From: a virus
Direction: 5' to 3' (one strand)
Virus record (IMG/VR): IMGVR_UViG_3300009514_000374
Location: 62,001 to 126,000 of that record
DNA length: 64,000 nt
Position numbers and translations under genes: made by a program. The notes beneath the pieces were generated by a model. That model searched no databases, had not been told where the DNA came from, and saw only the letters and a program-made list of their open reading frames with translations. Position 1 is the first letter of the stretch. Each line of letters starts with the position of its first letter. Positions 1 through 64,000 of this stretch are shown piece after piece.

Positions 1-921
1 GTCAAACTTGAGTTCCCTGATGGGAATACGGTCAAGTGGGAGAAGGGCCACAAGGGGGTCAACCGCTACTGGCTCAACGACAGGTTCTTCGACAAGGTGG
101 GCGCGGGCGTCCCTGACGAGATCCAAAAGCTCGGCTACTCGGCCATCGAGGTTGGAGGCAACCGCCTGTGGCCGCAGTTTGCCAAGCAAAAGAAGGGAGA
201 CGTGTTCCTGCTCGACCTCCCCGGCTCGGCGGTTGCCGATGCGGTGGCGAACGTCGAGCGGATCCGTGTCCTGAACCATGCCTTGAAAGCCTGCGAATCG
301 GAGCGGCGCACGGTCAACGGCGACCTCAAGCTGCGGCGCAAGGACGGCGAGAAGCTGGACGCGGCGGTTGAGAAATTCGAGGGGCTGGACGATGCAGTGG
401 CTCTGCTCGATGGCTTGGCGGAGCAACGGGAGAAGGCCGAGAAGATGGTCAAGCTCCAAAAGCTGCTCTCCGGGTTGCAGGCGCAGATCGCCAAGGCCAC
501 GGCGGGCATCGAGAAGCTGGACGGGTTCGACATCGCTAAGGGCACCTTGCCCGGTCAGGGCGTGCTGGACGAGATCAAGACCGTTCGCGCCGACCGTAAA
601 GCCCTCACGGCGCTCAAGGGACGCCTGGAGACACGGAGAGAGCGAGTTGAGCACTGGCAAGGCGCTGCCGAGGTCGCCACCTCGGCCTCTCCAGGGGACG
701 ACCAGACGGTTGTGCAGGCCAACAAGATCCGACAAGGGCGGAAGGTGCTGGTACGTCTGCAAAAAGGGATCGCCGATGGTCGCGCTGGTGTCGAGCGGGA
801 GGAAAAACTGCTCGCTCAAAAGAAGGACGAGTTGAAACAAGCGGAGGCAGCCGTCGTGTTGATCCTCGGAGACTACGAGGACTGTCCGACCTGCGGAACG
901 ACGCTACACGGAGCAGCATGA
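1..921 (+). CDS. SbcC/Rad50-type ATPase, N-terminal half (5' end outside window)
   Basis: The frame is open from base 1, so the start and the Walker A loop would lie upstream. The visible part begins with a beta-rich ATPase lobe containing a 'KGVNRYWLND' segment and a Q-loop-like 'WPQFAKQKKGDVFLLDLP' stretch, both typical of SbcC/Rad50 relatives in phages. About 200 residues of charged, heptad-like sequence follow, as expected for a coiled coil. The protein then ends almost directly after CPTCGTTLHG (bases 883-912), a CxxC zinc hook. In ordinary Rad50 the hook is in the middle of the chain; here the stop codon comes four residues later. The missing second coiled-coil arm and ATPase lobe match the gene at 4665-5303. 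It overlaps the next gene by ATGA. An SMC-like protein of another class is the main alternative. Confidence 0.8.
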   Translation, partial: VKLEFPDGNTVKWEKGHKGVNRYWLNDRFFDKVGAGVPDEIQKLGYSAIEVGGNRLWPQFAKQKKGDVFLLDLPGSAVADAVANVERIRVLNHALKACESERRTVNGDLKLRRKDGEKLDAAVEKFEGLDDAVALLDGLAEQREKAEKMVKLQKLLSGLQAQIAKATAGIEKLDGFDIAKGTLPGQGVLDEIKTVRADRKALTALKGRLETRRERVEHWQGAAEVATSASPGDDQTVVQANKIRQGRKVLVRLQKGIADGRAGVEREEKLLAQKKDELKQAEAAVVLILGDYEDCPTCGTTLHGAA

Positions 922-1280
922 AGATCAAACTCAAAGCAGGAGACTACGACGCCACCCTCGACATCGGTGTGATGGAGGTTGAGCTTGTGGGGGCCTACAA
1001 CGGCGTCGGGATCCAAACGGACCAGGGCCACTTTGGCATCGCTCAGCGAGACTCCGGCATCGAGGTCTTGCTCGACGGTAAGACGGTGTTTGCCAGCCAC
1101 GACGATGTGGGCAAGCTCAGGACGCTTAATCAGGCCATCCTCGATTTCCGCGACGAGGTTCACGATGACAGTGACCCCGAGTGGGTCGTGGATCGGCTCA
1201 ACAGTTTGCGTGATCTGATCCCTGGCTGGATCAAGGCGGCGGATACGCCGACCGATATTGTCACCGAGGGTGGGGGATGA
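918..1280 (+). CDS. Conserved-looking hypothetical protein in the recombination operon
   Basis: This 120-residue protein starts in an ATGA overlap with the Rad50 half and its own end overlaps the nuclease gene at 1277. The N-terminal part alternates hydrophobic and polar residues like a small beta domain (LDIGVMEVELV, GIEVLLDGKTVF), and the C-terminal part looks helical. No signal peptide, cysteine cluster or catalytic motif is visible. The tight coupling on both sides suggests it belongs to the Rad50/Mre11 operon, possibly as an accessory subunit, but the function is unknown. Confidence 0.7.
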   Translation: MKIKLKAGDYDATLDIGVMEVELVGAYNGVGIQTDQGHFGIAQRDSGIEVLLDGKTVFASHDDVGKLRTLNQAILDFRDEVHDDSDPEWVVDRLNSLRDLIPGWIKAADTPTDIVTEGGG

Positions 1281-2266
1281 TCCGATTCATCACGAGAACC
1301 GACGTTCACATTTCCGATCACACGCCCAAATCGCGGACGGATGATTGGACGGAGACTGTCGTGGGCAAGCTGCGGGAGGTTGGGCGCATCGCTCACCAGA
1401 CCAAGGCCACTGCGGTTCTCGACAACGGCGATTTCTTTGACGTGAAGGCGCCGACTCGGAACAGCCACTCGCTGACACGCGAGGTTGCTGATCTCCACAA
1501 CGAGTATCCCTGCTCCGTTTACGCGAACGTGGGCAACCACGATTGTACGCGACAGGACTACAGGTATCTGCCACAGCAGCCGCTCGGGGTGCTGTTTGCG
1601 ACCGGCGTGTTCAAGCGTTGCTACGACGAGCACGAACACGTTTTCATGGACGATGACGGGCTCACCGTGCGGGTCGTGGGCATCCCCTTCCACGGGGTCA
1701 AATACGACCTGGAGCGGTTCAAAATCGAGAAGGGCAAAGAGGACTACCTGCTCGTCATGGCGCACGTCCTGGCCTCCCCGACCGGGGGCTCGATGTTCGG
1801 GAACGAGGATGTGATCCGGTACACGGACCTGCTTGACCTGGCGCCGGATGTGGACGTGTGGCTGTTCGGCCATTGGCACAAGGACCAGGGCATCACGGAG
1901 GTCGCGGACGGGAAATGGATCATCAATATCGGCAGCCTCACCCGAGGCAGCCTCGCGTGGGACGACGTGGAACGGATCCCCGGCGTTGGGATCGTGACCT
2001 TCACGCGCGAAGGGATCGAGATCGAGAAACGCGACCTGAGCATCCGGCCGCACGCCGAGGTATTCGACATCGACGGCCGAGTGCGCGAGGAATCTCGTGC
2101 TGCGACCATGGACTATTTCGTGGACTCCATCGCCAAGACGCTGGCGGAAACCGATACCTCGGAATCTCTGCTCGACAAAGTGGACGCGATGAAAGACCTC
2201 CCGCAAAAGGTCAAGGATCGGGCCATCGAATTCATTGAGAAGGCCGAGGGCGCTTCGGCCCGGTAG
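1277..2266 (+). CDS. Mre11/SbcD-like metallophosphoesterase
   Basis: This 329-residue calcineurin-fold phosphoesterase shows the metal-binding motifs in order: DVH at residues 9-11, GD at 51-52, GNHD at 86-89, a lone H163 in 'MAHV', and GHWH at 198-201. This set is characteristic of Mre11/SbcD nucleases, which pair with Rad50/SbcC to process DNA ends and hairpins. The length is shorter than E. coli SbcD (about 400 residues) and close to phage gp47-type proteins. The C-terminal 80 residues are helical and could be the Rad50-binding part. It starts with ATG overlapping the preceding stop by 4 bases and lies between the two halves of the split Rad50, its expected partner. Biochemical specificity is inferred from the family. 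Confidence 0.88.
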   Translation: MIRFITRTDVHISDHTPKSRTDDWTETVVGKLREVGRIAHQTKATAVLDNGDFFDVKAPTRNSHSLTREVADLHNEYPCSVYANVGNHDCTRQDYRYLPQQPLGVLFATGVFKRCYDEHEHVFMDDDGLTVRVVGIPFHGVKYDLERFKIEKGKEDYLLVMAHVLASPTGGSMFGNEDVIRYTDLLDLAPDVDVWLFGHWHKDQGITEVADGKWIINIGSLTRGSLAWDDVERIPGVGIVTFTREGIEIEKRDLSIRPHAEVFDIDGRVREESRAATMDYFVDSIAKTLAETDTSESLLDKVDAMKDLPQKVKDRAIEFIEKAEGASAR

Positions 2267-2274
2267 AGTGCGCT

Positions 2275-3237
2275 ATGGCCTGGAAACCAAGGCCGTACTC
2301 CCTTTGGTGGACCCATCTCAAGGAGTACGAGGAATGCCCGCTGAAATTCCTGTGGAGTCGAGGGTGGGCAGGGATCGACGTGGGAGGCGGCGTGGGCCGC
2401 AAAAAGCCCAAGACGACCCCTCGATCGAGACACCACGCGGTCATGGGAATCGCCATCCAGGCGGCGGTTGAGGATCTCTACAACGAGGAATTGTGGCGGC
2501 ACGATGGCTTGCCTCGTCGGCTCAGCCAGATCGCTAGGATTGCGCTCAAGAAGGAGCTTTCCGACACAAAGCGCAATTGGATCGATTGGAAATTCGCCGG
2601 TATGGGCGAAGCGGATATGGAGGAAATCGTCGTCAACGGGGTACTCGGCTACCTAAAGACGATGAAGGCCCACCGACTGCTCGGCCCCTACGCGCGGGCG
2701 GAGAAAAAGCTGTCCGGCTGGATCGACAAGTACAACGAGGTCGCGGGCATCGCCGATACGATCATCCGGCGCGAGGATACGGGCATCACGATCCTCGACG
2801 GCAAGAACAGCAAGACCAAGCTGGAGTACGTCGATCCCGATCAGCTTCGCTACTACGCGCTGTGTTTCTTTTTGGCCTACGACAAGATGCCCGATCGGTT
2901 GGCATTTGTCTGGTACCGCTACCCCTACGACAAGGAAACTGGAGAGCAGGGGCTCGATTGGGTGGAGTTTACCGAGCGTGACCTCCAGGGCCTCGCCGCA
3001 CGCGCCCGCGATGCGCGCAAGGGCATGAACAAGGAGATGTTCTCGGCCACGCCATCGACTAAGGCGTGCCAATACTGCGACTACAAGGACGTGTGTCCCG
3101 AGCGCGTGGCGATCGACACGGCCAACGCGGAGAAACGCAAGGACAAGCTGCCCATCGTGGGTCACGCGGATGGTTTTGTGGAATTCGACCTGCACAGCGA
3201 CGGTCAAACCGTCCCAGACAAGGGTAAGGGGGAGTAA
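2275..3237 (+). CDS. Cas4/RecB-like PD-(D/E)XK nuclease with Fe-S-type cysteines
   Basis: The 320-residue protein begins with a 'YEECPLKF' segment (C21) and ends its nuclease domain with C265-x2-C268-x5-C274. This is the split four-cysteine arrangement of Cas4/AddB-type iron-sulfur nucleases. The active-site core is visible as E143, D161 (GIADTI), D175-G-K177 and the QLRYYAL helix at 190-196, which matches motif QxxxY. It probably trims DNA ends as a 5'-3' exonuclease in recombination with the adjacent Mre11-like enzyme. A box TAGAGT sits 5 bases before the ATG with no Shine-Dalgarno sequence, so it may also be transcribed as a leaderless message. Confidence 0.82.
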   Translation: MAWKPRPYSLWWTHLKEYEECPLKFLWSRGWAGIDVGGGVGRKKPKTTPRSRHHAVMGIAIQAAVEDLYNEELWRHDGLPRRLSQIARIALKKELSDTKRNWIDWKFAGMGEADMEEIVVNGVLGYLKTMKAHRLLGPYARAEKKLSGWIDKYNEVAGIADTIIRREDTGITILDGKNSKTKLEYVDPDQLRYYALCFFLAYDKMPDRLAFVWYRYPYDKETGEQGLDWVEFTERDLQGLAARARDARKGMNKEMFSATPSTKACQYCDYKDVCPERVAIDTANAEKRKDKLPIVGHADGFVEFDLHSDGQTVPDKGKGE

Positions 3238-3239
3238 CC

Positions 3240-3533
3240 ATGCCCACGACCGACACGGATAGCCGCTTGGAAGCAGCGGTAAAGGATCGCAACACTCTGG
3301 TTGCCGAGATCCAACGGATCGAAGGGCGGTTGGAAGCTGCCCAAAGCCAGCTTGACCAGGCGGAAGCCGAGTGCCGAGAAAAAGGGATCGAACCCGATCA
3401 GCTTGACTCGGCGCTCTCACGTTTGGACGAGCGTTACACCAAGTTGGTGGACGGGTTGGAGGCAGAAATCGCAGACGCACGAGCAGCCCTTGCTCCGTAC
3501 ATGGGAGACACCGATGAAGATCGAGATAGCTAA
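3240..3533 (+). CDS. Small coiled-coil protein
   Basis: This 97-residue, strongly charged protein has heptad-like spacing over residues 8-85 and no cysteines or enzyme motifs. It starts 3 bases after the nuclease stop codon, behind 'gggggag', and its last 20 bases overlap the start of the sliding clamp gene, so the two are probably translationally coupled. Its position inside the split Rad50 operon makes a structural or tethering role conceivable, but nothing in the sequence proves it. Confidence 0.7.
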   Translation: MPTTDTDSRLEAAVKDRNTLVAEIQRIEGRLEAAQSQLDQAEAECREKGIEPDQLDSALSRLDERYTKLVDGLEAEIADARAALAPYMGDTDEDRDS

Positions 3534-4665
3534 GAGTGATTTGGAAGCCGCGTTGCAGGTCGTGTCTATCGGCACGTCCGGCACAGGATCCGACCTGTCC
3601 ACCCATTTCCTGTTCCGGCATGAGCCGGACGATGAAGGGGATCGTGTAAGCGTCCTGGCTTACAACGGGCGCCTTGGGGCGAGCATCCCGATCGTCTGCA
3701 AAGTCGATGTGGCCGAGGATGGCCCGACCGCCTTCACCGTCGAGAATTGGCGTCTGCGGCAGTGGCTCGCAGCGGCGGCCGACACCGCGCTCACGTTGGA
3801 GTACGACGATGGCGTGGTCAAGGCGACGGCGCTCAAGGGCAGCGTCAAGTTTCGATCCCTCGATCCAGGGACGTTCCCGTATTGGGACGAGTCCTTGTCG
3901 AAGGCCAAGAAGATCGTAGACATCGACGCGGCCCGGCTCCATGCGGCGCTCTCCCACGCCAAGCTGTTTATCTCGGACAAGGACACGACCAAACCGCACC
4001 TGGCCGTGACCGAGATCCAAAACGGCTCGCTCCGCGCGACGGACCAGGCCGCGCTCACGTTGATCACCATCGCCGAGCTTGCTGAATCCAACATGCGGAT
4101 TCACGGCAAGGATCTGCAACAAGTGCTCTCGTATCTGAGCCTGGCCTCGGAGGAAACGGTCGAGATTCTGGAGCATGACCGCACCCTGTTTCTCAAGCGG
4201 AGTGACGAGGGTGTGCTCTCCGTGGGCCGTCCCCACAACGAATTCCCGCCGATCAAGGTGGACAAGGATTCGGACGATATGCACTGGTGGGTCGTCTCGA
4301 CCTCCGAGTTGGACAGTGCGATCAAGCAGCTTGCTTCCGCCGCCGCCCGCGAGGATGTGCGGCTTACGATCGATTTCGATCCCGAGGCGTCGCAAGTGCT
4401 CTTGTCCATGACCTCGGCTTCGGGCTCGACTGACATCCTCCAGGTGGAGTGCCCTGAGCACGGGAGCCGTGACGATGCCGAGAACCCGTTGCCCGAGGGA
4501 GGGTTCTCGCTCAAGTACCCCTACCTCCAACGGCTCTTGTCGCAGTACAAGGAGAAGACGATCCGTTTCGGGCTCAACCCGCAGAAAAAGGGCGGTTGGA
4601 TCCGTTTCCGCGACGACCGTGACGGCGACGACTACCTCACTTTGCTCGTCTGGCTGATGGCCTGA
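3514..4665 (+). CDS. dnaN: DnaN-like sliding clamp
   Basis: The frame is open from 3301, but the ATG at 3514 gives 'MKIEIAKSDLEAALQ', the expected N-terminus of a beta clamp, and a protein of 383 residues against about 366 for E. coli DnaN. Three similar-sized alpha/beta segments are visible. The segment containing 'LRATDQAALTL' corresponds to the conserved ATD turn of the second clamp domain, and the protein ends in a hydrophobic strand (YLTLLVWLMA) like other clamps. It would tether the replicative polymerase to DNA, loaded by the DnaX-like gene at 8316. The polymerase itself is not in the window. Confidence 0.75.
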   Translation: MKIEIAKSDLEAALQVVSIGTSGTGSDLSTHFLFRHEPDDEGDRVSVLAYNGRLGASIPIVCKVDVAEDGPTAFTVENWRLRQWLAAAADTALTLEYDDGVVKATALKGSVKFRSLDPGTFPYWDESLSKAKKIVDIDAARLHAALSHAKLFISDKDTTKPHLAVTEIQNGSLRATDQAALTLITIAELAESNMRIHGKDLQQVLSYLSLASEETVEILEHDRTLFLKRSDEGVLSVGRPHNEFPPIKVDKDSDDMHWWVVSTSELDSAIKQLASAAAREDVRLTIDFDPEASQVLLSMTSASGSTDILQVECPEHGSRDDAENPLPEGGFSLKYPYLQRLLSQYKEKTIRFGLNPQKKGGWIRFRDDRDGDDYLTLLVWLMA

Positions 4666-5303
4666 TGCTCGCACCGATTCCCGACATCGCTGATCTCAGG
4701 TCTGCGGCCGACAAGGCCATCGGGTTTCGTGATGCCTTGACCAAGCAGCGTGACGACAACACGAAAGAGATCAAGCGACTGGAGAACGAGGACGCGACTT
4801 TGCGATTGGTCGCGTCCTTGATCCGTTCTCTTGCAGACGCCGAGGTAAAAGAGGGCATCGACGCGGTGACCAAACTCCAGACGGAGGGGCTGCAAGAAAT
4901 CTTCTATGACCAGGATCTTCGGATGGAGGCCGAGATCACAGAGCAGCGAGGTAAGGTCGCCGTCAACCTGCTCACCGTGGATACGAAAGCGGAAGGCATC
5001 GAGATCAAGGACGATCCGTTGGAGTCGATGGGTGGGGCAGTGGCGACGGTGGAATCGGTGCTCTTGCGGGTGATCGTTGTGTTGCGCCGAAATATGCGCC
5101 CGATGCTTCTGCTGGACGAAACCCTTGGGGCCGTCGCCAAGGGTTACATCGAGCGCGTGGCCGGGTTTCTCACGACGCTGTGTCAGCGCCTCGACATGGA
5201 CATCCTTGCCGTAACCCACGACCCGTTGTTGATCGACGCCGCCCAAAAGGCGTATGTGATCGAGCCCACCCCACGCGGGGTGGTATTCAAGGAGCGGCGA
5301 TGA
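4665..5303 (+). CDS. SbcC/Rad50-type ATPase, C-terminal half
   Basis: This 212-residue protein contains only the second half of an ABC/SMC ATPase. A coiled-coil arm occupies about residues 10-80. A signature-like 'ESMGGAVATV' lies at 120-129, Walker B plus catalytic glutamate at 147-157 (MLLLDETLGAV, D151 E152), and the H-loop at 183-186 (VTHD). No Walker A and no zinc hook are present. These missing parts are what the gene at 1-921 carries or would carry. The two products would have to assemble in trans with the Mre11-like protein. The gene's first base overlaps the clamp stop codon and its end overlaps the next gene by ATGA, so it belongs to the same operon. Confidence 0.85.
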   Translation: MLAPIPDIADLRSAADKAIGFRDALTKQRDDNTKEIKRLENEDATLRLVASLIRSLADAEVKEGIDAVTKLQTEGLQEIFYDQDLRMEAEITEQRGKVAVNLLTVDTKAEGIEIKDDPLESMGGAVATVESVLLRVIVVLRRNMRPMLLLDETLGAVAKGYIERVAGFLTTLCQRLDMDILAVTHDPLLIDAAQKAYVIEPTPRGVVFKERR

Positions 5304-5818
5304 AACGGCGAGGCGCGATCAAGCACAAACTAAAGCAGGTGATCTTTCGTCACCGCTCCAAATACGTCGAGGAAGGGCTCAAGCGTCGTCCGGCCAACTG
5401 TTCGTACAACGCCCCGATTCAGGTTTACGACCCCTCGACCACGAACAAGGCGGTTCTCCGGGTTTGCCTGTACGACGTATCGAATCGCCGTCGCTGGAAC
5501 AACGCGACGTGCGACGAGTCCCTCGGTGGTCTGGAGCAGTGCCGCAAGTGCCCGATGTTCAAGGCACGGAACGAGGCCGATGACCTCAAGGCCGAGTTTG
5601 CTACCATGCTCGGCATCGACGGCACGGAGGTAGACATCGGCTGGATCGCCAAGCAGTACCCTGACGTGGCTGCGCTCATGTGGGTGCTCGGCTCCGAGCC
5701 GCAGAGCGACGAGCCTCCGCCTCCGGTTGAGGACAAGCGCGAGAACATCCTGACGTTCTTTGGTTCGACGGAGATGACCGAGGACGAGATTCCCGAGGAA
5801 CCTCTGGCAGACGAATGA
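5300..5818 (+). CDS. Hypothetical protein with a cysteine pair
   Basis: The ATG at 5300 overlaps the preceding stop as ATGA and gives 172 residues. The N-terminal 30 residues are very basic. Cysteines cluster in the middle (about residues 30-85), including 'CRKCPMF', and could bind zinc or an iron-sulfur cluster. The last 40 residues are acidic and proline-rich. The family is not recognised; the basic start and cysteines would suit a nucleic-acid-associated protein of the replication operon. Confidence 0.7.
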   Translation: MKRRGAIKHKLKQVIFRHRSKYVEEGLKRRPANCSYNAPIQVYDPSTTNKAVLRVCLYDVSNRRRWNNATCDESLGGLEQCRKCPMFKARNEADDLKAEFATMLGIDGTEVDIGWIAKQYPDVAALMWVLGSEPQSDEPPPPVEDKRENILTFFGSTEMTEDEIPEEPLADE

Positions 5819-6384
5819 CCGATCTGCTTGACGTTTTGAATTTCGACTACGCGGTTCGTGGGCCGCGTGGCGCCCCTCCGCGCATGTTGGAATTCCCCGT
5901 GTCTCCAGACGCCGCTCCGTTCCTTGTGTCGTCTACGAGGGCGGTCTTGTGGGTGAGCCGGTCCTCGACCCAACGGACTGTCCGAGCCGCTGTGCGACCG
6001 TCGAGTGGCTTCTACCGTGAGGTCGTGGACGAGATCACCGGGGCGGGCCGAGAGAACAAGTGGGGAAACGTCCAGCCGTTCACGACGGAAGGTGTCGAGG
6101 CGTGCGTGGCCTATCTTCGCTCGTTCGGCTTGGAGGATGTGCAGGCCCTCGGTAACCCGGATGTGTGGCCCGAGCACTTCGATCCGAAATTCAAAGACAA
6201 TATGCCGCTGGTTCATGCGGACTGGCTGCCGGAAAACAGCGTGGTCTTTGTGCCCAAGGATCGCAGTTTCCTTGGCTTCATGGGGACGGTTGGCCCTGGT
6301 CGCATCGTAGCGGTCGTGCATAACCCGACTCGTGGCTTTGCCATCGCTCAAAACGAGCCGGGCGAGCACAACGGGGCTGAATGA
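5815..6384 (+). CDS. Hypothetical protein
   Basis: This 189-residue protein is coupled by ATGA overlaps to both neighbours. The C-terminal segment 'VFVPKDRSFLGFMG ... RIVAVVHNPTRGFAI' looks like a small beta domain. No membrane segment or known catalytic motif is seen. It sits directly before a TOPRIM primase gene, so a replication role is plausible but unproven. Confidence 0.65.
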   Translation: MTDLLDVLNFDYAVRGPRGAPPRMLEFPVSPDAAPFLVSSTRAVLWVSRSSTQRTVRAAVRPSSGFYREVVDEITGAGRENKWGNVQPFTTEGVEACVAYLRSFGLEDVQALGNPDVWPEHFDPKFKDNMPLVHADWLPENSVVFVPKDRSFLGFMGTVGPGRIVAVVHNPTRGFAIAQNEPGEHNGAE

Positions 6385-7055
6385 GAGAGTGGGCGACCAA
6401 AGCCCTGTTGGGCATGGAGCTTTCGGCGAACGATCGAGGCTACCTGCTCGGCCGTGGTGCGCGCCCTGATCTACTGGCGGGCATGGGCGTATGTACGTGG
6501 AGCCCACCCGACGATCCTGCGCCCGACGAGGCGTTCCGCGAGAAATACGGTGATCACGGTCGCTTCTTTGAGGATCGGATCATCTTCCCGCTGTGGAGCC
6601 CACGCGGCCAGCTTCTCGGGTGGGACAGTCGCCATGCGGATCGGAAAGACCTGAGCCGCTATATCATCCCCAAGTTTCAGTACCAGACGGTTTGGATTGG
6701 GATGCCGGTGGCGATGCCCCGGATCTGGGAAGGCAAGACGGTCTGGATCTGTGAGGGGATTTTCGATCTGTTCGCGCTTGACCAGGCGTGTCCCACGAGC
6801 CCGGTCTTGGCGTGTGGCACGGCCAACCTGCACAGGGGCCACACGGAGTTTCTGAGACGTTTTGCCACGTCGGTACGAATGGTCCTCGACCGTGACCCCG
6901 CAGGGCGTAGAGGCACGGAGAAGGCGCTCAGCTACCTCAGTCGTGTCGGGGTAGAGTGCAGAGACTTTCCCTACGGGCCGGGCAAAGACCCCGGCGAGAT
7001 CTGGGATAACCACGGCTTTGAGGGCGTGAGACACGCCTTTCCCCTCGCTGTTTAG
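6381..7055 (+). CDS. DnaG-type primase, TOPRIM portion
   Basis: The 224-residue protein has the DnaG core segment 'RIIFPLWSPRGQLLGWDSR' (residues 66-84). The TOPRIM signature is split as a strand ending in E125 (VWICEGIFDL) and the D170-x-D172 motif in 'VLDRDPAGRRGTEKAL'. These acidic residues coordinate the metal ions for RNA primer synthesis. The N-terminal zinc-binding domain of DnaG and the C-terminal helicase-binding domain are absent, as in many phage primases that work with a separate zinc or helicase subunit. It overlaps the previous gene by ATGA. Confidence 0.8.
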   Translation: MREWATKALLGMELSANDRGYLLGRGARPDLLAGMGVCTWSPPDDPAPDEAFREKYGDHGRFFEDRIIFPLWSPRGQLLGWDSRHADRKDLSRYIIPKFQYQTVWIGMPVAMPRIWEGKTVWICEGIFDLFALDQACPTSPVLACGTANLHRGHTEFLRRFATSVRMVLDRDPAGRRGTEKALSYLSRVGVECRDFPYGPGKDPGEIWDNHGFEGVRHAFPLAV

Positions 7056-7066
7056 GAGCACCCGAA

Positions 7067-7552
7067 ATGGACATCTGGAAAGCTGGACCCGACGTACAGA
7101 AAATGCTGCTTGATCTGATCAAGAAGCACCACCCGCGACTCCTACTCGTGCAAGACGAGATTGCGGTCGTGTTCAAGGAAAAGGCATCGACGCCCGGCGG
7201 CGTGACGGTGTTTGGCAAGAGCAGCAAGGCACCCCCTTTGCTCGGCGCGCTGACGCAAACCGACTGGAAATTCGTGATCACTCTCGCGGCTGACCAGTGG
7301 GAGCACAGCCTTTCCGAGACACAGCGCATGGCGTTGCTCGACCATCACCTGTGCTCGATGATCGTGGAGGAGGATGGGGATCAGGGCACGATCAAGTGCT
7401 CGATCAAGCCACCCGAGGGTTGGTACCGGGAGGAAATCGAGCGATGGGGATTCTGGCGTCCGTCGTGTGACCCTGACGCCCCGACGCCCGTGGAGCAGAT
7501 GTTCGGCGTGGAGAAGGACGAGGACGACGATGGCGACGGCGACGGAGACTGA
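7067..7552 (+). CDS. Putative phage metallopeptidase-family protein with altered metal motif
   Basis: The 161-residue protein resembles small phage proteins annotated as putative metallopeptidase: a helical start, then 'TDWKFVITLAADQW' and 'QRMALLDHHLCS'. Those relatives, as I recall them, carry HExxH at this place. Here the residues are H93-H94-L-C-S97, so the catalytic glutamate and the second histidine are missing and hydrolytic activity is doubtful. The tail is a run of Asp and Gly (DEDDDGDGDGD). A GGAG stands 12-13 bases before the ATG. The family assignment is from memory of the motif context. Confidence 0.6.
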   Translation: MDIWKAGPDVQKMLLDLIKKHHPRLLLVQDEIAVVFKEKASTPGGVTVFGKSSKAPPLLGALTQTDWKFVITLAADQWEHSLSETQRMALLDHHLCSMIVEEDGDQGTIKCSIKPPEGWYREEIERWGFWRPSCDPDAPTPVEQMFGVEKDEDDDGDGDGD

Positions 7553-7817
7553 CAAGGAATGGTTCAGGCTCGCACCACCTGCTGTCCAGGCGGTGTGGCG
7601 TGAGTACGAGCGGGCGACTCAGAAATTTGGGACGTTCAATTCGACTCACGAGGGCTACGCCGTGATCAAAGAGGAATTGGACGAGCTTTGGGACGACATC
7701 AAAGCGAATGCCGACGTGGGGCCGATGGCGGGGGAGGCGACCCAAGTGGCGGCGATGGGGATCCGGTTTCTCATGGACTGCTGCGACGCGGGCGAGTGGC
7801 GCGGCGAAGGCTCATAG
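7530..7817 (+). CDS. MazG-like all-alpha NTP pyrophosphohydrolase candidate
   Basis: The ATG at 7530 lies inside the end of the preceding gene and gives 95 residues. The pattern 'HEGYAVIKEELDELWDDIK' followed by 'EATQVAAMGIRFLMD' matches the metal-binding helices of small phage MazG-like proteins (ExxExxD, then E-x-x-Q-x-A-A-M). Such enzymes hydrolyse nucleoside triphosphates and are common in phages, where they may tune nucleotide pools or alarmones. The substrate cannot be told from sequence. Confidence 0.7.
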   Translation: MATATETDKEWFRLAPPAVQAVWREYERATQKFGTFNSTHEGYAVIKEELDELWDDIKANADVGPMAGEATQVAAMGIRFLMDCCDAGEWRGEGS

Positions 7818-7841
7818 GCGGCCTACCGGCATTCTCTCGGC

Positions 7842-7847
7842 TATACT
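7842..7847 (+). promoter_or_regulatory. Promoter -10 candidate TATACT
   Basis: TATACT lies in the only gap of this region (7818-7871), 24 bases before the next ATG. Between them is GTAGGTGGAGG, which can serve as a ribosome binding site. No convincing -35 hexamer is visible. Confidence 0.4.
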
Positions 7848-7871
7848 GTCCTCGTAGGTGGAGGACAGAAG

Positions 7872-8306
7872 ATGCCAAGCGGTGACCATTGGAACGGCCT
7901 GAACGTGTTGGACCCTTATGGGGTTCACTCGTACTCGGGTGTGATTGACAGTACGAATTTGTGGCGACAGCCCGACACCGGAGATGGTGAGGTTTTGTGG
8001 GTGCCTTTTGACCCTGAGTACATGATCCAAAGCAGCATGGGGGTCTACGGGCAAGATGCTTGCGGTGACACAAGTACGCAGCCGATCGCTGCCGACCTCG
8101 TACAGTTTCCCGAGGGCAAGTGCCCCATGTGTGGCGAGCAAGGCCACGACATCAATGCCAAGGACTGCAAAAATCCCCTCGTGTCGATCAGGTCGGAGTT
8201 CTACGGCTGCCGACGCTGCTACGACGCCAAATACACCGGCCTAGCGAACCGCTACCTCTACGATATGTGCCGCCTGATGGGCTTGGAATTTGACTGGCTG
8301 GCGTAA
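7872..8306 (+). CDS. Hypothetical protein with zinc-knuckle-like motif
   Basis: This 144-residue protein carries C-x2-C-x4-H-x6-C (CPMCGEQGHDINAKDC), reminiscent of a zinc knuckle, followed by a second pair 'CRRC'. The N-terminal half is rich in Gly, Asp and Tyr and has no recognisable domain. It is preceded by its own promoter-like TATACT and a purine-rich ribosome binding site. A nucleic-acid or zinc-binding role is likely, but the family is unknown. Confidence 0.65.
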   Translation: MPSGDHWNGLNVLDPYGVHSYSGVIDSTNLWRQPDTGDGEVLWVPFDPEYMIQSSMGVYGQDACGDTSTQPIAADLVQFPEGKCPMCGEQGHDINAKDCKNPLVSIRSEFYGCRRCYDAKYTGLANRYLYDMCRLMGLEFDWLA

Positions 8307-8309
8307 AGT
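8304..8309 (+). promoter_or_regulatory. Leaderless-type -10 box TAAAGT within GGCGTAAAGT
   Basis: The box ends 6 bases before the GTG of the clamp loader gene and includes the stop codon of the previous gene. There is no Shine-Dalgarno sequence. It belongs to the GGCGTAA family also seen at 44011, 44279, 45691 and 49311. Confidence 0.4.
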
Positions 8310-8315
8310 ACCCTC

Positions 8316-9734
8316 GTGAGCCTCGACACCAAGTATCGCCCTCTTACCTACGACGACGTACTCGGCCAAGAAGGCACGATCAAGGTCTGCCGAGAATTCG
8401 TAAAGACCGGAGCGGGCTTCCAACAATCCTATCTGTTCGGCGGCCCTTGGGGTTCAGGCAAGACGACGCTCGGCCGTATCCTCGCCCGCGCGCTCTTGTG
8501 TGAGAACCCCAAGGATGGCAACCCCTGCGACGAGTGCCACTCGTGCAAGGCCATCTTGGAAACCGGCACCGTCGAGGCGTTCGTAGAGGTCGATGCCGCG
8601 ACGAACAGCGGCAAGGCCGACGTAGCGAAGATCGTTGAGGACATCGAATTCGGGACGTTCTCCGGCAATCGTCGGATCTATTTGTGGGACGAGTGCCATG
8701 AGCTTTCCCGCTCGGCGATGGACGCGATGCTCCTGCCATTGGAGGAATGTGTTTCAGGGTCGCAGAACAAGAAGCTGATCTGTATTTTCTGCACCACGGA
8801 GCCCGAGAAGATGCGACCCGCGATCCTGTCGCGTTGCGCCCCGGCCTTTCTGATCCGGCCCGTCGAGCCCGAGGTCATCGCCAAGCGGCTCGCCCACATT
8901 TGCACACAAGAAGGGATCTCCTACGAGGACGAAAGCGTGCTTGCGCTTATCGCGGAGGCTACGGAGTGCCACATCAGGGACGCCCTCAAGGCTGTCGAGG
9001 GTATCGCCATGCTCGGAGGGGTGACCCGCGAGAACGTGGTGAGCTACCTTCACATGGACGCCAACGCGCTCTATCTGGATGTGCTCGCGGCGATCGGCCG
9101 CGACCTCCCGGCAGCCATGGAGTCGGCTGAAAATTTGCTGGCGAAGGTTTCACCTTCCACCGCGTACTCTGAAATTTCCAACCTGGCAATTTTGGGGTAT
9201 CGGGTCGGAAATTTGAAAGTAGGAAATCCGCCTTCGTTTGTAGATCGAGAACGGCTGATCGATGTCGCAAACAATCACGGCGAGTTTATGGTCGAAATTG
9301 CATCGCGCTTGGCGAGCCATCCGAGTCGCGCGTCGGCTTCGATGTTCCTTTGCGACCTTGCGGTTCTGCACCAATTGAAGACAGGTACAGTGTCCTCGGT
9401 AATTCGCACTGCGACGCCACTTGCGGTACAACCTCCGGTGTTGGATCCGGCGCCGGTTTCGGAACCGGCGCCAGTGAAAGGGGATGCCTCAAGCGGATCT
9501 TCGGATCGCCCGGTAGAAGATCCGGGTAGTGTGGGGTCGGAGCCGTATCTAACCTCGACGGGTGTTTGGATTGAACCTCACGGACAACGAAGCCAGAGTG
9601 TACGACGAGACACAGGTAGCGGACCCCCCGCTCTTTCCGTTGAGCAATTCTCCGAGAGCCTTGATCGCCACCTCCAAGAGCACGAACACGAGCATGGTCG
9701 ATCTTCGGGATGGAACAACGTGGGTAGCACTTGA
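8316..9734 (+). CDS. dnaX: DnaX-like clamp loader ATPase
   Basis: The 472-residue AAA+ protein starts at GTG with 'MSLDTKYRPLTYDDVLGQ', the standard DnaX opening. Walker A is at residues 42-50 (GPWGSGKTT), the structural zinc site at C62, C71, C74 and C77, Walker B at 122-127 (LWDECH), sensor 1 at 158-162 (FCTTE) and the SRC arginine-finger motif at 172-174. A collar-like helical domain follows to about residue 350. The last 120 residues are Pro/Ser/Glu-rich and overlap the next gene. It should load the DnaN-like clamp encoded at 3514. No A-AAA-AAG slip site for a gamma/tau frameshift was found. Bases 9110-9310 are AT-richer than the surroundings. Confidence 0.9.
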   Translation: MSLDTKYRPLTYDDVLGQEGTIKVCREFVKTGAGFQQSYLFGGPWGSGKTTLGRILARALLCENPKDGNPCDECHSCKAILETGTVEAFVEVDAATNSGKADVAKIVEDIEFGTFSGNRRIYLWDECHELSRSAMDAMLLPLEECVSGSQNKKLICIFCTTEPEKMRPAILSRCAPAFLIRPVEPEVIAKRLAHICTQEGISYEDESVLALIAEATECHIRDALKAVEGIAMLGGVTRENVVSYLHMDANALYLDVLAAIGRDLPAAMESAENLLAKVSPSTAYSEISNLAILGYRVGNLKVGNPPSFVDRERLIDVANNHGEFMVEIASRLASHPSRASASMFLCDLAVLHQLKTGTVSSVIRTATPLAVQPPVLDPAPVSEPAPVKGDASSGSSDRPVEDPGSVGSEPYLTSTGVWIEPHGQRSQSVRRDTGSGPPALSVEQFSESLDRHLQEHEHEHGRSSGWNNVGST

Positions 9735-10248
9735 GCTAACCCGACAAGGAGAACAGAAGGTCGAGGACGGCACGCTGGCGACGGAGCTACGGAGCATCCT
9801 GAGCGTAGACCCTGATTGGCCGATCTTCATCCCGGCGCGCGTTTACCATCGAGGGGGCCGTCGAATTACGGTGCATCTGATGGAGGGTTACGCCTTTGTC
9901 GCTTCCGGGCTCAACGAGGTTGACTACTTTCGGCTGGAGGCCGACAACAACAAATTCGTTTCCAGAATAATGACCGCCAGCAGCCCTGGCGGTCTACGTG
10001 TTTTGAAAACCATCCCTGACCGCCAGATCCAAACGCTGCGCCGTCAGCTTGTCGAGGAAATCTCGTCGGACATTGTGACCGGACTCCAGGTCCGTGTAGC
10101 CGAGGGTAAGTACAAAGGGCTCGATGGGCTTGTGCTTGGAGTTGACGACGAATACGCTTTCGTCAAGATTGAGCTTCGGTCATTGAAAATCGTCGCTAAG
10201 ATCCCTAGGATCCTGCTCGTCGGGGACGACGAATCCTTCGCAAACTAG
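9694..10248 (+). CDS. NusG-like transcription factor (NGN + KOW)
   Basis: I chose the ATG at 9694 over the GTG at 9562 because it gives 184 residues, the usual NusG length, and cuts the overlap with the clamp loader gene to 41 bases. The first 100 residues fit a NusG N-terminal domain: 'TWVALEL' start strand, 'WPIFIPARVYHRGGRR', then 'HLMEGYAFV'. The C-terminal part is a KOW domain (GLQVRVAEGKYKGLDGLVLG). Such proteins bind RNA polymerase and alter pausing or termination. A phage copy next to a sigma-like gene suggests antitermination or redirecting of host polymerase; that role is inferred. Confidence 0.75.
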   Translation: MVDLRDGTTWVALELTRQGEQKVEDGTLATELRSILSVDPDWPIFIPARVYHRGGRRITVHLMEGYAFVASGLNEVDYFRLEADNNKFVSRIMTASSPGGLRVLKTIPDRQIQTLRRQLVEEISSDIVTGLQVRVAEGKYKGLDGLVLGVDDEYAFVKIELRSLKIVAKIPRILLVGDDESFAN

Positions 10249-10860
10249 ATGGCTACCCGTTGGACAGACTGCCGGACCATCGACCCGGTTGAGTTAGAGA
10301 CTCGGTTCTCCACCGAGGACTCGATCGCGTTTATCAGGGACATCGTGAACGACGAGCCGAGCGAGGAATCGCTCAGGTCGCTGGAACGGATCCGCGAGAT
10401 CATGGAGCACTTGCCCAAGCGCGAGGCTGATTTCGTTGACCTGTACTTTTTCCGGCATCTCAAGCAGACCGACATCGCGGGCATTTTCCGGGTGAGTCAG
10501 CCGACCGTCTGCTACCGGCTCAAGCGTGCGACCCTTCGCATCCAATTCATGCTGTCGCTCCCCGACCTGACGCTTGATCAGATCCGCGATGCGATGTGCG
10601 GGTTCCTGTCGGATCCGCTCGATGTGGAGATCATGGTGCTCATGTACACGACCACCTGCCAGTCCGAGGTCGCTAAGCGGCTCGGTGTAACGCAGGGGCT
10701 CGTGAGGCACCGTTTCATGCGGGCCACGCAGCGGATGCTGAAAAACGAGGCGATGGAGGTCTACGCGACCGTGTTCGATGCGATCTCCAAGAACCTGAAC
10801 ATTCTCCGTGAGGTCCAGCGGCCAGCGTGGGATGCGCAGGTCGCTTGCGTCGTGGACTAG
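10249..10860 (+). CDS. Sigma-factor-like protein with two HTH (region 4-like) units
   Basis: The 203-residue protein begins directly after the NusG-like stop codon. Residues about 50-100 contain 'LPKREADFVDLYFFRHLKQT' then 'DIAGIFRVSQPTVCYRLKRA', a sigma-70 region 4-like helix-turn-helix. A second unit around 130-165 reads 'SEVAKRLGVTQGLVRHRFMR'. No region 2 able to melt a -10 element is evident, so this may be an anti-sigma-like or accessory DNA-binding factor rather than a full sigma factor. It could govern the many promoter-like boxes in this genome; that link is speculative. Two terminators follow. Confidence 0.65.
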   Translation: MATRWTDCRTIDPVELETRFSTEDSIAFIRDIVNDEPSEESLRSLERIREIMEHLPKREADFVDLYFFRHLKQTDIAGIFRVSQPTVCYRLKRATLRIQFMLSLPDLTLDQIRDAMCGFLSDPLDVEIMVLMYTTTCQSEVAKRLGVTQGLVRHRFMRATQRMLKNEAMEVYATVFDAISKNLNILREVQRPAWDAQVACVVD

Positions 10861-10885
10861 GTTTCGGAGCCCGGCCCGCCGTCGT

Positions 10886-10913
10886 AAGGGTCACGTCCAG
10901 CGGGATGACCCTT
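10886..10913 (+). terminator. Terminator-like hairpin
   Basis: AAGGGTCA (10886-10893) pairs perfectly with TGACCCTT (10906-10913) across a 12-base loop, followed by GTTTAGT. It closes the replication and transcription operon. Confidence 0.65.
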
Positions 10914-10989
10914 GTTTAGTCAGCTTGGGGGAGAGCGCCGACCGGCAACGGCGGCTGGCTCACTAACAGGTGAGTGCCCGCGAGGACCA

Positions 10990-11024
10990 CGAAAGCCCCC
11001 TGATTGACTACCAGGGGGCTTTCG
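10990..11024 (+). terminator. Strong intrinsic terminator
   Basis: CGAAAGCCCCCTG (10990-11002) pairs with CAGGGGGCTTTCG (11012-11024), a perfect 13-base stem with a 9-base loop. T residues sit at the end of the right arm. It may work in both directions. The gap 10861-11074 contains only this, the previous hairpin and a weaker CTCAC/GTGAG hairpin. Confidence 0.75.
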
Positions 11025-11074
11025 CGTTTGCGCGGTAGCCGTCCTATCCTGCTGATCGGTAGGAGACTTTGCCG

Positions 11075-11842
11075 ATGAAAAAACTGGCCGCCACTGCACT
11101 GGTTGTCGGGCTTGCGCTGCCCGCTACTGCCTGCAAACCCAAGAAGGGCACTGCCCACCCGGAGGACTACTACCCGTTGATCCTCGTTGCCCTGGAGAGC
11201 GGAAAAACCGCTGCCATGATTGGGCGCAACGAGGCGATCAGCAAGGAGAATTTCGCGGGCTGCGTCACGTCTGAGGTTCTGATCTCGGCGACAGGGGCTT
11301 CGATGGAAGCCCTGTCCGGCAAGCTCGGAGGGACGGTCGTGATCCCCGGCATCGACGTGGACCTGTCTGAGTGTATGCCCTTCAATCCCAAGGATCCGAA
11401 GGGCAACGACGACGTGGGCGTGATCGTGGAGCAGGCCGTTGGCGTCGCTCTCGGGCTCGGAGCCCACTATGCGACCAAGCTGGAGGCCACGGACTGCAAG
11501 AAATCCAAGGCGGCGATGGGTGCCATCGCGTACCTCCAGAGCCTCGTGGGACCTGTTGCGGCTGAGATCGCCGAACCCGATGGGGTGTTCACGGTGCCTT
11601 CGCTCACCATCGATCTTGGCGAGTGCGGCGGCGGGGAGCCTCCGGCCGACGACGGATCCGATTCGACTGAGGACGCTCCGGCGGACGCTCCGGCGGACGC
11701 TCCGGCTGAGCCCCCGGCCGAGGACAAGACCGAAGCTCCCGCCGAGGACAAACCCGCCGAGGACAAACCAGCCGAACCGGCTGCGGAAGGTGACTCGACC
11801 GAGGAAGCCAAGCCCGCCGAGGGCGAAGGCGACGGCGGCTAG
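11075..11842 (+). CDS. Exported protein or lipoprotein with acidic Pro/Ala-rich tail
   Basis: The ATG at 11075 follows AGGAG at 11061-11065. A TTG two codons upstream is less likely. The 255-residue product opens with 'MKKLAATALVVGLALPATAC', a classical signal peptide ending at a cysteine. The residues before Cys (ATA) are a weak lipobox, so either lipoprotein or ordinary signal peptidase processing is possible. A folded part of about 170 residues with four or five cysteines follows, then about 70 residues of repeated PAD/PAE units, a likely spacer. Terminators flank it on both sides, so it is an isolated transcription unit, as expected for a moron gene acting in the host envelope. Confidence 0.75.
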   Translation: MKKLAATALVVGLALPATACKPKKGTAHPEDYYPLILVALESGKTAAMIGRNEAISKENFAGCVTSEVLISATGASMEALSGKLGGTVVIPGIDVDLSECMPFNPKDPKGNDDVGVIVEQAVGVALGLGAHYATKLEATDCKKSKAAMGAIAYLQSLVGPVAAEIAEPDGVFTVPSLTIDLGECGGGEPPADDGSDSTEDAPADAPADAPAEPPAEDKTEAPAEDKPAEDKPAEPAAEGDSTEEAKPAEGEGDGG

Positions 11843-11858
11843 AACGCGCGTCACGCGA

Positions 11859-11902
11859 CAAAGGGCCAGATCTCGCTTCTAGCGGGGTCTGGCCTTTGTT
11901 TT
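11859..11902 (+). terminator. Intrinsic terminator
   Basis: CAAAGGGCCAGA and TCTGGCCTTTG form a stem of about 11 pairs with one bulged G, followed by TTTTGG. It ends the exported-protein unit. Confidence 0.7.
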
Positions 11903-11913
11903 GGGCTGTTCGC

Positions 11914-11950
11914 TATTCCGGCTATGCCCTGCCCCGATTGAGGCTTACCT
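11914..11950 (+). promoter_or_regulatory. Promoter box and tiny leader ORF MPCPD
   Basis: CGCTATTCCGGCT ends in ATG at 11924, which opens a five-codon ORF (M-P-C-P-D-stop, 11924-11941) just before the gene at 11951. Very similar leaders occur at 53586-53625 (M-P-R-P-R-stop) and, without the mini-ORF stop, at 26994-27009. Confidence 0.4.
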
Positions 11951-12259
11951 ATGCCGTCGAAGCCCTCAGAACGCCGCGTGATCATGGCGAAAAAGGTTGC
12001 CGCCGATTGGCTGGCTAACAACGCCTCGGCCGAATACCGTTTCCGTGTCTACCACAACGCGGACGCGGGGGTATTCGTGAACCTGCTTCGGGGCTTCCGT
12101 GACAACCGGGTAAAGCTCGCGGGCGTAGATCCGATTCCTGACCTTGGGCTCAAGAACGAGGTCAGTGGCTTCACCATTTGGTCGTCGGACTGGTCGGCAC
12201 TCCAATCACTCAAGACCTTCTTGGAAAAGAGGGGCATGGATACGTCGTGGATTTGGTGA
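11951..12259 (+). CDS. Small hypothetical protein with VAADWL motif
   Basis: This 102-residue protein starts at ATG 11951 behind GAGG; an in-frame ATG at 11984 is an alternative. Residues about 14-24 read 'KKVAADWLANN', a variant of the RVAxRF-like peptide found in many proteins of this window. The remainder looks like one small alpha/beta domain ending in 'GMDTSWIW'. It opens the virion module. Function unknown. Confidence 0.65.
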   Translation: MPSKPSERRVIMAKKVAADWLANNASAEYRFRVYHNADAGVFVNLLRGFRDNRVKLAGVDPIPDLGLKNEVSGFTIWSSDWSALQSLKTFLEKRGMDTSWIW

Positions 12260-12262
12260 CCG

Positions 12263-12691
12263 ATGGCCTTGACTCTGATCGAATCCGCGTTCACCTACCG
12301 CTCCGAATTTGGAGGGGAGATCTGGCAATTCACTGTCGTCAACAACCAGAACGCAACGCAAGGTATCCGCGAGATCATCGGACCCTTCGGGCTCGTCCGT
12401 GACACGCAGACGCAGATCCCCGGCTTCGTTCTTGACGACCAATCAACTGCCATCGGGCAGGTGGAGAATCTCTTGGCACAAACATCAGCGGTAAACGGCA
12501 TCCTGACCTTCGCGGGTGAAACGTCCAAGACAGTTACGTTCTCCACCCCCATGGTCAACACGAACTACAGGGTGATCCTCAGTGTCGGGGATTTCGTGCC
12601 CTTCCGAATCCAATTCAAGAGCCTCACGCAGTTTGTGGTCGAGGCGGGCATCACCTTCACCGGCACAGTCGGCTTCGACGTGTTCGTATAG
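12263..12691 (+). CDS. Beta-rich virion or fibre-associated protein candidate
   Basis: The 142-residue protein is dominated by short beta strands. Its C-terminal half, 'VTFSTPMVNTNYRVILS' onward, resembles the small beta-sandwich modules at the tips of phage fibres and decoration proteins. It has no cysteines and lies 3 bases after the previous gene. Assignment is by composition and neighbourhood only. Confidence 0.6.
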   Translation: MALTLIESAFTYRSEFGGEIWQFTVVNNQNATQGIREIIGPFGLVRDTQTQIPGFVLDDQSTAIGQVENLLAQTSAVNGILTFAGETSKTVTFSTPMVNTNYRVILSVGDFVPFRIQFKSLTQFVVEAGITFTGTVGFDVFV

Positions 12692-12699
12692 GAGACACC

Positions 12700-13446
12700 A
12701 TGAGCCTACGCAACGATTTGATCCGACTCGCCCACGTTGACCCCGAGATCCGTGAGGCCGTCATGCCCATGCTCAGCAAGCAGGCTTTCGACACCGACCA
12801 GGAGCGGCTGCTCGACGCGATCGTTCTAGCTGCGGAGAACGAGGGCCGGTTCTACGACAAACGCGATGCCAAGGGGGCGGTGGACGCCGCGTGGAAAACC
12901 CATCGCAAGGCGACCATCGAAGATTTCGACCACGATTTCAACGCGATCAAAAAAGAGGCCATCAAACAGGTCCGTAAATCGTGGGGGCGTAAGCCCAAGA
13001 AGGCCACTCTCCATTCCAAGCTCGTCCGCCTTGCCCACGCGCAGCCCGAGCTACGCGACGTTCTGATGCCACTGCTCGTTGCGCCGACTCTCACGTTCGG
13101 CAAGGCTGCGGCGGAGCAACGGCCACGCCCCTACGCGGACGAGGATTCGGTGGTTGAGCGGTTGCACGCGGAGCTTTACAAGCTCGCAGAGCAACATCGC
13201 CTTGGTAACGGCCGAGCCCCGGATGGCACGGGAGCCCTGGAGTACCAGATCCGGTTCCTGCGAGCGTCTTCGCACCGTTCGCTTCCCTGGATCTACGACC
13301 ACATTATCCACACGGCCAACTCTGCGATGGCGCAGTCCCCTGTGTTGGAGCCGGTCGCCAAAAAGGTGATCAAAGAAGCCGAAGCTCGGGCGAAGGAATG
13401 GGCCGAGCGCGACCTCGCCCGCCGAACAAAGCGGACGCACGCATAG
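12700..13446 (+). CDS. Virion-associated candidate with two LIRLAH modules
   Basis: This 248-residue protein starts with 'MSLRNDLIRLAHVDPEIRE' and repeats the same module at residues 104-126 (LHSKLVRLAHAQPELRD). These are two of five copies of this amphipathic module in the window. Between and after them the sequence is helical and charged. ATG follows 'taggagacacc', a good ribosome binding site. The N-terminal position suggests a targeting or processing tag for the capsid. No enzymatic motif seen. Confidence 0.65.
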   Translation: MSLRNDLIRLAHVDPEIREAVMPMLSKQAFDTDQERLLDAIVLAAENEGRFYDKRDAKGAVDAAWKTHRKATIEDFDHDFNAIKKEAIKQVRKSWGRKPKKATLHSKLVRLAHAQPELRDVLMPLLVAPTLTFGKAAAEQRPRPYADEDSVVERLHAELYKLAEQHRLGNGRAPDGTGALEYQIRFLRASSHRSLPWIYDHIIHTANSAMAQSPVLEPVAKKVIKEAEARAKEWAERDLARRTKRTHA

Positions 13447-13455
13447 AGGTAACAG

Positions 13456-15108
13456 ATGGCGCAACCACCATACCAAGTAGACGCCCTAGAGATCGTTGGC
13501 GATAGCGGCCTCGGGTCGCGCCTGATCGAGTCGGGTGCGACGGATGGGACGTTGCGTTTCACCGATACCAAGGTCACCTCCCTTGCGCTGTACGAGCTTA
13601 CCGGGCTCCAGCAAATTGGCGGCGTCATTGTTCTCGGCAAGAGCGGTTCGGGTCGAACCAAGGACGTGGAAGGTAACGAGATCGACACCTTCCAAAAGGC
13701 GTTCGATGCTGTCCCCACGTCGGCAAGCGCAACGAGCCCTTGGGTCGTGCTTGCGATGTCTGGCGTCTACACCGAGGACGTGTTGCTGGAGAAGGATGGC
13801 GTCGAGGTCTTGGGCTTCGGCAACGTCGTCCTGACCAACGCTACGCCGGGTGCCCATACGCTCACGATCGTGGAAGGCCCCTTCTCGGTCCCCAAGCGGG
13901 TTCGTTTCCGTGGGGTTCGCATCGAGAACACGAGCGCTACCGAGGCGTGTGTGCGTCTCACGTCGGCCCTGTTCGCTACAGGCACGGTGACGGTTGCCAC
14001 GGTCCCGTTCGTCGGAGACACGTTCACCGTCTCGGCTACGACGCTCACGGCGGTTGCCAACGGGACGACCCCGGTGGTCGGCGAGTTTGAGCTTGGGACG
14101 GACACGGCCTCTACGGCTGTGAACCTGGCGGCTGCACTCAACGACCCGTTGAATGGCCTGACGACGACCATTCAGGCGTTCGTAGTGGGCAGCGTCGTGA
14201 CGCTCAAGGCGTTCACGCCGGGGCTTGTGGGGAACGCGATTACCATAGCGACCTCTGTGCCCATCGTTCTCGTCCTGTCGGGAGCTTCCCTGGCGGGTGG
14301 GCTCGATTCGGCAGCGGGCTCGACCCTGGCCGATGATCGGATCGATTTCGACGGTTGCGACCTCGTGGCGTCTGGCGTGACCGGGTTCCAGATGATCGCT
14401 GAGTCGGTCAACAACATCTCCATCGTCGGTGGGAATTCAGCCGGGTCAAGTTCCGGCTCGGCCATTCGGGTCCGTGAGTGTGCGAGCTTTGAGGCCAAGG
14501 ATGTCGAGAACCTGGAGATCCTTGACCTGCGGTACGACACCGTGGGCGGAGGGCCGATCCCGAGCGTTGCCACGTCGAGCTACGTGCTGGACGAGCTTTC
14601 GGCCGGCGGCACCCTGACCGGCGCTTTCGACGGTGGCGTGGGCAGCCTGACCATCACAGGGGGCACCTATGCGGGCACCTTGACCTGTACGACTACGGGC
14701 GGAGAGGCTCTTGTAACGACGGGAGGCGCGAGCTTTGGGGCTGTGACCCTGGCGGGCTCCGGCCCCGCGAGCCTCAACCACGTCGCCTGTCCTGGCGTGC
14801 TGACGGTTGGAGGCACGGTTGCTGCCGTGTCGAGGAATTCGGCATGGGGTAGCTTTTTGGGCGCCGGGACGCTCGACATCGACGTGTTTCAGATGTCCGT
14901 GCCGTTTGTGGCCGTCGCTTCGGTGCCTGTTGTGTTCCCGGTGGCACAGCCCGACACGGCCTATCACGTCTACCTCGATTCTGGCCTTGGGGCAGCCGCA
15001 GCTATCACCGATGTGCCGGGAACGTCAGCACGGACGACAGCCGGCTTCTCGCTTGATTTCGGTGCGGCCCAAACAACGACGGTGGGCGTCACCGTGCGGA
15101 GGATCTAA
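13456..15108 (+). CDS. Fibre- or spike-like structural protein
   Basis: The 550-residue protein is rich in Gly, Thr, Val and Ala with few charged residues, as in trimeric fibres and beta-helix spikes. Residues about 40-110 contain 'IDTFQKAFDAV', the usual entry to a pectate-lyase-like beta-helix, and repeated short strands follow. Residues about 175-285 form an inserted module typical of phage tail proteins (GTVTVATVPFVGDTFTV ... GNAITIATS ... SGASLAGGLD). The end overlaps the next ATG. Receptor binding or a virion surface role is likely. Confidence 0.65.
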   Translation: MAQPPYQVDALEIVGDSGLGSRLIESGATDGTLRFTDTKVTSLALYELTGLQQIGGVIVLGKSGSGRTKDVEGNEIDTFQKAFDAVPTSASATSPWVVLAMSGVYTEDVLLEKDGVEVLGFGNVVLTNATPGAHTLTIVEGPFSVPKRVRFRGVRIENTSATEACVRLTSALFATGTVTVATVPFVGDTFTVSATTLTAVANGTTPVVGEFELGTDTASTAVNLAAALNDPLNGLTTTIQAFVVGSVVTLKAFTPGLVGNAITIATSVPIVLVLSGASLAGGLDSAAGSTLADDRIDFDGCDLVASGVTGFQMIAESVNNISIVGGNSAGSSSGSAIRVRECASFEAKDVENLEILDLRYDTVGGGPIPSVATSSYVLDELSAGGTLTGAFDGGVGSLTITGGTYAGTLTCTTTGGEALVTTGGASFGAVTLAGSGPASLNHVACPGVLTVGGTVAAVSRNSAWGSFLGAGTLDIDVFQMSVPFVAVASVPVVFPVAQPDTAYHVYLDSGLGAAAAITDVPGTSARTTAGFSLDFGAAQTTTVGVTVRRI

Positions 15109-15683
15109 TGAGCGGACAAGACGATTTCTGGAGCGACCTGAGCCTGAGCCCCTTCACGGGGCCAACCTCGATGGATCACCATCTGTCGGAGGATACGATC
15201 GGTGGCCCTAAGTTCTCCTCGCTGCAAGACCTGACCGACCGAGGACGGGATGCGAATGGGCTGGACCTTGGGGTTCCCGCTGGCACGCGCGTTGTGGCCG
15301 TCACGAACATCGGTTCGGTCCTGACACACCCCGATCTCCCCGAGCCTGACGTGGAGGGCACGGTCGTCACGGTGCGCACGGCTCAGGGCGACCTGACCAG
15401 TCTCAACGACGAGGTTTTCGTCAAGTGGGACGACGGTAAGCTCCGCGCCATCCACAGACATTTCCTGCGTCGTGCAAAGACGAGTCGCAAGCGCGCGTCG
15501 GCGTTTTGCGTTCGCGCCAGCGGCATCGGAGACATCAGCCAGTTTTTCACTCGTGCGAACGATGGGAAGGCGAACGACCTCGTTCACAAGAGCACGAAAG
15601 ACCTGTGGAGCTTTGAGCAGAGCGACGACGGGATCGTGATTTCTCGTCTGTTCGATGACACCGGGGAACCCTTGAAAGGCTAG
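15108..15683 (+). CDS. Conserved phage protein with SH3-like barrel
   Basis: The 191-residue protein starts in a TAATG overlap. Residues about 60-125 look like an SH3/KOW-type barrel (GTRVVAVTNIG ... VFVKWDDGKLRAIHRHFL). The C-terminus has the pattern 'DLVHKSTKDLWSFEQSDDG' and 'RLFDDTGEPLKG', which I recognise as a recurring module in structural genes of large phages, without a known function. Confidence 0.65.
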   Translation: MSGQDDFWSDLSLSPFTGPTSMDHHLSEDTIGGPKFSSLQDLTDRGRDANGLDLGVPAGTRVVAVTNIGSVLTHPDLPEPDVEGTVVTVRTAQGDLTSLNDEVFVKWDDGKLRAIHRHFLRRAKTSRKRASAFCVRASGIGDISQFFTRANDGKANDLVHKSTKDLWSFEQSDDGIVISRLFDDTGEPLKG

Positions 15684-15685
15684 CC

Positions 15686-16951
15686 GTGAACATCGGCAAT
15701 CCACTTAGCTGGTCCCTTGAGGGGATGAATGCCCGCAACTTGCGGCCGGGGGATCCTCGTATCTCGTGGATGTACTACGACGACGACAATTGGGAGTTTG
15801 AGGCGCACGCGGAACGAAACGAGCGCGAAGATCGTCGTCTGATCGGGTTCCACCTATTCGTGCGGCCAAAGGGTGCTGATCTTGACGAGCGGAAACGGAT
15901 CAAATTCGATCTCCCCAACGAGCGCACTGTGGCGCGTACCGCTGAACAGTGGCTTCGCCAACACGGGCGCACTGCTAAGGCGCCCAAGGTACCAAAGCCA
16001 ACCAAGAGGCTGACACCCAAGGCCCCTCCGAAAGCCAAGCCCGCCAAGGCGCCCAAGGCCCCGAAGCCCAAGAAGGCGCCTTCTCCCGTGCAAAAAGCTG
16101 TGCGCACGGTTCAAAAGGGCGTTCGGCAGTTTGAACGGGGGCGGTCTAAATCACCAGCGGCGAAGGGGATCCGCACCCTCACACAGCTTGGGGAGCGTGC
16201 GCACGGTTTGCTGATGCAGCACAAGGGAGACACGGATCTCTCTATAGGAAACCCCCGTACAGGAGCGCCAATGACGCAAATCGATCCATCTCGGCTCGCC
16301 GAACGCCATGAATGGCGGGAATTGGCGCGTGAAGCGGAGCCTTTGCTCTCCGAAGCCAAGGCGATTCTCAAGGCCGAGGGTCGAATCAAGGCCGCGAATC
16401 GGATCAAACTCGCTGGCGAGGTCATTTTCAAAAAGGATCGCGGAGGCGACAAGGACCAGTGGGCCTACGCCGACGTGGCCCCGTCCGAGCGCATGGTGCC
16501 CGGCGATTTCAATTTCTCGCCCAAGAACGCCAAGCCGCTCGCCAAAGTGCTTCGCGCGAGCCTGGCCGCGCTCGGGCATGTTCTGTCGGCGTACCACACC
16601 TTCGCCAAGATCAAGAGTGCGCGGGTAAGCCCTGACGGTAACCTCGGCGGCAAGGGCTACATCCAGAAAATCGCCGACATGCGGCGACAGTACATGAATG
16701 TCGTGGAAGCGTTGTCGGCTCTGACCGACACGATCTACGACGAGGTTCACGCCCCACATTGGGCTGCGGTTTCTCGCCAAGAGGACCCGCAGGACGCGGC
16801 TCAGGTGAAGGAGATGCTCGGCGACGCCGAGGAAATCCGTGAGGATCCCGAAGGGTGGGCCAAGGATCAGATCAAAGACGAATTCGGTGACGACCAAGGT
16901 GCAAAGAAAACTGCGTCCTTGGAAGCCGCCTATTGGGAAGGTGTCGTATGA
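15686..16951 (+). CDS. Hypothetical protein with Lys/Pro/Ala-rich linker
   Basis: GTG start, 421 residues. A small N-terminal domain (residues 1-95) repeats the style of 'DDDNWEFEA ... LIGFHLFV' strands. Residues about 95-160 are an extreme Lys-Pro-Ala linker (KAPKVPKPTK-type repeats) that could bind DNA. A helical domain of about 200 residues follows. The protein ends in 'ASLEAAYWEGVV', which resembles 'QAYWEGV' at the start of the Dps-like protein at 19224. It is probably a virion-associated protein; function unknown. Confidence 0.65.
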   Translation: MNIGNPLSWSLEGMNARNLRPGDPRISWMYYDDDNWEFEAHAERNEREDRRLIGFHLFVRPKGADLDERKRIKFDLPNERTVARTAEQWLRQHGRTAKAPKVPKPTKRLTPKAPPKAKPAKAPKAPKPKKAPSPVQKAVRTVQKGVRQFERGRSKSPAAKGIRTLTQLGERAHGLLMQHKGDTDLSIGNPRTGAPMTQIDPSRLAERHEWRELAREAEPLLSEAKAILKAEGRIKAANRIKLAGEVIFKKDRGGDKDQWAYADVAPSERMVPGDFNFSPKNAKPLAKVLRASLAALGHVLSAYHTFAKIKSARVSPDGNLGGKGYIQKIADMRRQYMNVVEALSALTDTIYDEVHAPHWAAVSRQEDPQDAAQVKEMLGDAEEIREDPEGWAKDQIKDEFGDDQGAKKTASLEAAYWEGVV

Positions 16952-18894
16952 CCGCCAAGCTGCCGACCGACGAGAACACCCCGGACATGGGGTCCAGCTT
17001 TCTTCTGGACACCTTCGATTTCGCCGATGAAATGAACGAGGGCGTTCTCGACGGAGCCGCGCAGCCGGAAGCCTACGGGCTCTCGGGACTCCCTGACGGT
17101 GTGGTGACGAGCGAGGGACACGAGGACCTTGACGTTCCCGATTTCTTGCAAGACACCGAGGAAGGAATGGACCTCGGAGAGCTTGGGATGCTTGCCAGTG
17201 TTTCTGGGCTCCCCCAAGACGAGGACTCTGAGGATCGAGCCCATCAGGACAATGTATCCAACGTGGTCGATTTCTCCTGGCTGGAGGACACCCATCAGGA
17301 TCCCGGCCGTCTCCCCAACCTCAACACGACAACCGTGATCCCCGAGCTTGTTGAGGCATGGGGCACGCGCACCGATGGGATTGAGCGTGTTCCGATGCAG
17401 GAGCACTCGGCAAGCGTCGAGCCCAAAAAGGCTTCCAACGCGGACCTCCGCCGGGTGCTGGCTCGTGCGATGCGTCGTTCGGCCTATGGCGACAACATGG
17501 ACGAGATCAAGGTGGAGATCGTCCGTGACCTCGGCCACGAGGCGAAGCGTGTTGCCAAGGCAGTGAAGGCCATGGAGGCTGAGCACGGCCTGGTCGGCAA
17601 CGTCTACATCCGTGCGACTGCGTTCCCTGGTATCGACCAGGCCAAGTGGGCCAAGCACGTCAAGGCCAAGTGCCCAAATGCCCGTTACCTGATTGCGTGT
17701 GGCTCGTGCGATGCGTGCAAGGGCGGGTGCCCCAAGGACTGTGCCTGCAATCGTTCGCTCGGCCTCAAGGCGGTCGCCAGCGTTCCGTGGGACAAGGCTT
17801 ACGACCACTACGCCCCGCAGTTGGAGATCACGGGTCGGCTCGATCGCATGGCGACCGTGATGGACAAGCGCCTGTCACTCCGCCAAGCGTTCCTGTCTCC
17901 AACCCGAGATACCAGCGCGAAGATCTACGACGAGCGGCCGATCCACAAGACCCCGGTTGAGCGCGTCACGATGGCCGAGGCCAAGGCCGAGTTCGCTGCT
18001 GCGCAACCGGAGGCCCGAGAGGTCGTTCGCCAAGCTGAGCGAGCCCACGCGGCCAAGGTCAAGAAGGTCCAAGCCAAGCTCGGCCAGTGGGTCAAGGCCA
18101 GTCTGCTTTCGGCGGACGAGGCCAAGAAGCTGCTCACCGCTTCCGCGAAGCAGCCCGAGGCGGTTCTGAAAGCTGCGAGCCGTGTCATCACTGCCCGTAA
18201 GAAGCAGGCGTCTTACCAAGGCGACGGCAAGCACTACGACCCCCGCGTGTCGGCGAAGGCCGCCTTCGCTGAGCTTCGGGAGGCCGCACAAGCGCCCGAG
18301 GATCCGGCCTTCCCCAAGCTGGCTGGCGAAACGCTCCACGAGGCCCAAAAGATGATCCGGTACGCCCGTCAGGCGATGTCGGAAGGCTTCATGGGCAAGG
18401 ATCTGAAAGACCTGCTCGCGGGTCGGTTCAGCAAGAAGCTCCGCAAGGCTGCCAAGGAGCAGCTTGTCCAGATCCGCAAGCAACACGAGGGCCTGTCGGG
18501 TGTCGCGTATGTGGACACGGCGGCCTACGCCTCCAAGACGGGAGCGACGGGTTGTGAGCAGGGCGCGGCGAAGCACCGCGCCAACGCCATCCCAACCGCC
18601 CTGGAGATGGATCGGTGTGCCTCGTGCGTGTACCGCAACCAGGACAACCGCTGCCAAAAGTACAACAAGCCGCTCGTCGCTTCCGCTCCCGTGAAGGACG
18701 AGAAAAAGTACCAAGCGGAGCAGATTCGTTTGGCGGACGCGCCCGACCAAGAGGTCACGGCGTCGATGTTCAGCCCGAGTGAATTCGATCTGACCAACAA
18801 CAACTTGGAGGATTTCTCCATCCAAGATGCGCCTGCGCTGGACGACCTCGCCGAGTACACGTTCGGGGGCACGATCATGCACGACGAGGGGTAA
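16948..18894 (+). CDS. Large hypothetical virion-region protein with cysteine cluster
   Basis: The ATG at 16948 overlaps the previous stop as ATGA and gives 648 residues. The N-terminal third is acidic and low in structure. A cysteine cluster near residues 250-268 has the form C-x2-C-x2-C-x3-C-x3-C-x-C, and a second pair plus later Cys occurs near residue 555 (CASCVYRNQDNRC). These could bind metal. Much of the rest is long Ala/Lys helix. No domain recognised; expected to be a minor virion protein from its position. Confidence 0.65.
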   Translation: MTAKLPTDENTPDMGSSFLLDTFDFADEMNEGVLDGAAQPEAYGLSGLPDGVVTSEGHEDLDVPDFLQDTEEGMDLGELGMLASVSGLPQDEDSEDRAHQDNVSNVVDFSWLEDTHQDPGRLPNLNTTTVIPELVEAWGTRTDGIERVPMQEHSASVEPKKASNADLRRVLARAMRRSAYGDNMDEIKVEIVRDLGHEAKRVAKAVKAMEAEHGLVGNVYIRATAFPGIDQAKWAKHVKAKCPNARYLIACGSCDACKGGCPKDCACNRSLGLKAVASVPWDKAYDHYAPQLEITGRLDRMATVMDKRLSLRQAFLSPTRDTSAKIYDERPIHKTPVERVTMAEAKAEFAAAQPEAREVVRQAERAHAAKVKKVQAKLGQWVKASLLSADEAKKLLTASAKQPEAVLKAASRVITARKKQASYQGDGKHYDPRVSAKAAFAELREAAQAPEDPAFPKLAGETLHEAQKMIRYARQAMSEGFMGKDLKDLLAGRFSKKLRKAAKEQLVQIRKQHEGLSGVAYVDTAAYASKTGATGCEQGAAKHRANAIPTALEMDRCASCVYRNQDNRCQKYNKPLVASAPVKDEKKYQAEQIRLADAPDQEVTASMFSPSEFDLTNNNLEDFSIQDAPALDDLAEYTFGGTIMHDEG

Positions 18895-18897
18895 ACC

Positions 18898-19227
18898 GTG
18901 TCTCTACGCAAGAAACTGATTCGACTCGCTCACCAGAAACCTGAGCTTCGCCCTCACTTGCTGCCGCTGCTCAAGACGGCGATGTACGGCAAGGCGTGGA
19001 TCACGAATTTCAACCGGGCCACGAACATGCTGTGGGTCGGCGTGCAGGGCTACGACGGCATGGTTCGGATGTCGATCAGTGGATCGGGCATGGTCACGTC
19101 GCATGGGCGCCATCCCTCACAGGTGTCTCACAAAGCGCACCAGATCGTTTCCAAGTTTCGGAATGAAGGATTCCCTCGCATTCCACCGCACGGCCACTGG
19201 CCGCCCGAGGTGAAGCCGGACAAATGA
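18898..19227 (+). CDS. Small protein with N-terminal LIRLAH module
   Basis: GTG start, 109 residues. The first 26 residues are a near-consensus copy of the module ('MSLRKKLIRLAHQKPELR' then HLLPLL). The remaining 80 residues form a compact Gly/Ser/His-rich domain with no known signature. If the module is removed by a prohead protease, the mature protein would start near 'MYGKAWITNF'. Overlaps the next gene by ATGA. Confidence 0.65.
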   Translation: MSLRKKLIRLAHQKPELRPHLLPLLKTAMYGKAWITNFNRATNMLWVGVQGYDGMVRMSISGSGMVTSHGRHPSQVSHKAHQIVSKFRNEGFPRIPPHGHWPPEVKPDK

Positions 19228-20519
19228 CCAAGCAGGCATATTGGGAAGGGGTAGACCCCCTTCCCGGCGGCAACATGGACGAGGGCGACATCCACACTTG
19301 TCGGTCCCTGCTTGTCGATGTGCTCGCGTGCCTACGTGCTCAGTCGTGGAACTACCAGACGGCTCACTGGCAGACGGCCGGTGTGCCTGCCTACGGCAAC
19401 CACCTGCTCTTTGAGCGCCTCTACAAATCGGTTCAAGACGAGATCGATACGCTTGCGGAGAAGCTCGTTGGCTACTTTGGCCTCCATGCTGTTGACCCAT
19501 GCGACGTGATGGACAGGGCTCACAAGCTCGTCAAGCAGTGGAAGGCGTATTCGACCTGCCATGTCGAGCGTGGGCTCCACGCCGAGGAACATTTCCAATC
19601 GGGCGTGTCCAATGCGTACCACCAGATCAAGCAGAAGGGGCGCATGACCCTCGGGCTTGACGATTTTCTGATGGCGGCTGCGAACAACCACGAGTCGCAC
19701 ACGTACCTGCTCCAGCAGCTTCTCGTGGACATAAACAAGCTCAACGACGCCTACAAGGAGATGGGCGAGGCTCCGTACAAGGACATGACTCCGCCGTACA
19801 AGACGGCCACGCTGGAGGACGGCGTGGACTGGAGTGCGTGGAAGGGCCTCGATGGCAAGTGGAACATCGAGGGCGATGTGACCGCCGCTGAGTTGGAGCG
19901 CGTTGAGGGATTGATCAAGGCCGACCTTTCCGAAAAGTGCGGCACGCCGCACGGCGGGTGGGGTGGTGAGATGTCCTCGATGGAAAAATCGTGGGGAGGC
20001 TTCTCGTCCTTTCGTCCGGTGCGCCGTGGAGAGCGCGAGGATCAGATCCCTGGCGGTCTTGGCGACAAGGCCAAGACGGACGATTTTGATATTGAGCAAG
20101 TGCTGAAAGGAGTCGATGTCGAGCTTGAGCACACGACCGACCCTGACATCGCCCTGGAGATCGCACTTGATCATCTCACCGAGCACGACGACTACTACAC
20201 GCGACTGGAGAAGGTAGAGAAGCACGCGGCCATTGGTGACCGTGCTGCACCCTCTGTCGAATACTTGTTCCGCGACGATCCCAAGCGCTACGAGTTGACG
20301 GAATTCGTCAAATCGAAAGCCGTGACCAACCTCGACAATGACCCGGCGACACCGCCAACGCCCGTAGAGATCAAGGACGAGCCCGGAGGTAAGGCTCTCT
20401 CTACTTTGCATCGGTACGTGGTCGATACCGAGGAACCCGCTGCTAAGGATGCAGAGGGCATCGAGGAACACCCACCCCTGTCCGATTTCAAGGACTGGAC
20501 GACCGTGAGAGAGAAATAA
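19224..20519 (+). CDS. Dps/ferritin-like protein fused to DUF5661-like domain
   Basis: The 431-residue protein has a Dps-type four-helix start: 'SWNYQTAHWQTAG' with H48, 'YGNHLLFERLYK' with H60 and E64, and 'DEIDTLAEKLVG' with D72, E73 and E79. These are the positions of the ferroxidase and metal-binding residues in Dps. A second domain near residues 285-330 contains 'VELEHTTDPDIALEIALDHL' and 'DYYTRL', the DUF5661 pattern. Dps proteins protect DNA from iron and peroxide. Its location between virion genes, directly before packaging genes, suggests the protein may be packaged with phage DNA. That is an inference. Confidence 0.75.
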   Translation: MTKQAYWEGVDPLPGGNMDEGDIHTCRSLLVDVLACLRAQSWNYQTAHWQTAGVPAYGNHLLFERLYKSVQDEIDTLAEKLVGYFGLHAVDPCDVMDRAHKLVKQWKAYSTCHVERGLHAEEHFQSGVSNAYHQIKQKGRMTLGLDDFLMAAANNHESHTYLLQQLLVDINKLNDAYKEMGEAPYKDMTPPYKTATLEDGVDWSAWKGLDGKWNIEGDVTAAELERVEGLIKADLSEKCGTPHGGWGGEMSSMEKSWGGFSSFRPVRRGEREDQIPGGLGDKAKTDDFDIEQVLKGVDVELEHTTDPDIALEIALDHLTEHDDYYTRLEKVEKHAAIGDRAAPSVEYLFRDDPKRYELTEFVKSKAVTNLDNDPATPPTPVEIKDEPGGKALSTLHRYVVDTEEPAAKDAEGIEEHPPLSDFKDWTTVREK

Positions 20520-21098
20520 ATGTCCGTTGAAAAGCTATTTCCAAGCATCCATGCTCGCGGTGGCGCACAGCCCCCTTTCACGATCCTCGTCGCCAACCTG
20601 ACCTCGCCGGGCGACCCGAGTGTGGGTCGCAACCCCGTGCGGGCTCGTAACGGGTTCCGGCAGCAGAACACAACCCCTGTGGGCCATGCTCCGCATGGCA
20701 CGGTGGTTGGAGCGCGTACCGGGACACTGCTCGGCGGCGCCTTCACTCGTAGCGGGGGCACTGTCACGATCGCCAGCGACGATTTCACTGTCCCGGCCGA
20801 GGTACTGGTCGGCCCGTTCGTACTCGTGACTGACGAGGATTTCGATGCGGATGGCCTTGGGGTCAACGTCGTGGCAACCAATCTTGCGGCGGCCATTGAT
20901 GCCCTGCCTGGCTACAATGCCGTCGCGGCTCTCGCTGTCGTCACGGTGACGGGGCCGCTTGGCGCCAAGATCGATCCGATCGCACAGCGTTGGCAGTTCC
21001 GCACGTTTGGTGCGGTTGCCAACTTTACCACCATCACGCCTGACGGCGGGTTCCTGACGGGAGGGCTGCCCGAGCCGAGGGCGATGGAGATTCTGTGA
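20520..21098 (+). CDS. Beta-rich structural protein
   Basis: This 192-residue protein starts one base after the previous stop codon. Residues about 75-150 contain the phage tail insertion module seen also in the 13456 protein (GTVTIASDDFTV ... NVVATNLAAAIDALPGYNA). A glycine-rich end closes it. Probably a minor virion protein. Confidence 0.6.
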   Translation: MSVEKLFPSIHARGGAQPPFTILVANLTSPGDPSVGRNPVRARNGFRQQNTTPVGHAPHGTVVGARTGTLLGGAFTRSGGTVTIASDDFTVPAEVLVGPFVLVTDEDFDADGLGVNVVATNLAAAIDALPGYNAVAALAVVTVTGPLGAKIDPIAQRWQFRTFGAVANFTTITPDGGFLTGGLPEPRAMEIL

Positions 21099-21647
21099 AT
21101 GCTTCCGCCGTGGGTTCGACCTCCCGATGCTTCTTGGACGGAGAAGCAGGTAGCCAAGGCGATCCTTCGGCATCTCAGTCCCGATCTGCTGCACAAGGAT
21201 TGGGGGCCAGGCGGCAAGCACTACAAGCCAGGGCGGCACGAGCATTTCGGGTACTGCAACGTCGCCAGTCAAGCCTTCTACTGGCTGATGGGTGCCCGCG
21301 AGGCGGGCTACAAGGCCATGCGGGTGAAGCACGAGGGAGGCACCCATTGGTGGATCCAGTCTCCCAAAGGCAAGGTCTGGGATCTGACCAAAGAGCAATT
21401 CACGACCCCTGTGCCTTACGCCCAAGGGCGTGCGGCGGGGTTCCCCGGCCGAGGGTATTTCCCGACCCTCGCTGCCAAGAAACTGATTGAGAAGGCTCGG
21501 GCCGACCTGGAGAGACGAGGCAAAAAAGCTATGAAAGACCTACGCAAGAACCTGATCCGCCTCGCGCATTCCAAGCCCGAGCTTCGCGCTGATCTGCTTC
21601 CGTTGATCACGGCTGCCGACCCGACCAAATCAAAGATGGTGCGCTGA
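21099..21647 (+). CDS. Cysteine-hydrolase-like phage protein with C-terminal LIRLAH module
   Basis: The 182-residue protein has the ordered motifs 'GYCNVASQAFYWLMG', 'HEGGTHWWIQ' and 'VWDLTKEQF'. Their Cys-His-Asp order would fit a papain- or transglutaminase-like hydrolase, although activity is not proven. It ends with a copy of the dispersed module at residues about 145-170 (MKDLRKNLIRLAHSKPELR). This is the only copy at a C-terminus, and its internal ATG at 21531 could even start a short separate product. The gene lies just before the packaging genes. Confidence 0.6.
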   Translation: MLPPWVRPPDASWTEKQVAKAILRHLSPDLLHKDWGPGGKHYKPGRHEHFGYCNVASQAFYWLMGAREAGYKAMRVKHEGGTHWWIQSPKGKVWDLTKEQFTTPVPYAQGRAAGFPGRGYFPTLAAKKLIEKARADLERRGKKAMKDLRKNLIRLAHSKPELRADLLPLITAADPTKSKMVR

Positions 21648-22342
21648 TGGAAACGAAGAAACTAGAACGCGACGAGCTACTGCGCCTGATCCCGAATGGG
21701 GCTAAGCGTGTTGCGGTCGTGGATGAATTGGGCAAGGAAAAGTGGCGCAAGGTTGACGAGGTTTTGGACACGGACCTGATCCAATTCAAGGCCGGGAAGC
21801 CTCGCACGATGAAGCGCGACCCTGGTCGCAAGAAGGATCCGACCGCCGCACCGGCCGTGAGCGAGCACGTCGAGGGGTTGATCAAGGCCAAGTACAAGGC
21901 GTTGGACGAGGACCCGCTCACGACGGTCATCGGACGTGACCCCGAGTCGATCGACGTGCTTCACGAGGTCATGCGGGGCATCGCGCAAGAGTCTGCATCG
22001 CTGGAGTTTGAGCGCAAAGAGGCCGAGCGGAAGGGCGAGGACACGCGCCAGGTTTCCGTGAGCCGTCTGCAAGCCCTCAAGGCCGTGGGCGACACCTGGA
22101 TCAAGCGCGCCGAACAGCTACAGGCCAAGGGCGTGAACCTGAGCAGTCCTGAATTCAAGTTGCTGTTCGGATTCATCGTCCGCACGTTCCGTGAGGTCAT
22201 GGTCGATGCCGGCCTTCGACGTGAGAACATTGACCGGATCTTCTCCCTGCTTTCGCAACGCCTGGAGGACGAAACGTGGGAGGACGAGGCCCGTGCTGCG
22301 ATGCGCGGCCAAGCCCGACCTGATGGGGTAGTGGAGCACTAA
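21647..22342 (+). CDS. Small terminase subunit candidate
   Basis: The 231-residue protein precedes the large terminase by one base. It is helical throughout, with a basic N-terminal third (about residues 45-65) that could bind DNA, and a C-terminal helical pair (FRTFREVMVDAGL ... DRIFSLLSQRL). The assignment rests mainly on gene order, because small terminases diverge beyond recognition. Confidence 0.5.
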   Translation: METKKLERDELLRLIPNGAKRVAVVDELGKEKWRKVDEVLDTDLIQFKAGKPRTMKRDPGRKKDPTAAPAVSEHVEGLIKAKYKALDEDPLTTVIGRDPESIDVLHEVMRGIAQESASLEFERKEAERKGEDTRQVSVSRLQALKAVGDTWIKRAEQLQAKGVNLSSPEFKLLFGFIVRTFREVMVDAGLRRENIDRIFSLLSQRLEDETWEDEARAAMRGQARPDGVVEH

Positions 22343-22343
22343 G

Positions 22344-24380
22344 ATGGGCCTTGGGCTTGGGAACATTGTCCTCGATGAAGGGCGCGATGCTGACAGCACC
22401 GCCGAAATCGCGGACATTATCACCTTCATCGAATCGGATTGGGGACTCGGCCAAACGCTGTTCCCGGTTCAGAAGGTGATCCTCAAGGCCCACTACGGCA
22501 TCCCTTTGGACGACGTGCCCGAGGGTATGGACGAGGGGCAGCTTGAGCTACTGGAGCACCACAAGTTGCTCAAGCTCGCGCAGGTCGAGAACCCTCTCAT
22601 TGACCCTACGGCCAACGAGAAATACCTGATCCGCTACATCCTGCGGAAACACATCCACGTCACGGATTTCCGCAAGCATCCCATCCCTGACGTGGCCGAG
22701 TGGATGTCCGAAGCCGAGTACCTTCGCCATCTGTACGCGGAAGGTCGGTCGAACATCGCCGAGGTAATCGAGGGGCAGGAGCGCCGGGAGATGATCCTGA
22801 GCGTTGGCCGTCGCTCGGGTAAGACGACCATCTCAGCCTGCATCGCTGCCTACGAGACATACAAGCTGCTCTCCAAGGGCAACCCACAGCAGTTCTATGG
22901 TCTGCCGGATGGCAACACGATCCAGTTGATCTCGGTCGCTACGGACAAGGACCAGGCGGGTCTGCTCTACCGCGACGTTGCCAAGTATTTCGCGCAGTGT
23001 GAATTCTTCCGCACCTATCAAGCCAACGCCACGCAGTCCTTTGCTCGTTTCCAGACGCCCTCGGACATCGAGCGTCACGGCCGGTACGCGGACAATCCTA
23101 ACGCTTCGGCCGCCTCGATCAACGTCACCTTCCGGTCTTGTATCGCTAAGGGACTCCGTGGTGCTGGTAACATCGTGATCATTCTTGACGAGGTTGCCCA
23201 CTTTACGGACGGCGGGCAGTCCTCGGCCGACGAGGTGTACCAAGCGGTCAAGCCCTCGCTGGCTGCCTTCACTGAAAAGAACCCCTACAACAAGGCCGAG
23301 CCCATCGGACCCGTCGAAGGACGGATGATCCTGATCTCGTCGCCGCTTGGCCGTCAGGGCAAATTCTACGAGCAGTTCCAGATCGCCATGAGAGGCGGCA
23401 AGGCGTCGCAGACGATGCTCGCCATCGAGGCACCAACGTGGGAGGTCAACCCGACCATCCCGGCTGAGTTCTTTGAGTCGGAGTACGTGAAGGACACCAA
23501 CATGTTCTTTACGGAGTACGGCGGCAAGTTCTCCGACCGTACTCTCGGCTGGATCGAGGACGCCCGCGACCTGCTCAACTGCGTGGACCCCAACCTCAAG
23601 CCTCGGACCCGTGGCCTTCCCCGTGCGCCCTATTTCATCGGGCTCGACGTTGGCCTCGTGAACGACGGCACGGCGGTTGCCATCGGCCACATTGAGCAGG
23701 AGAAGATCGTTCTCGACTACATCGATCAGATCAAGGCGGGCGAGGGCGAGTACGCCAACTACGAGCGCCTGGAATTTGAGGACGTGTCAAAATGGATCCA
23801 CGACCTCTCGCGGAAATTCCTGATCGATGAAGGCATGTTCGACCAGTGGGCGGGTATTCCGTTGGAGCAGGCGTTGCTCAAGAAGGGCCTGAAACAGATC
23901 AAGGCCACGCACTTTACTCAGGTGCTCAACAGCCAGGTCTTTCGGAATTTCAAGGACATGCTGTTCGACAGCCGCCTCGTTCTGTACGACTACACGGACG
24001 AGCAACGCGAGAAGCTGCGTGACAAAGAGGGCAAGGCACCGGACCACATGCCCTACTTGACCGAGCTATTGACGCTCCAGGCTGACTACCGGAGCAAGTA
24101 CGTCGTGAACGTGTCCGCGCCGAACATCGCCGGGGCACACGACGACCTTTCCGACGCGCTTGTACGCATGGTTTGGCTCGCCAGCCAAAAGCTCTCCAAC
24201 CGGGCGTACATCGCTGGACGGGGCCGACAGACCGGGCCGAACCGGCATCGGATCTCGGCGGGCAAGCAGCGGAAACAGATCCTCGCCTCCAAGAAGGGGG
24301 GCAGCATGGAGCAGCGGCAGCTACGTCGTGTAGGCCGGCAAGGTTTCATGCCTGTTCGTGGTGGAAGGCTCAAGGGGTGA
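22344..24380 (+). CDS. Terminase large subunit
   Basis: The 678-residue protein has the ATPase motifs Walker A (SVGRRSGKTT, about residues 152-161) and Walker B with catalytic glutamate (IVIILDEVAHF, about 275-285). The RNase-H-fold nuclease starts at 'FIGLDVGLVNDGTAVAIG' and ends with the acidic 'GAHDDLSDALVR'. It packages DNA into the prohead and cuts the concatemer. Length is in the usual range or slightly long, with a basic tail of about 50 residues. Its position directly before the portal-like gene supports the call. Confidence 0.9.
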   Translation: MGLGLGNIVLDEGRDADSTAEIADIITFIESDWGLGQTLFPVQKVILKAHYGIPLDDVPEGMDEGQLELLEHHKLLKLAQVENPLIDPTANEKYLIRYILRKHIHVTDFRKHPIPDVAEWMSEAEYLRHLYAEGRSNIAEVIEGQERREMILSVGRRSGKTTISACIAAYETYKLLSKGNPQQFYGLPDGNTIQLISVATDKDQAGLLYRDVAKYFAQCEFFRTYQANATQSFARFQTPSDIERHGRYADNPNASAASINVTFRSCIAKGLRGAGNIVIILDEVAHFTDGGQSSADEVYQAVKPSLAAFTEKNPYNKAEPIGPVEGRMILISSPLGRQGKFYEQFQIAMRGGKASQTMLAIEAPTWEVNPTIPAEFFESEYVKDTNMFFTEYGGKFSDRTLGWIEDARDLLNCVDPNLKPRTRGLPRAPYFIGLDVGLVNDGTAVAIGHIEQEKIVLDYIDQIKAGEGEYANYERLEFEDVSKWIHDLSRKFLIDEGMFDQWAGIPLEQALLKKGLKQIKATHFTQVLNSQVFRNFKDMLFDSRLVLYDYTDEQREKLRDKEGKAPDHMPYLTELLTLQADYRSKYVVNVSAPNIAGAHDDLSDALVRMVWLASQKLSNRAYIAGRGRQTGPNRHRISAGKQRKQILASKKGGSMEQRQLRRVGRQGFMPVRGGRLKG

Positions 24381-24381
24381 G

Positions 24382-24630
24382 ATGTCGAAAAGCATCCAAC
24401 CCGATGATCCAGTCCGGGCGGACTACCGAATGATCAAGACCTTGCTGGACGGCAAGAAGGTCCAGCATCTCCCCCACGAGTACGACCATGTTCTCAAGGT
24501 CTTTGGTCGGATGGGTGGTTCGTGGGAGGCAGTGTTTCGGGGGTCCGTTGCCCAGACCGCTCTCCTGAAACGAATCCTCAAGGTAGGGATCAAGAAGGGC
24601 TACATCTCCAAGGCTCCCAAGTGGGGGTAG
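24382..24630 (+). CDS. Small hypothetical protein between terminase and portal
   Basis: The ATG at 24382, one base after the terminase stop, gives 82 residues. Helical, basic, ending 'GYISKAPKWG'. No known motif. Confidence 0.6.
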   Translation: MSKSIQPDDPVRADYRMIKTLLDGKKVQHLPHEYDHVLKVFGRMGGSWEAVFRGSVAQTALLKRILKVGIKKGYISKAPKWG

Positions 24631-24642
24631 AGTGCAGGGCCG

Positions 24643-24987
24643 ATGCCGAAAGGACCGCAGACCGAGGAACGTGCTGAGCGTCAGGCGAGGGACCAGGAGA
24701 TCCGTCTTGCCGCGCAGGCACGGGAAAACATCGAGATGCACAAAGCGGCTGACGCGCATCTCGACGTGGCTGCGGCGGCGCTACGCAACGCCCTAAGATC
24801 GCTCCAGAACGTCCGTGTGGCGCGTCGTACTGCGGAAGGCCAGGTGCTCAAACGCAAGCTCAGGGCCGTTGAGCAGGCTGCTGCGGCTCTCAAGCCCATC
24901 GGAAGGGATGCTGGCCGGGTTCGGGCGACCGGGCCGGACTATTCCGACCCCGATTTGTCTATGGGAGGGCCAGGGGTGAATGGCTAA
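24643..24987 (+). CDS. Small helical protein before portal gene
   Basis: This 114-residue protein is almost entirely charged helix, rich in Ala, Arg and Glu, and probably forms a coiled coil. A TAGAGT box stands 9 bases before its ATG, next to the stop codon of the preceding gene. It overlaps the portal start by 8 bases. Function unknown. Confidence 0.55.
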   Translation: MPKGPQTEERAERQARDQEIRLAAQARENIEMHKAADAHLDVAAAALRNALRSLQNVRVARRTAEGQVLKRKLRAVEQAAAALKPIGRDAGRVRATGPDYSDPDLSMGGPGVNG

Positions 24988-26980
24988 GAAACGCCAAAAG
25001 CGGCGTCGAAAGACCGCTCCACGGCGCTATATCGCCGGATCGGGGGACATCCCCAAGAACGAGGACGCCCAAACGGTTGCCAGCGTGCCGGACAAGCATA
25101 AGCGGCCTCAGTTGTCGGTTGGCAAGCCGCAGCCGATCGTCCTTGGGTCGATGCGATCCAAGGTGGCGAATATCGGCGCAGGCGGATCGGGTTTCGGGGG
25201 CGGTGGGATCGGAGGACCCGGATCGGGTAACACGGGTGCTTTCGGATCCGGGCTTGGTTCGGTTGGCGGCTCGGCGATCGGAAGCGGCGGGAATTTCTAC
25301 TCGCCCGAGCTTTCGACCGATTTCCTTGAGCTACCGCAGAGCCTAGACGAGCAGCGTAACTACTTTCGGTTTTTCTACCGCGCTGACCCGTTCGTCGGGC
25401 AGGCGATGGACATTCACCGCGAGCTTCCGCTGTCGAAGATCCGGCTTGGTCGCCCCGAGGCCAAGGACAAGGATCTTGCTCAGCAGTCGCTCGATTTCTG
25501 CAAGCGGTGGACGAAGATCGTTGGGCTGCTCCAACGGCTGTCGGAAGGGCTGCACGAGTACAACGTCATTGGCGAAACGCACTGGTTCATCGAGGACGAC
25601 AACCCCGATATGCCGGAGGACGTTCGATACGAGATCAAGAACATTCTCCACGAGGATGGCAACTTGGAGGAGACCAAGGAGCTTTGGCCGGACGCGGACG
25701 AGCGCGCCTCCGCGTGGATGAAAAAGAACTACAAGGGGTGGACGCAGGTTCGCATCCTTCCGCCTGAGCAGATTCACATGGACTCGTTCCCGATGTCGGA
25801 CGAGATCCTGGTATCGCTCATTCCCGACTCCAAGACTAAGAGTGTGATCGAGCAGGCCGACCAGGGTGACCAGCGTGCGGTCAAGGTCATGGAGTCGATG
25901 CCGCCTGACATCGTGATGGCGGTGCGGCACGGCGAGAACGTCCCGCTCAATACGGACCCAGACGCAGGGTCGTTCTACTACTACATGGCGAACAAGGTGA
26001 GCCAGTACGAGCCGCGAGGGCACTCTCGGCTTGAACGGTGTATCCGTACCCTCGTCTACAAGGACAAGCTGCGCCAGGCGCAGACCTCCATCTCGTCGCG
26101 GCACATGACGCCTATCCGGCTCGTGTACGCCGAGAACATGAACGAAGCGGACACCGAGGCGCTGCGTGATCAGATCGACCTCGCGCTCCAAGACCCCGAC
26201 TACTCGATCGTCACCAACTTTCAGGTGACGTGGGAGGAAATGACGCCGCAAGGGCGTCTGCTGGAGCTTTCGTCCGAGTACGACCTGATCAACCGGGAGC
26301 TTTATGCGGGTCTTGGAGTGACAGAGAGCCTGCTCTCAGGTGAGTCGAGCTACAGCGGCGATCGGATCAACCTGGAGGTGATCAACGTCCGCTACATGCT
26401 CGTCCGTGAGTTCCTACAGGATTTCGTGGAGAAGAACCTGTTTGAGCCGATGTGTCGGCGCATGGGGTTCATCGAGACGGACGATTGGGGCAACGATGTC
26501 GTCGTTTGCCCGAAGCTCTCGTTCACGAGGCTGGCCCTCCGCGACAACCAGGACGTGTACGACGCCCTGTTCAACCTCTACCAGAAGGGCTCGTTGCCGA
26601 TTAGCGTGATCTACGACCTGCTCAACGTGGATGGGGAGGGTGCGACCGAGGAATTGCAACGCGATTTCGCCACGTTCAAGGACCCCACCTACAACGAGGT
26701 ACTGCGTGGCCTGTACTCGCAGGCGGGGACCAAGCTCGGCGACCAGTCGAATTTCGTGGAGAAGCAGGCCGAATACCTCGGACTGGACTACAAAGAGGAA
26801 GCCGAGGGGATGCAGCGGTTCGGATCGCAACAGGCGCCCTCGCAGCCCCAAGGTCAGCCCGCCGGGATGGACGTGTTGGCTTCTCTCGTGGCTGAGCGGA
26901 TCGCCGGCCAGGTCGCCGATTTGGTCGCCGACAAGATCGTGGAAAAGCTACAAAAGCGGTCTCCTGAGAGCACCGAGTAG
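24980..26980 (+). CDS. Portal protein candidate
   Basis: The 666-residue protein follows the terminase and has the layout of portal proteins. A basic, Gly-rich start is followed by a mixed alpha/beta wing (FYRADPFVGQAMDIHRELPLS is a typical portal opening), a long stem and clip region, and a C-terminal helical crown with Gln/Pro-rich tail. Phrases such as 'LLELSSEYDLINRELYAGLGVTESLLSG' match the portal helix that contacts DNA in related phages. It forms the DNA entry ring and docks the terminase. Confidence 0.75.
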   Translation: MAKKRQKRRRKTAPRRYIAGSGDIPKNEDAQTVASVPDKHKRPQLSVGKPQPIVLGSMRSKVANIGAGGSGFGGGGIGGPGSGNTGAFGSGLGSVGGSAIGSGGNFYSPELSTDFLELPQSLDEQRNYFRFFYRADPFVGQAMDIHRELPLSKIRLGRPEAKDKDLAQQSLDFCKRWTKIVGLLQRLSEGLHEYNVIGETHWFIEDDNPDMPEDVRYEIKNILHEDGNLEETKELWPDADERASAWMKKNYKGWTQVRILPPEQIHMDSFPMSDEILVSLIPDSKTKSVIEQADQGDQRAVKVMESMPPDIVMAVRHGENVPLNTDPDAGSFYYYMANKVSQYEPRGHSRLERCIRTLVYKDKLRQAQTSISSRHMTPIRLVYAENMNEADTEALRDQIDLALQDPDYSIVTNFQVTWEEMTPQGRLLELSSEYDLINRELYAGLGVTESLLSGESSYSGDRINLEVINVRYMLVREFLQDFVEKNLFEPMCRRMGFIETDDWGNDVVVCPKLSFTRLALRDNQDVYDALFNLYQKGSLPISVIYDLLNVDGEGATEELQRDFATFKDPTYNEVLRGLYSQAGTKLGDQSNFVEKQAEYLGLDYKEEAEGMQRFGSQQAPSQPQGQPAGMDVLASLVAERIAGQVADLVADKIVEKLQKRSPESTE

Positions 26981-26993
26981 TCCCTTCGTAATC

Positions 26994-27009
26994 CGCTATT
27001 CGGGCTATG
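26994..27009 (+). promoter_or_regulatory. CGCTATTC-type leaderless promoter box
   Basis: CGCTATTCGGGCTATG differs by one base from CGCTATTCCGGCTATG at 11911-11926. Here the ATG is the start of the long fusion gene itself, with TATTCG ending 4 bases before it and no Shine-Dalgarno sequence. Confidence 0.45.
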
Positions 27010-30000
27010 GGCGTGCCTCTAGCGAAGGCTATGGCCCACAAGCCCACAAAGGCGCGGACAGCGTACACCGTCGAACCCACTGAGGGTGGCGTTGTGATCT
27101 GGCCCGAGAATCGGATCGAGCAGGCGTTTATCGACACGTTTGCCGCTCGGGTTGCGGGTCAGAGGCTTGGCGTGGCGAAGGGTCACAATATCGACCTGTC
27201 CGAAGATCCAATTCACCCGGACGAGGACGACGAGGACGAGTGGAAGGTGGACGAGGAACCGATGTCCATGGGGCATTCGGAGCTTCCCGGCGCCGAGGGC
27301 CGGACGGCGCGGGACTGGACCGCGCCAGGCAGAATCCTCGGCTTTAAGATCCGGTACGACGCCGAAAATGTAATGAGCCACCATCCCATCGTGATGGCCT
27401 TCGACGGGGAGACGGAGATTGGTTTCGTTGAGTTGGTCATGCTCGATGACCCTCCCTCTCATTGCGAGGACGAGTGGACTGAGGTTAGGGACGAGTTGGA
27501 ACGACGGGGTGCCCTTGGTGTCTACACCTACGCGGTAGTGGAGTCCTGGCTGGCGGACGAGTATCACCACAACCGTATCGGGGTGGGGATGTACGAGGCG
27601 GCGATGGCTGCTCTGTCAGACCCCCAGGAGCCAGTCATCCTGGTTGCGAGTCGGTGCAGAGGCGGCCCTACGAGCCATCAAGCGAGTCGTGTGTGGGAGT
27701 CCATGGCGCGTCGCTACGTGTCCTCGGGACAGGTTGTTTCGTCCGTTCCCAAGGCCAAAGCTCGGGTGGCGAATGTGGCTCGCCGCTTCATGGCGAAGGC
27801 GACGGGCACCCGTGCCGGCGACGGCTCCAGCGTGGGGTTGTTCATCCGCCTGCCGAAGCACCTGGCGACGCAATTCCCTGGCCTCGGAGAGAACGACTCG
27901 TCTCCAAGCCACGTCACGTTTCTCTACATCGGGGATTTCAAGGACAAGGACGAGCAGGCCCGGTTGGTCGTCACTCTGCGCGACATCCTTCGACGCTGGT
28001 GGCCCAAGTGTAAGGCAAGCCTCGGTGACCTGGAGTATTTCGACCACCCCGACAAGAACCGCCGCGTCCCGCATGTGTCCGTCGATTTCGACAAGGATCT
28101 GTCGGGGTTCAAGCAGCGGGTCATGCAGGAGCTTCGGGACGAGGGCTTTGAGGTCGGTGACAAGTTCCCCGAGTTCAAGCCACACGTCACGCTCGCGTAC
28201 ATGCCAGGCATGGACGGGGAGTGGGACAAGCCCGTGCCAGAAGGCTCGTGGGATGTCACTGAGATGGAGATATGGGGGATGCCCCGCGTACACACGATTC
28301 CAATTGGCAAAGCGTCGAGTCAACGAGTGGCTTCTTTGTGGCTTGAGGGGAGCACCCACGCGAAATCGGTTGCTTTGATGCGGTTCCTGTCCCGATTGGC
28401 TCAGCGTCTCGGGGTTGCCCGTCACACCTACGTCGTTGGCGGGGCCATTCGGAATTTCCTGATCGAGCAACCGATCAAGGACATCGACGTAGTGATCGAC
28501 TCGGTTGCTGCGGGCAAGGATTCCGAGTGGTTTGCCGAGCAGGTTGCGCGTGCCATTCCGGCGCCAACAAACCTGACGACGAACCAGTACGGCGTTGCCA
28601 TCCTGACCGTGAAGGGGGATTGGGATCTGGACGGCGAAAGCCTCAAGGGCGAGGTGATCGAAATCGCCAACGCTCGCAAGGAGAGCTACGGCGGTGCGGA
28701 GGGTAAGGGCTACAAACCACACATGGTTGAGCCGACAACCATTGACGAGGATGTCTACCGGCGCGAATTCACGTTCAACTGCATGGGAGGGGATACTCTG
28801 ATTCCCACCAAGCGGGGTATCCTTCGCATTGATGAGATCGCGTCTCGTGAGAACGGGGACCGGCAAGATATTCATTTGACAGTGGCGGGACAGGACGGTC
28901 CTTCGGAGGCTGTGGGATGGCAGTACAGCGGGTACGCGCCGACTCTGCGGGTGACCTCCGAGTGGGGACACACCTTCACCTGCACCCACCACCACCCCGT
29001 TCTGGTTCTGCGGGGGCATGACCATGAGTGGGTTCAGGCAGATCAGCTTGCAGAGGGCGACCTGCTTTGCGTGCCCGTGCGGCAGGTGTCGAGGCGAGAC
29101 CCTCTCGCTTTGGATTTGCCTGACCCGGTGCAGCCCAAGAGGGGCAGGCTCAAGGGTGCTCGGAAGCCTGAGATAATGACGCCGGAGTTGGCGTTTTTGA
29201 TCGGGTGTGTGGTGGCAGAGGGTTCCAACACCCACAAGCGGGTGTCTTTCAGTAACTCCGACCCCAATCTCATTTCCCGCTACGCCGAGTGCTTCCACGC
29301 CACTTTTGGATTTCTCCCCTCCCGTAATAAGGTGGTGAGCAAAGGCTCTGTCCGTGTCCTACGGGGGGTGGAATTTGTCGCCAACCATGACGGCTACGAC
29401 ATTTACGCCGACAGTAAAGCAGTGGTGGGCTGGTTGGAAGACCTCGGCTTGTACTGCGGAGGCTCCAAGGACGGGAAATCCGCTTCCCATCACAAGGTTG
29501 TTCCGTGGTCGATCCTACAAGCGGACGCGCGTAGCCAGTGGGCGTTTCTTGCGGCTTATCTTGAAGGGGACGGATCTATCCGGCCGGATACCGGGCGCAT
29601 CACATACTGTTCGGCCTCCCCGAAAGTGCGTCAACAGTTGCAGGTGCTCCTGGGAGCGCACGGCATCTTGAGCAAGGTGAAGGATAGGTTTGTCTACCTT
29701 AGCGCCGTGGATTCGGCTCTCTTGTGGGAGAAGGTTCGCCCGTGGATGGTTACCAAGGGGTTCGACTACACGCGAGACAGCAAGTCCCGTAACCGTTACG
29801 GAATTCCCGCAGATCACATCCGGGGGTTTCTTGCGGGCCGTAAACAAGCTCGTTCCGTGTACGCCACGGACGAGGGCGGGCTCCGGTCCCTTCCAGACGC
29901 TCACGAGCCTGTCCGTAAGGTTCAGCGGCTTCTACACGACGCCTACGCTCGGGGAGATTTCGACGGGCTCCTGTCGAGTCTCAAGATCATTAGCGGAGAC

Positions 30001-30888
30001 GAACACGCCAAGCTACAGCGGTTGTTTGACCTGGGCTACCAGTATGTCGAGGTTGCGTCAGTTGAAGATGCTGGAGATCAGGACGTATTCGACATTTCGA
30101 TGGGTGAGGGGGTAGAGCCCGCTTTTGTGGCGAACGGTGTGGTGGTTCACAACACGCTCATGTGGCGGTTGCTGGACCTGACCCACGGACCCGAGAAGGC
30201 CGAGGTAATCGACCTGACCGGCTGTGGTCGCCGGGATCTGGAGCAGGGCGTTCTCAAATGCCCGCGTGACCCCGACATCGTGTTCGCGGACGACGCGACT
30301 CGTATCCTTCGGGCGATCAAATTCACCGGCAAGTACGGATTCAAGATCCCGCCTGACCTGGCCGCCGCGATCAAGCGCAACGCTCCGAAGATGAAGCAGA
30401 TGCCCTACGAGGCGTTGAAAGACATCCTCGTGGATAACATCTTGCCCGAGCCGACCGCTCGCAAATCGCTCCAGCAGATGAAGGATCTCGGCATCCTCGA
30501 TGTGCTGCACGACATGATTCAGGAGCAGAAGCCGTTTGCTTCGGCCATCGCCAAGGTGCTCGGTCGGGAGCGTCGGGTTCAGGTTCTACTCGACTGGCTG
30601 CATCTTGGCCTGCCCGCCAAGACCCCGCTGCATTTCCTTGGGGCGCATGAGCGAGTCCGAGTCCGCGAGATCACGGTTCCGATGGACGAGGACAAGGCGA
30701 CTGATTGGATGCACCGGCTGATCAAGCCTCCGGTCAACAATAACGAGGTCATCGAAGCTCACTCGCTCGTTGGGCGGGACCGCGCGATGATCATGCCGCT
30801 TGCTCGCAAGCTGATTCTCGTAGACCCCGACCTCGCCTACGACGGCCGCGCCCTGACGCGCGAGGTGATTGAAAGGTGGGTGCGGTGA
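27007..30888 (+). CDS. GNAT + 2H phosphoesterase + CCA-type nucleotidyltransferase fusion, interrupted by an intein
   Basis: The 1293-residue precursor has four parts. Residues about 107-243 are GNAT-like ('ESWLADEYHHNRIGVGMYEA' and the C-terminal 'PTSHQASRVWESMARRY'). Residues 272-436 are a 2H phosphoesterase with both HxT motifs (H302-V-T and H393-V-T). Residues 460-591 plus 1050-1293 are a CCA-adding-type nucleotidyltransferase with 'VVGGAIRNFL' (GG at 478-479), catalytic D492 and D494, and the 'RREFTFN' motif at 585-591, continued after splicing by 'TLMWRLLDL' and 'FADDATRILRAIKF'. The intein occupies 592-1049. RVAxRF-like motifs sit at both domain junctions. Whether the protein repairs or modifies RNA is unknown. 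The start at 27007 is chosen for the promoter-like box; ATG 27031 is an alternative. Confidence 0.8.
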   Translation: MGVPLAKAMAHKPTKARTAYTVEPTEGGVVIWPENRIEQAFIDTFAARVAGQRLGVAKGHNIDLSEDPIHPDEDDEDEWKVDEEPMSMGHSELPGAEGRTARDWTAPGRILGFKIRYDAENVMSHHPIVMAFDGETEIGFVELVMLDDPPSHCEDEWTEVRDELERRGALGVYTYAVVESWLADEYHHNRIGVGMYEAAMAALSDPQEPVILVASRCRGGPTSHQASRVWESMARRYVSSGQVVSSVPKAKARVANVARRFMAKATGTRAGDGSSVGLFIRLPKHLATQFPGLGENDSSPSHVTFLYIGDFKDKDEQARLVVTLRDILRRWWPKCKASLGDLEYFDHPDKNRRVPHVSVDFDKDLSGFKQRVMQELRDEGFEVGDKFPEFKPHVTLAYMPGMDGEWDKPVPEGSWDVTEMEIWGMPRVHTIPIGKASSQRVASLWLEGSTHAKSVALMRFLSRLAQRLGVARHTYVVGGAIRNFLIEQPIKDIDVVIDSVAAGKDSEWFAEQVARAIPAPTNLTTNQYGVAILTVKGDWDLDGESLKGEVIEIANARKESYGGAEGKGYKPHMVEPTTIDEDVYRREFTFNCMGGDTLIPTKRGILRIDEIASRENGDRQDIHLTVAGQDGPSEAVGWQYSGYAPTLRVTSEWGHTFTCTHHHPVLVLRGHDHEWVQADQLAEGDLLCVPVRQVSRRDPLALDLPDPVQPKRGRLKGARKPEIMTPELAFLIGCVVAEGSNTHKRVSFSNSDPNLISRYAECFHATFGFLPSRNKVVSKGSVRVLRGVEFVANHDGYDIYADSKAVVGWLEDLGLYCGGSKDGKSASHHKVVPWSILQADARSQWAFLAAYLEGDGSIRPDTGRITYCSASPKVRQQLQVLLGAHGILSKVKDRFVYLSAVDSALLWEKVRPWMVTKGFDYTRDSKSRNRYGIPADHIRGFLAGRKQARSVYATDEGGLRSLPDAHEPVRKVQRLLHDAYARGDFDGLLSSLKIISGDEHAKLQRLFDLGYQYVEVASVEDAGDQDVFDISMGEGVEPAFVANGVVVHNTLMWRLLDLTHGPEKAEVIDLTGCGRRDLEQGVLKCPRDPDIVFADDATRILRAIKFTGKYGFKIPPDLAAAIKRNAPKMKQMPYEALKDILVDNILPEPTARKSLQQMKDLGILDVLHDMIQEQKPFASAIAKVLGRERRVQVLLDWLHLGLPAKTPLHFLGAHERVRVREITVPMDEDKATDWMHRLIKPPVNNNEVIEAHSLVGRDRAMIMPLARKLILVDPDLAYDGRALTREVIERWVR
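28780..30153 (+). mobile_element. Intein with LAGLIDADG homing endonuclease (458 residues)
   Basis: The intein begins at Cys592 of the precursor ('CMGGDTLIPT', block A) and ends at 'VANGVVVHN' (block G) directly before Thr, the +1 nucleophile. Block B is visible as 'TCTHHHPVLVL', with T-x-x-H. The endonuclease carries two LAGLIDADG helices, 'LAFLIGCVVAEG' and 'WAFLAAYLEGDG'; the first has E in place of the usual D. Both splice junctions have the residues needed for splicing. It interrupts the conserved RRxFTxN motif of the nucleotidyltransferase, so splicing should be required for activity. Confidence 0.92.
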
Positions 30889-31970
30889 AGCCATCGGCAA
30901 ACCGCGTCGCGTCGCTCCACCGCGCTGGCTATTTCAGCGTCGGCGACCTGATCTTGTTTGGAAAGTACAAGAACAAGAAGGGCAAGATCGTCGGGTTTGG
31001 CCGCACGGAAAAGAACGTGCCTACGGTCATTGTCGAACCCATCCCCAAGGGCCGCAAAAAGAACAAGGAGATCGGCCTGTTCAAGATCTGGCATGGCGTG
31101 CCTGAGAAGCGTGCGATGACGATGGAGGCTCGTGTAGCTCACCGCTATGCTTTTGAGCACCCAAGCGAGAAGGCTCGCCAGCAGTACCTCAAAGATCACC
31201 CCGGAGCCGATCCTAAGAAGCACCATGTCAAGGGGCCGTCGAAGCCGAGCAAGGTCAAGAGTCTCGTAGATCGGGCGCTCGCCAAGGTGAAGGGCGCGAA
31301 GGACCACATGGTCGCTGCGGTTCGTGCGGCCCCGGCCGAGGTTCACTCGTTCCTGTTCGACAAGGCCCATCGGAACAAGCGGACCAAGGAGCTTGCCGCG
31401 AAGCTCAAGGAGAACGCACCCAAGGCTAAGAAGGCTCTGTTCAGCGCCCTCAAGCGCGAGCTTTCGTCGTTCCCGAAAGCGGGGGCCATCCTCAAGCGGG
31501 TCGCAACGGGAGGCAAGCTCCAAAAGGGCGATGTCAAGACCCTCTATGGTGTCGGCGTCTACATCGCGGGCACTGTTCTTGGCGCGATGTCGGGAGGGGC
31601 TGCGGGCGCGGCTTTGTTTGGGGCCTCCAAGGCGCTCCTGCACAGCCTCAGTTTGCACGCTTCGATCAAGGCAGTCAGCCATCTCGCCGACGAGGGGTTC
31701 CTTGGCTACGAGGCGGTGGAGAGTGGCGCGATGGCGACGGGCCTGGCCGATGCGTTGCCGGTGAACACGAGTGACCTGCCTGGCTTGGGCAAGGTGTTTG
31801 ACGTGCTCAAAGAGGTGGTCACAGCAGCCGACGAGAAGGACGACGAATACCTGCGCAAGTTTGTTGAGGCCATGTACGACGACATTGTGAAGCAACTGGA
31901 GCAGGGCATCAGCGACGCTGACATTCGGGACGTTCTCGTTCACGGGGTTCAGCCAAAGGGGGCCGCATGA
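30885..31970 (+). CDS. Hypothetical virion-region protein with two RVA motifs and hydrophobic segment
   Basis: I use the GTG at 30885, which overlaps the previous stop as GTGA; GTG 30876 is possible. The 361-residue protein starts with 'RVASLHRAGYFSVGDLILFG', a motif plus a KOW/SH3-like barrel. Around residue 80 it has 'RVAHRYAFEHPSEKARQQYL' and 'HPGADPKKHHVK', a combination I know from other large phage structural genes. A hydrophobic, Gly/Ala-rich stretch (VYIAGTVLGAMSGGAAGAAL) could insert in a membrane or pack inside the virion. An acidic helical end follows. Function unknown; it may be an ejected internal protein. Confidence 0.65.
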   Translation: MKPSANRVASLHRAGYFSVGDLILFGKYKNKKGKIVGFGRTEKNVPTVIVEPIPKGRKKNKEIGLFKIWHGVPEKRAMTMEARVAHRYAFEHPSEKARQQYLKDHPGADPKKHHVKGPSKPSKVKSLVDRALAKVKGAKDHMVAAVRAAPAEVHSFLFDKAHRNKRTKELAAKLKENAPKAKKALFSALKRELSSFPKAGAILKRVATGGKLQKGDVKTLYGVGVYIAGTVLGAMSGGAAGAALFGASKALLHSLSLHASIKAVSHLADEGFLGYEAVESGAMATGLADALPVNTSDLPGLGKVFDVLKEVVTAADEKDDEYLRKFVEAMYDDIVKQLEQGISDADIRDVLVHGVQPKGAA

Positions 31971-34900
31971 GCGCAGCACGCATCGCCGCCCTTCACATGG
32001 CGAAGGCCAGGTACAAGGACAAAAAGGTCGTCAAGGACTCGGACGGGAAGGATATGACCGTGTACGAGTACAGTGACCGCCAGGTTTCCAAGCGGAACAA
32101 CGACAAGGCCGATCGTGTGCAGAAGCTCCGGTCCCTTCGATCCGATCTCGTGAAGCGGGTCAAGAAGGACTACAAGGCCAAGGATCTCAAGACGCGGCTC
32201 ACGGCGTTGGCCGTGGGTTTGATCGACCATACCTACGAGCGTGTTGGCAACGACGAGAGTGCGGGCGAAGGCCACTTTGGCGTGACCGGCTGGCTCGTCA
32301 AGCATGTCTCGTTCTCGGGCGGCAAGGCGACGATCCGGTACGTCGGTAAGAGTGCAGTCAAGCAGACCAAGGTCGTGACTGATCCGGGGGCGGTCAAGCT
32401 GCTCAAAGAAGCGGTCAAGGGCAAGAGCCCCGGCGATCAGATCTTCACCTGCGACGACGCGGGCGAGAAGGTGTGCGTGACCTCGGCCGAGGTCAATGCC
32501 TACCTGCCGGAAGGGATCACGGCAAAGGATCTACGAGGGCTTCACGCGAACGAGGAAATGCTCGTCAAGCTCAAGGCGCAGCGTAAGGGTCCGCTCCCGA
32601 GTGACAAGAAAAAGCGCGAAAAGAAGCTCAAGGACGAATTCAAGCGGGCGCTGGAGGAAACGGCCAAGGTGGTCGGCCACGAGCCGAGCACGCTCCGTAG
32701 CCAGTACCTCGTCCCTGCGATGGAGGACGCCTACATGAAGGACGGCACGGTGATCGACAAGCTCAACGAAAAACGCTCGTCGCTGGAGGCCGCGTGGGAT
32801 CACTTGGCGACCAAGACGGACGAGGAAAAGAAGGACGAGGACGCTGATAAGAACGTCCGCAAGGACCCGAAAAAGAAGCCTCCGCGCTACGACCTCCGTG
32901 ACAACAAGATTCACGATCCTGATCTCAATGGGGATCCCGACATGAAGGACGAGGCCAAGGCCGACAAGGACCCTGATCTCTCCCTCAACTACAAGCGAGT
33001 TGCGCGACGGTTCTTTGCGCGCAAGACCTCACCTACGGAATCCGGCGCCAAGGCGCTGTGGGAGCGGCACAAGCAAAAGAGCCCCGGCACCAAGCTCAAT
33101 TGGCAGGATTTCTTTGAGCGCAAGGACAAGGGCACCATCCAAGAGGTTCGGGACGCGATCAAGCCCAAGGACAAGCCCAAAGACGAGCCCGCGAAGCCCA
33201 AGAAGCCCAAGGCCCCGGAGGACGAGGGCGAGGCTAAGGAGAAGCCCGAGGACGAGGACAAGGCCAAGAAGAAGCCCGCCGAAGGCGAGGCGCCCACTGA
33301 GGATCCGCAGGCTGAGCAAGCCGCCAAGGAGAAGGAGCACAAGGAGCGTGTTCAGAGTGCCGTGACCGATTCGGCGCAGGCATACGACTCCGTGTTCGGC
33401 GGAGGCCGTGTCCAGGTTCCCCGCGAGGTAAGCCGATACCTTCCCCAAGCCCTCTCCAACATGACGCCGGAGCAGGTCGAGAGTTTCAACCAGGCCACGC
33501 AACAGCGCGCTCAGGCGATGCAGAACGAGGGTTTGCGTGGTGAAAATGTGGTCGAACGGGCTGAACGGACGCTGGATGACTACAGCGACGAGCAGATCGA
33601 GAACATCTCTGATCCAGCACGGCTGGCACAGGTAGTTGCTGATCTTACGTTCTCCGAGCACGTCCTGTCCCTCGACAAGAAGCGGCAAAAAGGCGTGAAG
33701 CGGGCGCTTAGCAAAGCGTTCGACCAGATCGAGAAGCAGTTGCAAAAGGAAACCAAGGACGGGCGGTACCGCCTGCCTTCGGAAATTCGACGCACGATCT
33801 CAGACCAGATGGGGAGCTTGGAGCCCGATCAGATCCAACAGTTCGTCCAGGGCGTGACGGAAAACCTGGCGGACAATGCGACCAAGTACGACGACAGCGA
33901 TGAATCTGTCGAGCGCGCCCAAGGTGATCTTGAGGAATTCTCCGAGCTAATCGAGGGAGTTTCGGATCCGAATGTGATGGCGCAAGAGGTCGCTTCGCAG
34001 ATTCGCGCGAAGCGGGTCGTAGAGAAGCACAAGCTCAAGCAAGGCGACCGCAAGCGGGCGATGCGGAAGGTGAACCAGGCGCTTGCACGCTCTATGGGCG
34101 TTCTCGTGTCTGAGCTTCCCCGTGACCTGAGAGGCAAGCTCGATGCGGCCATGGAGCACATGGACCCCTCGGATGTTCTGTCCGTGTCCGAGGCCGTGAC
34201 CGACGAGGCAGGCAAGCTCATGGCTCGGTACGGGGAGAACCCCGAGGATCCGGGCCTGCTTGCAGAGGCCGTGCAGATGGCGTCCGTGGACAAGCTCAAC
34301 ACCACTGACCCTCGGACGCTCGCGCAACAGGCGGCTTTGCTGCTCATGGCTCACGGGAAGCTGGCGAGCCCGTTTGAGGTTGGCGGGACCGAGGTTAGCA
34401 ACGTCCAAAAATCCCCCGAGGAATTGAAAGCTCGCGGGCAGGCTGCGTTCGACAAATTCGCTGCGCTACCGCAGGAGCTTCGGGACACCGCTGCCAAGGA
34501 TCTGCATCGCCGGATCAAGGCCACGAAAAAGGACACCCCCGAGCACGCTGAGTTGAATCGGATCTTGGATGGCCTTGCTCTCGCGGCTTGGACTGATCCT
34601 GAGAACGAGAGAATTCCCTCGATCCCCGGCCGCGCCACGAGCGCAAGGTTTGTCGAGATCGCTAAGGCGATGCGGGCAGACGGCAAGATCCATGAATTGC
34701 TCGACGCGGCCACGGACCAAAATTCGTCGGCAGCGATCGGATCCATGCGTGACGCCATGGCGCGCATGAGCGACGACTCCCTGATCCGGGCCATGAAGGA
34801 CAGCCAGCCGGAGCTTGCGAAAGCCCTGGAGGACTCCATGGCGGGTGGCATCGAGGCCCAATACCTCACGTCCGAAAAGACCGAAATCCTCCGTGACGTG

Positions 34901-35935
34901 ATGCGGGACATCGCCGTGGACGAAATGGCCTTCATGGATGCCGTGATCGGGGATGCGATGGAGGCCGGAGGCAAGGACAAGAGCGTGATGAATTTCCTCG
35001 ACCCCAACGAGCGCGGGAAATTCATCAAAAAACTCACCGAGAAGCGGTCAAAACACTCCAAGGGGTTTCTGGAGCTACTTAAAAACTTGGGAAGCAAGTT
35101 TCAGAGTCTCAGACCCACGAAAACGGCCGACCAAAACTCGGGTTGGGGAGTTTCAAATCTACGGTCGGAAGAATTCAAAATTAAGCTCCGCCAGGAAAAC
35201 CTGCGTGGTGTCCTCAATTTCGTGCAGGCGGAATTTGGGGAACTGCCAAATTCGCCTGCGGTACTCGCAATTCAGCGGTTTTTGGAAACTGGAAATCCCG
35301 ATTTCCTGAATTCGGAACCCGCAAAGGGCGAGTTTGGTCAAGAGGACGAGAATTCGGGGAAAAAATCGTCCTCCAAATTTCAATCTTCCCCCTATACCGG
35401 AGCACTACTAAGTGCAGGGCTCGACGCCTGCGCTGGACGCTCCGTTGCGCCGTCAAGGAGAACACCAATGTCAGAAGCTCTAAAGCAGGCGAAGCTGCTC
35501 ACCTCTCATTTCGACAACGTGGCCGAGCTGGTTCAAAAGAACGCGGCCCTCTTTCAGATTCCCGAGAAGATCGCGTTCGACTTTGCGAAGCGCTGCGATC
35601 TGATTTCGGATCATCTGGAGAAGCACGCTGGTCAGTGGACGATGGACCCCAAGGGGAATTTCAACATCGGCCCCGCTCAGCCCTTCAATCCGGCTGAGAT
35701 CGGCGAACAGGACGCGACGCCTCCCAAGACGGAGCCCGACGAGCCGTACATGAAAAAGAATTTCATCCAAGAGGAATTCGATGAACTGCGGGAGGTTCAG
35801 CAGACCGGCGGTTTCAGCAACGCGCGTGCAGCGGCTCAGGTCAACGCGACCTTCGCCAAGATGGCCGCCAAGGTTGCTGAGCTTGAGGCCAAGCTCGCTG
35901 CAAGCGAGATCCCGACCGCTGACACCGCCGAGTAG
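31967..35935 (+). CDS. Topoisomerase IB fused to a very long helical protein
   Basis: The 1322-residue protein overlaps the previous gene by ATGA. Residues about 45-260 are a type IB topoisomerase: R92 in 'ERVGNDES', K128 in 'YVGKSA', R190 and H193 in 'AKDLRGLHAN', and a probable nucleophile Y247 in 'STLRSQYLVP'. It would relax supercoils by transient 3'-tyrosyl cleavage. It is preceded by 'RIAALHMAKARY'. A second motif, 'RVARRFFARK', comes at about residue 344, followed by an acidic Lys/Pro linker and about 750 helical residues. The frame then runs without a stop into a segment with its own start at 35468. Fusion to a virion-type protein suggests packaging with the DNA, which is an inference. 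Confidence 0.75.
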   Translation: MSAARIAALHMAKARYKDKKVVKDSDGKDMTVYEYSDRQVSKRNNDKADRVQKLRSLRSDLVKRVKKDYKAKDLKTRLTALAVGLIDHTYERVGNDESAGEGHFGVTGWLVKHVSFSGGKATIRYVGKSAVKQTKVVTDPGAVKLLKEAVKGKSPGDQIFTCDDAGEKVCVTSAEVNAYLPEGITAKDLRGLHANEEMLVKLKAQRKGPLPSDKKKREKKLKDEFKRALEETAKVVGHEPSTLRSQYLVPAMEDAYMKDGTVIDKLNEKRSSLEAAWDHLATKTDEEKKDEDADKNVRKDPKKKPPRYDLRDNKIHDPDLNGDPDMKDEAKADKDPDLSLNYKRVARRFFARKTSPTESGAKALWERHKQKSPGTKLNWQDFFERKDKGTIQEVRDAIKPKDKPKDEPAKPKKPKAPEDEGEAKEKPEDEDKAKKKPAEGEAPTEDPQAEQAAKEKEHKERVQSAVTDSAQAYDSVFGGGRVQVPREVSRYLPQALSNMTPEQVESFNQATQQRAQAMQNEGLRGENVVERAERTLDDYSDEQIENISDPARLAQVVADLTFSEHVLSLDKKRQKGVKRALSKAFDQIEKQLQKETKDGRYRLPSEIRRTISDQMGSLEPDQIQQFVQGVTENLADNATKYDDSDESVERAQGDLEEFSELIEGVSDPNVMAQEVASQIRAKRVVEKHKLKQGDRKRAMRKVNQALARSMGVLVSELPRDLRGKLDAAMEHMDPSDVLSVSEAVTDEAGKLMARYGENPEDPGLLAEAVQMASVDKLNTTDPRTLAQQAALLLMAHGKLASPFEVGGTEVSNVQKSPEELKARGQAAFDKFAALPQELRDTAAKDLHRRIKATKKDTPEHAELNRILDGLALAAWTDPENERIPSIPGRATSARFVEIAKAMRADGKIHELLDAATDQNSSAAIGSMRDAMARMSDDSLIRAMKDSQPELAKALEDSMAGGIEAQYLTSEKTEILRDVMRDIAVDEMAFMDAVIGDAMEAGGKDKSVMNFLDPNERGKFIKKLTEKRSKHSKGFLELLKNLGSKFQSLRPTKTADQNSGWGVSNLRSEEFKIKLRQENLRGVLNFVQAEFGELPNSPAVLAIQRFLETGNPDFLNSEPAKGEFGQEDENSGKKSSSKFQSSPYTGALLSAGLDACAGRSVAPSRRTPMSEALKQAKLLTSHFDNVAELVQKNAALFQIPEKIAFDFAKRCDLISDHLEKHAGQWTMDPKGNFNIGPAQPFNPAEIGEQDATPPKTEPDEPYMKKNFIQEEFDELREVQQTGGFSNARAAAQVNATFAKMAAKVAELEAKLAASEIPTADTAE
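35468..35935 (+). CDS. Possible separate protein from internal in-frame start
   Basis: AAGGAGAACACCA immediately precedes ATG 35468, a better ribosome binding site than most in this window. The 155-residue product 'MSEALKQAKLLTSHFDNVAEL' ... 'IPEKIAFDFAKRCDLISDHL' looks like a known stand-alone phage family with this N-terminus. The stretch before it (about residues 1145-1167 of the long frame) reads like translated spacer, and TATACC at 35393 could be a promoter. The gene may therefore be expressed alone, with the long frame created by loss of a stop codon. Confidence 0.55.
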   Translation: MSEALKQAKLLTSHFDNVAELVQKNAALFQIPEKIAFDFAKRCDLISDHLEKHAGQWTMDPKGNFNIGPAQPFNPAEIGEQDATPPKTEPDEPYMKKNFIQEEFDELREVQQTGGFSNARAAAQVNATFAKMAAKVAELEAKLAASEIPTADTAE

Positions 35936-35939
35936 GTGC

Positions 35940-36500
35940 ATGAAGCACGAGGCCGCCACTCGCTACCAGGAGCTTTCCACCGAGTATTCGGTGGGCGATG
36001 TCGTCCAATTGTTGGAAGGCTCGCTCAGCGATCGAGGGAGAGTGGTGCAAGTGTTTCCGGCGATCGGCATGGTGGACGTGGCCCTCGGCGGGACAACCAC
36101 ACGGTTTCCCGTCGAGGATCTGCTTCGCCTCAACCCCGAAGAAATGGCCGAGGTGCCCGCTGCTGTGGAGCACAACGAGGTTCCGGGGGGTGAAGGGACG
36201 GTTCCCGTTTCAGGCGGCTCGACACGCGGCACTCCCATCCCGAAGCACGGTTCCGTGCTGCGGGTTGCGGAGGCGTTCGTCAAGAAATCGATCTATTGGG
36301 CCAGCCGTGACCGGCAGTACCGCGCCACAAGGGGCGAGATCGAGTCAGGCGAGTATGGCTGCCCCAAGTGCAAGGCTGCCGCGCTTGCACAGACGATCTA
36401 CAAGCGCCGTGAAGGCAAGAGCGCCAGCCTGATGTGCTGCCCTTCGTGCCTGTTCACGATCAAGCGTGAGGATTTCCTGCCAGCGGAGGGGGCTGCCTAG
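35940..36500 (+). CDS. Conserved phage zinc-ribbon protein with RVA motif
   Basis: The ATG at 35940 gives 186 residues. The first 65 form an SH3/KOW-like barrel (YSVGDVVQLLEGSLSDRG). Then comes 'VLRVAEAFVKKSIYWASRDR' followed by a zinc ribbon with C-x2-C and C-x2-C pairs (CPKC ... CCPSCLFTIK). This RVA-motif plus zinc-ribbon arrangement recurs in large phages next to capsid genes; its function is not known to me. It precedes the protease-like gene. Confidence 0.7.
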   Translation: MKHEAATRYQELSTEYSVGDVVQLLEGSLSDRGRVVQVFPAIGMVDVALGGTTTRFPVEDLLRLNPEEMAEVPAAVEHNEVPGGEGTVPVSGGSTRGTPIPKHGSVLRVAEAFVKKSIYWASRDRQYRATRGEIESGEYGCPKCKAAALAQTIYKRREGKSASLMCCPSCLFTIKREDFLPAEGAA

Positions 36501-37955
36501 ATGGCTTTCCTACGCTACGCGCGGGCCAAGGTCGTCAAGCCCCACTGCTCTGGACAGCGGTGGCGCAGGGTCCGTACTGCCTCGACGGCAGCGCCCTCGG
36601 CCAACCTGATCACTCAGGCCAACGAAATTCTCGGCTCGGAATTCGACCCGAGCAAGTATCTCCTGACCCACGCGACGATCGTGTGCTCGGTGGATACGTC
36701 AGAGGTTCCAGGGGTCAAGACCGGCTCTGTTATGGATCCCATGACGGGCAAGCGGGTCAACCGCAAGTGGGCCAACTACCGCGTTGCTCCCGAGTGCGAC
36801 CAGTTCATCAACAACAACAACGACTGTTGGGACCGGGGCGTGCTGCTCAAGAGCTATCGCACGTTCGTCGGCGCCCACAACTTTGTTGAGCACGTTCAGA
36901 TCGAGGAACAGTCCAAGGGCCGGATCATCGACGCGGTAGCCCGCGACATCGGCCCCTCGGTCTACACGGACATCCTGATTGCCACCAGCCGTGACCACAC
37001 CCAACTGGTCAAGGACATCGAGGCAGGCAAGATGGCTACCCTCTCGATGGGTTGCTCGGTCACTGAGACGATCTGCACGAAATGCGGAAACGTCGCGGCC
37101 GATGAAACCGAGATGTGTAACCACATCAAATACGAGAAGGGGAACTACTTTTTCGATGACCGGGGCGGCAAGCACCGGATTGCCGAGCTTTGCGGCCATC
37201 CGAGCATCGACCCCAACGGAGGCGTGACTTTCATCGAGGCGTCGTGGGTCGCTACCCCGGCGTTTGGCGGTGCGGTCATGCGGAACATCCTCACGCCGAG
37301 CCAGGCCGTCGCCGACAAGGCAGCCAAGGTTCTCGCTTCGCCTCCGCCTGAGTGGCAGGACGGTGGAATCGACAAGGCTGCGCGCATCGTTCAGGTGCCC
37401 GCTGTCGTGGCCGAGGGTGAATTCGATTTCGGGGACGAGGGCGAAGGCGAAGGCGACGAGGGCGGTGGCGAAATGCCAGACGCTCCGGCGCAAGAGGCTC
37501 CCGCAGCCCCCGAAAAGAAGGACCAACTCCAACAGCTTGAGGACGAGATGTACTCGGAGATGGCTAAGCGAGTGAAGGATCGCATGAAGCGTGATCTCGC
37601 CGGTCCTGAACCCTCCCTGGGAGAGCCTTCACACTCAACTGGTGAGGACGTGATCAAGCAAGGGCGCAAGAAGCAAGCGTATGCCTCTTTCGTCAACAAC
37701 TTGGTCCGTACCGCAGATTCCGATGCAGCCCTGATCGATGGGCTGGCTCGGGCTAATCAGCAAATGGGAATTCAAATCGTCCGCGACCTGTACGTGGCGT
37801 CTCTCAATGTAGGCGCCACGTCCGAGTACGCTTCTTTGGTCGAGTACGTTGGCGCTTGTCGCAAAGCGCTCGGCCGCAAACCAACTCACGGAGAGGCTAC
37901 ACAAATGGTGCGTCTTGGGAAGCTCCTCTCCAAGTGGAAACAGCAACCCAAGTAG
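36501..37955 (+). CDS. Prohead protease-like protein with zinc-ribbon insert
   Basis: The 484-residue protein has 'HATIVCSVDTSE', 'SYRTFVGAHNFVEHVQIEEQ', 'KGRIIDAVARDI', 'DILIATSRDH' and 'KDIEAGKMATLSMGCSV'. The His in 'EHVQ' and Ser in 'LSMG' correspond to the catalytic His and Ser expected in herpes/phage prohead proteases. An insert 'CTKCGNVAADETEMCNHI' would bind zinc. The last 220 residues are acidic, then helical, and could form the internal core. It lies two genes before the scaffold and capsid genes, the normal place for this enzyme. It would be the enzyme cutting any targeting tags. Confidence 0.7.
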   Translation: MAFLRYARAKVVKPHCSGQRWRRVRTASTAAPSANLITQANEILGSEFDPSKYLLTHATIVCSVDTSEVPGVKTGSVMDPMTGKRVNRKWANYRVAPECDQFINNNNDCWDRGVLLKSYRTFVGAHNFVEHVQIEEQSKGRIIDAVARDIGPSVYTDILIATSRDHTQLVKDIEAGKMATLSMGCSVTETICTKCGNVAADETEMCNHIKYEKGNYFFDDRGGKHRIAELCGHPSIDPNGGVTFIEASWVATPAFGGAVMRNILTPSQAVADKAAKVLASPPPEWQDGGIDKAARIVQVPAVVAEGEFDFGDEGEGEGDEGGGEMPDAPAQEAPAAPEKKDQLQQLEDEMYSEMAKRVKDRMKRDLAGPEPSLGEPSHSTGEDVIKQGRKKQAYASFVNNLVRTADSDAALIDGLARANQQMGIQIVRDLYVASLNVGATSEYASLVEYVGACRKALGRKPTHGEATQMVRLGKLLSKWKQQPK

Positions 37956-37976
37956 CCCAAAAGGGAGAACACGATC

Positions 37977-39269
37977 ATGGCACGTCAACGCCTTACTCAG
38001 CAAAGCAAGAACGCTTCTCCGCCCCCGCAGATGCCTGCGAACGATCGGACGGAGAAATCAGAACACCCCGCCGCGCAGCCCGATCCGGGCAAGGACGACT
38101 ACAAGACCGGCGACCCCTCCACTTGGGCCGAGGACGTTCACCCTGGCCCCTACGACACGAGCCCCGCTCCGGCGACTCCAGGCTACGACGAGGCTGCGGA
38201 TCATCCCGCCGCCAAGCCGGGCAAGCCCATGAAGGCGTCGGACGAGGAAGCGTATCGCAGGGCGACCGAGAAAAAGGCCGCCAAGTGCATCCGTATCGCT
38301 CAGGCTCTCATGCCCGAGGCTGCGGTGTCTGCGATCGAGGATCAAGCCCTCGATTTCATGGACCTCCCCGACAGCCAGATCCACAACACCCTCGATCGCC
38401 TTGGCCTTACGGCTGCTGACGACGAGGACGAGGATGACGACGAGGACGAGGGCAACGGCAAAGAAGCCAGCCACGCTCTCACCGCTCGCCTCGACAAGAT
38501 GGAGAGGATGCTGACTCGGATCATGGAAGCCGGGAACCTCTTTGCCGAGAACGGCATGGACATGGATCCCATGGACGACATGATGGGCATGGACGAGGGC
38601 ATGGACGAGGACGCCATGCTTGAGGAAATGCTGGCCGACGACCATGCCGGCCGCCCTCCGAATGACGCTCAGTACGGATACGGAGTTGTCGGCGAGGACG
38701 ACGACCCCGAGGTCGAGGAAATGCTCGCCGAGATGATGGGCGGCCACTACGCTGGCGAGATGCCCGAGGGCCTCAAGAAGCATCTTGAGGAAAAGGAAAA
38801 GGGCAAGTCGGACGACGACTCGGACGACGACTCGGACGACGACAACGGCAAAGAAGCAAAGGCCGCTGACGACGACGAGAACGGCGACGAGGACGAGGGT
38901 GACGACGAGGAGGGCAAGGAAGCCTCGATCCAGATGCTCTCCGACGAGCAAGACCCGATGGGCCTGATGGACCAAACCCCGGCCGGCGACGACGACCTGA
39001 GCGTCCTGTACGAAAAGTTCGCGGGTGACGACGAGGACGACGAGGACGAGGACGAGGACGACGACGACGATGGAGACGAGGACGAGGACGAGGCCGAGGC
39101 CAGCAAGAAGGCCAAGACCAAGACCGCCTCGCTCCGTCCGCAGCCCAAGAAGCCCTCCAAGGGACCAAAGAAGCTCGGGCAGGTAAGCAAGACGGCATCT
39201 TCGGAGGTCGCTGAGCTTGCTTCCCTCTGGAAGACTGACCCGGACGTTTCGTCCGTGTTCAACGGGTAG
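37977..39269 (+). CDS. Acidic capsid scaffold/core protein candidate
   Basis: The 430-residue protein follows 'aaaagggagaacacgatc'. It is extremely acidic, with long Asp/Glu runs at about residues 140-155, 280-320 and 345-375, and methionine-rich helices (MDDMMGMDEG). A basic Lys/Pro stretch near the end precedes the C-terminal helix 'SEVAELASLWKTDPDVSSVF', which resembles the capsid-binding ends of scaffold proteins. Position between protease-like and capsid genes supports the role. It should fill the prohead and be removed on maturation. Confidence 0.7.
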   Translation: MARQRLTQQSKNASPPPQMPANDRTEKSEHPAAQPDPGKDDYKTGDPSTWAEDVHPGPYDTSPAPATPGYDEAADHPAAKPGKPMKASDEEAYRRATEKKAAKCIRIAQALMPEAAVSAIEDQALDFMDLPDSQIHNTLDRLGLTAADDEDEDDDEDEGNGKEASHALTARLDKMERMLTRIMEAGNLFAENGMDMDPMDDMMGMDEGMDEDAMLEEMLADDHAGRPPNDAQYGYGVVGEDDDPEVEEMLAEMMGGHYAGEMPEGLKKHLEEKEKGKSDDDSDDDSDDDNGKEAKAADDDENGDEDEGDDEEGKEASIQMLSDEQDPMGLMDQTPAGDDDLSVLYEKFAGDDEDDEDEDEDDDDDGDEDEDEAEASKKAKTKTASLRPQPKKPSKGPKKLGQVSKTASSEVAELASLWKTDPDVSSVFNG

Positions 39270-39286
39270 TTCCTATCCGTTCCAGG

Positions 39287-39317
39287 CGCTCCCACTTTTT
39301 CACGAAAAGTGGGAGCG
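39287..39317 (+). other. Perfect 13-base inverted repeat between scaffold and capsid operon
   Basis: CGCTCCCACTTTT (39287-39299) pairs with AAAAGTGGGAGCG (39305-39317) over a 5-base loop. There is no T-run after the right arm, so it is not a standard terminator. It could be an RNA processing or stability hairpin. The rest of the 39270-39464 gap has no ORF. AAAGGAA (39454-39460) is the ribosome binding site for the next gene. Confidence 0.6.
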
Positions 39318-39464
39318 GTCCTCGGTAAAGAGCCAATAGATCCGACAGATAGATAGAAGGGGGGAGTGCGGTTGTCTCAAAGGTGTCCATGGTGGGCACG
39401 AACCGTCCCCCGGATCGATCACCAGCCCTTGTAAACAGGGAGTAGGAAAGGCCAAAGGAACAAG

Positions 39465-40127
39465 ATGGCTCTACTTGGACAAGCGAGTGGTGGTTTCACG
39501 GAGTCGTCCTCGGCTCTCCGAATTCTGCACGTCGGAATTCGCAACACCATCGGGGTGTTGACTGAGGACAGCTTCACGCAGACCAACCCTCCCCTCACCA
39601 CGGCGGCTGCCGACATCAGCACCCAGGTTGACACCTCGGTTCTCGGTGTACTCAGCGGTTCTGTCGCCTTCACCCGCAACGATGCGGGATCGAATTTCGT
39701 TGGCGGGCCTGCCGAGCCCGGCGGCGCTGCGGCTTCGCAGATTCGACCCCTCGGTTGCTTCATCAACACGGCAGTTGGCAACGCCTTTGAAAACCAGCCT
39801 GGCCCCGCAAGTGGCAAGGGTCCGTATGTCTCAGGACAGGGAACCTACGGCAACGGTCTCTTTGAGACTCAGGTGATCGAGGCGGCTGCGGGCGCTCTGG
39901 CTCAAGGAGACGATCTCGTCTACTCGACCGGACAGGAGCTTATTGCATCGCGCAATGGGTACCTGATGCCTCGCCTGACCACTCAAACCGGCGCTGCGAT
40001 CGATCTGGACCTGGCGGCTCACGCCCTCCAGCCCGCGAACGGCGCTCCTGCTTCCGATCTGATCGGTGTCCTCAAGATGCCGCCGGACGCGGAGATGAAC
40101 GAGTTGGTCTACGACCAACGGATCTAG
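39465..40127 (+). CDS. Capsid decoration or accessory head protein candidate
   Basis: This 220-residue protein sits directly before the capsid gene behind a good ribosome binding site. It is Gly, Ala and Thr-rich, beta-type, with one cysteine and no charged clusters. The second half ('GALAQGDDLVYSTGQELIAS ... IGVLKMPPDAEMNELVYD') resembles small beta-tulip decoration proteins that stabilise heads. Assigned by location and composition. Confidence 0.6.
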   Translation: MALLGQASGGFTESSSALRILHVGIRNTIGVLTEDSFTQTNPPLTTAAADISTQVDTSVLGVLSGSVAFTRNDAGSNFVGGPAEPGGAAASQIRPLGCFINTAVGNAFENQPGPASGKGPYVSGQGTYGNGLFETQVIEAAAGALAQGDDLVYSTGQELIASRNGYLMPRLTTQTGAAIDLDLAAHALQPANGAPASDLIGVLKMPPDAEMNELVYDQRI

Positions 40128-40137
40128 GAGTAGAACG

Positions 40138-41010
40138 ATGACCGTATCTAACGCTACCAAGCAAAAGATCATCTCGGACTACATCAAGACTCCGACTGGT
40201 CGCGCCAAGCTGGCTGCCTCGATGACGCAGCCTCTCCGCACCCGACGTGACTACACGTCTGTTGGGCGCCGTACCTTCCTTGTCGAGCAGTTGCCAGATG
40301 GCGCGCTCCCGATCTACGACAAGGATCCCGATGTCACGGCCTACGTCGTCGGCGAGGAAGGCGAGAACATTCTCGCCATCACCAAGCCACGTCGCGTGAT
40401 CTTCCCGCTGTTTGAGATTGCCTCCAACCCGGAGATCCCTCTCACTCAGATCAAGGAGCGCAGGTTCGATCTGATCGAGCGCGCGCAAGACCTTGCTCGG
40501 GCTCAGATCCAGGCCGCCGAGGACGAGCGTGTGTTCGCTATCCTCGACGCCATCGCAACTGTCGGTTTCGATTCGCTTCCGGGCGGACTCAACCCCGACA
40601 TTCCGGTTGTCGCTCCCATCTCGGGTGCGGTGCTGGCTGACGCCTTCTCGCTCATTGAGCGCCACGACCTCCGGGTCGCGCGCGTCTACATGAACGCGAG
40701 GGACTACGCCGACATCCGCAAGTTCGGTCGGGACATTCTCGACATCGAGAGCCAGGCGACGCTGCTCAAGACTGGTCTGCAAGCTACCCTCTGGGGTGCC
40801 CAGATCATCACGAGCCGCCTCGTTCCGGTCGGCACGGTGTACGTCTGCTGCGAGCCCGAGATGTTTGGCCGCATCCCGGTTCGTACGGAATTGACCGTCT
40901 TGAGCGCGGACGACCCCCGCGCCCGTACCATCGGTTTCTCGGTTTTCGAGAACCTCGGCATCGGCGCCTACAACCCGCGCGGCCTGACGCGTCTGACCAT
41001 CACCCGCTAG
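40138..41010 (+). CDS. Major capsid protein
   Basis: The 290-residue protein follows TAGGAGTAGAACG and is the last gene before a strong terminator. A basic N-terminal helix (residues 1-35) is followed by mixed strands. The long spine-helix-like segment 'RFDLIERAQDLARAQIQAAEDERVFAIL' and the late beta strands 'VPVGTVYVCCEPEMFG' and 'IPVRTELTVLSADDPRARTIGFSVFENLGI' are the typical pattern of HK97-fold capsid proteins. There is no cleavable delta domain of usual size, consistent with a separate scaffold gene. Order protease-scaffold-decoration-capsid supports the call. Confidence 0.8.
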   Translation: MTVSNATKQKIISDYIKTPTGRAKLAASMTQPLRTRRDYTSVGRRTFLVEQLPDGALPIYDKDPDVTAYVVGEEGENILAITKPRRVIFPLFEIASNPEIPLTQIKERRFDLIERAQDLARAQIQAAEDERVFAILDAIATVGFDSLPGGLNPDIPVVAPISGAVLADAFSLIERHDLRVARVYMNARDYADIRKFGRDILDIESQATLLKTGLQATLWGAQIITSRLVPVGTVYVCCEPEMFGRIPVRTELTVLSADDPRARTIGFSVFENLGIGAYNPRGLTRLTITR

Positions 41011-41030
41011 TCGTAGCGAGTGACGGAGAG

Positions 41031-41062
41031 AAGCCCGCCCGGCGAAAGCCTGGCGGGCTTTT
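41031..41062 (+). terminator. Intrinsic terminator after the capsid gene
   Basis: AAGCCCGCC (41031-41039) pairs with GGCGGGCTT (41052-41060); inside, GGC and GCC extend the stem around a GAAA tetraloop. TT and C follow. It closes the virion operon. Confidence 0.8.
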
Positions 41063-41106
41063 CATTGGTTCTGGTCCGATGATTAGGTTTTTGCCGGCCC
41101 GTTCGG

Positions 41107-41112
41107 TAACAT
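41107..41112 (+). promoter_or_regulatory. Leaderless-type -10 box TAACAT
   Basis: TAACAT ends 6 bases before the ATG of the methyltransferase fusion gene. No Shine-Dalgarno sequence is present, and the box follows the capsid terminator, so the gene needs its own promoter. Confidence 0.45.
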
Positions 41113-41118
41113 GCCGTC

Positions 41119-43611
41119 ATGTCGGAACCGAGTGGCGAAACCGAAGCGAACAAGCCCTATGCCCTTCACGGGAAGCTGACGGTCGAGAAGCTGCGTGAGA
41201 TGTACGAGGTCGAGCTACTGACCGACCAAGAGATTGCCGACCACTACGGGGTTTCAGATGCCGCTGTGAGCGGCCGGAGGAAACGGGCAGGCATCGCTAC
41301 CATGTCGGCTCGGCAACGCCGTGAGCGGAAAGCAGGGCGCTCGGGACCGTTCCTAGACGACCTGACTCCGACCGAGCTTGCGGACCTCTATAGCCGCATG
41401 GGTGATCGGCAGATCGCCGCGACGTACGGGGTCAAGAAACCTGCGATCTCCAGGCTCCGAGACAAGTGGGGGATCGGAGCTATCTCCAAAGCCGAGCGTG
41501 CGACCTCCAGGGAGCCTCTGACTGACGAGCAAAAGGAGATCGTGATCGGGGTGATGCTTGGGGACGGGCACTTGCTTTCGCGTGGAGTGTTCAAGGTCAG
41601 TCATTCGCAGCACCAGTACGAATACCTGTGCCACGTCCACGCGGCGCTGTCCTCCATCGCCAAGCCACTCTACTACGACGAGAAGGAGATGGCCGAGTCG
41701 GGAGAGCTTTGCCCTGGCTTCGGGTTTCGCACGGTTCAACATTCCTGGCTCAAGGCGATGCGTCGCCTGTTCTATCCCGAGGGCGAGCGGGTGTTTCCGG
41801 CCTCGGTGCTGGATAACCTGACGGAGCGTTCGCTGGCCTACTGGTACTTTGACGACGGCTACGAGAGCGATGGGTTGCCTCGGTTCGCCCTCGGCAAAAT
41901 CTCACGTTCCGCAGCCGAGGATGTCGTACAGCGAATCGGGAGGCGCTTTGGGTTCAAGACCTACGTGGGGTCGCCGGTTCCGAATTGCCAGATCATGTCG
42001 ATGCGGGCTGTGTCGTCTGAGCGGTTTTTTCGGATAGTCGTGGATTTCGCGTCGCCGGATATGCTCTACAAGGTCCCTGAGCGGTTCTGGCCTGCGCACG
42101 CTCGGCCTACAGTGAAGGTCAGGACGGTTGACCCGATCCAGCTTCCCAAGGAACTTCGGGGGACGGACCCGAGCTTGGAGGATGGCCTGTTGGCGTTTTG
42201 GCGGAAGCAGGGGTTCCCCTACCACGTTGCTCGGCCTGAGCACCTTCGTATCCTGGCGAATCTGGAGGCGAACCAAGTGCTCCAGGGGGACTCGCTGAAA
42301 ATTCGGCATGTTGGGCAGTCGTCGTGCCAGGCTTTCATGCCGCACATTTGGGAGGCGCATAGCTTTGCGACACCGAGTCCCAAGGCACTGTTCGACAACG
42401 ACGACCGGCTGCGGGAGGTGATCCGGCGAGGGCTCGCTGCGGGCATCGTGTTCAGCGCGGCAGGAATGCGTCAGGCTTTGAGGCGCTACCGTCTTACGAG
42501 CGTCTACAATTTCCGCCCGGCCGTTGCGAAGGTCTTGGTCGATCGGTTCTGTCCGAGTGGGGGGACGGTTTTCGACCCGTGTGCGGGTTGGGGTGGCCGC
42601 ATGTTGGGCACGTTGTTGTCGAGGGCGAACGCTCGTTACGTCTGCTGCGAGCCTAGCTCCAAGACGGTACGGGGTCTGCACGAAATGAAGATGTGGGTCG
42701 AGGGGCATGTAGTCGGTGCTGCGGATCGGGTGACGATCAACCCCGTCCCTGCGGAAACCTTCGACCCTCCCGAGGCGGATATGGTGTTGACCTCGCCGCC
42801 GTATTGGAAGCGGGAGGTTTACGCGGACGAGGACACACAGTCGTCGGCTCGCTACTCGACCTACGAGGCATGGGTCGATTCGTTCCTGCGGCCCATGATC
42901 GCTCGGAGCATCGCTGCCTTGAAATCGGGGGGCTGGCTCGTCCTGAACGTGGACGATTTTGCGATCGGGGAGACTAAGTACCGCTTGGTTCAGGACGTGA
43001 AGGACATCGTAGCGGAGCACGGGCTCCGCGACCCTGACGAGTTTCGGTATGAGATGCCGTCCTTCACTACCGAGGACAACTACGAGCCGGTGCTGGCTTG
43101 GCCGAAAGGGTTGGGCGTCGAGACTGCTCATTCGGATCCGGTTGCAGTTGCGGTCGGACAGCCTGAGCAGAAGGTCACGGCTCGGACGCCGCTGGCGAAG
43201 ATCTGTATTCAGTGCCGGAGGCGGTTTGAGACTCTGCGCGCGGACACGAAATACTGCTCGGATGCGTGCGGCTCTCAGTACCGGAAGCAGAAGCGCGGCG
43301 GGAAGCCACGAAAGACTCACCGGACCATCCAGTGCAAGGCGTGCGAGAATTCGTTTGCGATTCCGTTGACCGGGGGAGTGCCCAAGCACTGTCCCTCGTG
43401 TGCGATCGACATCGCGGAGAATCGTGAGCTTGCGGCACGGACCAAGGCGTGTGCGTACCGCCACTGTGGGCGCAAATTCTTGGATACCTCGACCAAGAAC
43501 ATCGCCAAGTTCTGCCACGTCGAGCATCGACGGCGGGAGAAGCTGTTTCGGTCGGGAAGGGCGGCAGACCTGTCGCATTTCCGCAACCCGGACCCGGTGC
43601 TCGATCGGTAG
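41119..43611 (+). CDS. HTH - LAGLIDADG endonuclease - DNA methyltransferase - zinc finger fusion
   Basis: The 830-residue protein combines four parts. Two helix-turn-helix units lie at residues about 33-58 (DQEIADHYGVSDAAVSGRRK) and 96-118 (DRQIAATYGVKKPAISRLRD). A LAGLIDADG homing endonuclease domain spans about 135-330, with motifs 'VIGVMLGDGHL' (142-152) and 'LAYWYFDDGYE' (239-249). An S-adenosylmethionine-dependent DNA methyltransferase spans about 345-665, with 'FDPCAGWGGRMLG' (485-497) and 'TSPPYW' (558-563), marking an amino-methyltransferase of adenine or cytosine. Three cysteine units follow (696-717, 739-761, 778-799). No intein junction residues are present, so this is a real fusion. 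It may cut and protect, or target methylation; both are inferences. Confidence 0.85.
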   Translation: MSEPSGETEANKPYALHGKLTVEKLREMYEVELLTDQEIADHYGVSDAAVSGRRKRAGIATMSARQRRERKAGRSGPFLDDLTPTELADLYSRMGDRQIAATYGVKKPAISRLRDKWGIGAISKAERATSREPLTDEQKEIVIGVMLGDGHLLSRGVFKVSHSQHQYEYLCHVHAALSSIAKPLYYDEKEMAESGELCPGFGFRTVQHSWLKAMRRLFYPEGERVFPASVLDNLTERSLAYWYFDDGYESDGLPRFALGKISRSAAEDVVQRIGRRFGFKTYVGSPVPNCQIMSMRAVSSERFFRIVVDFASPDMLYKVPERFWPAHARPTVKVRTVDPIQLPKELRGTDPSLEDGLLAFWRKQGFPYHVARPEHLRILANLEANQVLQGDSLKIRHVGQSSCQAFMPHIWEAHSFATPSPKALFDNDDRLREVIRRGLAAGIVFSAAGMRQALRRYRLTSVYNFRPAVAKVLVDRFCPSGGTVFDPCAGWGGRMLGTLLSRANARYVCCEPSSKTVRGLHEMKMWVEGHVVGAADRVTINPVPAETFDPPEADMVLTSPPYWKREVYADEDTQSSARYSTYEAWVDSFLRPMIARSIAALKSGGWLVLNVDDFAIGETKYRLVQDVKDIVAEHGLRDPDEFRYEMPSFTTEDNYEPVLAWPKGLGVETAHSDPVAVAVGQPEQKVTARTPLAKICIQCRRRFETLRADTKYCSDACGSQYRKQKRGGKPRKTHRTIQCKACENSFAIPLTGGVPKHCPSCAIDIAENRELAARTKACAYRHCGRKFLDTSTKNIAKFCHVEHRRREKLFRSGRAADLSHFRNPDPVLDR

Positions 43612-43633
43612 CTTGTTGGAGTAAGGATCCCTA

Positions 43634-43993
43634 ATGGACGCGGAACAACCAAGCGACTTTGACCGGGGGCTCACTTGGGCTTTCGTATCGGATCTGTACG
43701 AGCGGGGCTTGTTGCCCGAGCCTGACCTGGAGGCCGTGGAGGCGTTCAGGAGCCAGCCTGCTTCGGTCCAGGCGGAGCAAGAGGCTCGACTGTGCTACCT
43801 GGCGTTGCGCCGTCTGGTACCGGCCAGGGGCGAGCTAGAGCCCGGCGAGGAACCCCCTGACGATGGGGAGCAGTACGTGCAGATCACGGCCGAGGGGTTG
43901 GCGGTCTTGCATCACCTGATCGGGGAGTCGGAAGCGGTGCCGGACGTGACCAAGGCCGAGGTCTTGGAGATGTTGGGTTCTACCGATCGGTAA
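43634..43993 (+). CDS. Small acidic hypothetical protein
   Basis: ATG follows TTGGAGTAAGG; the product has 119 residues. It is acidic and mainly helical (about residues 10-65 and 85-115) with no cysteine cluster or membrane segment. Lies 22 bases after the methyltransferase fusion and could be co-transcribed. Unknown function. Confidence 0.6.
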   Translation: MDAEQPSDFDRGLTWAFVSDLYERGLLPEPDLEAVEAFRSQPASVQAEQEARLCYLALRRLVPARGELEPGEEPPDDGEQYVQITAEGLAVLHHLIGESEAVPDVTKAEVLEMLGSTDR

Positions 43994-44017
43994 GTTCAAA
44001 AACATGGTTCGTTGGCG

Positions 44018-44023
44018 TAATTT
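44018..44023 (+). promoter_or_regulatory. Leaderless-type box TAATTT in GTTGGCGTAATTT
   Basis: The exact decamer GTTGGCGTAA (44011-44020) is shared with 45691 and 49311. The hexamer ends 5 bases before ATG 44029. Confidence 0.5.
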
Positions 44024-44028
44024 TCAGT

Positions 44029-44256
44029 ATGCAAGAATTCCAGCCCGATGACGTACTCCAAGTGGTGTGTAATCCGATCTACGTGGGCATCCCCCCCTTT
44101 CCTCCGCTGATGGCTCGGGAGGCGTGGATAGAAGCAAATCTCGTAGCCCTTGAGGAAATGGGGGCGGAGCAGTATCTCAACCAGCTTTTGGATTCCCTTC
44201 ATAGCAGCATGGCATGGGCGGCCGAGGAAATGGCCCCGGACCCCGCTGACGAATAG
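44029..44256 (+). CDS. Small helical hypothetical protein
   Basis: This 75-residue acidic protein reads 'REAWIEANLVALEEMGAEQYLNQLLDSL' over its main helix pair; this pattern appears in short phage proteins of unknown role. It has its own GTTGGCGTAA box and no ribosome binding site. Confidence 0.55.
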   Translation: MQEFQPDDVLQVVCNPIYVGIPPFPPLMAREAWIEANLVALEEMGAEQYLNQLLDSLHSSMAWAAEEMAPDPADE

Positions 44257-44282
44257 TTGTCCAGAAGCGCCCTTTCGTGGCG

Positions 44283-44288
44283 TAAAGA
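44283..44288 (+). promoter_or_regulatory. Leaderless-type box TAAAGA in GTGGCGTAAAGA
   Basis: The hexamer ends 5 bases before ATG 44294. GGCGTAA is the same core as at 8301, 44013, 45693 and 49313. Confidence 0.45.
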
Positions 44289-44293
44289 GAAGC

Positions 44294-44905
44294 ATGGAGC
44301 CCTACGTCGTTCTCAAAGCCACGGTTGAGCCCTTGCTGAACCCCCCTGACAACCCGTGGACTCCCATTTCCGCGCGAATTTTTCTGTGTAGCGCGGATGG
44401 CGGGGAAACAGAGATCGGGGAAACATCTTGGGTACGTTTGGACCCTGGTCATGGACGCGAGCTTTGGGACCTCTTTGACGATGAAAGCGCGGGAACGCAT
44501 GAAGCCTACTGCGCCTTGAGGGAAAACGGCGTACTGGATAACGACGATCCTAGCTTTTGTGGGGTGGGCATCGGGTACAGCTATTTCTTGTGCGGGGTGG
44601 AGACGGTCATTGACCCGGAGTATCGGGGGCATGGGTATGGGCTGGAGGCGCTGGCTGCCTTCTTGCGGTTTTTTGCCTCTGAGAGTAACGGGCTGGTCGT
44701 CATCCGACCGGCCCCTTTGCCGGAGGGGCCGGAGGAACAGGACGTGGTTGCTTTGCGTGCTGCGGGGGTCAAGAGGCTCCAAGGCTACTGGTCCCGGTTG
44801 GGGTTTGATCAGGTCGGAGATACGGAATTTTTCATGTCTGAGACGGATATGAGACATCCGTGGAATTCAAGTGAGCCGGTTCGTGAAGCTGTCGGGCATG
44901 GTTGA
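44294..44905 (+). CDS. GNAT-family N-acetyltransferase
   Basis: The ATG at 44294 gives 203 residues. The acetyl-CoA loop is seen as 'VIDPEYRGHGYGLEALAAFL' (R-x-x-G-x-G), and the C-terminal part has 'GVKRLQGYWSRLGFDQVG' with the strand 'DTEFFM', typical of GNAT. Substrate is unknown. Phage GNATs can modify host proteins, tRNA or antibiotics. The end overlaps the start of the next gene by 8 bases. Confidence 0.7.
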   Translation: MEPYVVLKATVEPLLNPPDNPWTPISARIFLCSADGGETEIGETSWVRLDPGHGRELWDLFDDESAGTHEAYCALRENGVLDNDDPSFCGVGIGYSYFLCGVETVIDPEYRGHGYGLEALAAFLRFFASESNGLVVIRPAPLPEGPEEQDVVALRAAGVKRLQGYWSRLGFDQVGDTEFFMSETDMRHPWNSSEPVREAVGHG

Positions 44906-45551
44906 GCGGACACTCTTTGACGAGTGGGGCATCACCCCGGCGGAGTACAGCGATCTGCTGGCGCGCAACGCCAACTTGCGCGGAATTTCCCAAGGATATG
45001 TGGCAGAGGACAAGCTGCAAGCGCGCCTGCTTGATCACCCCGAGGTATCCGCGTGCGTGAAAATGGCCGATCAGGATCGGAACCATCCCTATGATTTCCT
45101 CGTAACGTACAGGGGGTCGAAGATCAGGGTGGAGTCCAAGGGGCCTCAGTCGGGGAAGGTGACGCGCTTGGGGAATCCCCAAATCTGCCGGGCCATTTGG
45201 AAATACGACACCACCGGGCGGCGGAAGATCAAGGTGGGAGGCTGCGAGATCGACAAGTACAATCGGCCTTTCGGGGAGTGTGACGTGAATGCCGTCCCTC
45301 TCTTTGACGTGATCGGGCGGTGGGAATTCGCCTTCATCTTGAACCGAGATCTGAAACCCACGACCTCGCCTCAAATCCCCGCTGAGATCCGCCATCTTGT
45401 ATGCAAGATCGATCAGACGGTACGTTGGCCTCCGTTGCCTCCCTACTATGACAACCCGTTCGGCTTGTTTGACACGTTGGTCGCGGAAGGCGTTGAGGGT
45501 GTGAAGGTGACGCACCCCGAACCCGACTACCCGTTCCTGTGGGCGACCTAG
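44898..45551 (+). CDS. PD-(D/E)XK restriction-type endonuclease candidate
   Basis: The ATG at 44898 gives 217 residues. Residues about 43-76 show 'KLQARLLDHPEVSACVKMAD', then 'HPYDFLVTYRG' and 'IRVESKG', fitting the D-(x9-12)-E-x-K core of restriction and repair nucleases. A helical and beta segment with 'CDVNAVPLFDVIGRWEFAFI' follows. The target is not known. It is three genes downstream of the methyltransferase fusion, so a restriction partner role is conceivable but the genes are not adjacent. Confidence 0.55.
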   Translation: MVERTLFDEWGITPAEYSDLLARNANLRGISQGYVAEDKLQARLLDHPEVSACVKMADQDRNHPYDFLVTYRGSKIRVESKGPQSGKVTRLGNPQICRAIWKYDTTGRRKIKVGGCEIDKYNRPFGECDVNAVPLFDVIGRWEFAFILNRDLKPTTSPQIPAEIRHLVCKIDQTVRWPPLPPYYDNPFGLFDTLVAEGVEGVKVTHPEPDYPFLWAT

Positions 45552-45697
45552 CTCGGTACCATCACCCTGAGCAACTGCCCCGACAGGGGGTGAACCCGGA
45601 GGGCAAAACAGCACCTACGATGGGCAAGCCCCGCGATCGGATACGGTAAACGAGGGACGCCTCGGGCATCTCCGCTCAATTTCCCCCTTGGTTGGCG

Positions 45698-45703
45698 TAA
45701 GGT
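45698..45703 (+). promoter_or_regulatory. -10 box TAAGGT in GTTGGCGTAAGGT
   Basis: Third exact copy of GTTGGCGTAA. Here the next ATG is 18 bases away and preceded by GGAAG, so a short leader or a small RNA would be transcribed. Confidence 0.4.
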
Positions 45704-45721
45704 GTTTCGGACGGAAGTGAG

Positions 45722-45826
45722 ATGGGCAGTCAACCGGGATGCGGTTCCGATCCCGGCCCTCCCTGCTCGGGAAAAGGCCAAAGGCCGACGAGGGCGCCCC
45801 CGCAGCGCGATGCTCGTAGGCAATGA
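45722..45826 (+). CDS. Possible 34-residue ORF
   Basis: ATG behind GGAAGTGAG and a promoter-like box, but the product is rich in Pro, Gly and Arg and looks like translated spacer. Low support. Confidence 0.2.
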   Translation: MGSQPGCGSDPGPPCSGKGQRPTRAPPQRDARRQ

Positions 45827-45875
45827 AGCGACCAAACCGCACAGAAGGCAAGAGCAGGCCGTCCACTAATTTCTG

Positions 45876-46274
45876 ATGGCTCACCGAGAAAAGACCGAAG
45901 CTGAGAAGCACGTCGTCACGCTCAAGCACTGGCGATGGATGCCGGGGATGCTGCCCACCCACGGCAGCAGGATCATCTACTGTGTCGGCGAGCGCGCCTT
46001 TGTTGCGTATTGGGACGATGAAGCGAACGATGGCGACGGAGATGGAGATGCGCATTGGTTCGGCACTGGCCTTCCCGACCTTACGGATCCAGCGACCCTT
46101 GGCTGTCTCCGTGCCCTCGTGCGTGAAGCCTGGAGGTCGCCGACCGCGAACACGATCTTTGTCGATGGTCAGTGGCAGTGTTGGGTCAAGAACGAGGACA
46201 CGCCGCGCGGGCTTCATTTCGACGGGGCCACGGAGCAGGACGCTCTCGTTGCAGCCTTGGAGGCCGCCGCGTGA
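45876..46274 (+). CDS. Hypothetical protein
   Basis: This 132-residue protein includes 'SRIIYCVGERAFVAYW', a Asp/Gly-rich turn, and 'PDLTDPATLGCLRALVREAW', a helix-loop pattern I have seen in phage proteins of unknown role. The end 'ATEQDALVAALEAAA' is helical. Overlaps the next gene by GTGA. Confidence 0.6.
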   Translation: MAHREKTEAEKHVVTLKHWRWMPGMLPTHGSRIIYCVGERAFVAYWDDEANDGDGDGDAHWFGTGLPDLTDPATLGCLRALVREAWRSPTANTIFVDGQWQCWVKNEDTPRGLHFDGATEQDALVAALEAAA

Positions 46275-46579
46275 AGGTGATCCGAGAGATCGAGAAGCTC
46301 GACACCGGGCGGCATCTCGTATCGCTCAGCGTGATCGAGAGCGGTAAGGGGATCACGATCGTTGCGGCGGAGGATGCTCCTGACGATTGGAAGCTGCTCG
46401 TTGCGTGCGGACGGCCGGGCACCATGAGAGTGCTCCGACGTGGTGAGCCTGACCTTGCCGCGTGTGAGACGTGGGCGCGTTGGGTCGGCGAGCAGGTGCT
46501 CGTCAAGGGCCGTACCCCCGAGGCCGTGTTCGCAGATATGGCCCGAGATCGAGGCGAGGATGCTGAACACCAGCACTGA
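46271..46579 (+). CDS. Small hypothetical protein
   Basis: GTG in a GTGA overlap, 102 residues. Alternating strands at the start (VIREIEKLDTGRHLVSLSVI) and a helical end containing 'EVLVKG'-like charged residues. Two cysteines, no recognised motif. Confidence 0.55.
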   Translation: MKVIREIEKLDTGRHLVSLSVIESGKGITIVAAEDAPDDWKLLVACGRPGTMRVLRRGEPDLAACETWARWVGEQVLVKGRTPEAVFADMARDRGEDAEHQH

Positions 46580-46599
46580 CGTAGGATAGGACTACACAA

Positions 46600-46896
46600 A
46601 TGACTGACAGGCACGCCTATTGGAAGCGAGAATTCCAGCGCATGTTGGACGACGTGGATCGGAGCCGTGGCGAGGTAGGCACGCACGAGGCGATCATTCA
46701 CTTGCTGGTCGAGGCCGAAAAGCTCGGAGCCTCTGAGGCCGAGCAGCTTCGCGTTCAATTGGCTGGTTGCGGTGTCGCATCGCTCGACGGGTCGGAAGCG
46801 CAGGCGTGCGCGAAGGGGGCCTACGGATGGTCCCCGGCCTACCAGAGCGTGCTCGATCTCCGCCGAAAGTACGACGAGCTTCGGAATGCTAAGTGA
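46600..46896 (+). CDS. Small helical hypothetical protein
   Basis: ATG 12 bases after a TAGGAT box (46582-46587), 98 residues. Charged helices ([18 protein letters not shown] ... [11 protein letters not shown]) and two cysteines. Unknown function. Confidence 0.55.
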
Positions 46897-47368
46897 GTCC
46901 AGCACGATCGTGGCCCGCAAGGCCGAGCGCATGGAGGCGTGGCGGGCAGCGAACCCTCGCCAGGCGTGGGCGCTCGATCGCATGGAGGGCTGGTACAAGG
47001 CCGAGTGTGTCGAGGCCATCCACAGCGACCTCGTGGACGACGAACGGTTGGGCAACCTGTGGATGATCGCCGATCAGCTTGAGACGGTGATCAAGGAGAG
47101 TGCGGAAGGCGAAACCTGTTGCGTCTCGTGCGATCGGGCAGTGACCTACACGGTCGAGGTGATCGAGGGGTCCAACGAACCGAACGACGAGGACCGGAAG
47201 GTCTACGGTCAGGTGCATCGCGTCACTTGGATCTGCCAGGTCTGCGACGGCTACGTGTGCCGCTGGTGTGCGTTCCGAAACCCTGACGATCCGCTCACCA
47301 TCCACGAGAACACCTACTGCGGTGAGGCGTGTTGGAAGGCTGATGGTAGTCCCACGGAGATCTGGTGA
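46886..47368 (+). CDS. Cysteine-rich zinc-binding protein candidate
   Basis: The ATG at 46886 overlaps the previous gene by 11 bases and gives 160 residues. The N-terminal half is helical. The C-terminal half contains eight or more cysteines: 'CCVSC', '[14 protein letters not shown]' and 'YCGEACW', suggesting two zinc fingers of treble-clef type. A nucleic-acid-binding role is likely. Confidence 0.6.
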
Positions 47369-47582
47369 TGGCTGGTACATCGTCCGTGACGACGACGGTG
47401 TTCAAGAGGTCATGGAGTACGACTCCTGCGGGGGGTACGACGGGCGGTGTGGTGGTTGTGCTGAGTGCCTTGCGATGCAAGCAGAGCACGCGGGATGGGC
47501 TGTCGAGCGCACCAAAGATCCGAAACACGCGGCTGTCGCTCTAGTGCTCTGTAAGGTCAAAGAGCCCGAAGCCTACGGCTGA
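47343..47582 (+). CDS. Small cysteine-rich protein
   Basis: ATG inside the end of the previous gene gives 79 residues, starting '[19 protein letters not shown]', with a cysteine-rich centre (C-x6-C-x2-C-x2-C). Probably zinc-binding; unknown function. It ends just before a hairpin at 47594-47612 (ACAACCGG/CCGGTTGT). Confidence 0.5.
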   Translation: MVVPRRSGDGWYIVRDDDGVQEVMEYDSCGGYDGRCGGCAECLAMQAEHAGWAVERTKDPKHAAVALVLCKVKEPEAYG

Positions 47583-47593
47583 TTAGCGATTCT

Positions 47594-47612
47594 ACAACCG
47601 GGATCCGGTTGT
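47594..47612 (+). terminator. Short perfect hairpin, possible terminator
   Basis: ACAACCGG and CCGGTTGT pair over a 3-base loop GAT. No T-run follows. It separates two transcription units. Confidence 0.35.
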
Positions 47613-47617
47613 GCGAG

Positions 47618-47623
47618 TAGCAT
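47618..47623 (+). promoter_or_regulatory. Leaderless-type box TAGCAT
   Basis: The hexamer ends 5 bases before ATG 47629, after the hairpin. No ribosome binding site is visible. Confidence 0.4.
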
Positions 47624-47628
47624 CCCAC

Positions 47629-48627
47629 ATGCTACGCGCGATTCTCGATTTTCTGTTCGCTCTCTTTCGTGGTTCCCCGGACGAGGACGAGACTCCGCGC
47701 GCGGTTGAGGGGCAAGACCCGCCGGCTAAGCCGGCCGTTCCTGACAGCGAGGACGAGCCTGTAGTCGTCCCGAGCCCTGAGCCGGAACCGGAACCCGAGC
47801 CCGAGCCGGACCCATATCGGACGGAGCCGGAGATCGAGGAACCGGGCAGGATGAAGATCAGCGCGTGGGCGGGGAACGCCTCGCTGAATAACCCGGAGCG
47901 TGACGTGGCGTTCGCTACCAGCATCGGGCTCACTCGTCTCGATGTGATCGTGAACGACCACTCGGGTTGGAGGGAGCCTCACGATTTCACCATGCGCAAA
48001 GAAGCGAAGATCGAGAAGCTGGTCAAGCTCGCGCAAGCGGCTGGTTTGGAGGTCCACTTTATGTCGTGGATCATGCCGCACCGGCAGTACGTCGAGGGGG
48101 CGGCTGAGCAACTGGTCCCGCTGTGCAACCGGCTCGGCATCACGTCTCTCCAGTGGGACGCGGAGGAACCCTGGATGAAAGCGACCGACGCGATGGCCTA
48201 CCCGGATGCGGCCAAGTTGATCGCCGAGAAATTCAAGGGCCTCGACTGCCCGATGGGGGTCAACGGGATCGGGTACGCGTCGGCTACCAAGTTCGGCCCG
48301 CTCGCCGATGTCTGCGAGTACGTGGTGCCACAGTGCTACGCCACGAGCAGCAACACGCTCGACCCGACGACCTGTGTGCCGAAATTCGTTCGCCGATACC
48401 GATCCAAGTTTGGCGTAAACAAACCCGTGCAGGTTGGGCTTGCCGCGTACCGTCAGCCTCCCAAGGGCTTCACCACCGAGGCTGCGATGGCGGCTAGCTT
48501 CGGGAGCGCCGAGGCCATCGAAGGCTGCGACGCTGTGATCTACTGGTCCCTTGGCTGGATCCGCAAGACGCCGAGCGTTGCGGCTGCGATCAAGAAGCTC
48601 GCTACCAAGGGGCAACTGGTGGCCTAG
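47629..48627 (+). CDS. Membrane-tethered TIM-barrel hydrolase candidate (possible endolysin)
   Basis: The ATG at 47629 gives 332 residues. It begins 'MLRAILDFLFALFRG', a short hydrophobic segment that could be a signal-anchor. A Glu/Pro repeat linker follows (EPEPEPEP around residues 50-60). The remaining 250 residues read as a beta/alpha barrel: 'ISAWAGNASL', 'GLTRLDVIVNDH', 'GLEVHFMSWIM', 'GITSLQWDAEEPW', 'GCDAVIYWSLGW'. 'DAEE' at the end of a strand is the best active-site candidate for a glycoside hydrolase. A lysis role is a guess; a host-surface or capsule hydrolase is also possible. Confidence 0.5.
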   Translation: MLRAILDFLFALFRGSPDEDETPRAVEGQDPPAKPAVPDSEDEPVVVPSPEPEPEPEPEPDPYRTEPEIEEPGRMKISAWAGNASLNNPERDVAFATSIGLTRLDVIVNDHSGWREPHDFTMRKEAKIEKLVKLAQAAGLEVHFMSWIMPHRQYVEGAAEQLVPLCNRLGITSLQWDAEEPWMKATDAMAYPDAAKLIAEKFKGLDCPMGVNGIGYASATKFGPLADVCEYVVPQCYATSSNTLDPTTCVPKFVRRYRSKFGVNKPVQVGLAAYRQPPKGFTTEAAMAASFGSAEAIEGCDAVIYWSLGWIRKTPSVAAAIKKLATKGQLVA

Positions 48628-49304
48628 TGCTGATCGGGATCGATGAAGCGGGCCGAGGCCCTGTGCTTGGGCCGATGGTCTTGGCGGTCGTGGTGATCGC
48701 TCCCGAAGCCGAGGACGAATTCAAGGCCCTCGGGATCAAGGACTCCAAGAAATACGGATCTGGCAAGAAGGGCCATGAGCGTCGAGCCCGAGCGCGGGAT
48801 CTGATCATGGAGAAGGCCGCGTGCTATGCGATCGAGATCGTGTACCCGAGCGTGATTGACCAGTGGGTTCACGACCGCTCCCTGAATGCCCTGGAGCGCC
48901 ACATCGCAGAGAAGCTCCTGAGAGGCGTAGACGCCACACAGGGCGACCTGATTGTGGCGGACGGCGAGGGTCTGTTCGGCCCGCTCAGGGCGTTCTGGCC
49001 GTCCCTGAGCGCCGAGGACAAGGCCGATACGAACCATGTCTCGGTGGCGGCAGCCTCGGTGCTGGCGAAAACGGAGCGTGATGCCCGCATGGCTGAGATC
49101 TCGGCCAAATACGAGCGTGAGGGCTACCCGCCGCTCAGGGGCGGCGGCTACGTGAATGAGTGGTCGATCCGATTCATGGAGGACTACGCTGAGAAGCATG
49201 GCGGTGAGCTACCTCCAGAGGCGCGCAAATCGTGGAAATGGCAGCGCACGCGGGCAGAGGCGTTGCCAGGTGGAGACATCCTCGACCTGTTCGGCTCAGA
49301 CTGA
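48627..49304 (+). CDS. rnhB: Ribonuclease HII
   Basis: GTG start, one base overlap with the preceding stop; 225 residues. 'LIGIDEAGRGPVLGPMV' gives the catalytic D6-E7 motif and the GRG substrate loop, 'DSKK' follows, and 'NHVSVAAASVLAKTERD' is the characteristic later helix with the remaining acidic residue. It removes RNA from RNA-DNA hybrids, including primers. Phage-encoded RNase HII is much less common than RNase HI. Length is normal for the family. Confidence 0.85.
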   Translation: MLIGIDEAGRGPVLGPMVLAVVVIAPEAEDEFKALGIKDSKKYGSGKKGHERRARARDLIMEKAACYAIEIVYPSVIDQWVHDRSLNALERHIAEKLLRGVDATQGDLIVADGEGLFGPLRAFWPSLSAEDKADTNHVSVAAASVLAKTERDARMAEISAKYEREGYPPLRGGGYVNEWSIRFMEDYAEKHGGELPPEARKSWKWQRTRAEALPGGDILDLFGSD

Positions 49305-49317
49305 ACGACCGTTGGCG

Positions 49318-49323
49318 TAAGAT
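49318..49323 (+). promoter_or_regulatory. Leaderless-type box TAAGAT in GTTGGCGTAAGAT
   Basis: Second exact copy of GTTGGCGTAA before a gene start (49311-49320). The hexamer ends 4 bases before ATG 49328, without a Shine-Dalgarno sequence. Confidence 0.5.
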
Positions 49324-49327
49324 CAGT

Positions 49328-50134
49328 ATGCGGATCTTTCTGGTAAGGCATGGGCAGAGTCGTTCCAACGCGGATTGGACGGAGAACACTCGCGTTGCGG
49401 ACCACGCGATCGAGTTGACAGATGCGGGCCACGAGCAGGCCCGCAAGGCGGGCATGGCCCTCGCCGAGTACCTACGCGAGCATCACCTTGATCGGGCGCC
49501 TGTTTCTGCCTCGCACACGGGCTACCACATCCCGAAGATCCGGTTGTGGCACAGCCCGTACAAGCGCACGCGACAGACGGCGGCGGGTTTGGAGGAAACG
49601 TGCCTCTTGCCTGGTCTTGGCTCCGACCCGTCGATGAATCGCACACAGTATCGCATCCCCGTCGATGATCGGACCTTTCAGCTTCGCCAGGATTCGGAGT
49701 CGTGGTTTTGGGACAAGCGGGAGCACATGCTCCTGGCCGAGCAGCAGTTCGGAGTGTTCGACGGCCTGAGCGACGAGGAACGGGAGAAGGAGTACCCGCG
49801 CGAGCACGCCTACTACGAAAAGTGCAAGCGGTTTGAGGGCAAGCTCTGGCCGAAGATGCCGCTCGGCGAGTCTCGCTTTGAGGTTTGCCAGCGAGTGCAT
49901 CAGGCGTTCGGGTCGTTTCACCGTGATGCAACCAAGCACGGCATCGAGAACATTGTCGTGGTCGGCCACGGTACGACCAATCGGGCGTTCGTTCAGATGT
50001 GGCTGCACAAGCCTTGGGAGTGGATGCACGAGGAACCGAATCCGCTCAACTGCTCGATCCGCTTGATTGAGGATGGCGAGGACATCGGCTACATCTTCGA
50101 CGGGTTCAAGGGCGGACAGCACAAGGGGCAGTGA
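49328..50134 (+). CDS. Histidine phosphatase (phosphoglycerate mutase-like)
   Basis: The 268-residue protein starts 'MRIFLVRHGQS' with the catalytic RHG at residues 7-9 and has 'LWHSPYKRTRQTA' and 'VVVGHGTTNRAF', the remaining phosphate-binding Arg and His. This is a full histidine phosphatase fold. The substrate is unknown; such enzymes dephosphorylate sugars, nucleotides or proteins. Confidence 0.8.
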   Translation: MRIFLVRHGQSRSNADWTENTRVADHAIELTDAGHEQARKAGMALAEYLREHHLDRAPVSASHTGYHIPKIRLWHSPYKRTRQTAAGLEETCLLPGLGSDPSMNRTQYRIPVDDRTFQLRQDSESWFWDKREHMLLAEQQFGVFDGLSDEEREKEYPREHAYYEKCKRFEGKLWPKMPLGESRFEVCQRVHQAFGSFHRDATKHGIENIVVVGHGTTNRAFVQMWLHKPWEWMHEEPNPLNCSIRLIEDGEDIGYIFDGFKGGQHKGQ

Positions 50135-50138
50135 TTCG

Positions 50139-50486
50139 ATGAAAGCCTCTGACGTAAAGGAGATCGTCAATTGGCTCCGCAGTTGGAAGGACGGGCCTCG
50201 TCAGCCAGACTGGACGTTCAAGGCGGCTGACGCCATCGAGGCTCGATTCATGCCCAAGGTCGAGGTTCCCGAGGGAGCCAAGCACGAGCTAGAGAACGAC
50301 GCCTGCTACGCCTTCCGGTGTGGCGCGTGCAAGCGCTACTGGACCGAGGCTTGGGGGTCGATGGACGACGTGTCGGGGCTCGACCCCGAACCGGGCATGG
50401 AGGTTGAGTGCCAGCACTGTGGTACCGAGCTTCGCTTGGCGTGTTGGGATCCAGACATGGAAGGGATGTACGACGAGGATGGGTAA
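50139..50486 (+). CDS. Zinc-ribbon protein, 115 residues
   Basis: ATG 50139 gives a protein with 'CYAFRCGACKRYW' and 'CQHCGTELRLAC' cysteine pairs, a likely zinc ribbon, after a helical start. It overlaps the next gene by 8 bases. Function unknown. Confidence 0.55.
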   Translation: MKASDVKEIVNWLRSWKDGPRQPDWTFKAADAIEARFMPKVEVPEGAKHELENDACYAFRCGACKRYWTEAWGSMDDVSGLDPEPGMEVECQHCGTELRLACWDPDMEGMYDEDG

Positions 50487-51219
50487 TGCGTGGGATGATT
50501 TCGAGTTTGAGGCTAACGACCTAAGCGCCTACTCTAGTGAACAGCTTTTGGCCGAGCTTGCCCGCAGGGGGGTGAAGCGTGCGGGCAACGTGCCCCATGC
50601 GGAGCTTGAGGGGGTGTCTCGGACGATGACCTGTGAGATTCGTGGGGATGTATGCGAGGTTCAGTTGCCCTCTTTGAGTGAAGCCGATGGGCAGTTATCG
50701 GCCGTAGCCTACCAAGAAGCGCTTTTTCGTCGGGCGTTTGGCCGAGGTGGTTCAAGATGCCTGTGTGACAGCCGAGCCGGTGTTGAGAGCCGATCGATTG
50801 CCGGAAGCTCAGCCGCGACCTTGTGTTGGATGTGTCACCGTTACCGTGAAAATGGTGGGCGGTGGATTGATATGACAAGAACGGATAGTGAGGGGCCTCC
50901 CAAATGGGTCCAGTCAAAGGCGCGTCAATGGACGATTTTGCGACGCTGGAATTTGATTTCACGACCCGAGGGGCAGGACAGTAAAACCACGTCTCATGGG
51001 GTTTGGAAGCCGGAGCCCCTTGCCTACGAGTTCATCGCGGGCAACGTAAAAGTGCCCGATGAAATCCACACCTACAAGAACAAGGTGATTGGGCGGTCGA
51101 GGAAGCTCGTGAGCATCCAAGATGTCGTAGGCAACCAGTTTGTCCTTGAAAAAGTGTTGCGAGGCGAATTTGCGGCTGAGAATTTTCGCTTTGAGACTCG
51201 CCGTAAAAAACGCTCATAG
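50479..51219 (+). CDS. Conserved phage/bacterial hypothetical protein with Cys motifs
   Basis: ATG 50479 gives 246 residues. It starts with an acidic 'SAYSSEQLLAELARRG' helix. 'CLCDSRAG' and 'CWMCHR' suggest a metal site. The pattern 'RQWTILRRWNLI', 'GVWKPEPLAYEFIAG' and 'VPDEIHTYKNKVIG' recurs in a widespread protein family without known function. Bases here have lower GC than neighbours in places. Confidence 0.55.
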   Translation: MGNAWDDFEFEANDLSAYSSEQLLAELARRGVKRAGNVPHAELEGVSRTMTCEIRGDVCEVQLPSLSEADGQLSAVAYQEALFRRAFGRGGSRCLCDSRAGVESRSIAGSSAATLCWMCHRYRENGGRWIDMTRTDSEGPPKWVQSKARQWTILRRWNLISRPEGQDSKTTSHGVWKPEPLAYEFIAGNVKVPDEIHTYKNKVIGRSRKLVSIQDVVGNQFVLEKVLRGEFAAENFRFETRRKKRS

Positions 51220-51248
51220 GCTCAACTTGGCTCGCCGCGAAGCTCGGG

Positions 51249-51254
51249 TAGAAT
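51249..51254 (+). promoter_or_regulatory. Leaderless-type box TAGAAT
   Basis: The hexamer ends 6 bases before ATG 51261 of the acireductone dioxygenase gene. No ribosome binding site. Confidence 0.45.
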
Positions 51255-51260
51255 CTAGTC

Positions 51261-51755
51261 ATGCACGGGATTGGCGATCTTCTCGACGCCGCCTTTGCGG
51301 CGAAACGAACCATGAAATTCACCTGGCTAGACCGACCTCTCAATGCAGGAGCAGCCGTGAGCGAAGCGACCCTTGTGGGAGTGCGCTGCATACCCTTGGG
51401 CGCCGTGGGCTACGAGAACGACCTCGACCTGATTGCTCGGGAGCAGGGGTACACACAACGCGACGAGATACATTTGTCGCCGCTCACGCCTGACCTGACT
51501 CGGATCTGCGCGACCTACTCCGAGGAACATCGCCACACGGAGGACGAGGTTCGATTCGTCGTGGACGGGGAAGGCAGCTTCGATGTGAGATCTCAGGACG
51601 ACGACTGGATTCGGATCCACGTCGAGCCCGGTGATTTCCTGATCCTGCCCGCAGGTCTTTATCACAGGTTCCACCTGACCGAGACTAAGGACATCCGGGT
51701 GATCCGCATGTTCAAGGACAAGCAGGGCTGGACACCGATCTACCGAGGCGAGTAG
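51261..51755 (+). CDS. mtnD: Acireductone dioxygenase
   Basis: The 164-residue cupin shows the family block 'CATYSEEHRHTEDEVRFVVD' with metal ligands H90, H92, E96 and H135 in 'LPAGLYHRF', and the end 'RMFKDKQGWTPIYRG'. These are the conserved ligands and closing motif of ARD. The enzyme converts acireductone in the methionine salvage pathway, to the keto acid precursor of methionine with iron, or to an off-pathway product plus CO with nickel. It is somewhat short at the N-terminus (bacterial forms are about 180 residues). No other salvage gene is in the window. Confidence 0.85.
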   Translation: MHGIGDLLDAAFAAKRTMKFTWLDRPLNAGAAVSEATLVGVRCIPLGAVGYENDLDLIAREQGYTQRDEIHLSPLTPDLTRICATYSEEHRHTEDEVRFVVDGEGSFDVRSQDDDWIRIHVEPGDFLILPAGLYHRFHLTETKDIRVIRMFKDKQGWTPIYRGE

Positions 51756-51917
51756 AGTAGGGGCGTTGCAACACGCGGCCTGGCCCCGGCCTCCAACAAG
51801 CTCCGCAGACCACGTTCTGAGCCAGGCGGGACGAGCAGGATAGATGCCTGTGCTGGTCACGAACCGCGTCCGTGAAGCCGAACGCTGCGCCCTCCAGTGA
51901 GATTGCGGAGAGGGTAC

Positions 51918-51947
51918 TTGACATCCACCCCTGAGTCCTTCTAGGCT
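51918..51947 (+). promoter_or_regulatory. Sigma-70-like promoter TTGACA-18-TAGGCT
   Basis: The only place in the window where I see a full-consensus -35 hexamer with an 18-base spacer and a fair -10. A transcript would start near 51954 and have a leader of about 75 bases. Confidence 0.55.
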
Positions 51948-52004
51948 CCCAACTCGTGCTGATTGCACCACAACTTGTTTTGCGAGGACGGGCGCCGCCG
52001 TAGC

Positions 52005-52025
52005 CGATTTCCTAACTGGAAATCG
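52005..52025 (+). other. Perfect hairpin directly before a start codon
   Basis: CGATTTCC, loop TAACT, GGAAATCG, then CAGCT and ATG 52031. There is no ribosome binding site between; the hairpin could be an operator or a translation control element. Confidence 0.45.
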
Positions 52026-52030
52026 CAGCT

Positions 52031-52342
52031 ATGAGCAACAACCTCGTCCCCAACAACAAGAGCCACAACCCCAACCTTCGCGGAGCGATCCGCAAGAGCA
52101 ACGACCCCCGCTACAAGCGGGTGCTCGTCGGGTACCGCATGGTGCCCATGGCGTCGTCTCATGTGGAGACGCCAGCGGGTAAGACCCGTTGCCAGCTTTG
52201 CTGGTTGCTCAACGCGACGACGCCGACGCCGGGCCAGAAGGCGAAGGACCACTTTTGCCGGTGGAACATCGCGGCCGAGGGACCGCGCGACCCGAACCCG
52301 CCCATGCGGCAGGTGCCGGTGTATCGGTGGGTCGAAAAGTGA
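52031..52342 (+). CDS. Small basic protein with zinc-type cysteines
   Basis: The 103-residue product is basic (PNNKSHNPNLRGAIRKSN at the start) and contains 'CQLC' and 'HFC', possibly a zinc site. Function unknown. It is followed by a convergent gene on the minus strand after 4 bases. Confidence 0.55.
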   Translation: MSNNLVPNNKSHNPNLRGAIRKSNDPRYKRVLVGYRMVPMASSHVETPAGKTRCQLCWLLNATTPTPGQKAKDHFCRWNIAAEGPRDPNPPMRQVPVYRWVEK

Positions 52343-52346
52343 CCCG

Positions 52347-52613
52347 CTAGGTGTCTTTCATCTGGCCCTGCGAGTAGAGGTCGTGGTCGCGTTCGATGAA
52401 GGCCACGGTCTCTGGATCGCAAAACCAGTGGAAGGCCAGCATCTCACGCTCGGCGTGTTCGATGACCTTCGCTCGTGGGTAGCCCTGCGAGCGGAGGTCG
52501 GCGTGTTCACGTTTCAATTGATCCGCAACCTCGGGTGGGAGATCCGCAAATGCGTTCTCTTCCTCCCACTCAAAGTGGCATTTCAGACAGCACGATGGTT
52601 TCGCAGAGGCCAT
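52347..52613 (-). CDS. Small minus-strand protein with Cys and His residues
   Basis: This 88-residue ORF uses ATG at 52613 (GTG at 52616 is an alternative) and is the only minus-strand frame I consider genuine. Its codon use fits the phage, it has 'CCLKC' and many His and Glu residues (FHWF, REHADLRSQG), and a TATAGG box lies upstream on its strand. It converges with the gene ending at 52342 and is divergent from the one at 52650. Function unknown. Confidence 0.5.
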   Translation of the reverse strand: MASAKPSCCLKCHFEWEEENAFADLPPEVADQLKREHADLRSQGYPRAKVIEHAEREMLAFHWFCDPETVAFIERDHDLYSQGQMKDT

Positions 52614-52638
52614 CACTCAATCCGACCTATAGACGGGG

Positions 52639-52644
52639 TAAGGT
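52639..52644 (+). promoter_or_regulatory. Leaderless-type box TAAGGT
   Basis: The hexamer ends 5 bases before GTG 52650, facing the minus-strand TATAGG box, forming a compact divergent promoter region. Confidence 0.4.
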
Positions 52645-52649
52645 GACTC

Positions 52650-52883
52650 GTGGACCGACGTAAGCGAATGATCTCTCGCAGGAATGCCAAACAGCGGAAG
52701 GCCGAGGCCGGAGAACCGCTTTCCCGCAACGGGTATTGGGGCGCGGGCAAGACCGAACCGGGCAACAACAGCCCGAAGCCGGGCTCCAAGCTGATTTTCA
52801 AGCCGGGTACGGCCGCCATCGCGGGTGTTTGGGAGCCGGGGTCGGACGGTGACCCTCCGGCCACCCCACACGAACAGCCGTAG
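52650..52883 (+). CDS. Small basic, Gly/Pro-rich protein
   Basis: GTG start with a box 5 bases upstream; 77 residues. The N-terminal 20 residues are Arg/Lys-rich, the rest Gly/Pro-rich and largely unstructured. Reading is supported by upstream box and compact spacing, not by any homology. Confidence 0.4.
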   Translation: MDRRKRMISRRNAKQRKAEAGEPLSRNGYWGAGKTEPGNNSPKPGSKLIFKPGTAAIAGVWEPGSDGDPPATPHEQP

Positions 52884-52895
52884 ATCAGGCTATAC

Positions 52896-52916
52896 GGGTC
52901 CACTGGTAGTGGACCC
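52896..52916 (+). other. Perfect hairpin overlapping a start codon
   Basis: GGGTCCACT and AGTGGACCC pair over GGT. The GTG start at 52909 lies inside the right arm, and TATACG (52891-52896) directly precedes the left arm. This could control translation or act as an operator. Confidence 0.5.
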
Positions 52917-53580
52917 GTCCGCGAAAACGGTTGCTGCGCGCCACATGCGGCGCACCGCTGCGCGTGAGATCGAAGCCTCGATCAACAAGGCGATCGTCCC
53001 GCTCACGGCGCATTGGAAGCCTGCGGGTGCGCCCGTGACGAACGAGGACAAGGCCCGAGCCCGTCTCTCCGACGCCGAGATGGCGGAGTGGCTGGAGGAA
53101 ATGCGGCCCGAAGCACGGATCGGACACATCCGAGGTGTGTTTGGGATCGAAATGGGCCGCCATCGCCAGTGGCTTGCGCTGGAGATCCCCATTGTCGTTG
53201 GGGACGATGGGAAGGTCGTCACCTACGGTCCCATGTTCGGTGAGCACGATGTTCGGTTCATCCGAGGCAGCGAGAAGCCATTTCGGACGGAGCCACAGCT
53301 AGCCGAGGCGATCGTGTATCTCCTGGCCGGTCAGGGCTCCCTGGATGGCCCCCTGACCGTCAGAGCCAAGGCGACGGTGTGGGAGAGCCTGATGGGTGCG
53401 CTCAAGGTGAGCGTCGGTGAGGGTTTCTGGAAAGTGAAGCCGGGCCATGGCTACGCGGCTCAGGACATTCGCCCCAAGGCTTCCCCGTTCGTGGAGCGGA
53501 TGGTCGGCCATCTCACGGCTGAGTGGGCTCGGGAAACCGGCTACTCACCCATGCTTTCGCCTGCATGGCAAAGCGCCTGA
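52909..53580 (+). CDS. Hypothetical protein with VAARHM motif
   Basis: GTG start in a hairpin, 223 residues. Residues about 5-12 ('KTVAARHMRR') are another variant of the RVAxRF-like peptide at the N-terminus. Then a helical region and a beta-rich part (IGHIRGVFGIEMGRHRQWLALEIPIVVG). Function unknown; the motif suggests a virion or virion-targeted protein. Confidence 0.55.
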   Translation: MDPSAKTVAARHMRRTAAREIEASINKAIVPLTAHWKPAGAPVTNEDKARARLSDAEMAEWLEEMRPEARIGHIRGVFGIEMGRHRQWLALEIPIVVGDDGKVVTYGPMFGEHDVRFIRGSEKPFRTEPQLAEAIVYLLAGQGSLDGPLTVRAKATVWESLMGALKVSVGEGFWKVKPGHGYAAQDIRPKASPFVERMVGHLTAEWARETGYSPMLSPAWQSA

Positions 53581-53588
53581 TGCGCCGC

Positions 53589-53616
53589 TAGTTTCTCTAT
53601 GCCCAGACCCCGATAG
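53589..53616 (+). promoter_or_regulatory. Promoter box and tiny leader ORF MPRPR
   Basis: CGCTAGTTTCTCT ends in ATG 53599, starting a five-codon ORF (M-P-R-P-R-stop). Its stop overlaps the TAGGAG ribosome binding site of the gene at 53626. This closely resembles the leader at 11914-11941. Confidence 0.45.
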
Positions 53617-53625
53617 GAGCCGCCG

Positions 53626-53997
53626 ATGTCCCTACGCAAGAAGCTGATCCGACTCGCCTACGAGAAGCCCGAGCTTCGATCCGATCTGATTCCGCTGATC
53701 AAGGTCGCTGCTCGTGTCGGCGACTCCACTTGGCGATCGATGCTCAAGGATCTGGAACGAGGCAAGCCGGGCAACTGGAGCTTCGACGGCCGTGGGCTTC
53801 GGGAGTTGGAGAACTGGATCGTGGAGCAAGGTGGCAAGGCAATTTCGCCTTCGTCACGTTTCTCCGAAGGCGACCAGATCAACTACACCCTGAACGGGAT
53901 CAGCCTTGAGGGTACCTCGGGAAATTTCATGGGTCCGTTCACGCAGGTTCAGGCGCAGCGCGGCATGTGGCGCGGCACTCCGTATCTCGGTGATTAA
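53626..53997 (+). CDS. Small protein with N-terminal LIRLAH module
   Basis: ATG behind TAGGAG, 123 residues. The first 26 residues are 'MSLRKKLIRLAYEKPELR' followed by SDLIPLI, almost identical to the 18898 protein although 35 kb away. The rest is a small mixed domain with 'GNWSFDGRGLRELENWIVEQ'. Its end overlaps the next start by one base. Confidence 0.6.
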   Translation: MSLRKKLIRLAYEKPELRSDLIPLIKVAARVGDSTWRSMLKDLERGKPGNWSFDGRGLRELENWIVEQGGKAISPSSRFSEGDQINYTLNGISLEGTSGNFMGPFTQVQAQRGMWRGTPYLGD

Positions 53998-54743
53998 TGG
54001 CTAGTCCGATCAAGCTCCGCGACGGTTCCGAGGTTCAAGACAAGCGCCTGGCACGGTTGCGGGAATTCGATGAACGCTCACGGAAACATCCTGTGAGAGC
54101 CACGGTGTCGGCCAAGGCACCGCGCAGTTACACTTGGCGTTGCGACACGTATCTCGATCAGGGAAGCGAAGGCGCGTGTGTGGGCTTCTCCATGGCACAT
54201 GAGCTTGCGGCCCGCCCTGCCGAGGTGAAAAACCTCGATGCTAAGTTTGCCCGCGAGCAGGTCTATTGGGAGGCGCAGCGGACTGACCCGTGGGAGGGAG
54301 GCTCGTACCCTGGAGCCTCCCCGATTTACGAAGGCACGTCGGTCCTTGCTGGCGTGAAGGTCCTGCGGAAGCTCGGGTACATCGAGTCCTACAAGTGGGC
54401 GTTTGGCTTGGACGACCTCGTGATGGCTGTGGGCTACGCAGGCCCCGCTGTCCTTGGGATTGCCTGGTACGACGGCATGTTCGACGTGATGCCGTGCGGA
54501 CATCTCCATGTGCTTGGAGAGGCGGCTGGAGGGCACGCGATCTTGTGCAAAGGCGTGAACGTCGCTGACCGCACCTTTACCCTTCATAATTCGTGGGGAG
54601 AGTCTTGGGGTCGGGGGGGTGATGCCTTGATCTCGTGGGACGAGATGGATCGTTTGCTTCACGAACAGGGTGAAGCAGTGATTCCTATGGGGCGTGTTCG
54701 TTCCCCGTTGGTGCGTGCGCTTAGTCGGCTCGTGGGTCGATAA
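53997..54743 (+). CDS. Papain-like (C1 family) cysteine protease
   Basis: The 248-residue protein has a complete catalytic set in the right order: Q55 and C61 in 'DQGSEGACVGFSMAHELA', H180 in 'AGGHAILCKGVN', N198 in 'LHNSWGESWG'. The Cys helix and Asn-Ser-Trp-Gly block are textbook papain. There is no signal peptide or propeptide, so it probably acts in the cytoplasm or is packaged in the virion. It is coupled to the LIRLAH-module gene. Confidence 0.85.
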   Translation: MASPIKLRDGSEVQDKRLARLREFDERSRKHPVRATVSAKAPRSYTWRCDTYLDQGSEGACVGFSMAHELAARPAEVKNLDAKFAREQVYWEAQRTDPWEGGSYPGASPIYEGTSVLAGVKVLRKLGYIESYKWAFGLDDLVMAVGYAGPAVLGIAWYDGMFDVMPCGHLHVLGEAAGGHAILCKGVNVADRTFTLHNSWGESWGRGGDALISWDEMDRLLHEQGEAVIPMGRVRSPLVRALSRLVGR

Positions 54744-54766
54744 TCTGCCGAAAGCGTGCGCCGCCA

Positions 54767-54793
54767 CACGATCCAATTCACAATTGGATCGTG
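54767..54793 (+). terminator. Perfect 12-base hairpin, terminator of the protease unit and start of the next gene
   Basis: CACGATCCAATT pairs with AATTGGATCGTG over CAC, followed by TTTC. The final GTG (54791-54793) is the likely start of the next gene, so folding could hide that start. Confidence 0.55.
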
Positions 54794-55333
54794 TTTCGTA
54801 GGTTGTTCGTGTATGTCCTTGTGCTCTTTTGCATCGGATGCGCACACGCACCCGCGCCACGCCCGTTCATCTTCCATATCGCACTCCACGTTCCCACCGA
54901 CGCTGACTACGAGGACGACGTTGCGTTCGCCATCGAGACGTTCGCCAAGCATGGCGTCGAGGTACGAGTGGACTACACGACTGAGGCCGAGGATTTCGTT
55001 CTCGATCGTGAGATGCAAAAGAAGATGTCCCGCTCGGCCTCCTTGGGCGGTCCTGTTCCGGTGTACTACGTGGACACGATCGTTCTGCGCAAGGGGGACG
55101 ACGACAAGGAGTACAACGGGCTGCACTGGATACGGAACCGGAAGAACTACATCGCCGTCGCAAAGGATGCGAAACCAAGCACTCTCGCCCACGAGATCGG
55201 GCACGCTCTTGGCCTCGGGCATCTCACGGATGCCAAGGACAATATCATGTGCGGAGATCGTGGCGAGAACCCTGGCTTCACGGAATGGCAGGGCAAGGTA
55301 ATGCGGCGCGGCCGAGCCTTGAAAGCTCGGTAG
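54791..55333 (+). CDS. Lipoprotein metzincin-type metalloprotease
   Basis: GTG start, 180 residues. 'MFRRLFVYVLVLFCIGC' is a lipoprotein signal peptide with lipobox (CIGC; lipidated C17). 'TLAHEIGHALGLGHL' is HExxHxxGxxH with H134, E135, H138 and H144, and a Met-turn is seen at 'NIMC' (M153). It is therefore a membrane-anchored zinc protease of metzincin type. Targets are unknown; an action on the host envelope or on superinfecting phages is possible. Confidence 0.85.
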   Translation: MFRRLFVYVLVLFCIGCAHAPAPRPFIFHIALHVPTDADYEDDVAFAIETFAKHGVEVRVDYTTEAEDFVLDREMQKKMSRSASLGGPVPVYYVDTIVLRKGDDDKEYNGLHWIRNRKNYIAVAKDAKPSTLAHEIGHALGLGHLTDAKDNIMCGDRGENPGFTEWQGKVMRRGRALKAR

Positions 55334-55336
55334 AGT
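55331..55336 (+). promoter_or_regulatory. Leaderless-type box TAGAGT
   Basis: The hexamer overlaps the stop of the preceding gene and ends 6 bases before GTG 55343. No ribosome binding site. Confidence 0.45.
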
Positions 55337-55342
55337 GTCCGC

Positions 55343-55897
55343 GTGGCGGTTTTCTTGCCCGATAAATTCGTGTACCTGGCGACTCCTTACACGGGGTCGA
55401 TGGCCGCGAAAAGGGTGTTGGAGAAGATTCCCGGCACATTCGTTAGCCCACACCACCACGACCCGTGGGAGTATGTGAAGGAGCGGTGGGGAAATCGCAT
55501 GACGGGCAACGAGCTTGTGTTTGCGTGCGTGCGCAACCCCTACGACTGGTTCGCAACGGCTTTCATCCGTTGGAGCCCGAGCATGAAGATCGACACCCTT
55601 GCCGAATTTGTGCGTGTCTTCGATCGAGACCCCTTCATCCAGAACGGCCGGATGTTTTGGCAGATCGTGGATGGCGTACAGGTGTGGAAATACGAAACGC
55701 TGGAGCGTGACCTGAACGTGCTCATGGAAGTTAACGAATTGCCGCCTGTGGAGTTGGATCGGACGAACGTAACCGGCCGCAAGCAGAAGCCGTGGCCGGA
55801 CTATTGGGATGCCGAAGCCGGGAAAGCGTTGCAAGAGCGGTTCGGAGACGAGCTTGTGCCCTACGGTTATCCGTCGCTAAAATGGAGTACACCATGA
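55343..55897 (+). CDS. Sulfotransferase-like protein
   Basis: GTG start, 184 residues. 'YLATPYTGSMAAKRVLEKIP' resembles the N-terminal phosphosulfate loop, 'FACVRNPYDWFATAFIRW' the RNPY helix, and 'YETLERDLNVL' and 'NVTGRKQKPWPDYW' later parts of the PAPS-sulfotransferase fold. If functional it would transfer sulfate from PAPS to a sugar or other small molecule. Activity is not proven; it may be a degenerate relative. Overlaps the next gene by ATGA. Confidence 0.6.
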   Translation: MAVFLPDKFVYLATPYTGSMAAKRVLEKIPGTFVSPHHHDPWEYVKERWGNRMTGNELVFACVRNPYDWFATAFIRWSPSMKIDTLAEFVRVFDRDPFIQNGRMFWQIVDGVQVWKYETLERDLNVLMEVNELPPVELDRTNVTGRKQKPWPDYWDAEAGKALQERFGDELVPYGYPSLKWSTP

Positions 55898-56307
55898 CGC
55901 CTGATGAGATCTACGAACGCTTGGGGCTGATCGAGCCTATCGTGCATCGAGTTGCAGCCAAGCATCGAGTCCGGCAACTGCAAGGTGCCGGAGAGTTGCC
56001 TGACTACTCCACGGGTCGGCGGTCAGGAAAGACGACGGAGACGATCATCAGGGCGCTGGCGGCCTTGTCCGAAACGGACAAGGTTGTGATGATCGTGGAC
56101 AGCCTGCAACACAAGCAGTCGCTTCGGCAGGCGCAACGGTGGGCGAGTGAGCTTGGCCTGGACGCCTCTCGGCTCCGAGTCAGCAACGGCCGGAATTACG
56201 GGTTCCATCGAGGATGGGATCGAGATCGAATTTTTGTGGACCCGGATGCGTGGCAGGACATGGACCTGCACGACCGCGCGTACCTCAACACCGTAGATCC
56301 GCGCTAG
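55894..56307 (+). CDS. Small P-loop protein
   Basis: ATG 55894 (ATGA overlap; 55882 is also possible) gives 137 residues. 'STGRRSGKTTETIIRAL' is a Walker A motif, similar in wording to the terminase Walker A, and 'RIFVDPDAW' could be Walker B. Too small for a helicase; perhaps a minimal ATPase or a decayed relative of the terminase ATPase domain. Confidence 0.55.
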   Translation: MTPDEIYERLGLIEPIVHRVAAKHRVRQLQGAGELPDYSTGRRSGKTTETIIRALAALSETDKVVMIVDSLQHKQSLRQAQRWASELGLDASRLRVSNGRNYGFHRGWDRDRIFVDPDAWQDMDLHDRAYLNTVDPR

Positions 56308-56370
56308 AGGGCCTATAGGGAGGCCACGGTAGGAGTCCTGCGCTTTGCGCGGATCCCACGCCGAGGCCCC

Positions 56371-57009
56371 ATGCGCAAACAGATCGTCCCGTTTCTGCTG
56401 CTCGCGTTCGTGTTTCTGACTGGCTGTAAGGCCCTCAGTGCCCGTGTGCTGCCTCCGCCGACTTACGACGAGCAGTGCCAGCCGAGCGACAAGCGCTTCA
56501 TGGAGTGGGCCTTGGACACCCAAGACCTCGTTCCGATCGAGGAAATCTCGGCGGATCCAGAGGAATCGCTGGATCAGGTGATGGCTGAGCTTGATCGAGT
56601 TGGGCTCAAGATCGTGCCCAAGGGCGAGGTCGGGAACCCGCAGTGGGATGGCTTCACGACGACCTTCCCCGATTTCATCCTCGTCAGCGGAGATTGGGAA
56701 GGGAGGGGCGACGCGTCCAAGGCCGCTCTGCTTTGGCACGAGCTTGTCCACAAGGAGCAGTGGGACCGTCTCGGCCGCGAGGCGATGATCGCCCGGTACG
56801 CGACGGCTGCGGGCCGATGGTCCCTGGAGGTCGCGGCGTACCGGCAGTCGTTCCGTGTGCAACGGTTGTTCGGCATCCCCGAGGCTCAGATCCAAAGGAA
56901 CATGAAGGCGCGTGCCGAGTCTCTCTACGAAAAGTACCTGCTCGGCTCGTCCATGCCGGAGTGTACGCAGCAAACCTCGATCGACATTTGGATGCTGGAC
57001 GCCGCATGA
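56371..57009 (+). CDS. Lipoprotein with HELVH metalloprotease motif
   Basis: The 212-residue protein begins 'MRKQIVPFLLLAFVFLTGC', a lipoprotein signal peptide (C19). H123-E124-L-V-H127 is a zinc motif, and E153 in 'LEVAAYRQ' could be the third ligand as in gluzincins. Upstream lie TATAGG (56314-56319) and a short GCGC hairpin. It is the second lipoprotein protease in 2 kb. ATGA links it to the next gene. Confidence 0.7.
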   Translation: MRKQIVPFLLLAFVFLTGCKALSARVLPPPTYDEQCQPSDKRFMEWALDTQDLVPIEEISADPEESLDQVMAELDRVGLKIVPKGEVGNPQWDGFTTTFPDFILVSGDWEGRGDASKAALLWHELVHKEQWDRLGREAMIARYATAAGRWSLEVAAYRQSFRVQRLFGIPEAQIQRNMKARAESLYEKYLLGSSMPECTQQTSIDIWMLDAA

Positions 57010-57314
57010 AGCCTTCCGCGAAACGTATTGCTGCTCGATGGCCGGGCAAGGAAACCCCTGACCTGGAGGGCATGGGTGACGCTCTTGACGACCTGGCTGC
57101 CGACGAGCGAGAGATCGAGGTCATTGAAACGAACATCGCGGATCTCCGGCAAGCCAAGGTTGCATCGGGGAGGCGTCGTCTCGATCTGGTAAACACGGTC
57201 ACGACATCGCTGGTCGTGCTCATGGCGAACATGGGCGACGATCCTGCCTTGCGCTCGCGTTCACGGACCCTGCGCAACCAACTCAAACTGCTGCTCGGCG
57301 ATGTCCAAGACTGA
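57006..57314 (+). CDS. Small helical protein with RIAARW motif
   Basis: ATG in ATGA overlap, 102 residues, starting 'MKPSAKRIAARWPGK', a further copy of the RVAxRF-like peptide. The rest is charged helix ending 'LRNQLKLLLGDVQD'. Overlaps the next gene by 14 bases. Unknown function. Confidence 0.55.
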   Translation: MKPSAKRIAARWPGKETPDLEGMGDALDDLAADEREIEVIETNIADLRQAKVASGRRRLDLVNTVTTSLVVLMANMGDDPALRSRSRTLRNQLKLLLGDVQD

Positions 57315-57993
57315 GATCATCACGCTTGCGGGCCTGAAAGCTCGTTACCCGGAGAGCGGGCTGCGTCACTGGCTCTACGAATTTGCCGAGGACGAGATCG
57401 ACATCGGTTGGTGGCACGACATCGAGTTTGCTCCGACGCACAAGGTCGAATTCTTCTTGGCTGGTTCGCGCTCCGTTGCGTTCGTGGACTATGTGCTGTT
57501 GGAGTGCCCCGAGCACCACAACACGGATCGGCGAGTGGCGTACCTGCCTCAGAACCGAGGCGAGGATCCAGAATTTGCCCGCTTCCGTGCCTCGGCCTAC
57601 GCACGCAACCGGGACACGAACAAGTGGTGGCATCTCCAGAATCACGACCCGGAATGGGTGAAGGGTCGCGTCAAGGCGACACCTGTCACGTACATGCGTG
57701 AGCTTCCCGTTGAGCTTCGGCCCAACGAGGTTGTAGGCGGTTACGTGTATTTCATCCAAGGTGCGGTCGGAGGCCCGATCAAGATCGGGTGGTCGCAGGA
57801 CGTGGACAAGCGAGTGGCCGAGCTACAGACCGGGAACCCAGAACCTCTGAGCGTGATCAACATGATTCCGGGGACCAAAAACGACGAGCGGAGGCTTCAC
57901 GACCTGTTGGGGCACCTGCGCATTTCCGGGGAATGGTTCATGGATCATCCCGACGTTAGGAGATGGACCCGTGAGATCCAATTCGCGTCCTGA
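57301..57993 (+). CDS. GIY-YIG-related protein of T5orf172 type
   Basis: The 230-residue protein has a C-terminal domain 'GGYVYFIQGAVGGPIKIGWS' ... 'KRVAELQTGNPEPL' ... 'ERRLHDLLGHLRISGEWF', the T5orf172/Mug113 version of the GIY-YIG nuclease fold. The N-terminal half has an unrelated beta-rich part. Such proteins may be nucleases or DNA-binding regulators. Confidence 0.7.
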   Translation: MSKTEIITLAGLKARYPESGLRHWLYEFAEDEIDIGWWHDIEFAPTHKVEFFLAGSRSVAFVDYVLLECPEHHNTDRRVAYLPQNRGEDPEFARFRASAYARNRDTNKWWHLQNHDPEWVKGRVKATPVTYMRELPVELRPNEVVGGYVYFIQGAVGGPIKIGWSQDVDKRVAELQTGNPEPLSVINMIPGTKNDERRLHDLLGHLRISGEWFMDHPDVRRWTREIQFAS

Positions 57994-58192
57994 TCCAATT
58001 CGCGTCGCCCGCAGGTTCCTGGCTTCCCCGAAACCCTACGGCGTTGAGCCCTTGCGGACCCGCTACGACTACGGCGATAGGCTCAAGCCAGTGGGCGAGA
58101 ATTCCACCGGGCACTCCAAAGTGCCTGGCGACGAGGACGAGGACGGCGAGGACGGCGAGGACGAGGACGAGGACGAGAAATGGTCCCGTTAG
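57971..58192 (+). CDS. Small protein with RVARRF motif and acidic tail
   Basis: GTG start, 73 residues. 'RVARRFLASPKP' near the N-terminus is the closest match to the consensus of the dispersed peptide. The last 20 residues are Asp/Glu/Gly. Overlaps the end of the preceding gene by 23 bases. Confidence 0.5.
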   Translation: MRSNSRPDPIRVARRFLASPKPYGVEPLRTRYDYGDRLKPVGENSTGHSKVPGDEDEDGEDGEDEDEDEKWSR

Positions 58193-58242
58193 CGCACCGA
58201 GCGCGTGACGGTACTCAGCCGATAGTCCTTCACTGGTAGGGA

Positions 58243-58254
58243 ACGGGCGCCCGT
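58243..58254 (+). other. 12-base palindrome before a start codon
   Basis: ACGGGCGCCCGT directly precedes GTG 58255. CACTGGTAG at 58231-58239 is shared with the start region at 52901-52909. The surroundings suggest a control site. Confidence 0.4.
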
Positions 58255-60060
58255 GTGCCCAACCGGCCAGTGAGCAACATCGTAGCCGTCTTGATCGTTC
58301 GGTGTACCCACACCGGCTTCTACAAGGACGGACGCCCAAATCCGGCGTCAGTGACCTTGTATGACCTGGACGAGATCACGATCCAAAAGAACCGCACCCG
58401 AGCGGTCCCGGTCACGGTCGGGGGATTCGTGGACATTCCGATGTCCACGCGCACCTTCATCTCGTACCACGAGGGTGCGATCTGCAAACACGTCAAAAAT
58501 GGCGAAATTACGGCAGAGATCATCCTCCAGCTTCGGGACAAGGGCCATTGCGGTGGCCCGGCCGGGACGGGCCAGGCGCTTCGCCCGGCCGTCCTGAACA
58601 TCGAACGGGTGGCGAACGAGCTTCGGCTCGTGATCCCCAACAATGTGCCTCCGACCATTCTCGATTCGGTTGGCTTTTTGGTCGGGGAGCCTTTGACCAT
58701 CTCCGGGCTCACCGGGGCATTTCGATCTCTCAACGGTGAGTACCAAATCACCGAAGCGGATCCGGGAACGGGGTTGGCCGGTGCCGACGCCGGTTCGTAC
58801 CTCGTTGTCGTTCCTTCTGAGGGGCCGGACATCGCGGCGGCGACTCTCACAGGAGTCAACCTGTGTCTCACTGAGGGGCGGGTCACCTCTCAATTCGGAT
58901 CTGGTGGAGATGTCGGCGGCCTTGGGGATAACGTATTCGGATACGTCGGCGGGATGTTGCTTCCGCACGCTGCTGGAGGGGGTGGCGGAGCACTCACGAT
59001 TCTCGATGAAGGTATCCTGATTGACCCGGCCACCACGTCGATCAATTTCGTAGGTGCGGGCGTCGCAGCCACGGGCGGCGCCGGAGCGGTCACGGTCACG
59101 GTGGGCGGAGGCGGAGGCGGGGCTCCGGTTGGGGCGACCTATGTTACCTTGTCGCTCGATCCGACGCTCACGGCTGAGCGGGTCCTGACAGCGGGTACGG
59201 GCATCGCCCTTGTGGATGGCGGGGCGAATGGTCCCGTGACGCTCTCGGTGGATGCGACGTGGGCCGAGATCCTGCTGAACGGGGCTACGTCAGGCGGAAC
59301 GAGTCCTGTCATTTCGACGGGCGACTCGCTGCTCGGACAGACAGACCTGATCCTGTCCCCCGGTGGCGGTGCTGGCGACAACGTGATCATCGACGGCCTC
59401 ACCTGGCCTTCTGCTGATGGCGCGTCAGGGGAAGCTCTGCTTACGAATGGTGCGGGCATCCTGAGCTTTGGGGCTCCGGCTCCGGCCCTTCACGCAAGCA
59501 CACACGTCCATTTGGGGACGGACGAGATCGATGGCGACATTCTCGACATCGACTACGTTCCGACGAACTACACGCGCGACACGACGCCGCCGCAGGTTAC
59601 GAGTGTTGAGGAATTGACCGCCCACCTGGCGGGCATCGACAACGCTCTGGCGACGGCAGGAAACGCGGATACTGCGGTTCTCTCGTGGGGGAATAGCAGC
59701 GTAGGGAACAGCACGGCGGCTCGGATTCTTGATCCTGGCTACGACAATCGCGTGGCCCCTCTCGCCTCGTCAACGGCGTTTGTGGAGCTTCGGGCACCGC
59801 GAGCGGGCACGTTGAGAAATCTGTATGTCTACCACAATGCCCCCGGAGGTACGGGAGCCACCCTCACGTACACGGTTTACGTCAACGGTGTGGCAACGGC
59901 CATCACAGTAGGGGTTGCAAGCACGGCTGCCAGCGGAGCGGACACGACTAACTCAGTGGTGGTCGCTGCGGGGGATCGAATCCGAATTCAAGTGACCAAG
60001 GCTGCCGTGGCTGGAGGTGGGTCGCGTAGGCCCGAGGTCACATTGGAGGTCGCTGCATGA
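58255..60060 (+). CDS. Long Gly/Thr-rich tail fibre-like protein
   Basis: GTG start, 601 residues. After a mixed start (residues 1-120) the sequence is dominated by Gly, Thr, Val and Ala with short beta repeats, including a glycine-rich stretch at residues about 240-250 and 283-290. The end 'FVELRAPRAGTLRNLYVYHN' ... 'AGDRIRIQVTKAAV' looks like a small beta sandwich that closes fibres. Overlaps the next gene by ATGA. Confidence 0.6.
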   Translation: MPNRPVSNIVAVLIVRCTHTGFYKDGRPNPASVTLYDLDEITIQKNRTRAVPVTVGGFVDIPMSTRTFISYHEGAICKHVKNGEITAEIILQLRDKGHCGGPAGTGQALRPAVLNIERVANELRLVIPNNVPPTILDSVGFLVGEPLTISGLTGAFRSLNGEYQITEADPGTGLAGADAGSYLVVVPSEGPDIAAATLTGVNLCLTEGRVTSQFGSGGDVGGLGDNVFGYVGGMLLPHAAGGGGGALTILDEGILIDPATTSINFVGAGVAATGGAGAVTVTVGGGGGGAPVGATYVTLSLDPTLTAERVLTAGTGIALVDGGANGPVTLSVDATWAEILLNGATSGGTSPVISTGDSLLGQTDLILSPGGGAGDNVIIDGLTWPSADGASGEALLTNGAGILSFGAPAPALHASTHVHLGTDEIDGDILDIDYVPTNYTRDTTPPQVTSVEELTAHLAGIDNALATAGNADTAVLSWGNSSVGNSTAARILDPGYDNRVAPLASSTAFVELRAPRAGTLRNLYVYHNAPGGTGATLTYTVYVNGVATAITVGVASTAASGADTTNSVVVAAGDRIRIQVTKAAVAGGGSRRPEVTLEVAA

Positions 60061-61028
60061 GCACACGTCGTTATCGCTTGCTCGGTGTTGATCCCGACGA
60101 TTTGAACGATTTGGTCGAGGCCGCTTCTGGGTCTTCGCTCAATCTGCTGGCGAAGGCGCTGTGGGCAGAGGTCACCGTTGCGGACGGTACGCGCGACATT
60201 GACCTCGATGACTACATGGCGACGTTGGGCTACACGCCCGACACTACCGGCCCAACGATCGTGATCACGAGCGGGCCGCACTCTGTAGGCACTGAGTCTA
60301 CGGTGCTGGTCGATGCGACGGCGGGACCCATCACAGTTGACATCCCTTTGCTGAGCGCGCGCTACGGCAACGATGTCACGGTGATGAAGATCGATTCATC
60401 CTCCAACGCGGTCACTGTTTCGCGTTCAGGGGCCGACACCATCCAGGGGGTGACGACTCAGACGCTTCTCCAAGGCGGAGAAGCCCTGCTCCTGGTCGCC
60501 AACGAAACCAATACTGACTGGAACATCGCAGCGAGCACGCGAGCGCTCGACAGCTACTACGACAACACGGGCACGACGATCACGGCTACGAATGTCCAAG
60601 ATGCTCTAAGCGACATCCTGGTAGGCGACGCTACATCGTGTCTCTTGTTCACGGCAGGTGAGAACCTGACAGCCGGGGATCTAGTTGTCCTGAATACCAG
60701 CGGGGAGGTGGTTCGCGCCGATTCTTCTATAGCCGGGGGCAATTGGAGAGTTATGGGTGTCGCTAAGGCTACGGTGCTTTCAGGAGCACAGGTTGCGGTT
60801 TCGACCAAAGCCGGGGCGATGCCGAATGTGCGCTTTGGTACGCCTCCTGGCGCAGCCAGCAACGGATCGCTGGTTTTCCTTTCCACAACCTCGGGCGTGG
60901 CGACGACAACGCCTCCCGTTACGAGTGGCAACACAATTTACCGGATCGGCTTTTTGCAGGGAGCCGATGGAGCGACGACGACACCCGCCGTCTTGTTCTT
61001 TCCGCAGTTCACTGCACAGCGCCCTTAA
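60057..61028 (+). CDS. Fibre-associated protein with shared C-terminal domain
   Basis: The 323-residue protein has beta-rich repeats. Its C-terminal 140 residues (ENLTAGDLVVLNTSGEVVRAD ... NTIYRIGFLQGADG ... LFFPQFTAQRP) resemble the end of the next, longer protein. The shared domain could serve trimerisation or receptor contact. Confidence 0.6.
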   Translation: MSTRRYRLLGVDPDDLNDLVEAASGSSLNLLAKALWAEVTVADGTRDIDLDDYMATLGYTPDTTGPTIVITSGPHSVGTESTVLVDATAGPITVDIPLLSARYGNDVTVMKIDSSSNAVTVSRSGADTIQGVTTQTLLQGGEALLLVANETNTDWNIAASTRALDSYYDNTGTTITATNVQDALSDILVGDATSCLLFTAGENLTAGDLVVLNTSGEVVRADSSIAGGNWRVMGVAKATVLSGAQVAVSTKAGAMPNVRFGTPPGAASNGSLVFLSTTSGVATTTPPVTSGNTIYRIGFLQGADGATTTPAVLFFPQFTAQRP

Positions 61029-61040
61029 AGGAGCACCACC

Positions 61041-63752
61041 ATGGCTGGAACACAGACCGACAACCTTTTGCTGCTCGACCTCACGACGGGTCTGTCTCGG
61101 ACTCCTGAAACCGGAGGCACCCCGGACGACATCGCTACCAGTGTGGATTGGGCCTGGACCTCGGGGGCGAATGTCGTCATCGACGGCAACCTCACAGTCA
61201 ACGGAACGACGACCACTGTTCACTCTGAACAGATCAACGTCCGTGACAACCACCTGTACCTGAACGCGGACTACACCACCGTCGTTGCTCAGACGGGTGG
61301 GCTCGTGATCAACGTCCTGCCGACTGCCACCGTGGACACCGTGGCGGGGGCGTTCGTGGCGGGTATCCCTGCGGGAGCCAACCCTACGGTGATTACGGGC
61401 ACGGGCGGCATCTTTGCGGCTGGCGATGTTATCCAGATCGCGGGGTCGAACAATCAGGATAACGATGGGATCTTTGAGGTTCTGAGTCACGTCGGCACGA
61501 CTCTGACGATCAAGGGTGTCGGTACGACGGGTGCGACGGTTCCGTGGGTTGTCAACCAGTTTACGGCAGATACGGTAGCTGGCGGCGACATTCGCGTCGT
61601 GAACGTGAATGTCTTGGAGGGCGATTCCACCGGAACGTGGAGCACGGCGACCGTCACGAACACGACCGGCATCACCTACGTCGATCTCACCACGCAAGGG
61701 TTGGTCGATCTCCAAGAAGCCTACGAGCAGGGGAACACCATTACCACGTCGGCTGGAGAAGGCAACGTCACCATCGGTGGCACGGAGCTTCTCAACATCA
61801 CTGCGACGGGCGGTCTGGACCTCGACACCATCCTCGATTTCGACGGAACGGGTTTCGATGTTCAGATGACGGGAAGCAACGGCTTCTCCCTCGACGGCAC
61901 GGCGGCATCAAATGTCAGCGTCACGGCGGGCAACCTGGACCTCACGACCATCACATCGGGAGATGTGAATGTTTCGTCGGCGGGCGAACTTGACCTCGAC
62001 GCCGTAACCACGATGGTCCTGAACACGGCTGATGCGGCCGACGCGTCGGGAAATGACATCACGGTTACGGCCGCTAGCTCTACGGCTGGCACGGCAGACG
62101 GAGCCTCAATCATCCTGACGCCCGGCGACGGGTTCACTACGGGTGTTGCTGGATTCGTGAACATCACGTCGCCTGCTGACGAGGATGAAATCCTGCTCCA
62201 GCTTGAGTCCACAGGGTCCGGGGCGAACGCGGTCGGACTGTTCACGGGTACGAGCGTTCCTAGTGGCTCTGTCACGGCGGACGCCGGTTCGTTGTTCATG
62301 CGGGACACCGGCACGGGCGGTGAGGTTTACGTCAACACGTCCACAGGTTCGGGTACCTCTTGGACGTTGCTTACGGCTGGAGGCGGAAACAGTCTCCAGG
62401 CAGCCTACGCGGCCGGGAACACCATCGTCACAAACGCGGGCGACGGCGACCTCGATGTTTCCGGTACGGAAGCGATCAGCTTGGATGCGAGTGCAGCCTC
62501 CAATTTCACGGTTGCGGGTGCGAACCTCGATTTGGGTACGACCACATCGGGAGATGTGAATGTCTCGGCTGCGGGCGAGCTTGATCTCGACGCCGTAACC
62601 ACGATGGTCCTGAATACGGCCAATGCGGCTGATGCGTCGGCCAACGACATCACGATCACCGCTGCTAGCTCTACGGCTGGCACGGCAGATGGTGCGTCGA
62701 TCATCTTGACGCCCGGTGACGGGTTCACGACCGGAGTCGCGGGCTCCGTAGACATCCTCGGCCCGAATGACGAGGACGAGGCTCTTGTCACCCTGACAAC
62801 CACGGGCACGAACGGCGATTCGGTGGGCTTGTTCGTCGGCGACAGCGACCCGAGCGGGTCGATCACGGCTCTGGCAGGTTCGCTGTTTTTCCGTGATACG
62901 GGTTCGGGAGCGGAGCTTTACCTCAACCAATCCTCGGGTTCGGGCACCACTTGGACGGCCCTTTCCACGGGTGGGGCAGTCACTCTCCAGAACGCTTATG
63001 TCAACGGCAACACGATTACCACATCGGCGGGTGAAGGCGATGTGACGCTCACTGGCACTGAGGATTTCGTTGTGACCCTCAGCGATATGCTGGTGGATAC
63101 GACGGCGAGTATCAGCCTGGATGCGGACGCTGCGTCGAATTTCACGGTTGCCGGGGCGAACCTGACCCTGGAGACGACGACCTCTGGCACGGTAGACATC
63201 AACTCGGCGGCGGACATCGACATCACCTTCGCGGCAGCCAACTCGGCAGCGATGGTCGTTGACGATGGCAGCAACACGTACATGACCTTCGACTCAACGG
63301 TGGCTGAGCCCGCAGTTGAGGTTAGCCAGTTTCTCGACATCGTGGGTTCGGGAGCAGGTGTCACGCTCACAGCGGGAGAGGCCATTGTGGCGGGAGATGT
63401 GCTCACCATCGAGGCGACCTCGGGTGATGCGATCTTGGCCGATTCCAACACCGGCACGACGCTGGATGGCCTCGCCATCGGTGTTGCGGCGTTTGCGGCT
63501 GCGGACACGGCTCCCGTGAAGGTCTACACGGTGGCGGGCAACCTGATCCCCGTCAGCTTCTCGGCGGCCCCGGCTGCCGCAAGCAACGGCAGCCCGGTGT
63601 TCGTCAGCGCGACCCCTGGTCGCGCCACGCTGACGGCCCCCACGGGCTCCGGCAACGTCGTCTATCTCTTGGGTATTCTCCAAGGGGCGGACGGCGCGGA
63701 CACGTCCCCACTGGTCTTGTTCCAGCCGCAATTCATCGCGGTGCGCCCGTAG
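61041..63752 (+). CDS. Repetitive tail fibre-like protein
   Basis: The 903-residue protein follows AAAGGAGCACCACC, a strong ribosome binding site. It is Thr, Gly, Ala and Asp-rich and contains repeats such as 'GDVNVSSAGELDLDAVTTM' and 'GDVNVSAAGELDLDAVTTM' about 197 residues apart, with 'LQNAYVNGNTITTSAGEGDV' type units between them. The end 'LLGILQGADGADTSPLVLF' matches the previous protein. The underlying DNA is duplicated at about 61953-62151 and 62544-62742. Probably a long, receptor-binding fibre. Confidence 0.65.
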   Translation: MAGTQTDNLLLLDLTTGLSRTPETGGTPDDIATSVDWAWTSGANVVIDGNLTVNGTTTTVHSEQINVRDNHLYLNADYTTVVAQTGGLVINVLPTATVDTVAGAFVAGIPAGANPTVITGTGGIFAAGDVIQIAGSNNQDNDGIFEVLSHVGTTLTIKGVGTTGATVPWVVNQFTADTVAGGDIRVVNVNVLEGDSTGTWSTATVTNTTGITYVDLTTQGLVDLQEAYEQGNTITTSAGEGNVTIGGTELLNITATGGLDLDTILDFDGTGFDVQMTGSNGFSLDGTAASNVSVTAGNLDLTTITSGDVNVSSAGELDLDAVTTMVLNTADAADASGNDITVTAASSTAGTADGASIILTPGDGFTTGVAGFVNITSPADEDEILLQLESTGSGANAVGLFTGTSVPSGSVTADAGSLFMRDTGTGGEVYVNTSTGSGTSWTLLTAGGGNSLQAAYAAGNTIVTNAGDGDLDVSGTEAISLDASAASNFTVAGANLDLGTTTSGDVNVSAAGELDLDAVTTMVLNTANAADASANDITITAASSTAGTADGASIILTPGDGFTTGVAGSVDILGPNDEDEALVTLTTTGTNGDSVGLFVGDSDPSGSITALAGSLFFRDTGSGAELYLNQSSGSGTTWTALSTGGAVTLQNAYVNGNTITTSAGEGDVTLTGTEDFVVTLSDMLVDTTASISLDADAASNFTVAGANLTLETTTSGTVDINSAADIDITFAAANSAAMVVDDGSNTYMTFDSTVAEPAVEVSQFLDIVGSGAGVTLTAGEAIVAGDVLTIEATSGDAILADSNTGTTLDGLAIGVAAFAAADTAPVKVYTVAGNLIPVSFSAAPAAASNGSPVFVSATPGRATLTAPTGSGNVVYLLGILQGADGADTSPLVLFQPQFIAVRP
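61953..62742 (+). repeat. Tandem long direct repeat inside the fibre gene
   Basis: Two copies of about 199 bases (61953-62151 and 62544-62742), offset 591 bases or 197 codons, with identical runs such as the segment around 62002-62027. The distance preserves the reading frame, so recombination would change fibre length without a frameshift. Confidence 0.7.
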
Positions 63753-63761
63753 GAGTAACGC

Positions 63762-63974
63762 ATGAAGGTCACACTCACGGTGGAATTTGAGGTCGAGCCC
63801 GATCACGACCTCAACGGGAAAGAGGAAGCCAACGTCAACGGAATGTTGCGACGGGTGGCTCGGAACCGTTTGGCGGCGCTTGTTGGGCGCCGGCTTGGGG
63901 GCGAGGTTCAATCTGTGGGGTGGGAGGTCACTGTCGCAGACCTCGATGTGACAGGTACCAGCAAGGTCAACTGA
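63762..63974 (+). CDS. Small protein with RVARNR motif
   Basis: ATG behind TAGGAGTAACGC, 70 residues: a short strand pair (MKVTLTVEFEVEPDHDLNG), then 'RRVARNRLAALVG', then strands again. Contains a weak variant of the dispersed RVA peptide. Function unknown. Confidence 0.55.
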   Translation: MKVTLTVEFEVEPDHDLNGKEEANVNGMLRRVARNRLAALVGRRLGGEVQSVGWEVTVADLDVTGTSKVN

Positions 63975-63982
63975 GTAAGCCG

Positions 63983-64000
63983 TGGCTAACCAAATCGACA
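63983..64000 (+). CDS. Possible start of a further gene, cut by the window end
   Basis: GTG at 63983 after 'gagtaagcc' begins V-A-N-Q-I-D. Too short to judge. Confidence 0.25.

Follow-up and report, generated by a model that had tools for sequence, protein, structure and literature searches.

A large-phage gene downstream of the major capsid gene joins a LAGLIDADG nuclease to a predicted DNA methyltransferase

The fusion gene and its domains

The window, a stretch of 64,000 nucleotides (positions 62,001 to 126,000 of IMG/VR virus record IMGVR_UViG_3300009514_000374), carries on its plus strand a major capsid protein gene (40138-41010; phrog_2522, E=2e-49), a terminator-like hairpin (41028-41063) and the fusion gene studied here (41119-43611). 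The fusion gene runs from ATG to stop without internal stops and encodes 830 aa, and the stop-to-stop frame exceeds this open reading frame (ORF) by three codons only. All its features given below lie on the same strand. An ORF of 226 aa with a PD-(D/E)XK-like stretch (YDFLVTYRGSKIRVESKG) and no Pfam or PHROG match is located 1.3 kb 3′ of the fusion gene (44871-45551, plus strand).

An earlier note, based on the sequence, had described a single polypeptide combining two helix-turn-helix (HTH) units, a LAGLIDADG endonuclease, a methyltransferase and zinc fingers. Profile searches, a structural model and Foldseek comparisons confirmed this domain list in full, and the LGDG, DDG, FDPCAGWGG (485) and TSPPYW (558) motifs were all found at the residues indicated. 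HTH unit 1 (residues 33-58; 41215-41292) has a weak Sigma70_r4 match, and HTH unit 2 (residues 84-118; 41368-41472) matches HTH_23 (E=5.9e-4). The note had placed these units at residues 33-58 and 96-118, and helix-turn-helix triplets were modeled at residues 22-57 and 84-117. At the other end of the protein, the cysteine (zinc) units that it had seen at residues 696-799 (43204-43515) have a weak zf-CGNR match, and their cysteines are conserved across the family described below.

The nuclease domain covers residues 133-322 (41515-42084). LAGLIDADG_2 (PF03161) matched residues 139-286 with E=4.6e-21 and 75.9 bits, for a curated cutoff of 25. The closest solved structure is I-SceI (E=3e-11 by sequence and 1.2e-22 by family profile), to whose motifs both nuclease motifs align, namely LGDG with D149 (codon 41563-41565) and DDG with D246 (codon 41854-41856). 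The amino-methyltransferase domain (residues 349-661; 42163-43101) has the extent of stand-alone phage methyltransferases. It matches phrog_12517 (E=3.3e-17), and its N6_N4_Mtase match (8.9e-6) is slightly below the Pfam cutoff, which relatives exceed. Motif I, VFDPCAGWGGR (residues 484-494; 42568-42600), precedes motif IV, TSPPYW (residues 558-563; 42790-42807), on a Rossmann fold.

The AlphaFold2 model, a check that the note had proposed, was built with 29 sequences and has a mean pLDDT of 90. It shows the HTH and cysteine units as separate helices and strands. Foldseek recovered I-SceI (TM 0.77, target normalized) and Rossmann methyltransferases, among which RNA methyltransferases also appeared, and this counts against a DNA-modification reading. 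The nuclease is likely to be active, and the other catalytic domain is predicted, with a little less assurance, to be an active DNA methyltransferase. An intein or intron origin was rejected, as the Pfam scan returned no intein domain, no Rfam match was found within the window, and the methyltransferase is uninterrupted.

A family of relatives in a variable slot

The note had also suggested searching for the same domain order. Scans of IMG/VR revealed the order HTH-HTH-LAGLIDADG-methyltransferase-zinc in a family of 19 viral loci, a few of them cut by contig ends. A full-length relative (43.6% identity over 99% of the query) was found in the uncultured 485-kb phage LR745208, and the whole architecture is kept down to approximately 40% identity. 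A chance origin of this architecture is excluded. D149 and D246 are invariant in all 19 aligned members. One lineage of the 19 has lost the methyltransferase, and in the other 18 members motif IV and, within motif I, D486, P487, C488, G490, G492, G493 and R494 are invariant. The dN/dS ratios are 0.05-0.16 in the nuclease and methyltransferase domains alike. A decayed LAGLIDADG insertion is therefore ruled out. These features also bear on the possibility that the methyltransferase, HTH and zinc parts serve mainly as a DNA-reading scaffold or an autoregulator for the nuclease, with methylation being secondary. DNA-binding modules do often accumulate in large phage nucleases, but a mere scaffold would not need invariant motifs I and IV or low dN/dS, and we consider this explanation improbable.

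The methyltransferase family itself, for which 563 relatives were found, is a common stand-alone phage gene. Its stand-alone members are 330-400 aa long, and one of them, from a Vibrio phage, bears the annotation N-4 cytosine-specific DNA methylase. They indicate that the N-terminal part was added to a complete methyltransferase rather than inserted in it. No cellular home was found with the full-length fusion profile in genome_contigs. There, the methyltransferase profile detected two fusions (L194 and L195), each on a metagenome-assembled genome (MAG) contig with a matching phage capsid gene.

In all family loci the fusion gene is directly 3′ of the major capsid gene, usually with a terminator hairpin in between; almost every relative examined has an equivalent hairpin after its capsid gene. 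Capsid protein identity among the family loci is 66-94%. Scanning with the capsid protein only yielded 80 loci, 68 of which had enough downstream sequence for the slot to be read. The slot is a hot spot with swappable occupants: it holds a LAGLIDADG-methyltransferase fusion in 7 cases, a methyltransferase with another domain in 3 and a LAGLIDADG gene without methyltransferase in 22, while 36 loci have neither. The earlier note had set against its reading the outcome of a decayed LAGLIDADG portion, together with same-locus methyltransferase relatives that are intact but lack the N-terminal region. We found the opposite: the nuclease residues are invariant in 19/19, and the capsid-protein scan detected no methyltransferase of this family standing alone in the capsid slot. 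Two local arrangements were also seen. In a 618-kb phage, three LAGLIDADG genes of different lineages lie in tandem behind the capsid gene (L115:5991-9111, plus strand), and in another locus a probable intein (CFPPGTRVLLADG...VHN ends) is present in a protein encoded 5′ of the capsid gene (L004:2-2650, plus strand).

The classes of occupant are scattered over the capsid tree, with 30 changes (for the fusion, 16 versus 18.1 when shuffled), and three sets of identical capsid proteins carry differing occupants. Pairwise DNA comparisons showed sharp replacement borders, one at the capsid stop and the other ahead of the following gene. Between L153 (fusion) and L155 (no occupant), the DNA matches to 4 nucleotides past the capsid stop and resumes at 2541 and 142, respectively; between L024 (fusion) and L125 (lone LAGLIDADG), it matches to the same point and resumes at 2836 and 1150. 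Nuclease and methyltransferase distances are correlated (r=0.77, or 0.71 without the outlier L005), and the correlation of nuclease with capsid distances is 0.10 without L005. The two halves are thus inherited as one unit, decoupled from the neighboring gene. Free-standing homing endonucleases are expected to occur sporadically at one fixed site and to have clean borders, as seen here. Patchy occupants, sharp borders and a history unlike that of the capsid gene together describe the behavior of a mobile cassette, and the fusion gene is very probably one. It might be argued that no homing takes place, and that the protein is a stably inherited exclusion enzyme of restriction-modification type, or one degrading host DNA, in a slot that merely tolerates accessory genes. 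The conserved position behind the capsid terminator and the retention of the whole architecture to approximately 40% identity would fit such an enzyme; nevertheless, occupants switch between near-identical backbones, occupancy is patchy and the cassette phylogeny is decoupled from that of the capsid, which makes stable inheritance very unlikely.

Recurrent fusions and losses

The methyltransferase family has had several nuclease partners. The fused LAGLIDADG domains of L113, L174 and L195 group with stand-alone LAGLIDADG proteins. A single origin of all LAGLIDADG-methyltransferase fusions was rejected from the nuclease side, where one clade was rejected with a delta lnL of 165 (p 4e-57). From the methyltransferase side a single origin was not rejected (p-AU 0.114 and 0.472), so that nuclease swapping onto one methyltransferase and repeated fusion are indistinguishable by these values.

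At least two other kinds of nuclease are fused to this family. In L122, L133, L153 and L194, zinc units and a duplicated PD-(D/E)XK-like domain are joined to it, with the same capsid gene upstream. The fold of the PD-(D/E)XK-like part matches NhoI, Eco15I and I-Ssp6803I, and as the pLDDT of its model is 58, these matches support the identity without proving it. A pattern scan returned no further relatives of this part past the three known ones. In L205, L206, L207 and L208 (from genomes G001, G009, G008 and G010, respectively), HTH and zinc-finger units accompany the methyltransferase and a domain matching phrog_9084 ("homing endonuclease") and phrog_559. The three of these that were examined occupy a second slot, adjoining a conserved upstream gene of approximately 1,800 codons without PHROGs match. 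Two copies of that gene (G001:C1:36760-44184 and G008:C1:150603-158066) are approximately 700 codons longer, with an unmatched middle that is perhaps another insertion element. The L004 genome harbors both a LAGLIDADG fusion and one fusion of the phrog_9084 type. Finally, the same methyltransferase family is fused to zinc-finger, NUMOD3 and Vsr-like nuclease parts in L007:3780-5723 (plus strand), which belongs to the 484-kb phage record LR756508.

Losses were also detected, in two lineages that kept the nuclease. In L101 the methyltransferase core has been lost in frame, with both nuclease aspartates and the zinc units retained. L107, L014 and L108 share 4.3 kb with L012 at 99.98-100% identity (100% for L107) and diverge from it where the methyltransferase starts; the sequences of L106 and L109 end at the L012/L107 breakpoint. 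The methyltransferase is therefore not strictly required, and the nuclease can persist alone, if perhaps only for a while. In L001 an additional LAGLIDADG copy, of the other lineage, lies at the N terminus, and both its catalytic acids are changed. This copy fits a fusion of stacked cassettes, and it shows that inactive domains can persist as modules, a point in favor of the scaffold explanation considered above.

It may be that the cassette is mobile and its methyltransferase is beneficial cargo, modifying other, commoner sites against restriction without shielding the nuclease target. The family is commonly stand-alone in phages, where it is usually read as anti-restriction, and cargo of this kind could be lost with the nuclease kept, as in L101, L107 and its kin, in a slot that also keeps lone LAGLIDADG genes. 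What the cargo explanation leaves unaccounted for is the recurrent fusion in one chain with several nuclease types, instead of two adjacent genes, and we regard it as rather unlikely. An unlinked methyltransferase of the family was found in 5/7 genomes with a lone LAGLIDADG gene versus 1/7, a difference that is not significant (p 0.10, weak matches uncounted). In a 376-kb virus record whose capsid slot is occupied by a lone LAGLIDADG gene, seven ORFs of approximately 400 aa that belong to this methyltransferase family form a cluster (G011:C1:268524-295009).

A possible mode of action and its relation to known systems

The repeated pairing of this methyltransferase family with different kinds of nuclease suggests, without proving it, a mobile weapon carrying its own antidote. 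We see a close to even chance that it is a free-standing homing cassette acting like a single-chain restriction-modification enzyme, with the methyltransferase shielding the uncut target of the carrier. Having settled without intron or intein downstream of the major capsid gene in a group of large tailed phages, the cassette would produce a protein kept on DNA by its HTH and zinc modules. The I-SceI-like domain would cut target DNA that lacks the modification, in a co-infecting phage or in one whose site is empty; the cassette would then be copied into the cut phage by repair, or the rival would be excluded. The fused amino-methyltransferase would most likely modify the same recognition region, so that the uninterrupted copy of the carrier is spared. 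As the conserved sequence at the slot, the capsid gene is the likely candidate target.

Self-protection by the fused methyltransferase is plausible for the following reason. The cleavage sites of free-standing phage homing nucleases lie hundreds to thousands of bp away from the nuclease gene (PMC2988022), and insertion of the cassette alone thus need not protect the donor. The carrier would need another shield. The simplest one is a methyltransferase that is part of the nuclease chain and is guided by the DNA-binding modules they share, and it would explain the recurrent fusion. Recurrence with several nuclease types and the co-evolution of the two halves lend circumstantial support to cutting and protection at one target. 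The methyltransferase-less L101 and L107 and the many lone LAGLIDADG genes in the slot argue against the methyltransferase being necessary, and we hold a target common to both activities to be slightly doubtful. Of the self-protecting homing or exclusion module proposed in the earlier note, the single-chain architecture, the two active sites and a homing character were borne out, and the evidence for cutting and protecting one target is circumstantial.

The components have precedents. LAGLIDADG enzymes, intronless homing, single-chain restriction-modification and the joining of a lone LAGLIDADG domain to a phage methylase are all known. The fusion shares with I-SceI and LAGLIDADG_2 (PF03161) the fold, both catalytic aspartates and their spacing; it differs in being free-standing, outside any intron or intein, and in adding HTH units, zinc units and a methyltransferase in one chain. 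Like T4 segD, which lies in the 23/24 (capsid/vertex) interval adjoining the major capsid gene, among terminators (PMC2988022), and like other intronless phage homing endonucleases, it is a cassette between conserved virion genes. Those enzymes, however, are of GIY-YIG or HNH type and devoid of methyltransferase, and segD, unlike the fusion, is antisense. Type IIC/IIG enzymes such as Eco57I and MmeI also have nuclease and methyltransferase in one protein, the usual layout being a PD-(D/E)XK nuclease with a gamma-class NPPY methyltransferase (PMC4081073). The window fusion departs from this layout in having LAGLIDADG and TSPPYW, and it is phage borne and mobile at one slot.

Close to the fusion come the Taj-type actinophage methylases, in which a single chain contains a phage methylase and a lone LAGLIDADG domain; a restriction-modification role was weighed and doubted by the authors of that work, who noted that LAGLIDADG enzymes had not been described in restriction-modification systems (PMC9957025), a point against the mode of action given above. 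In Taj-type proteins, however, the nuclease is regarded as an element inserted into the methylase gene, whereas here it precedes an intact methyltransferase, and fusion to several nuclease types recurs in one slot. No actinophage was found among the sequence-search matches of the fusion protein. The jumbo-phage homing nuclease phiPA3 gp210, a weapon against co-infecting phage, can be likened to the fusion, but it is intron encoded and has no methyltransferase (PMC11620839).

In the literature searched, most subscription papers being outside it, we found neither the fusion family nor a repeated exchange of nucleases on one methyltransferase described. Tentatively, these genes may embody a restriction-modification principle based on homing endonucleases: one phage methyltransferase family would have been repeatedly fused to LAGLIDADG, PD-(D/E)XK-like and a further homing type of nuclease. 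The products would be mobile elements of one gene each, cutting the conserved virion genes of rival phages while methylating the uninterrupted copies of the carrier. If so, the fusion would be the first LAGLIDADG-based restriction-modification enzyme, joining homing endonucleases and restriction-modification, two classes of selfish DNA, in one gene. It would solve a known problem of intronless homing, namely how the donor escapes its own nuclease when insertion leaves the target uninterrupted. The slot beside the capsid gene would then be a hot spot of phage-phage conflict in widespread, mostly uncultured large phages. The same LAGLIDADG_2 family was also seen within apparent inteins of SNF2-type helicases and a ligase-like protein (L112, L114 and L209, with the splicing domain checked for L209 only).
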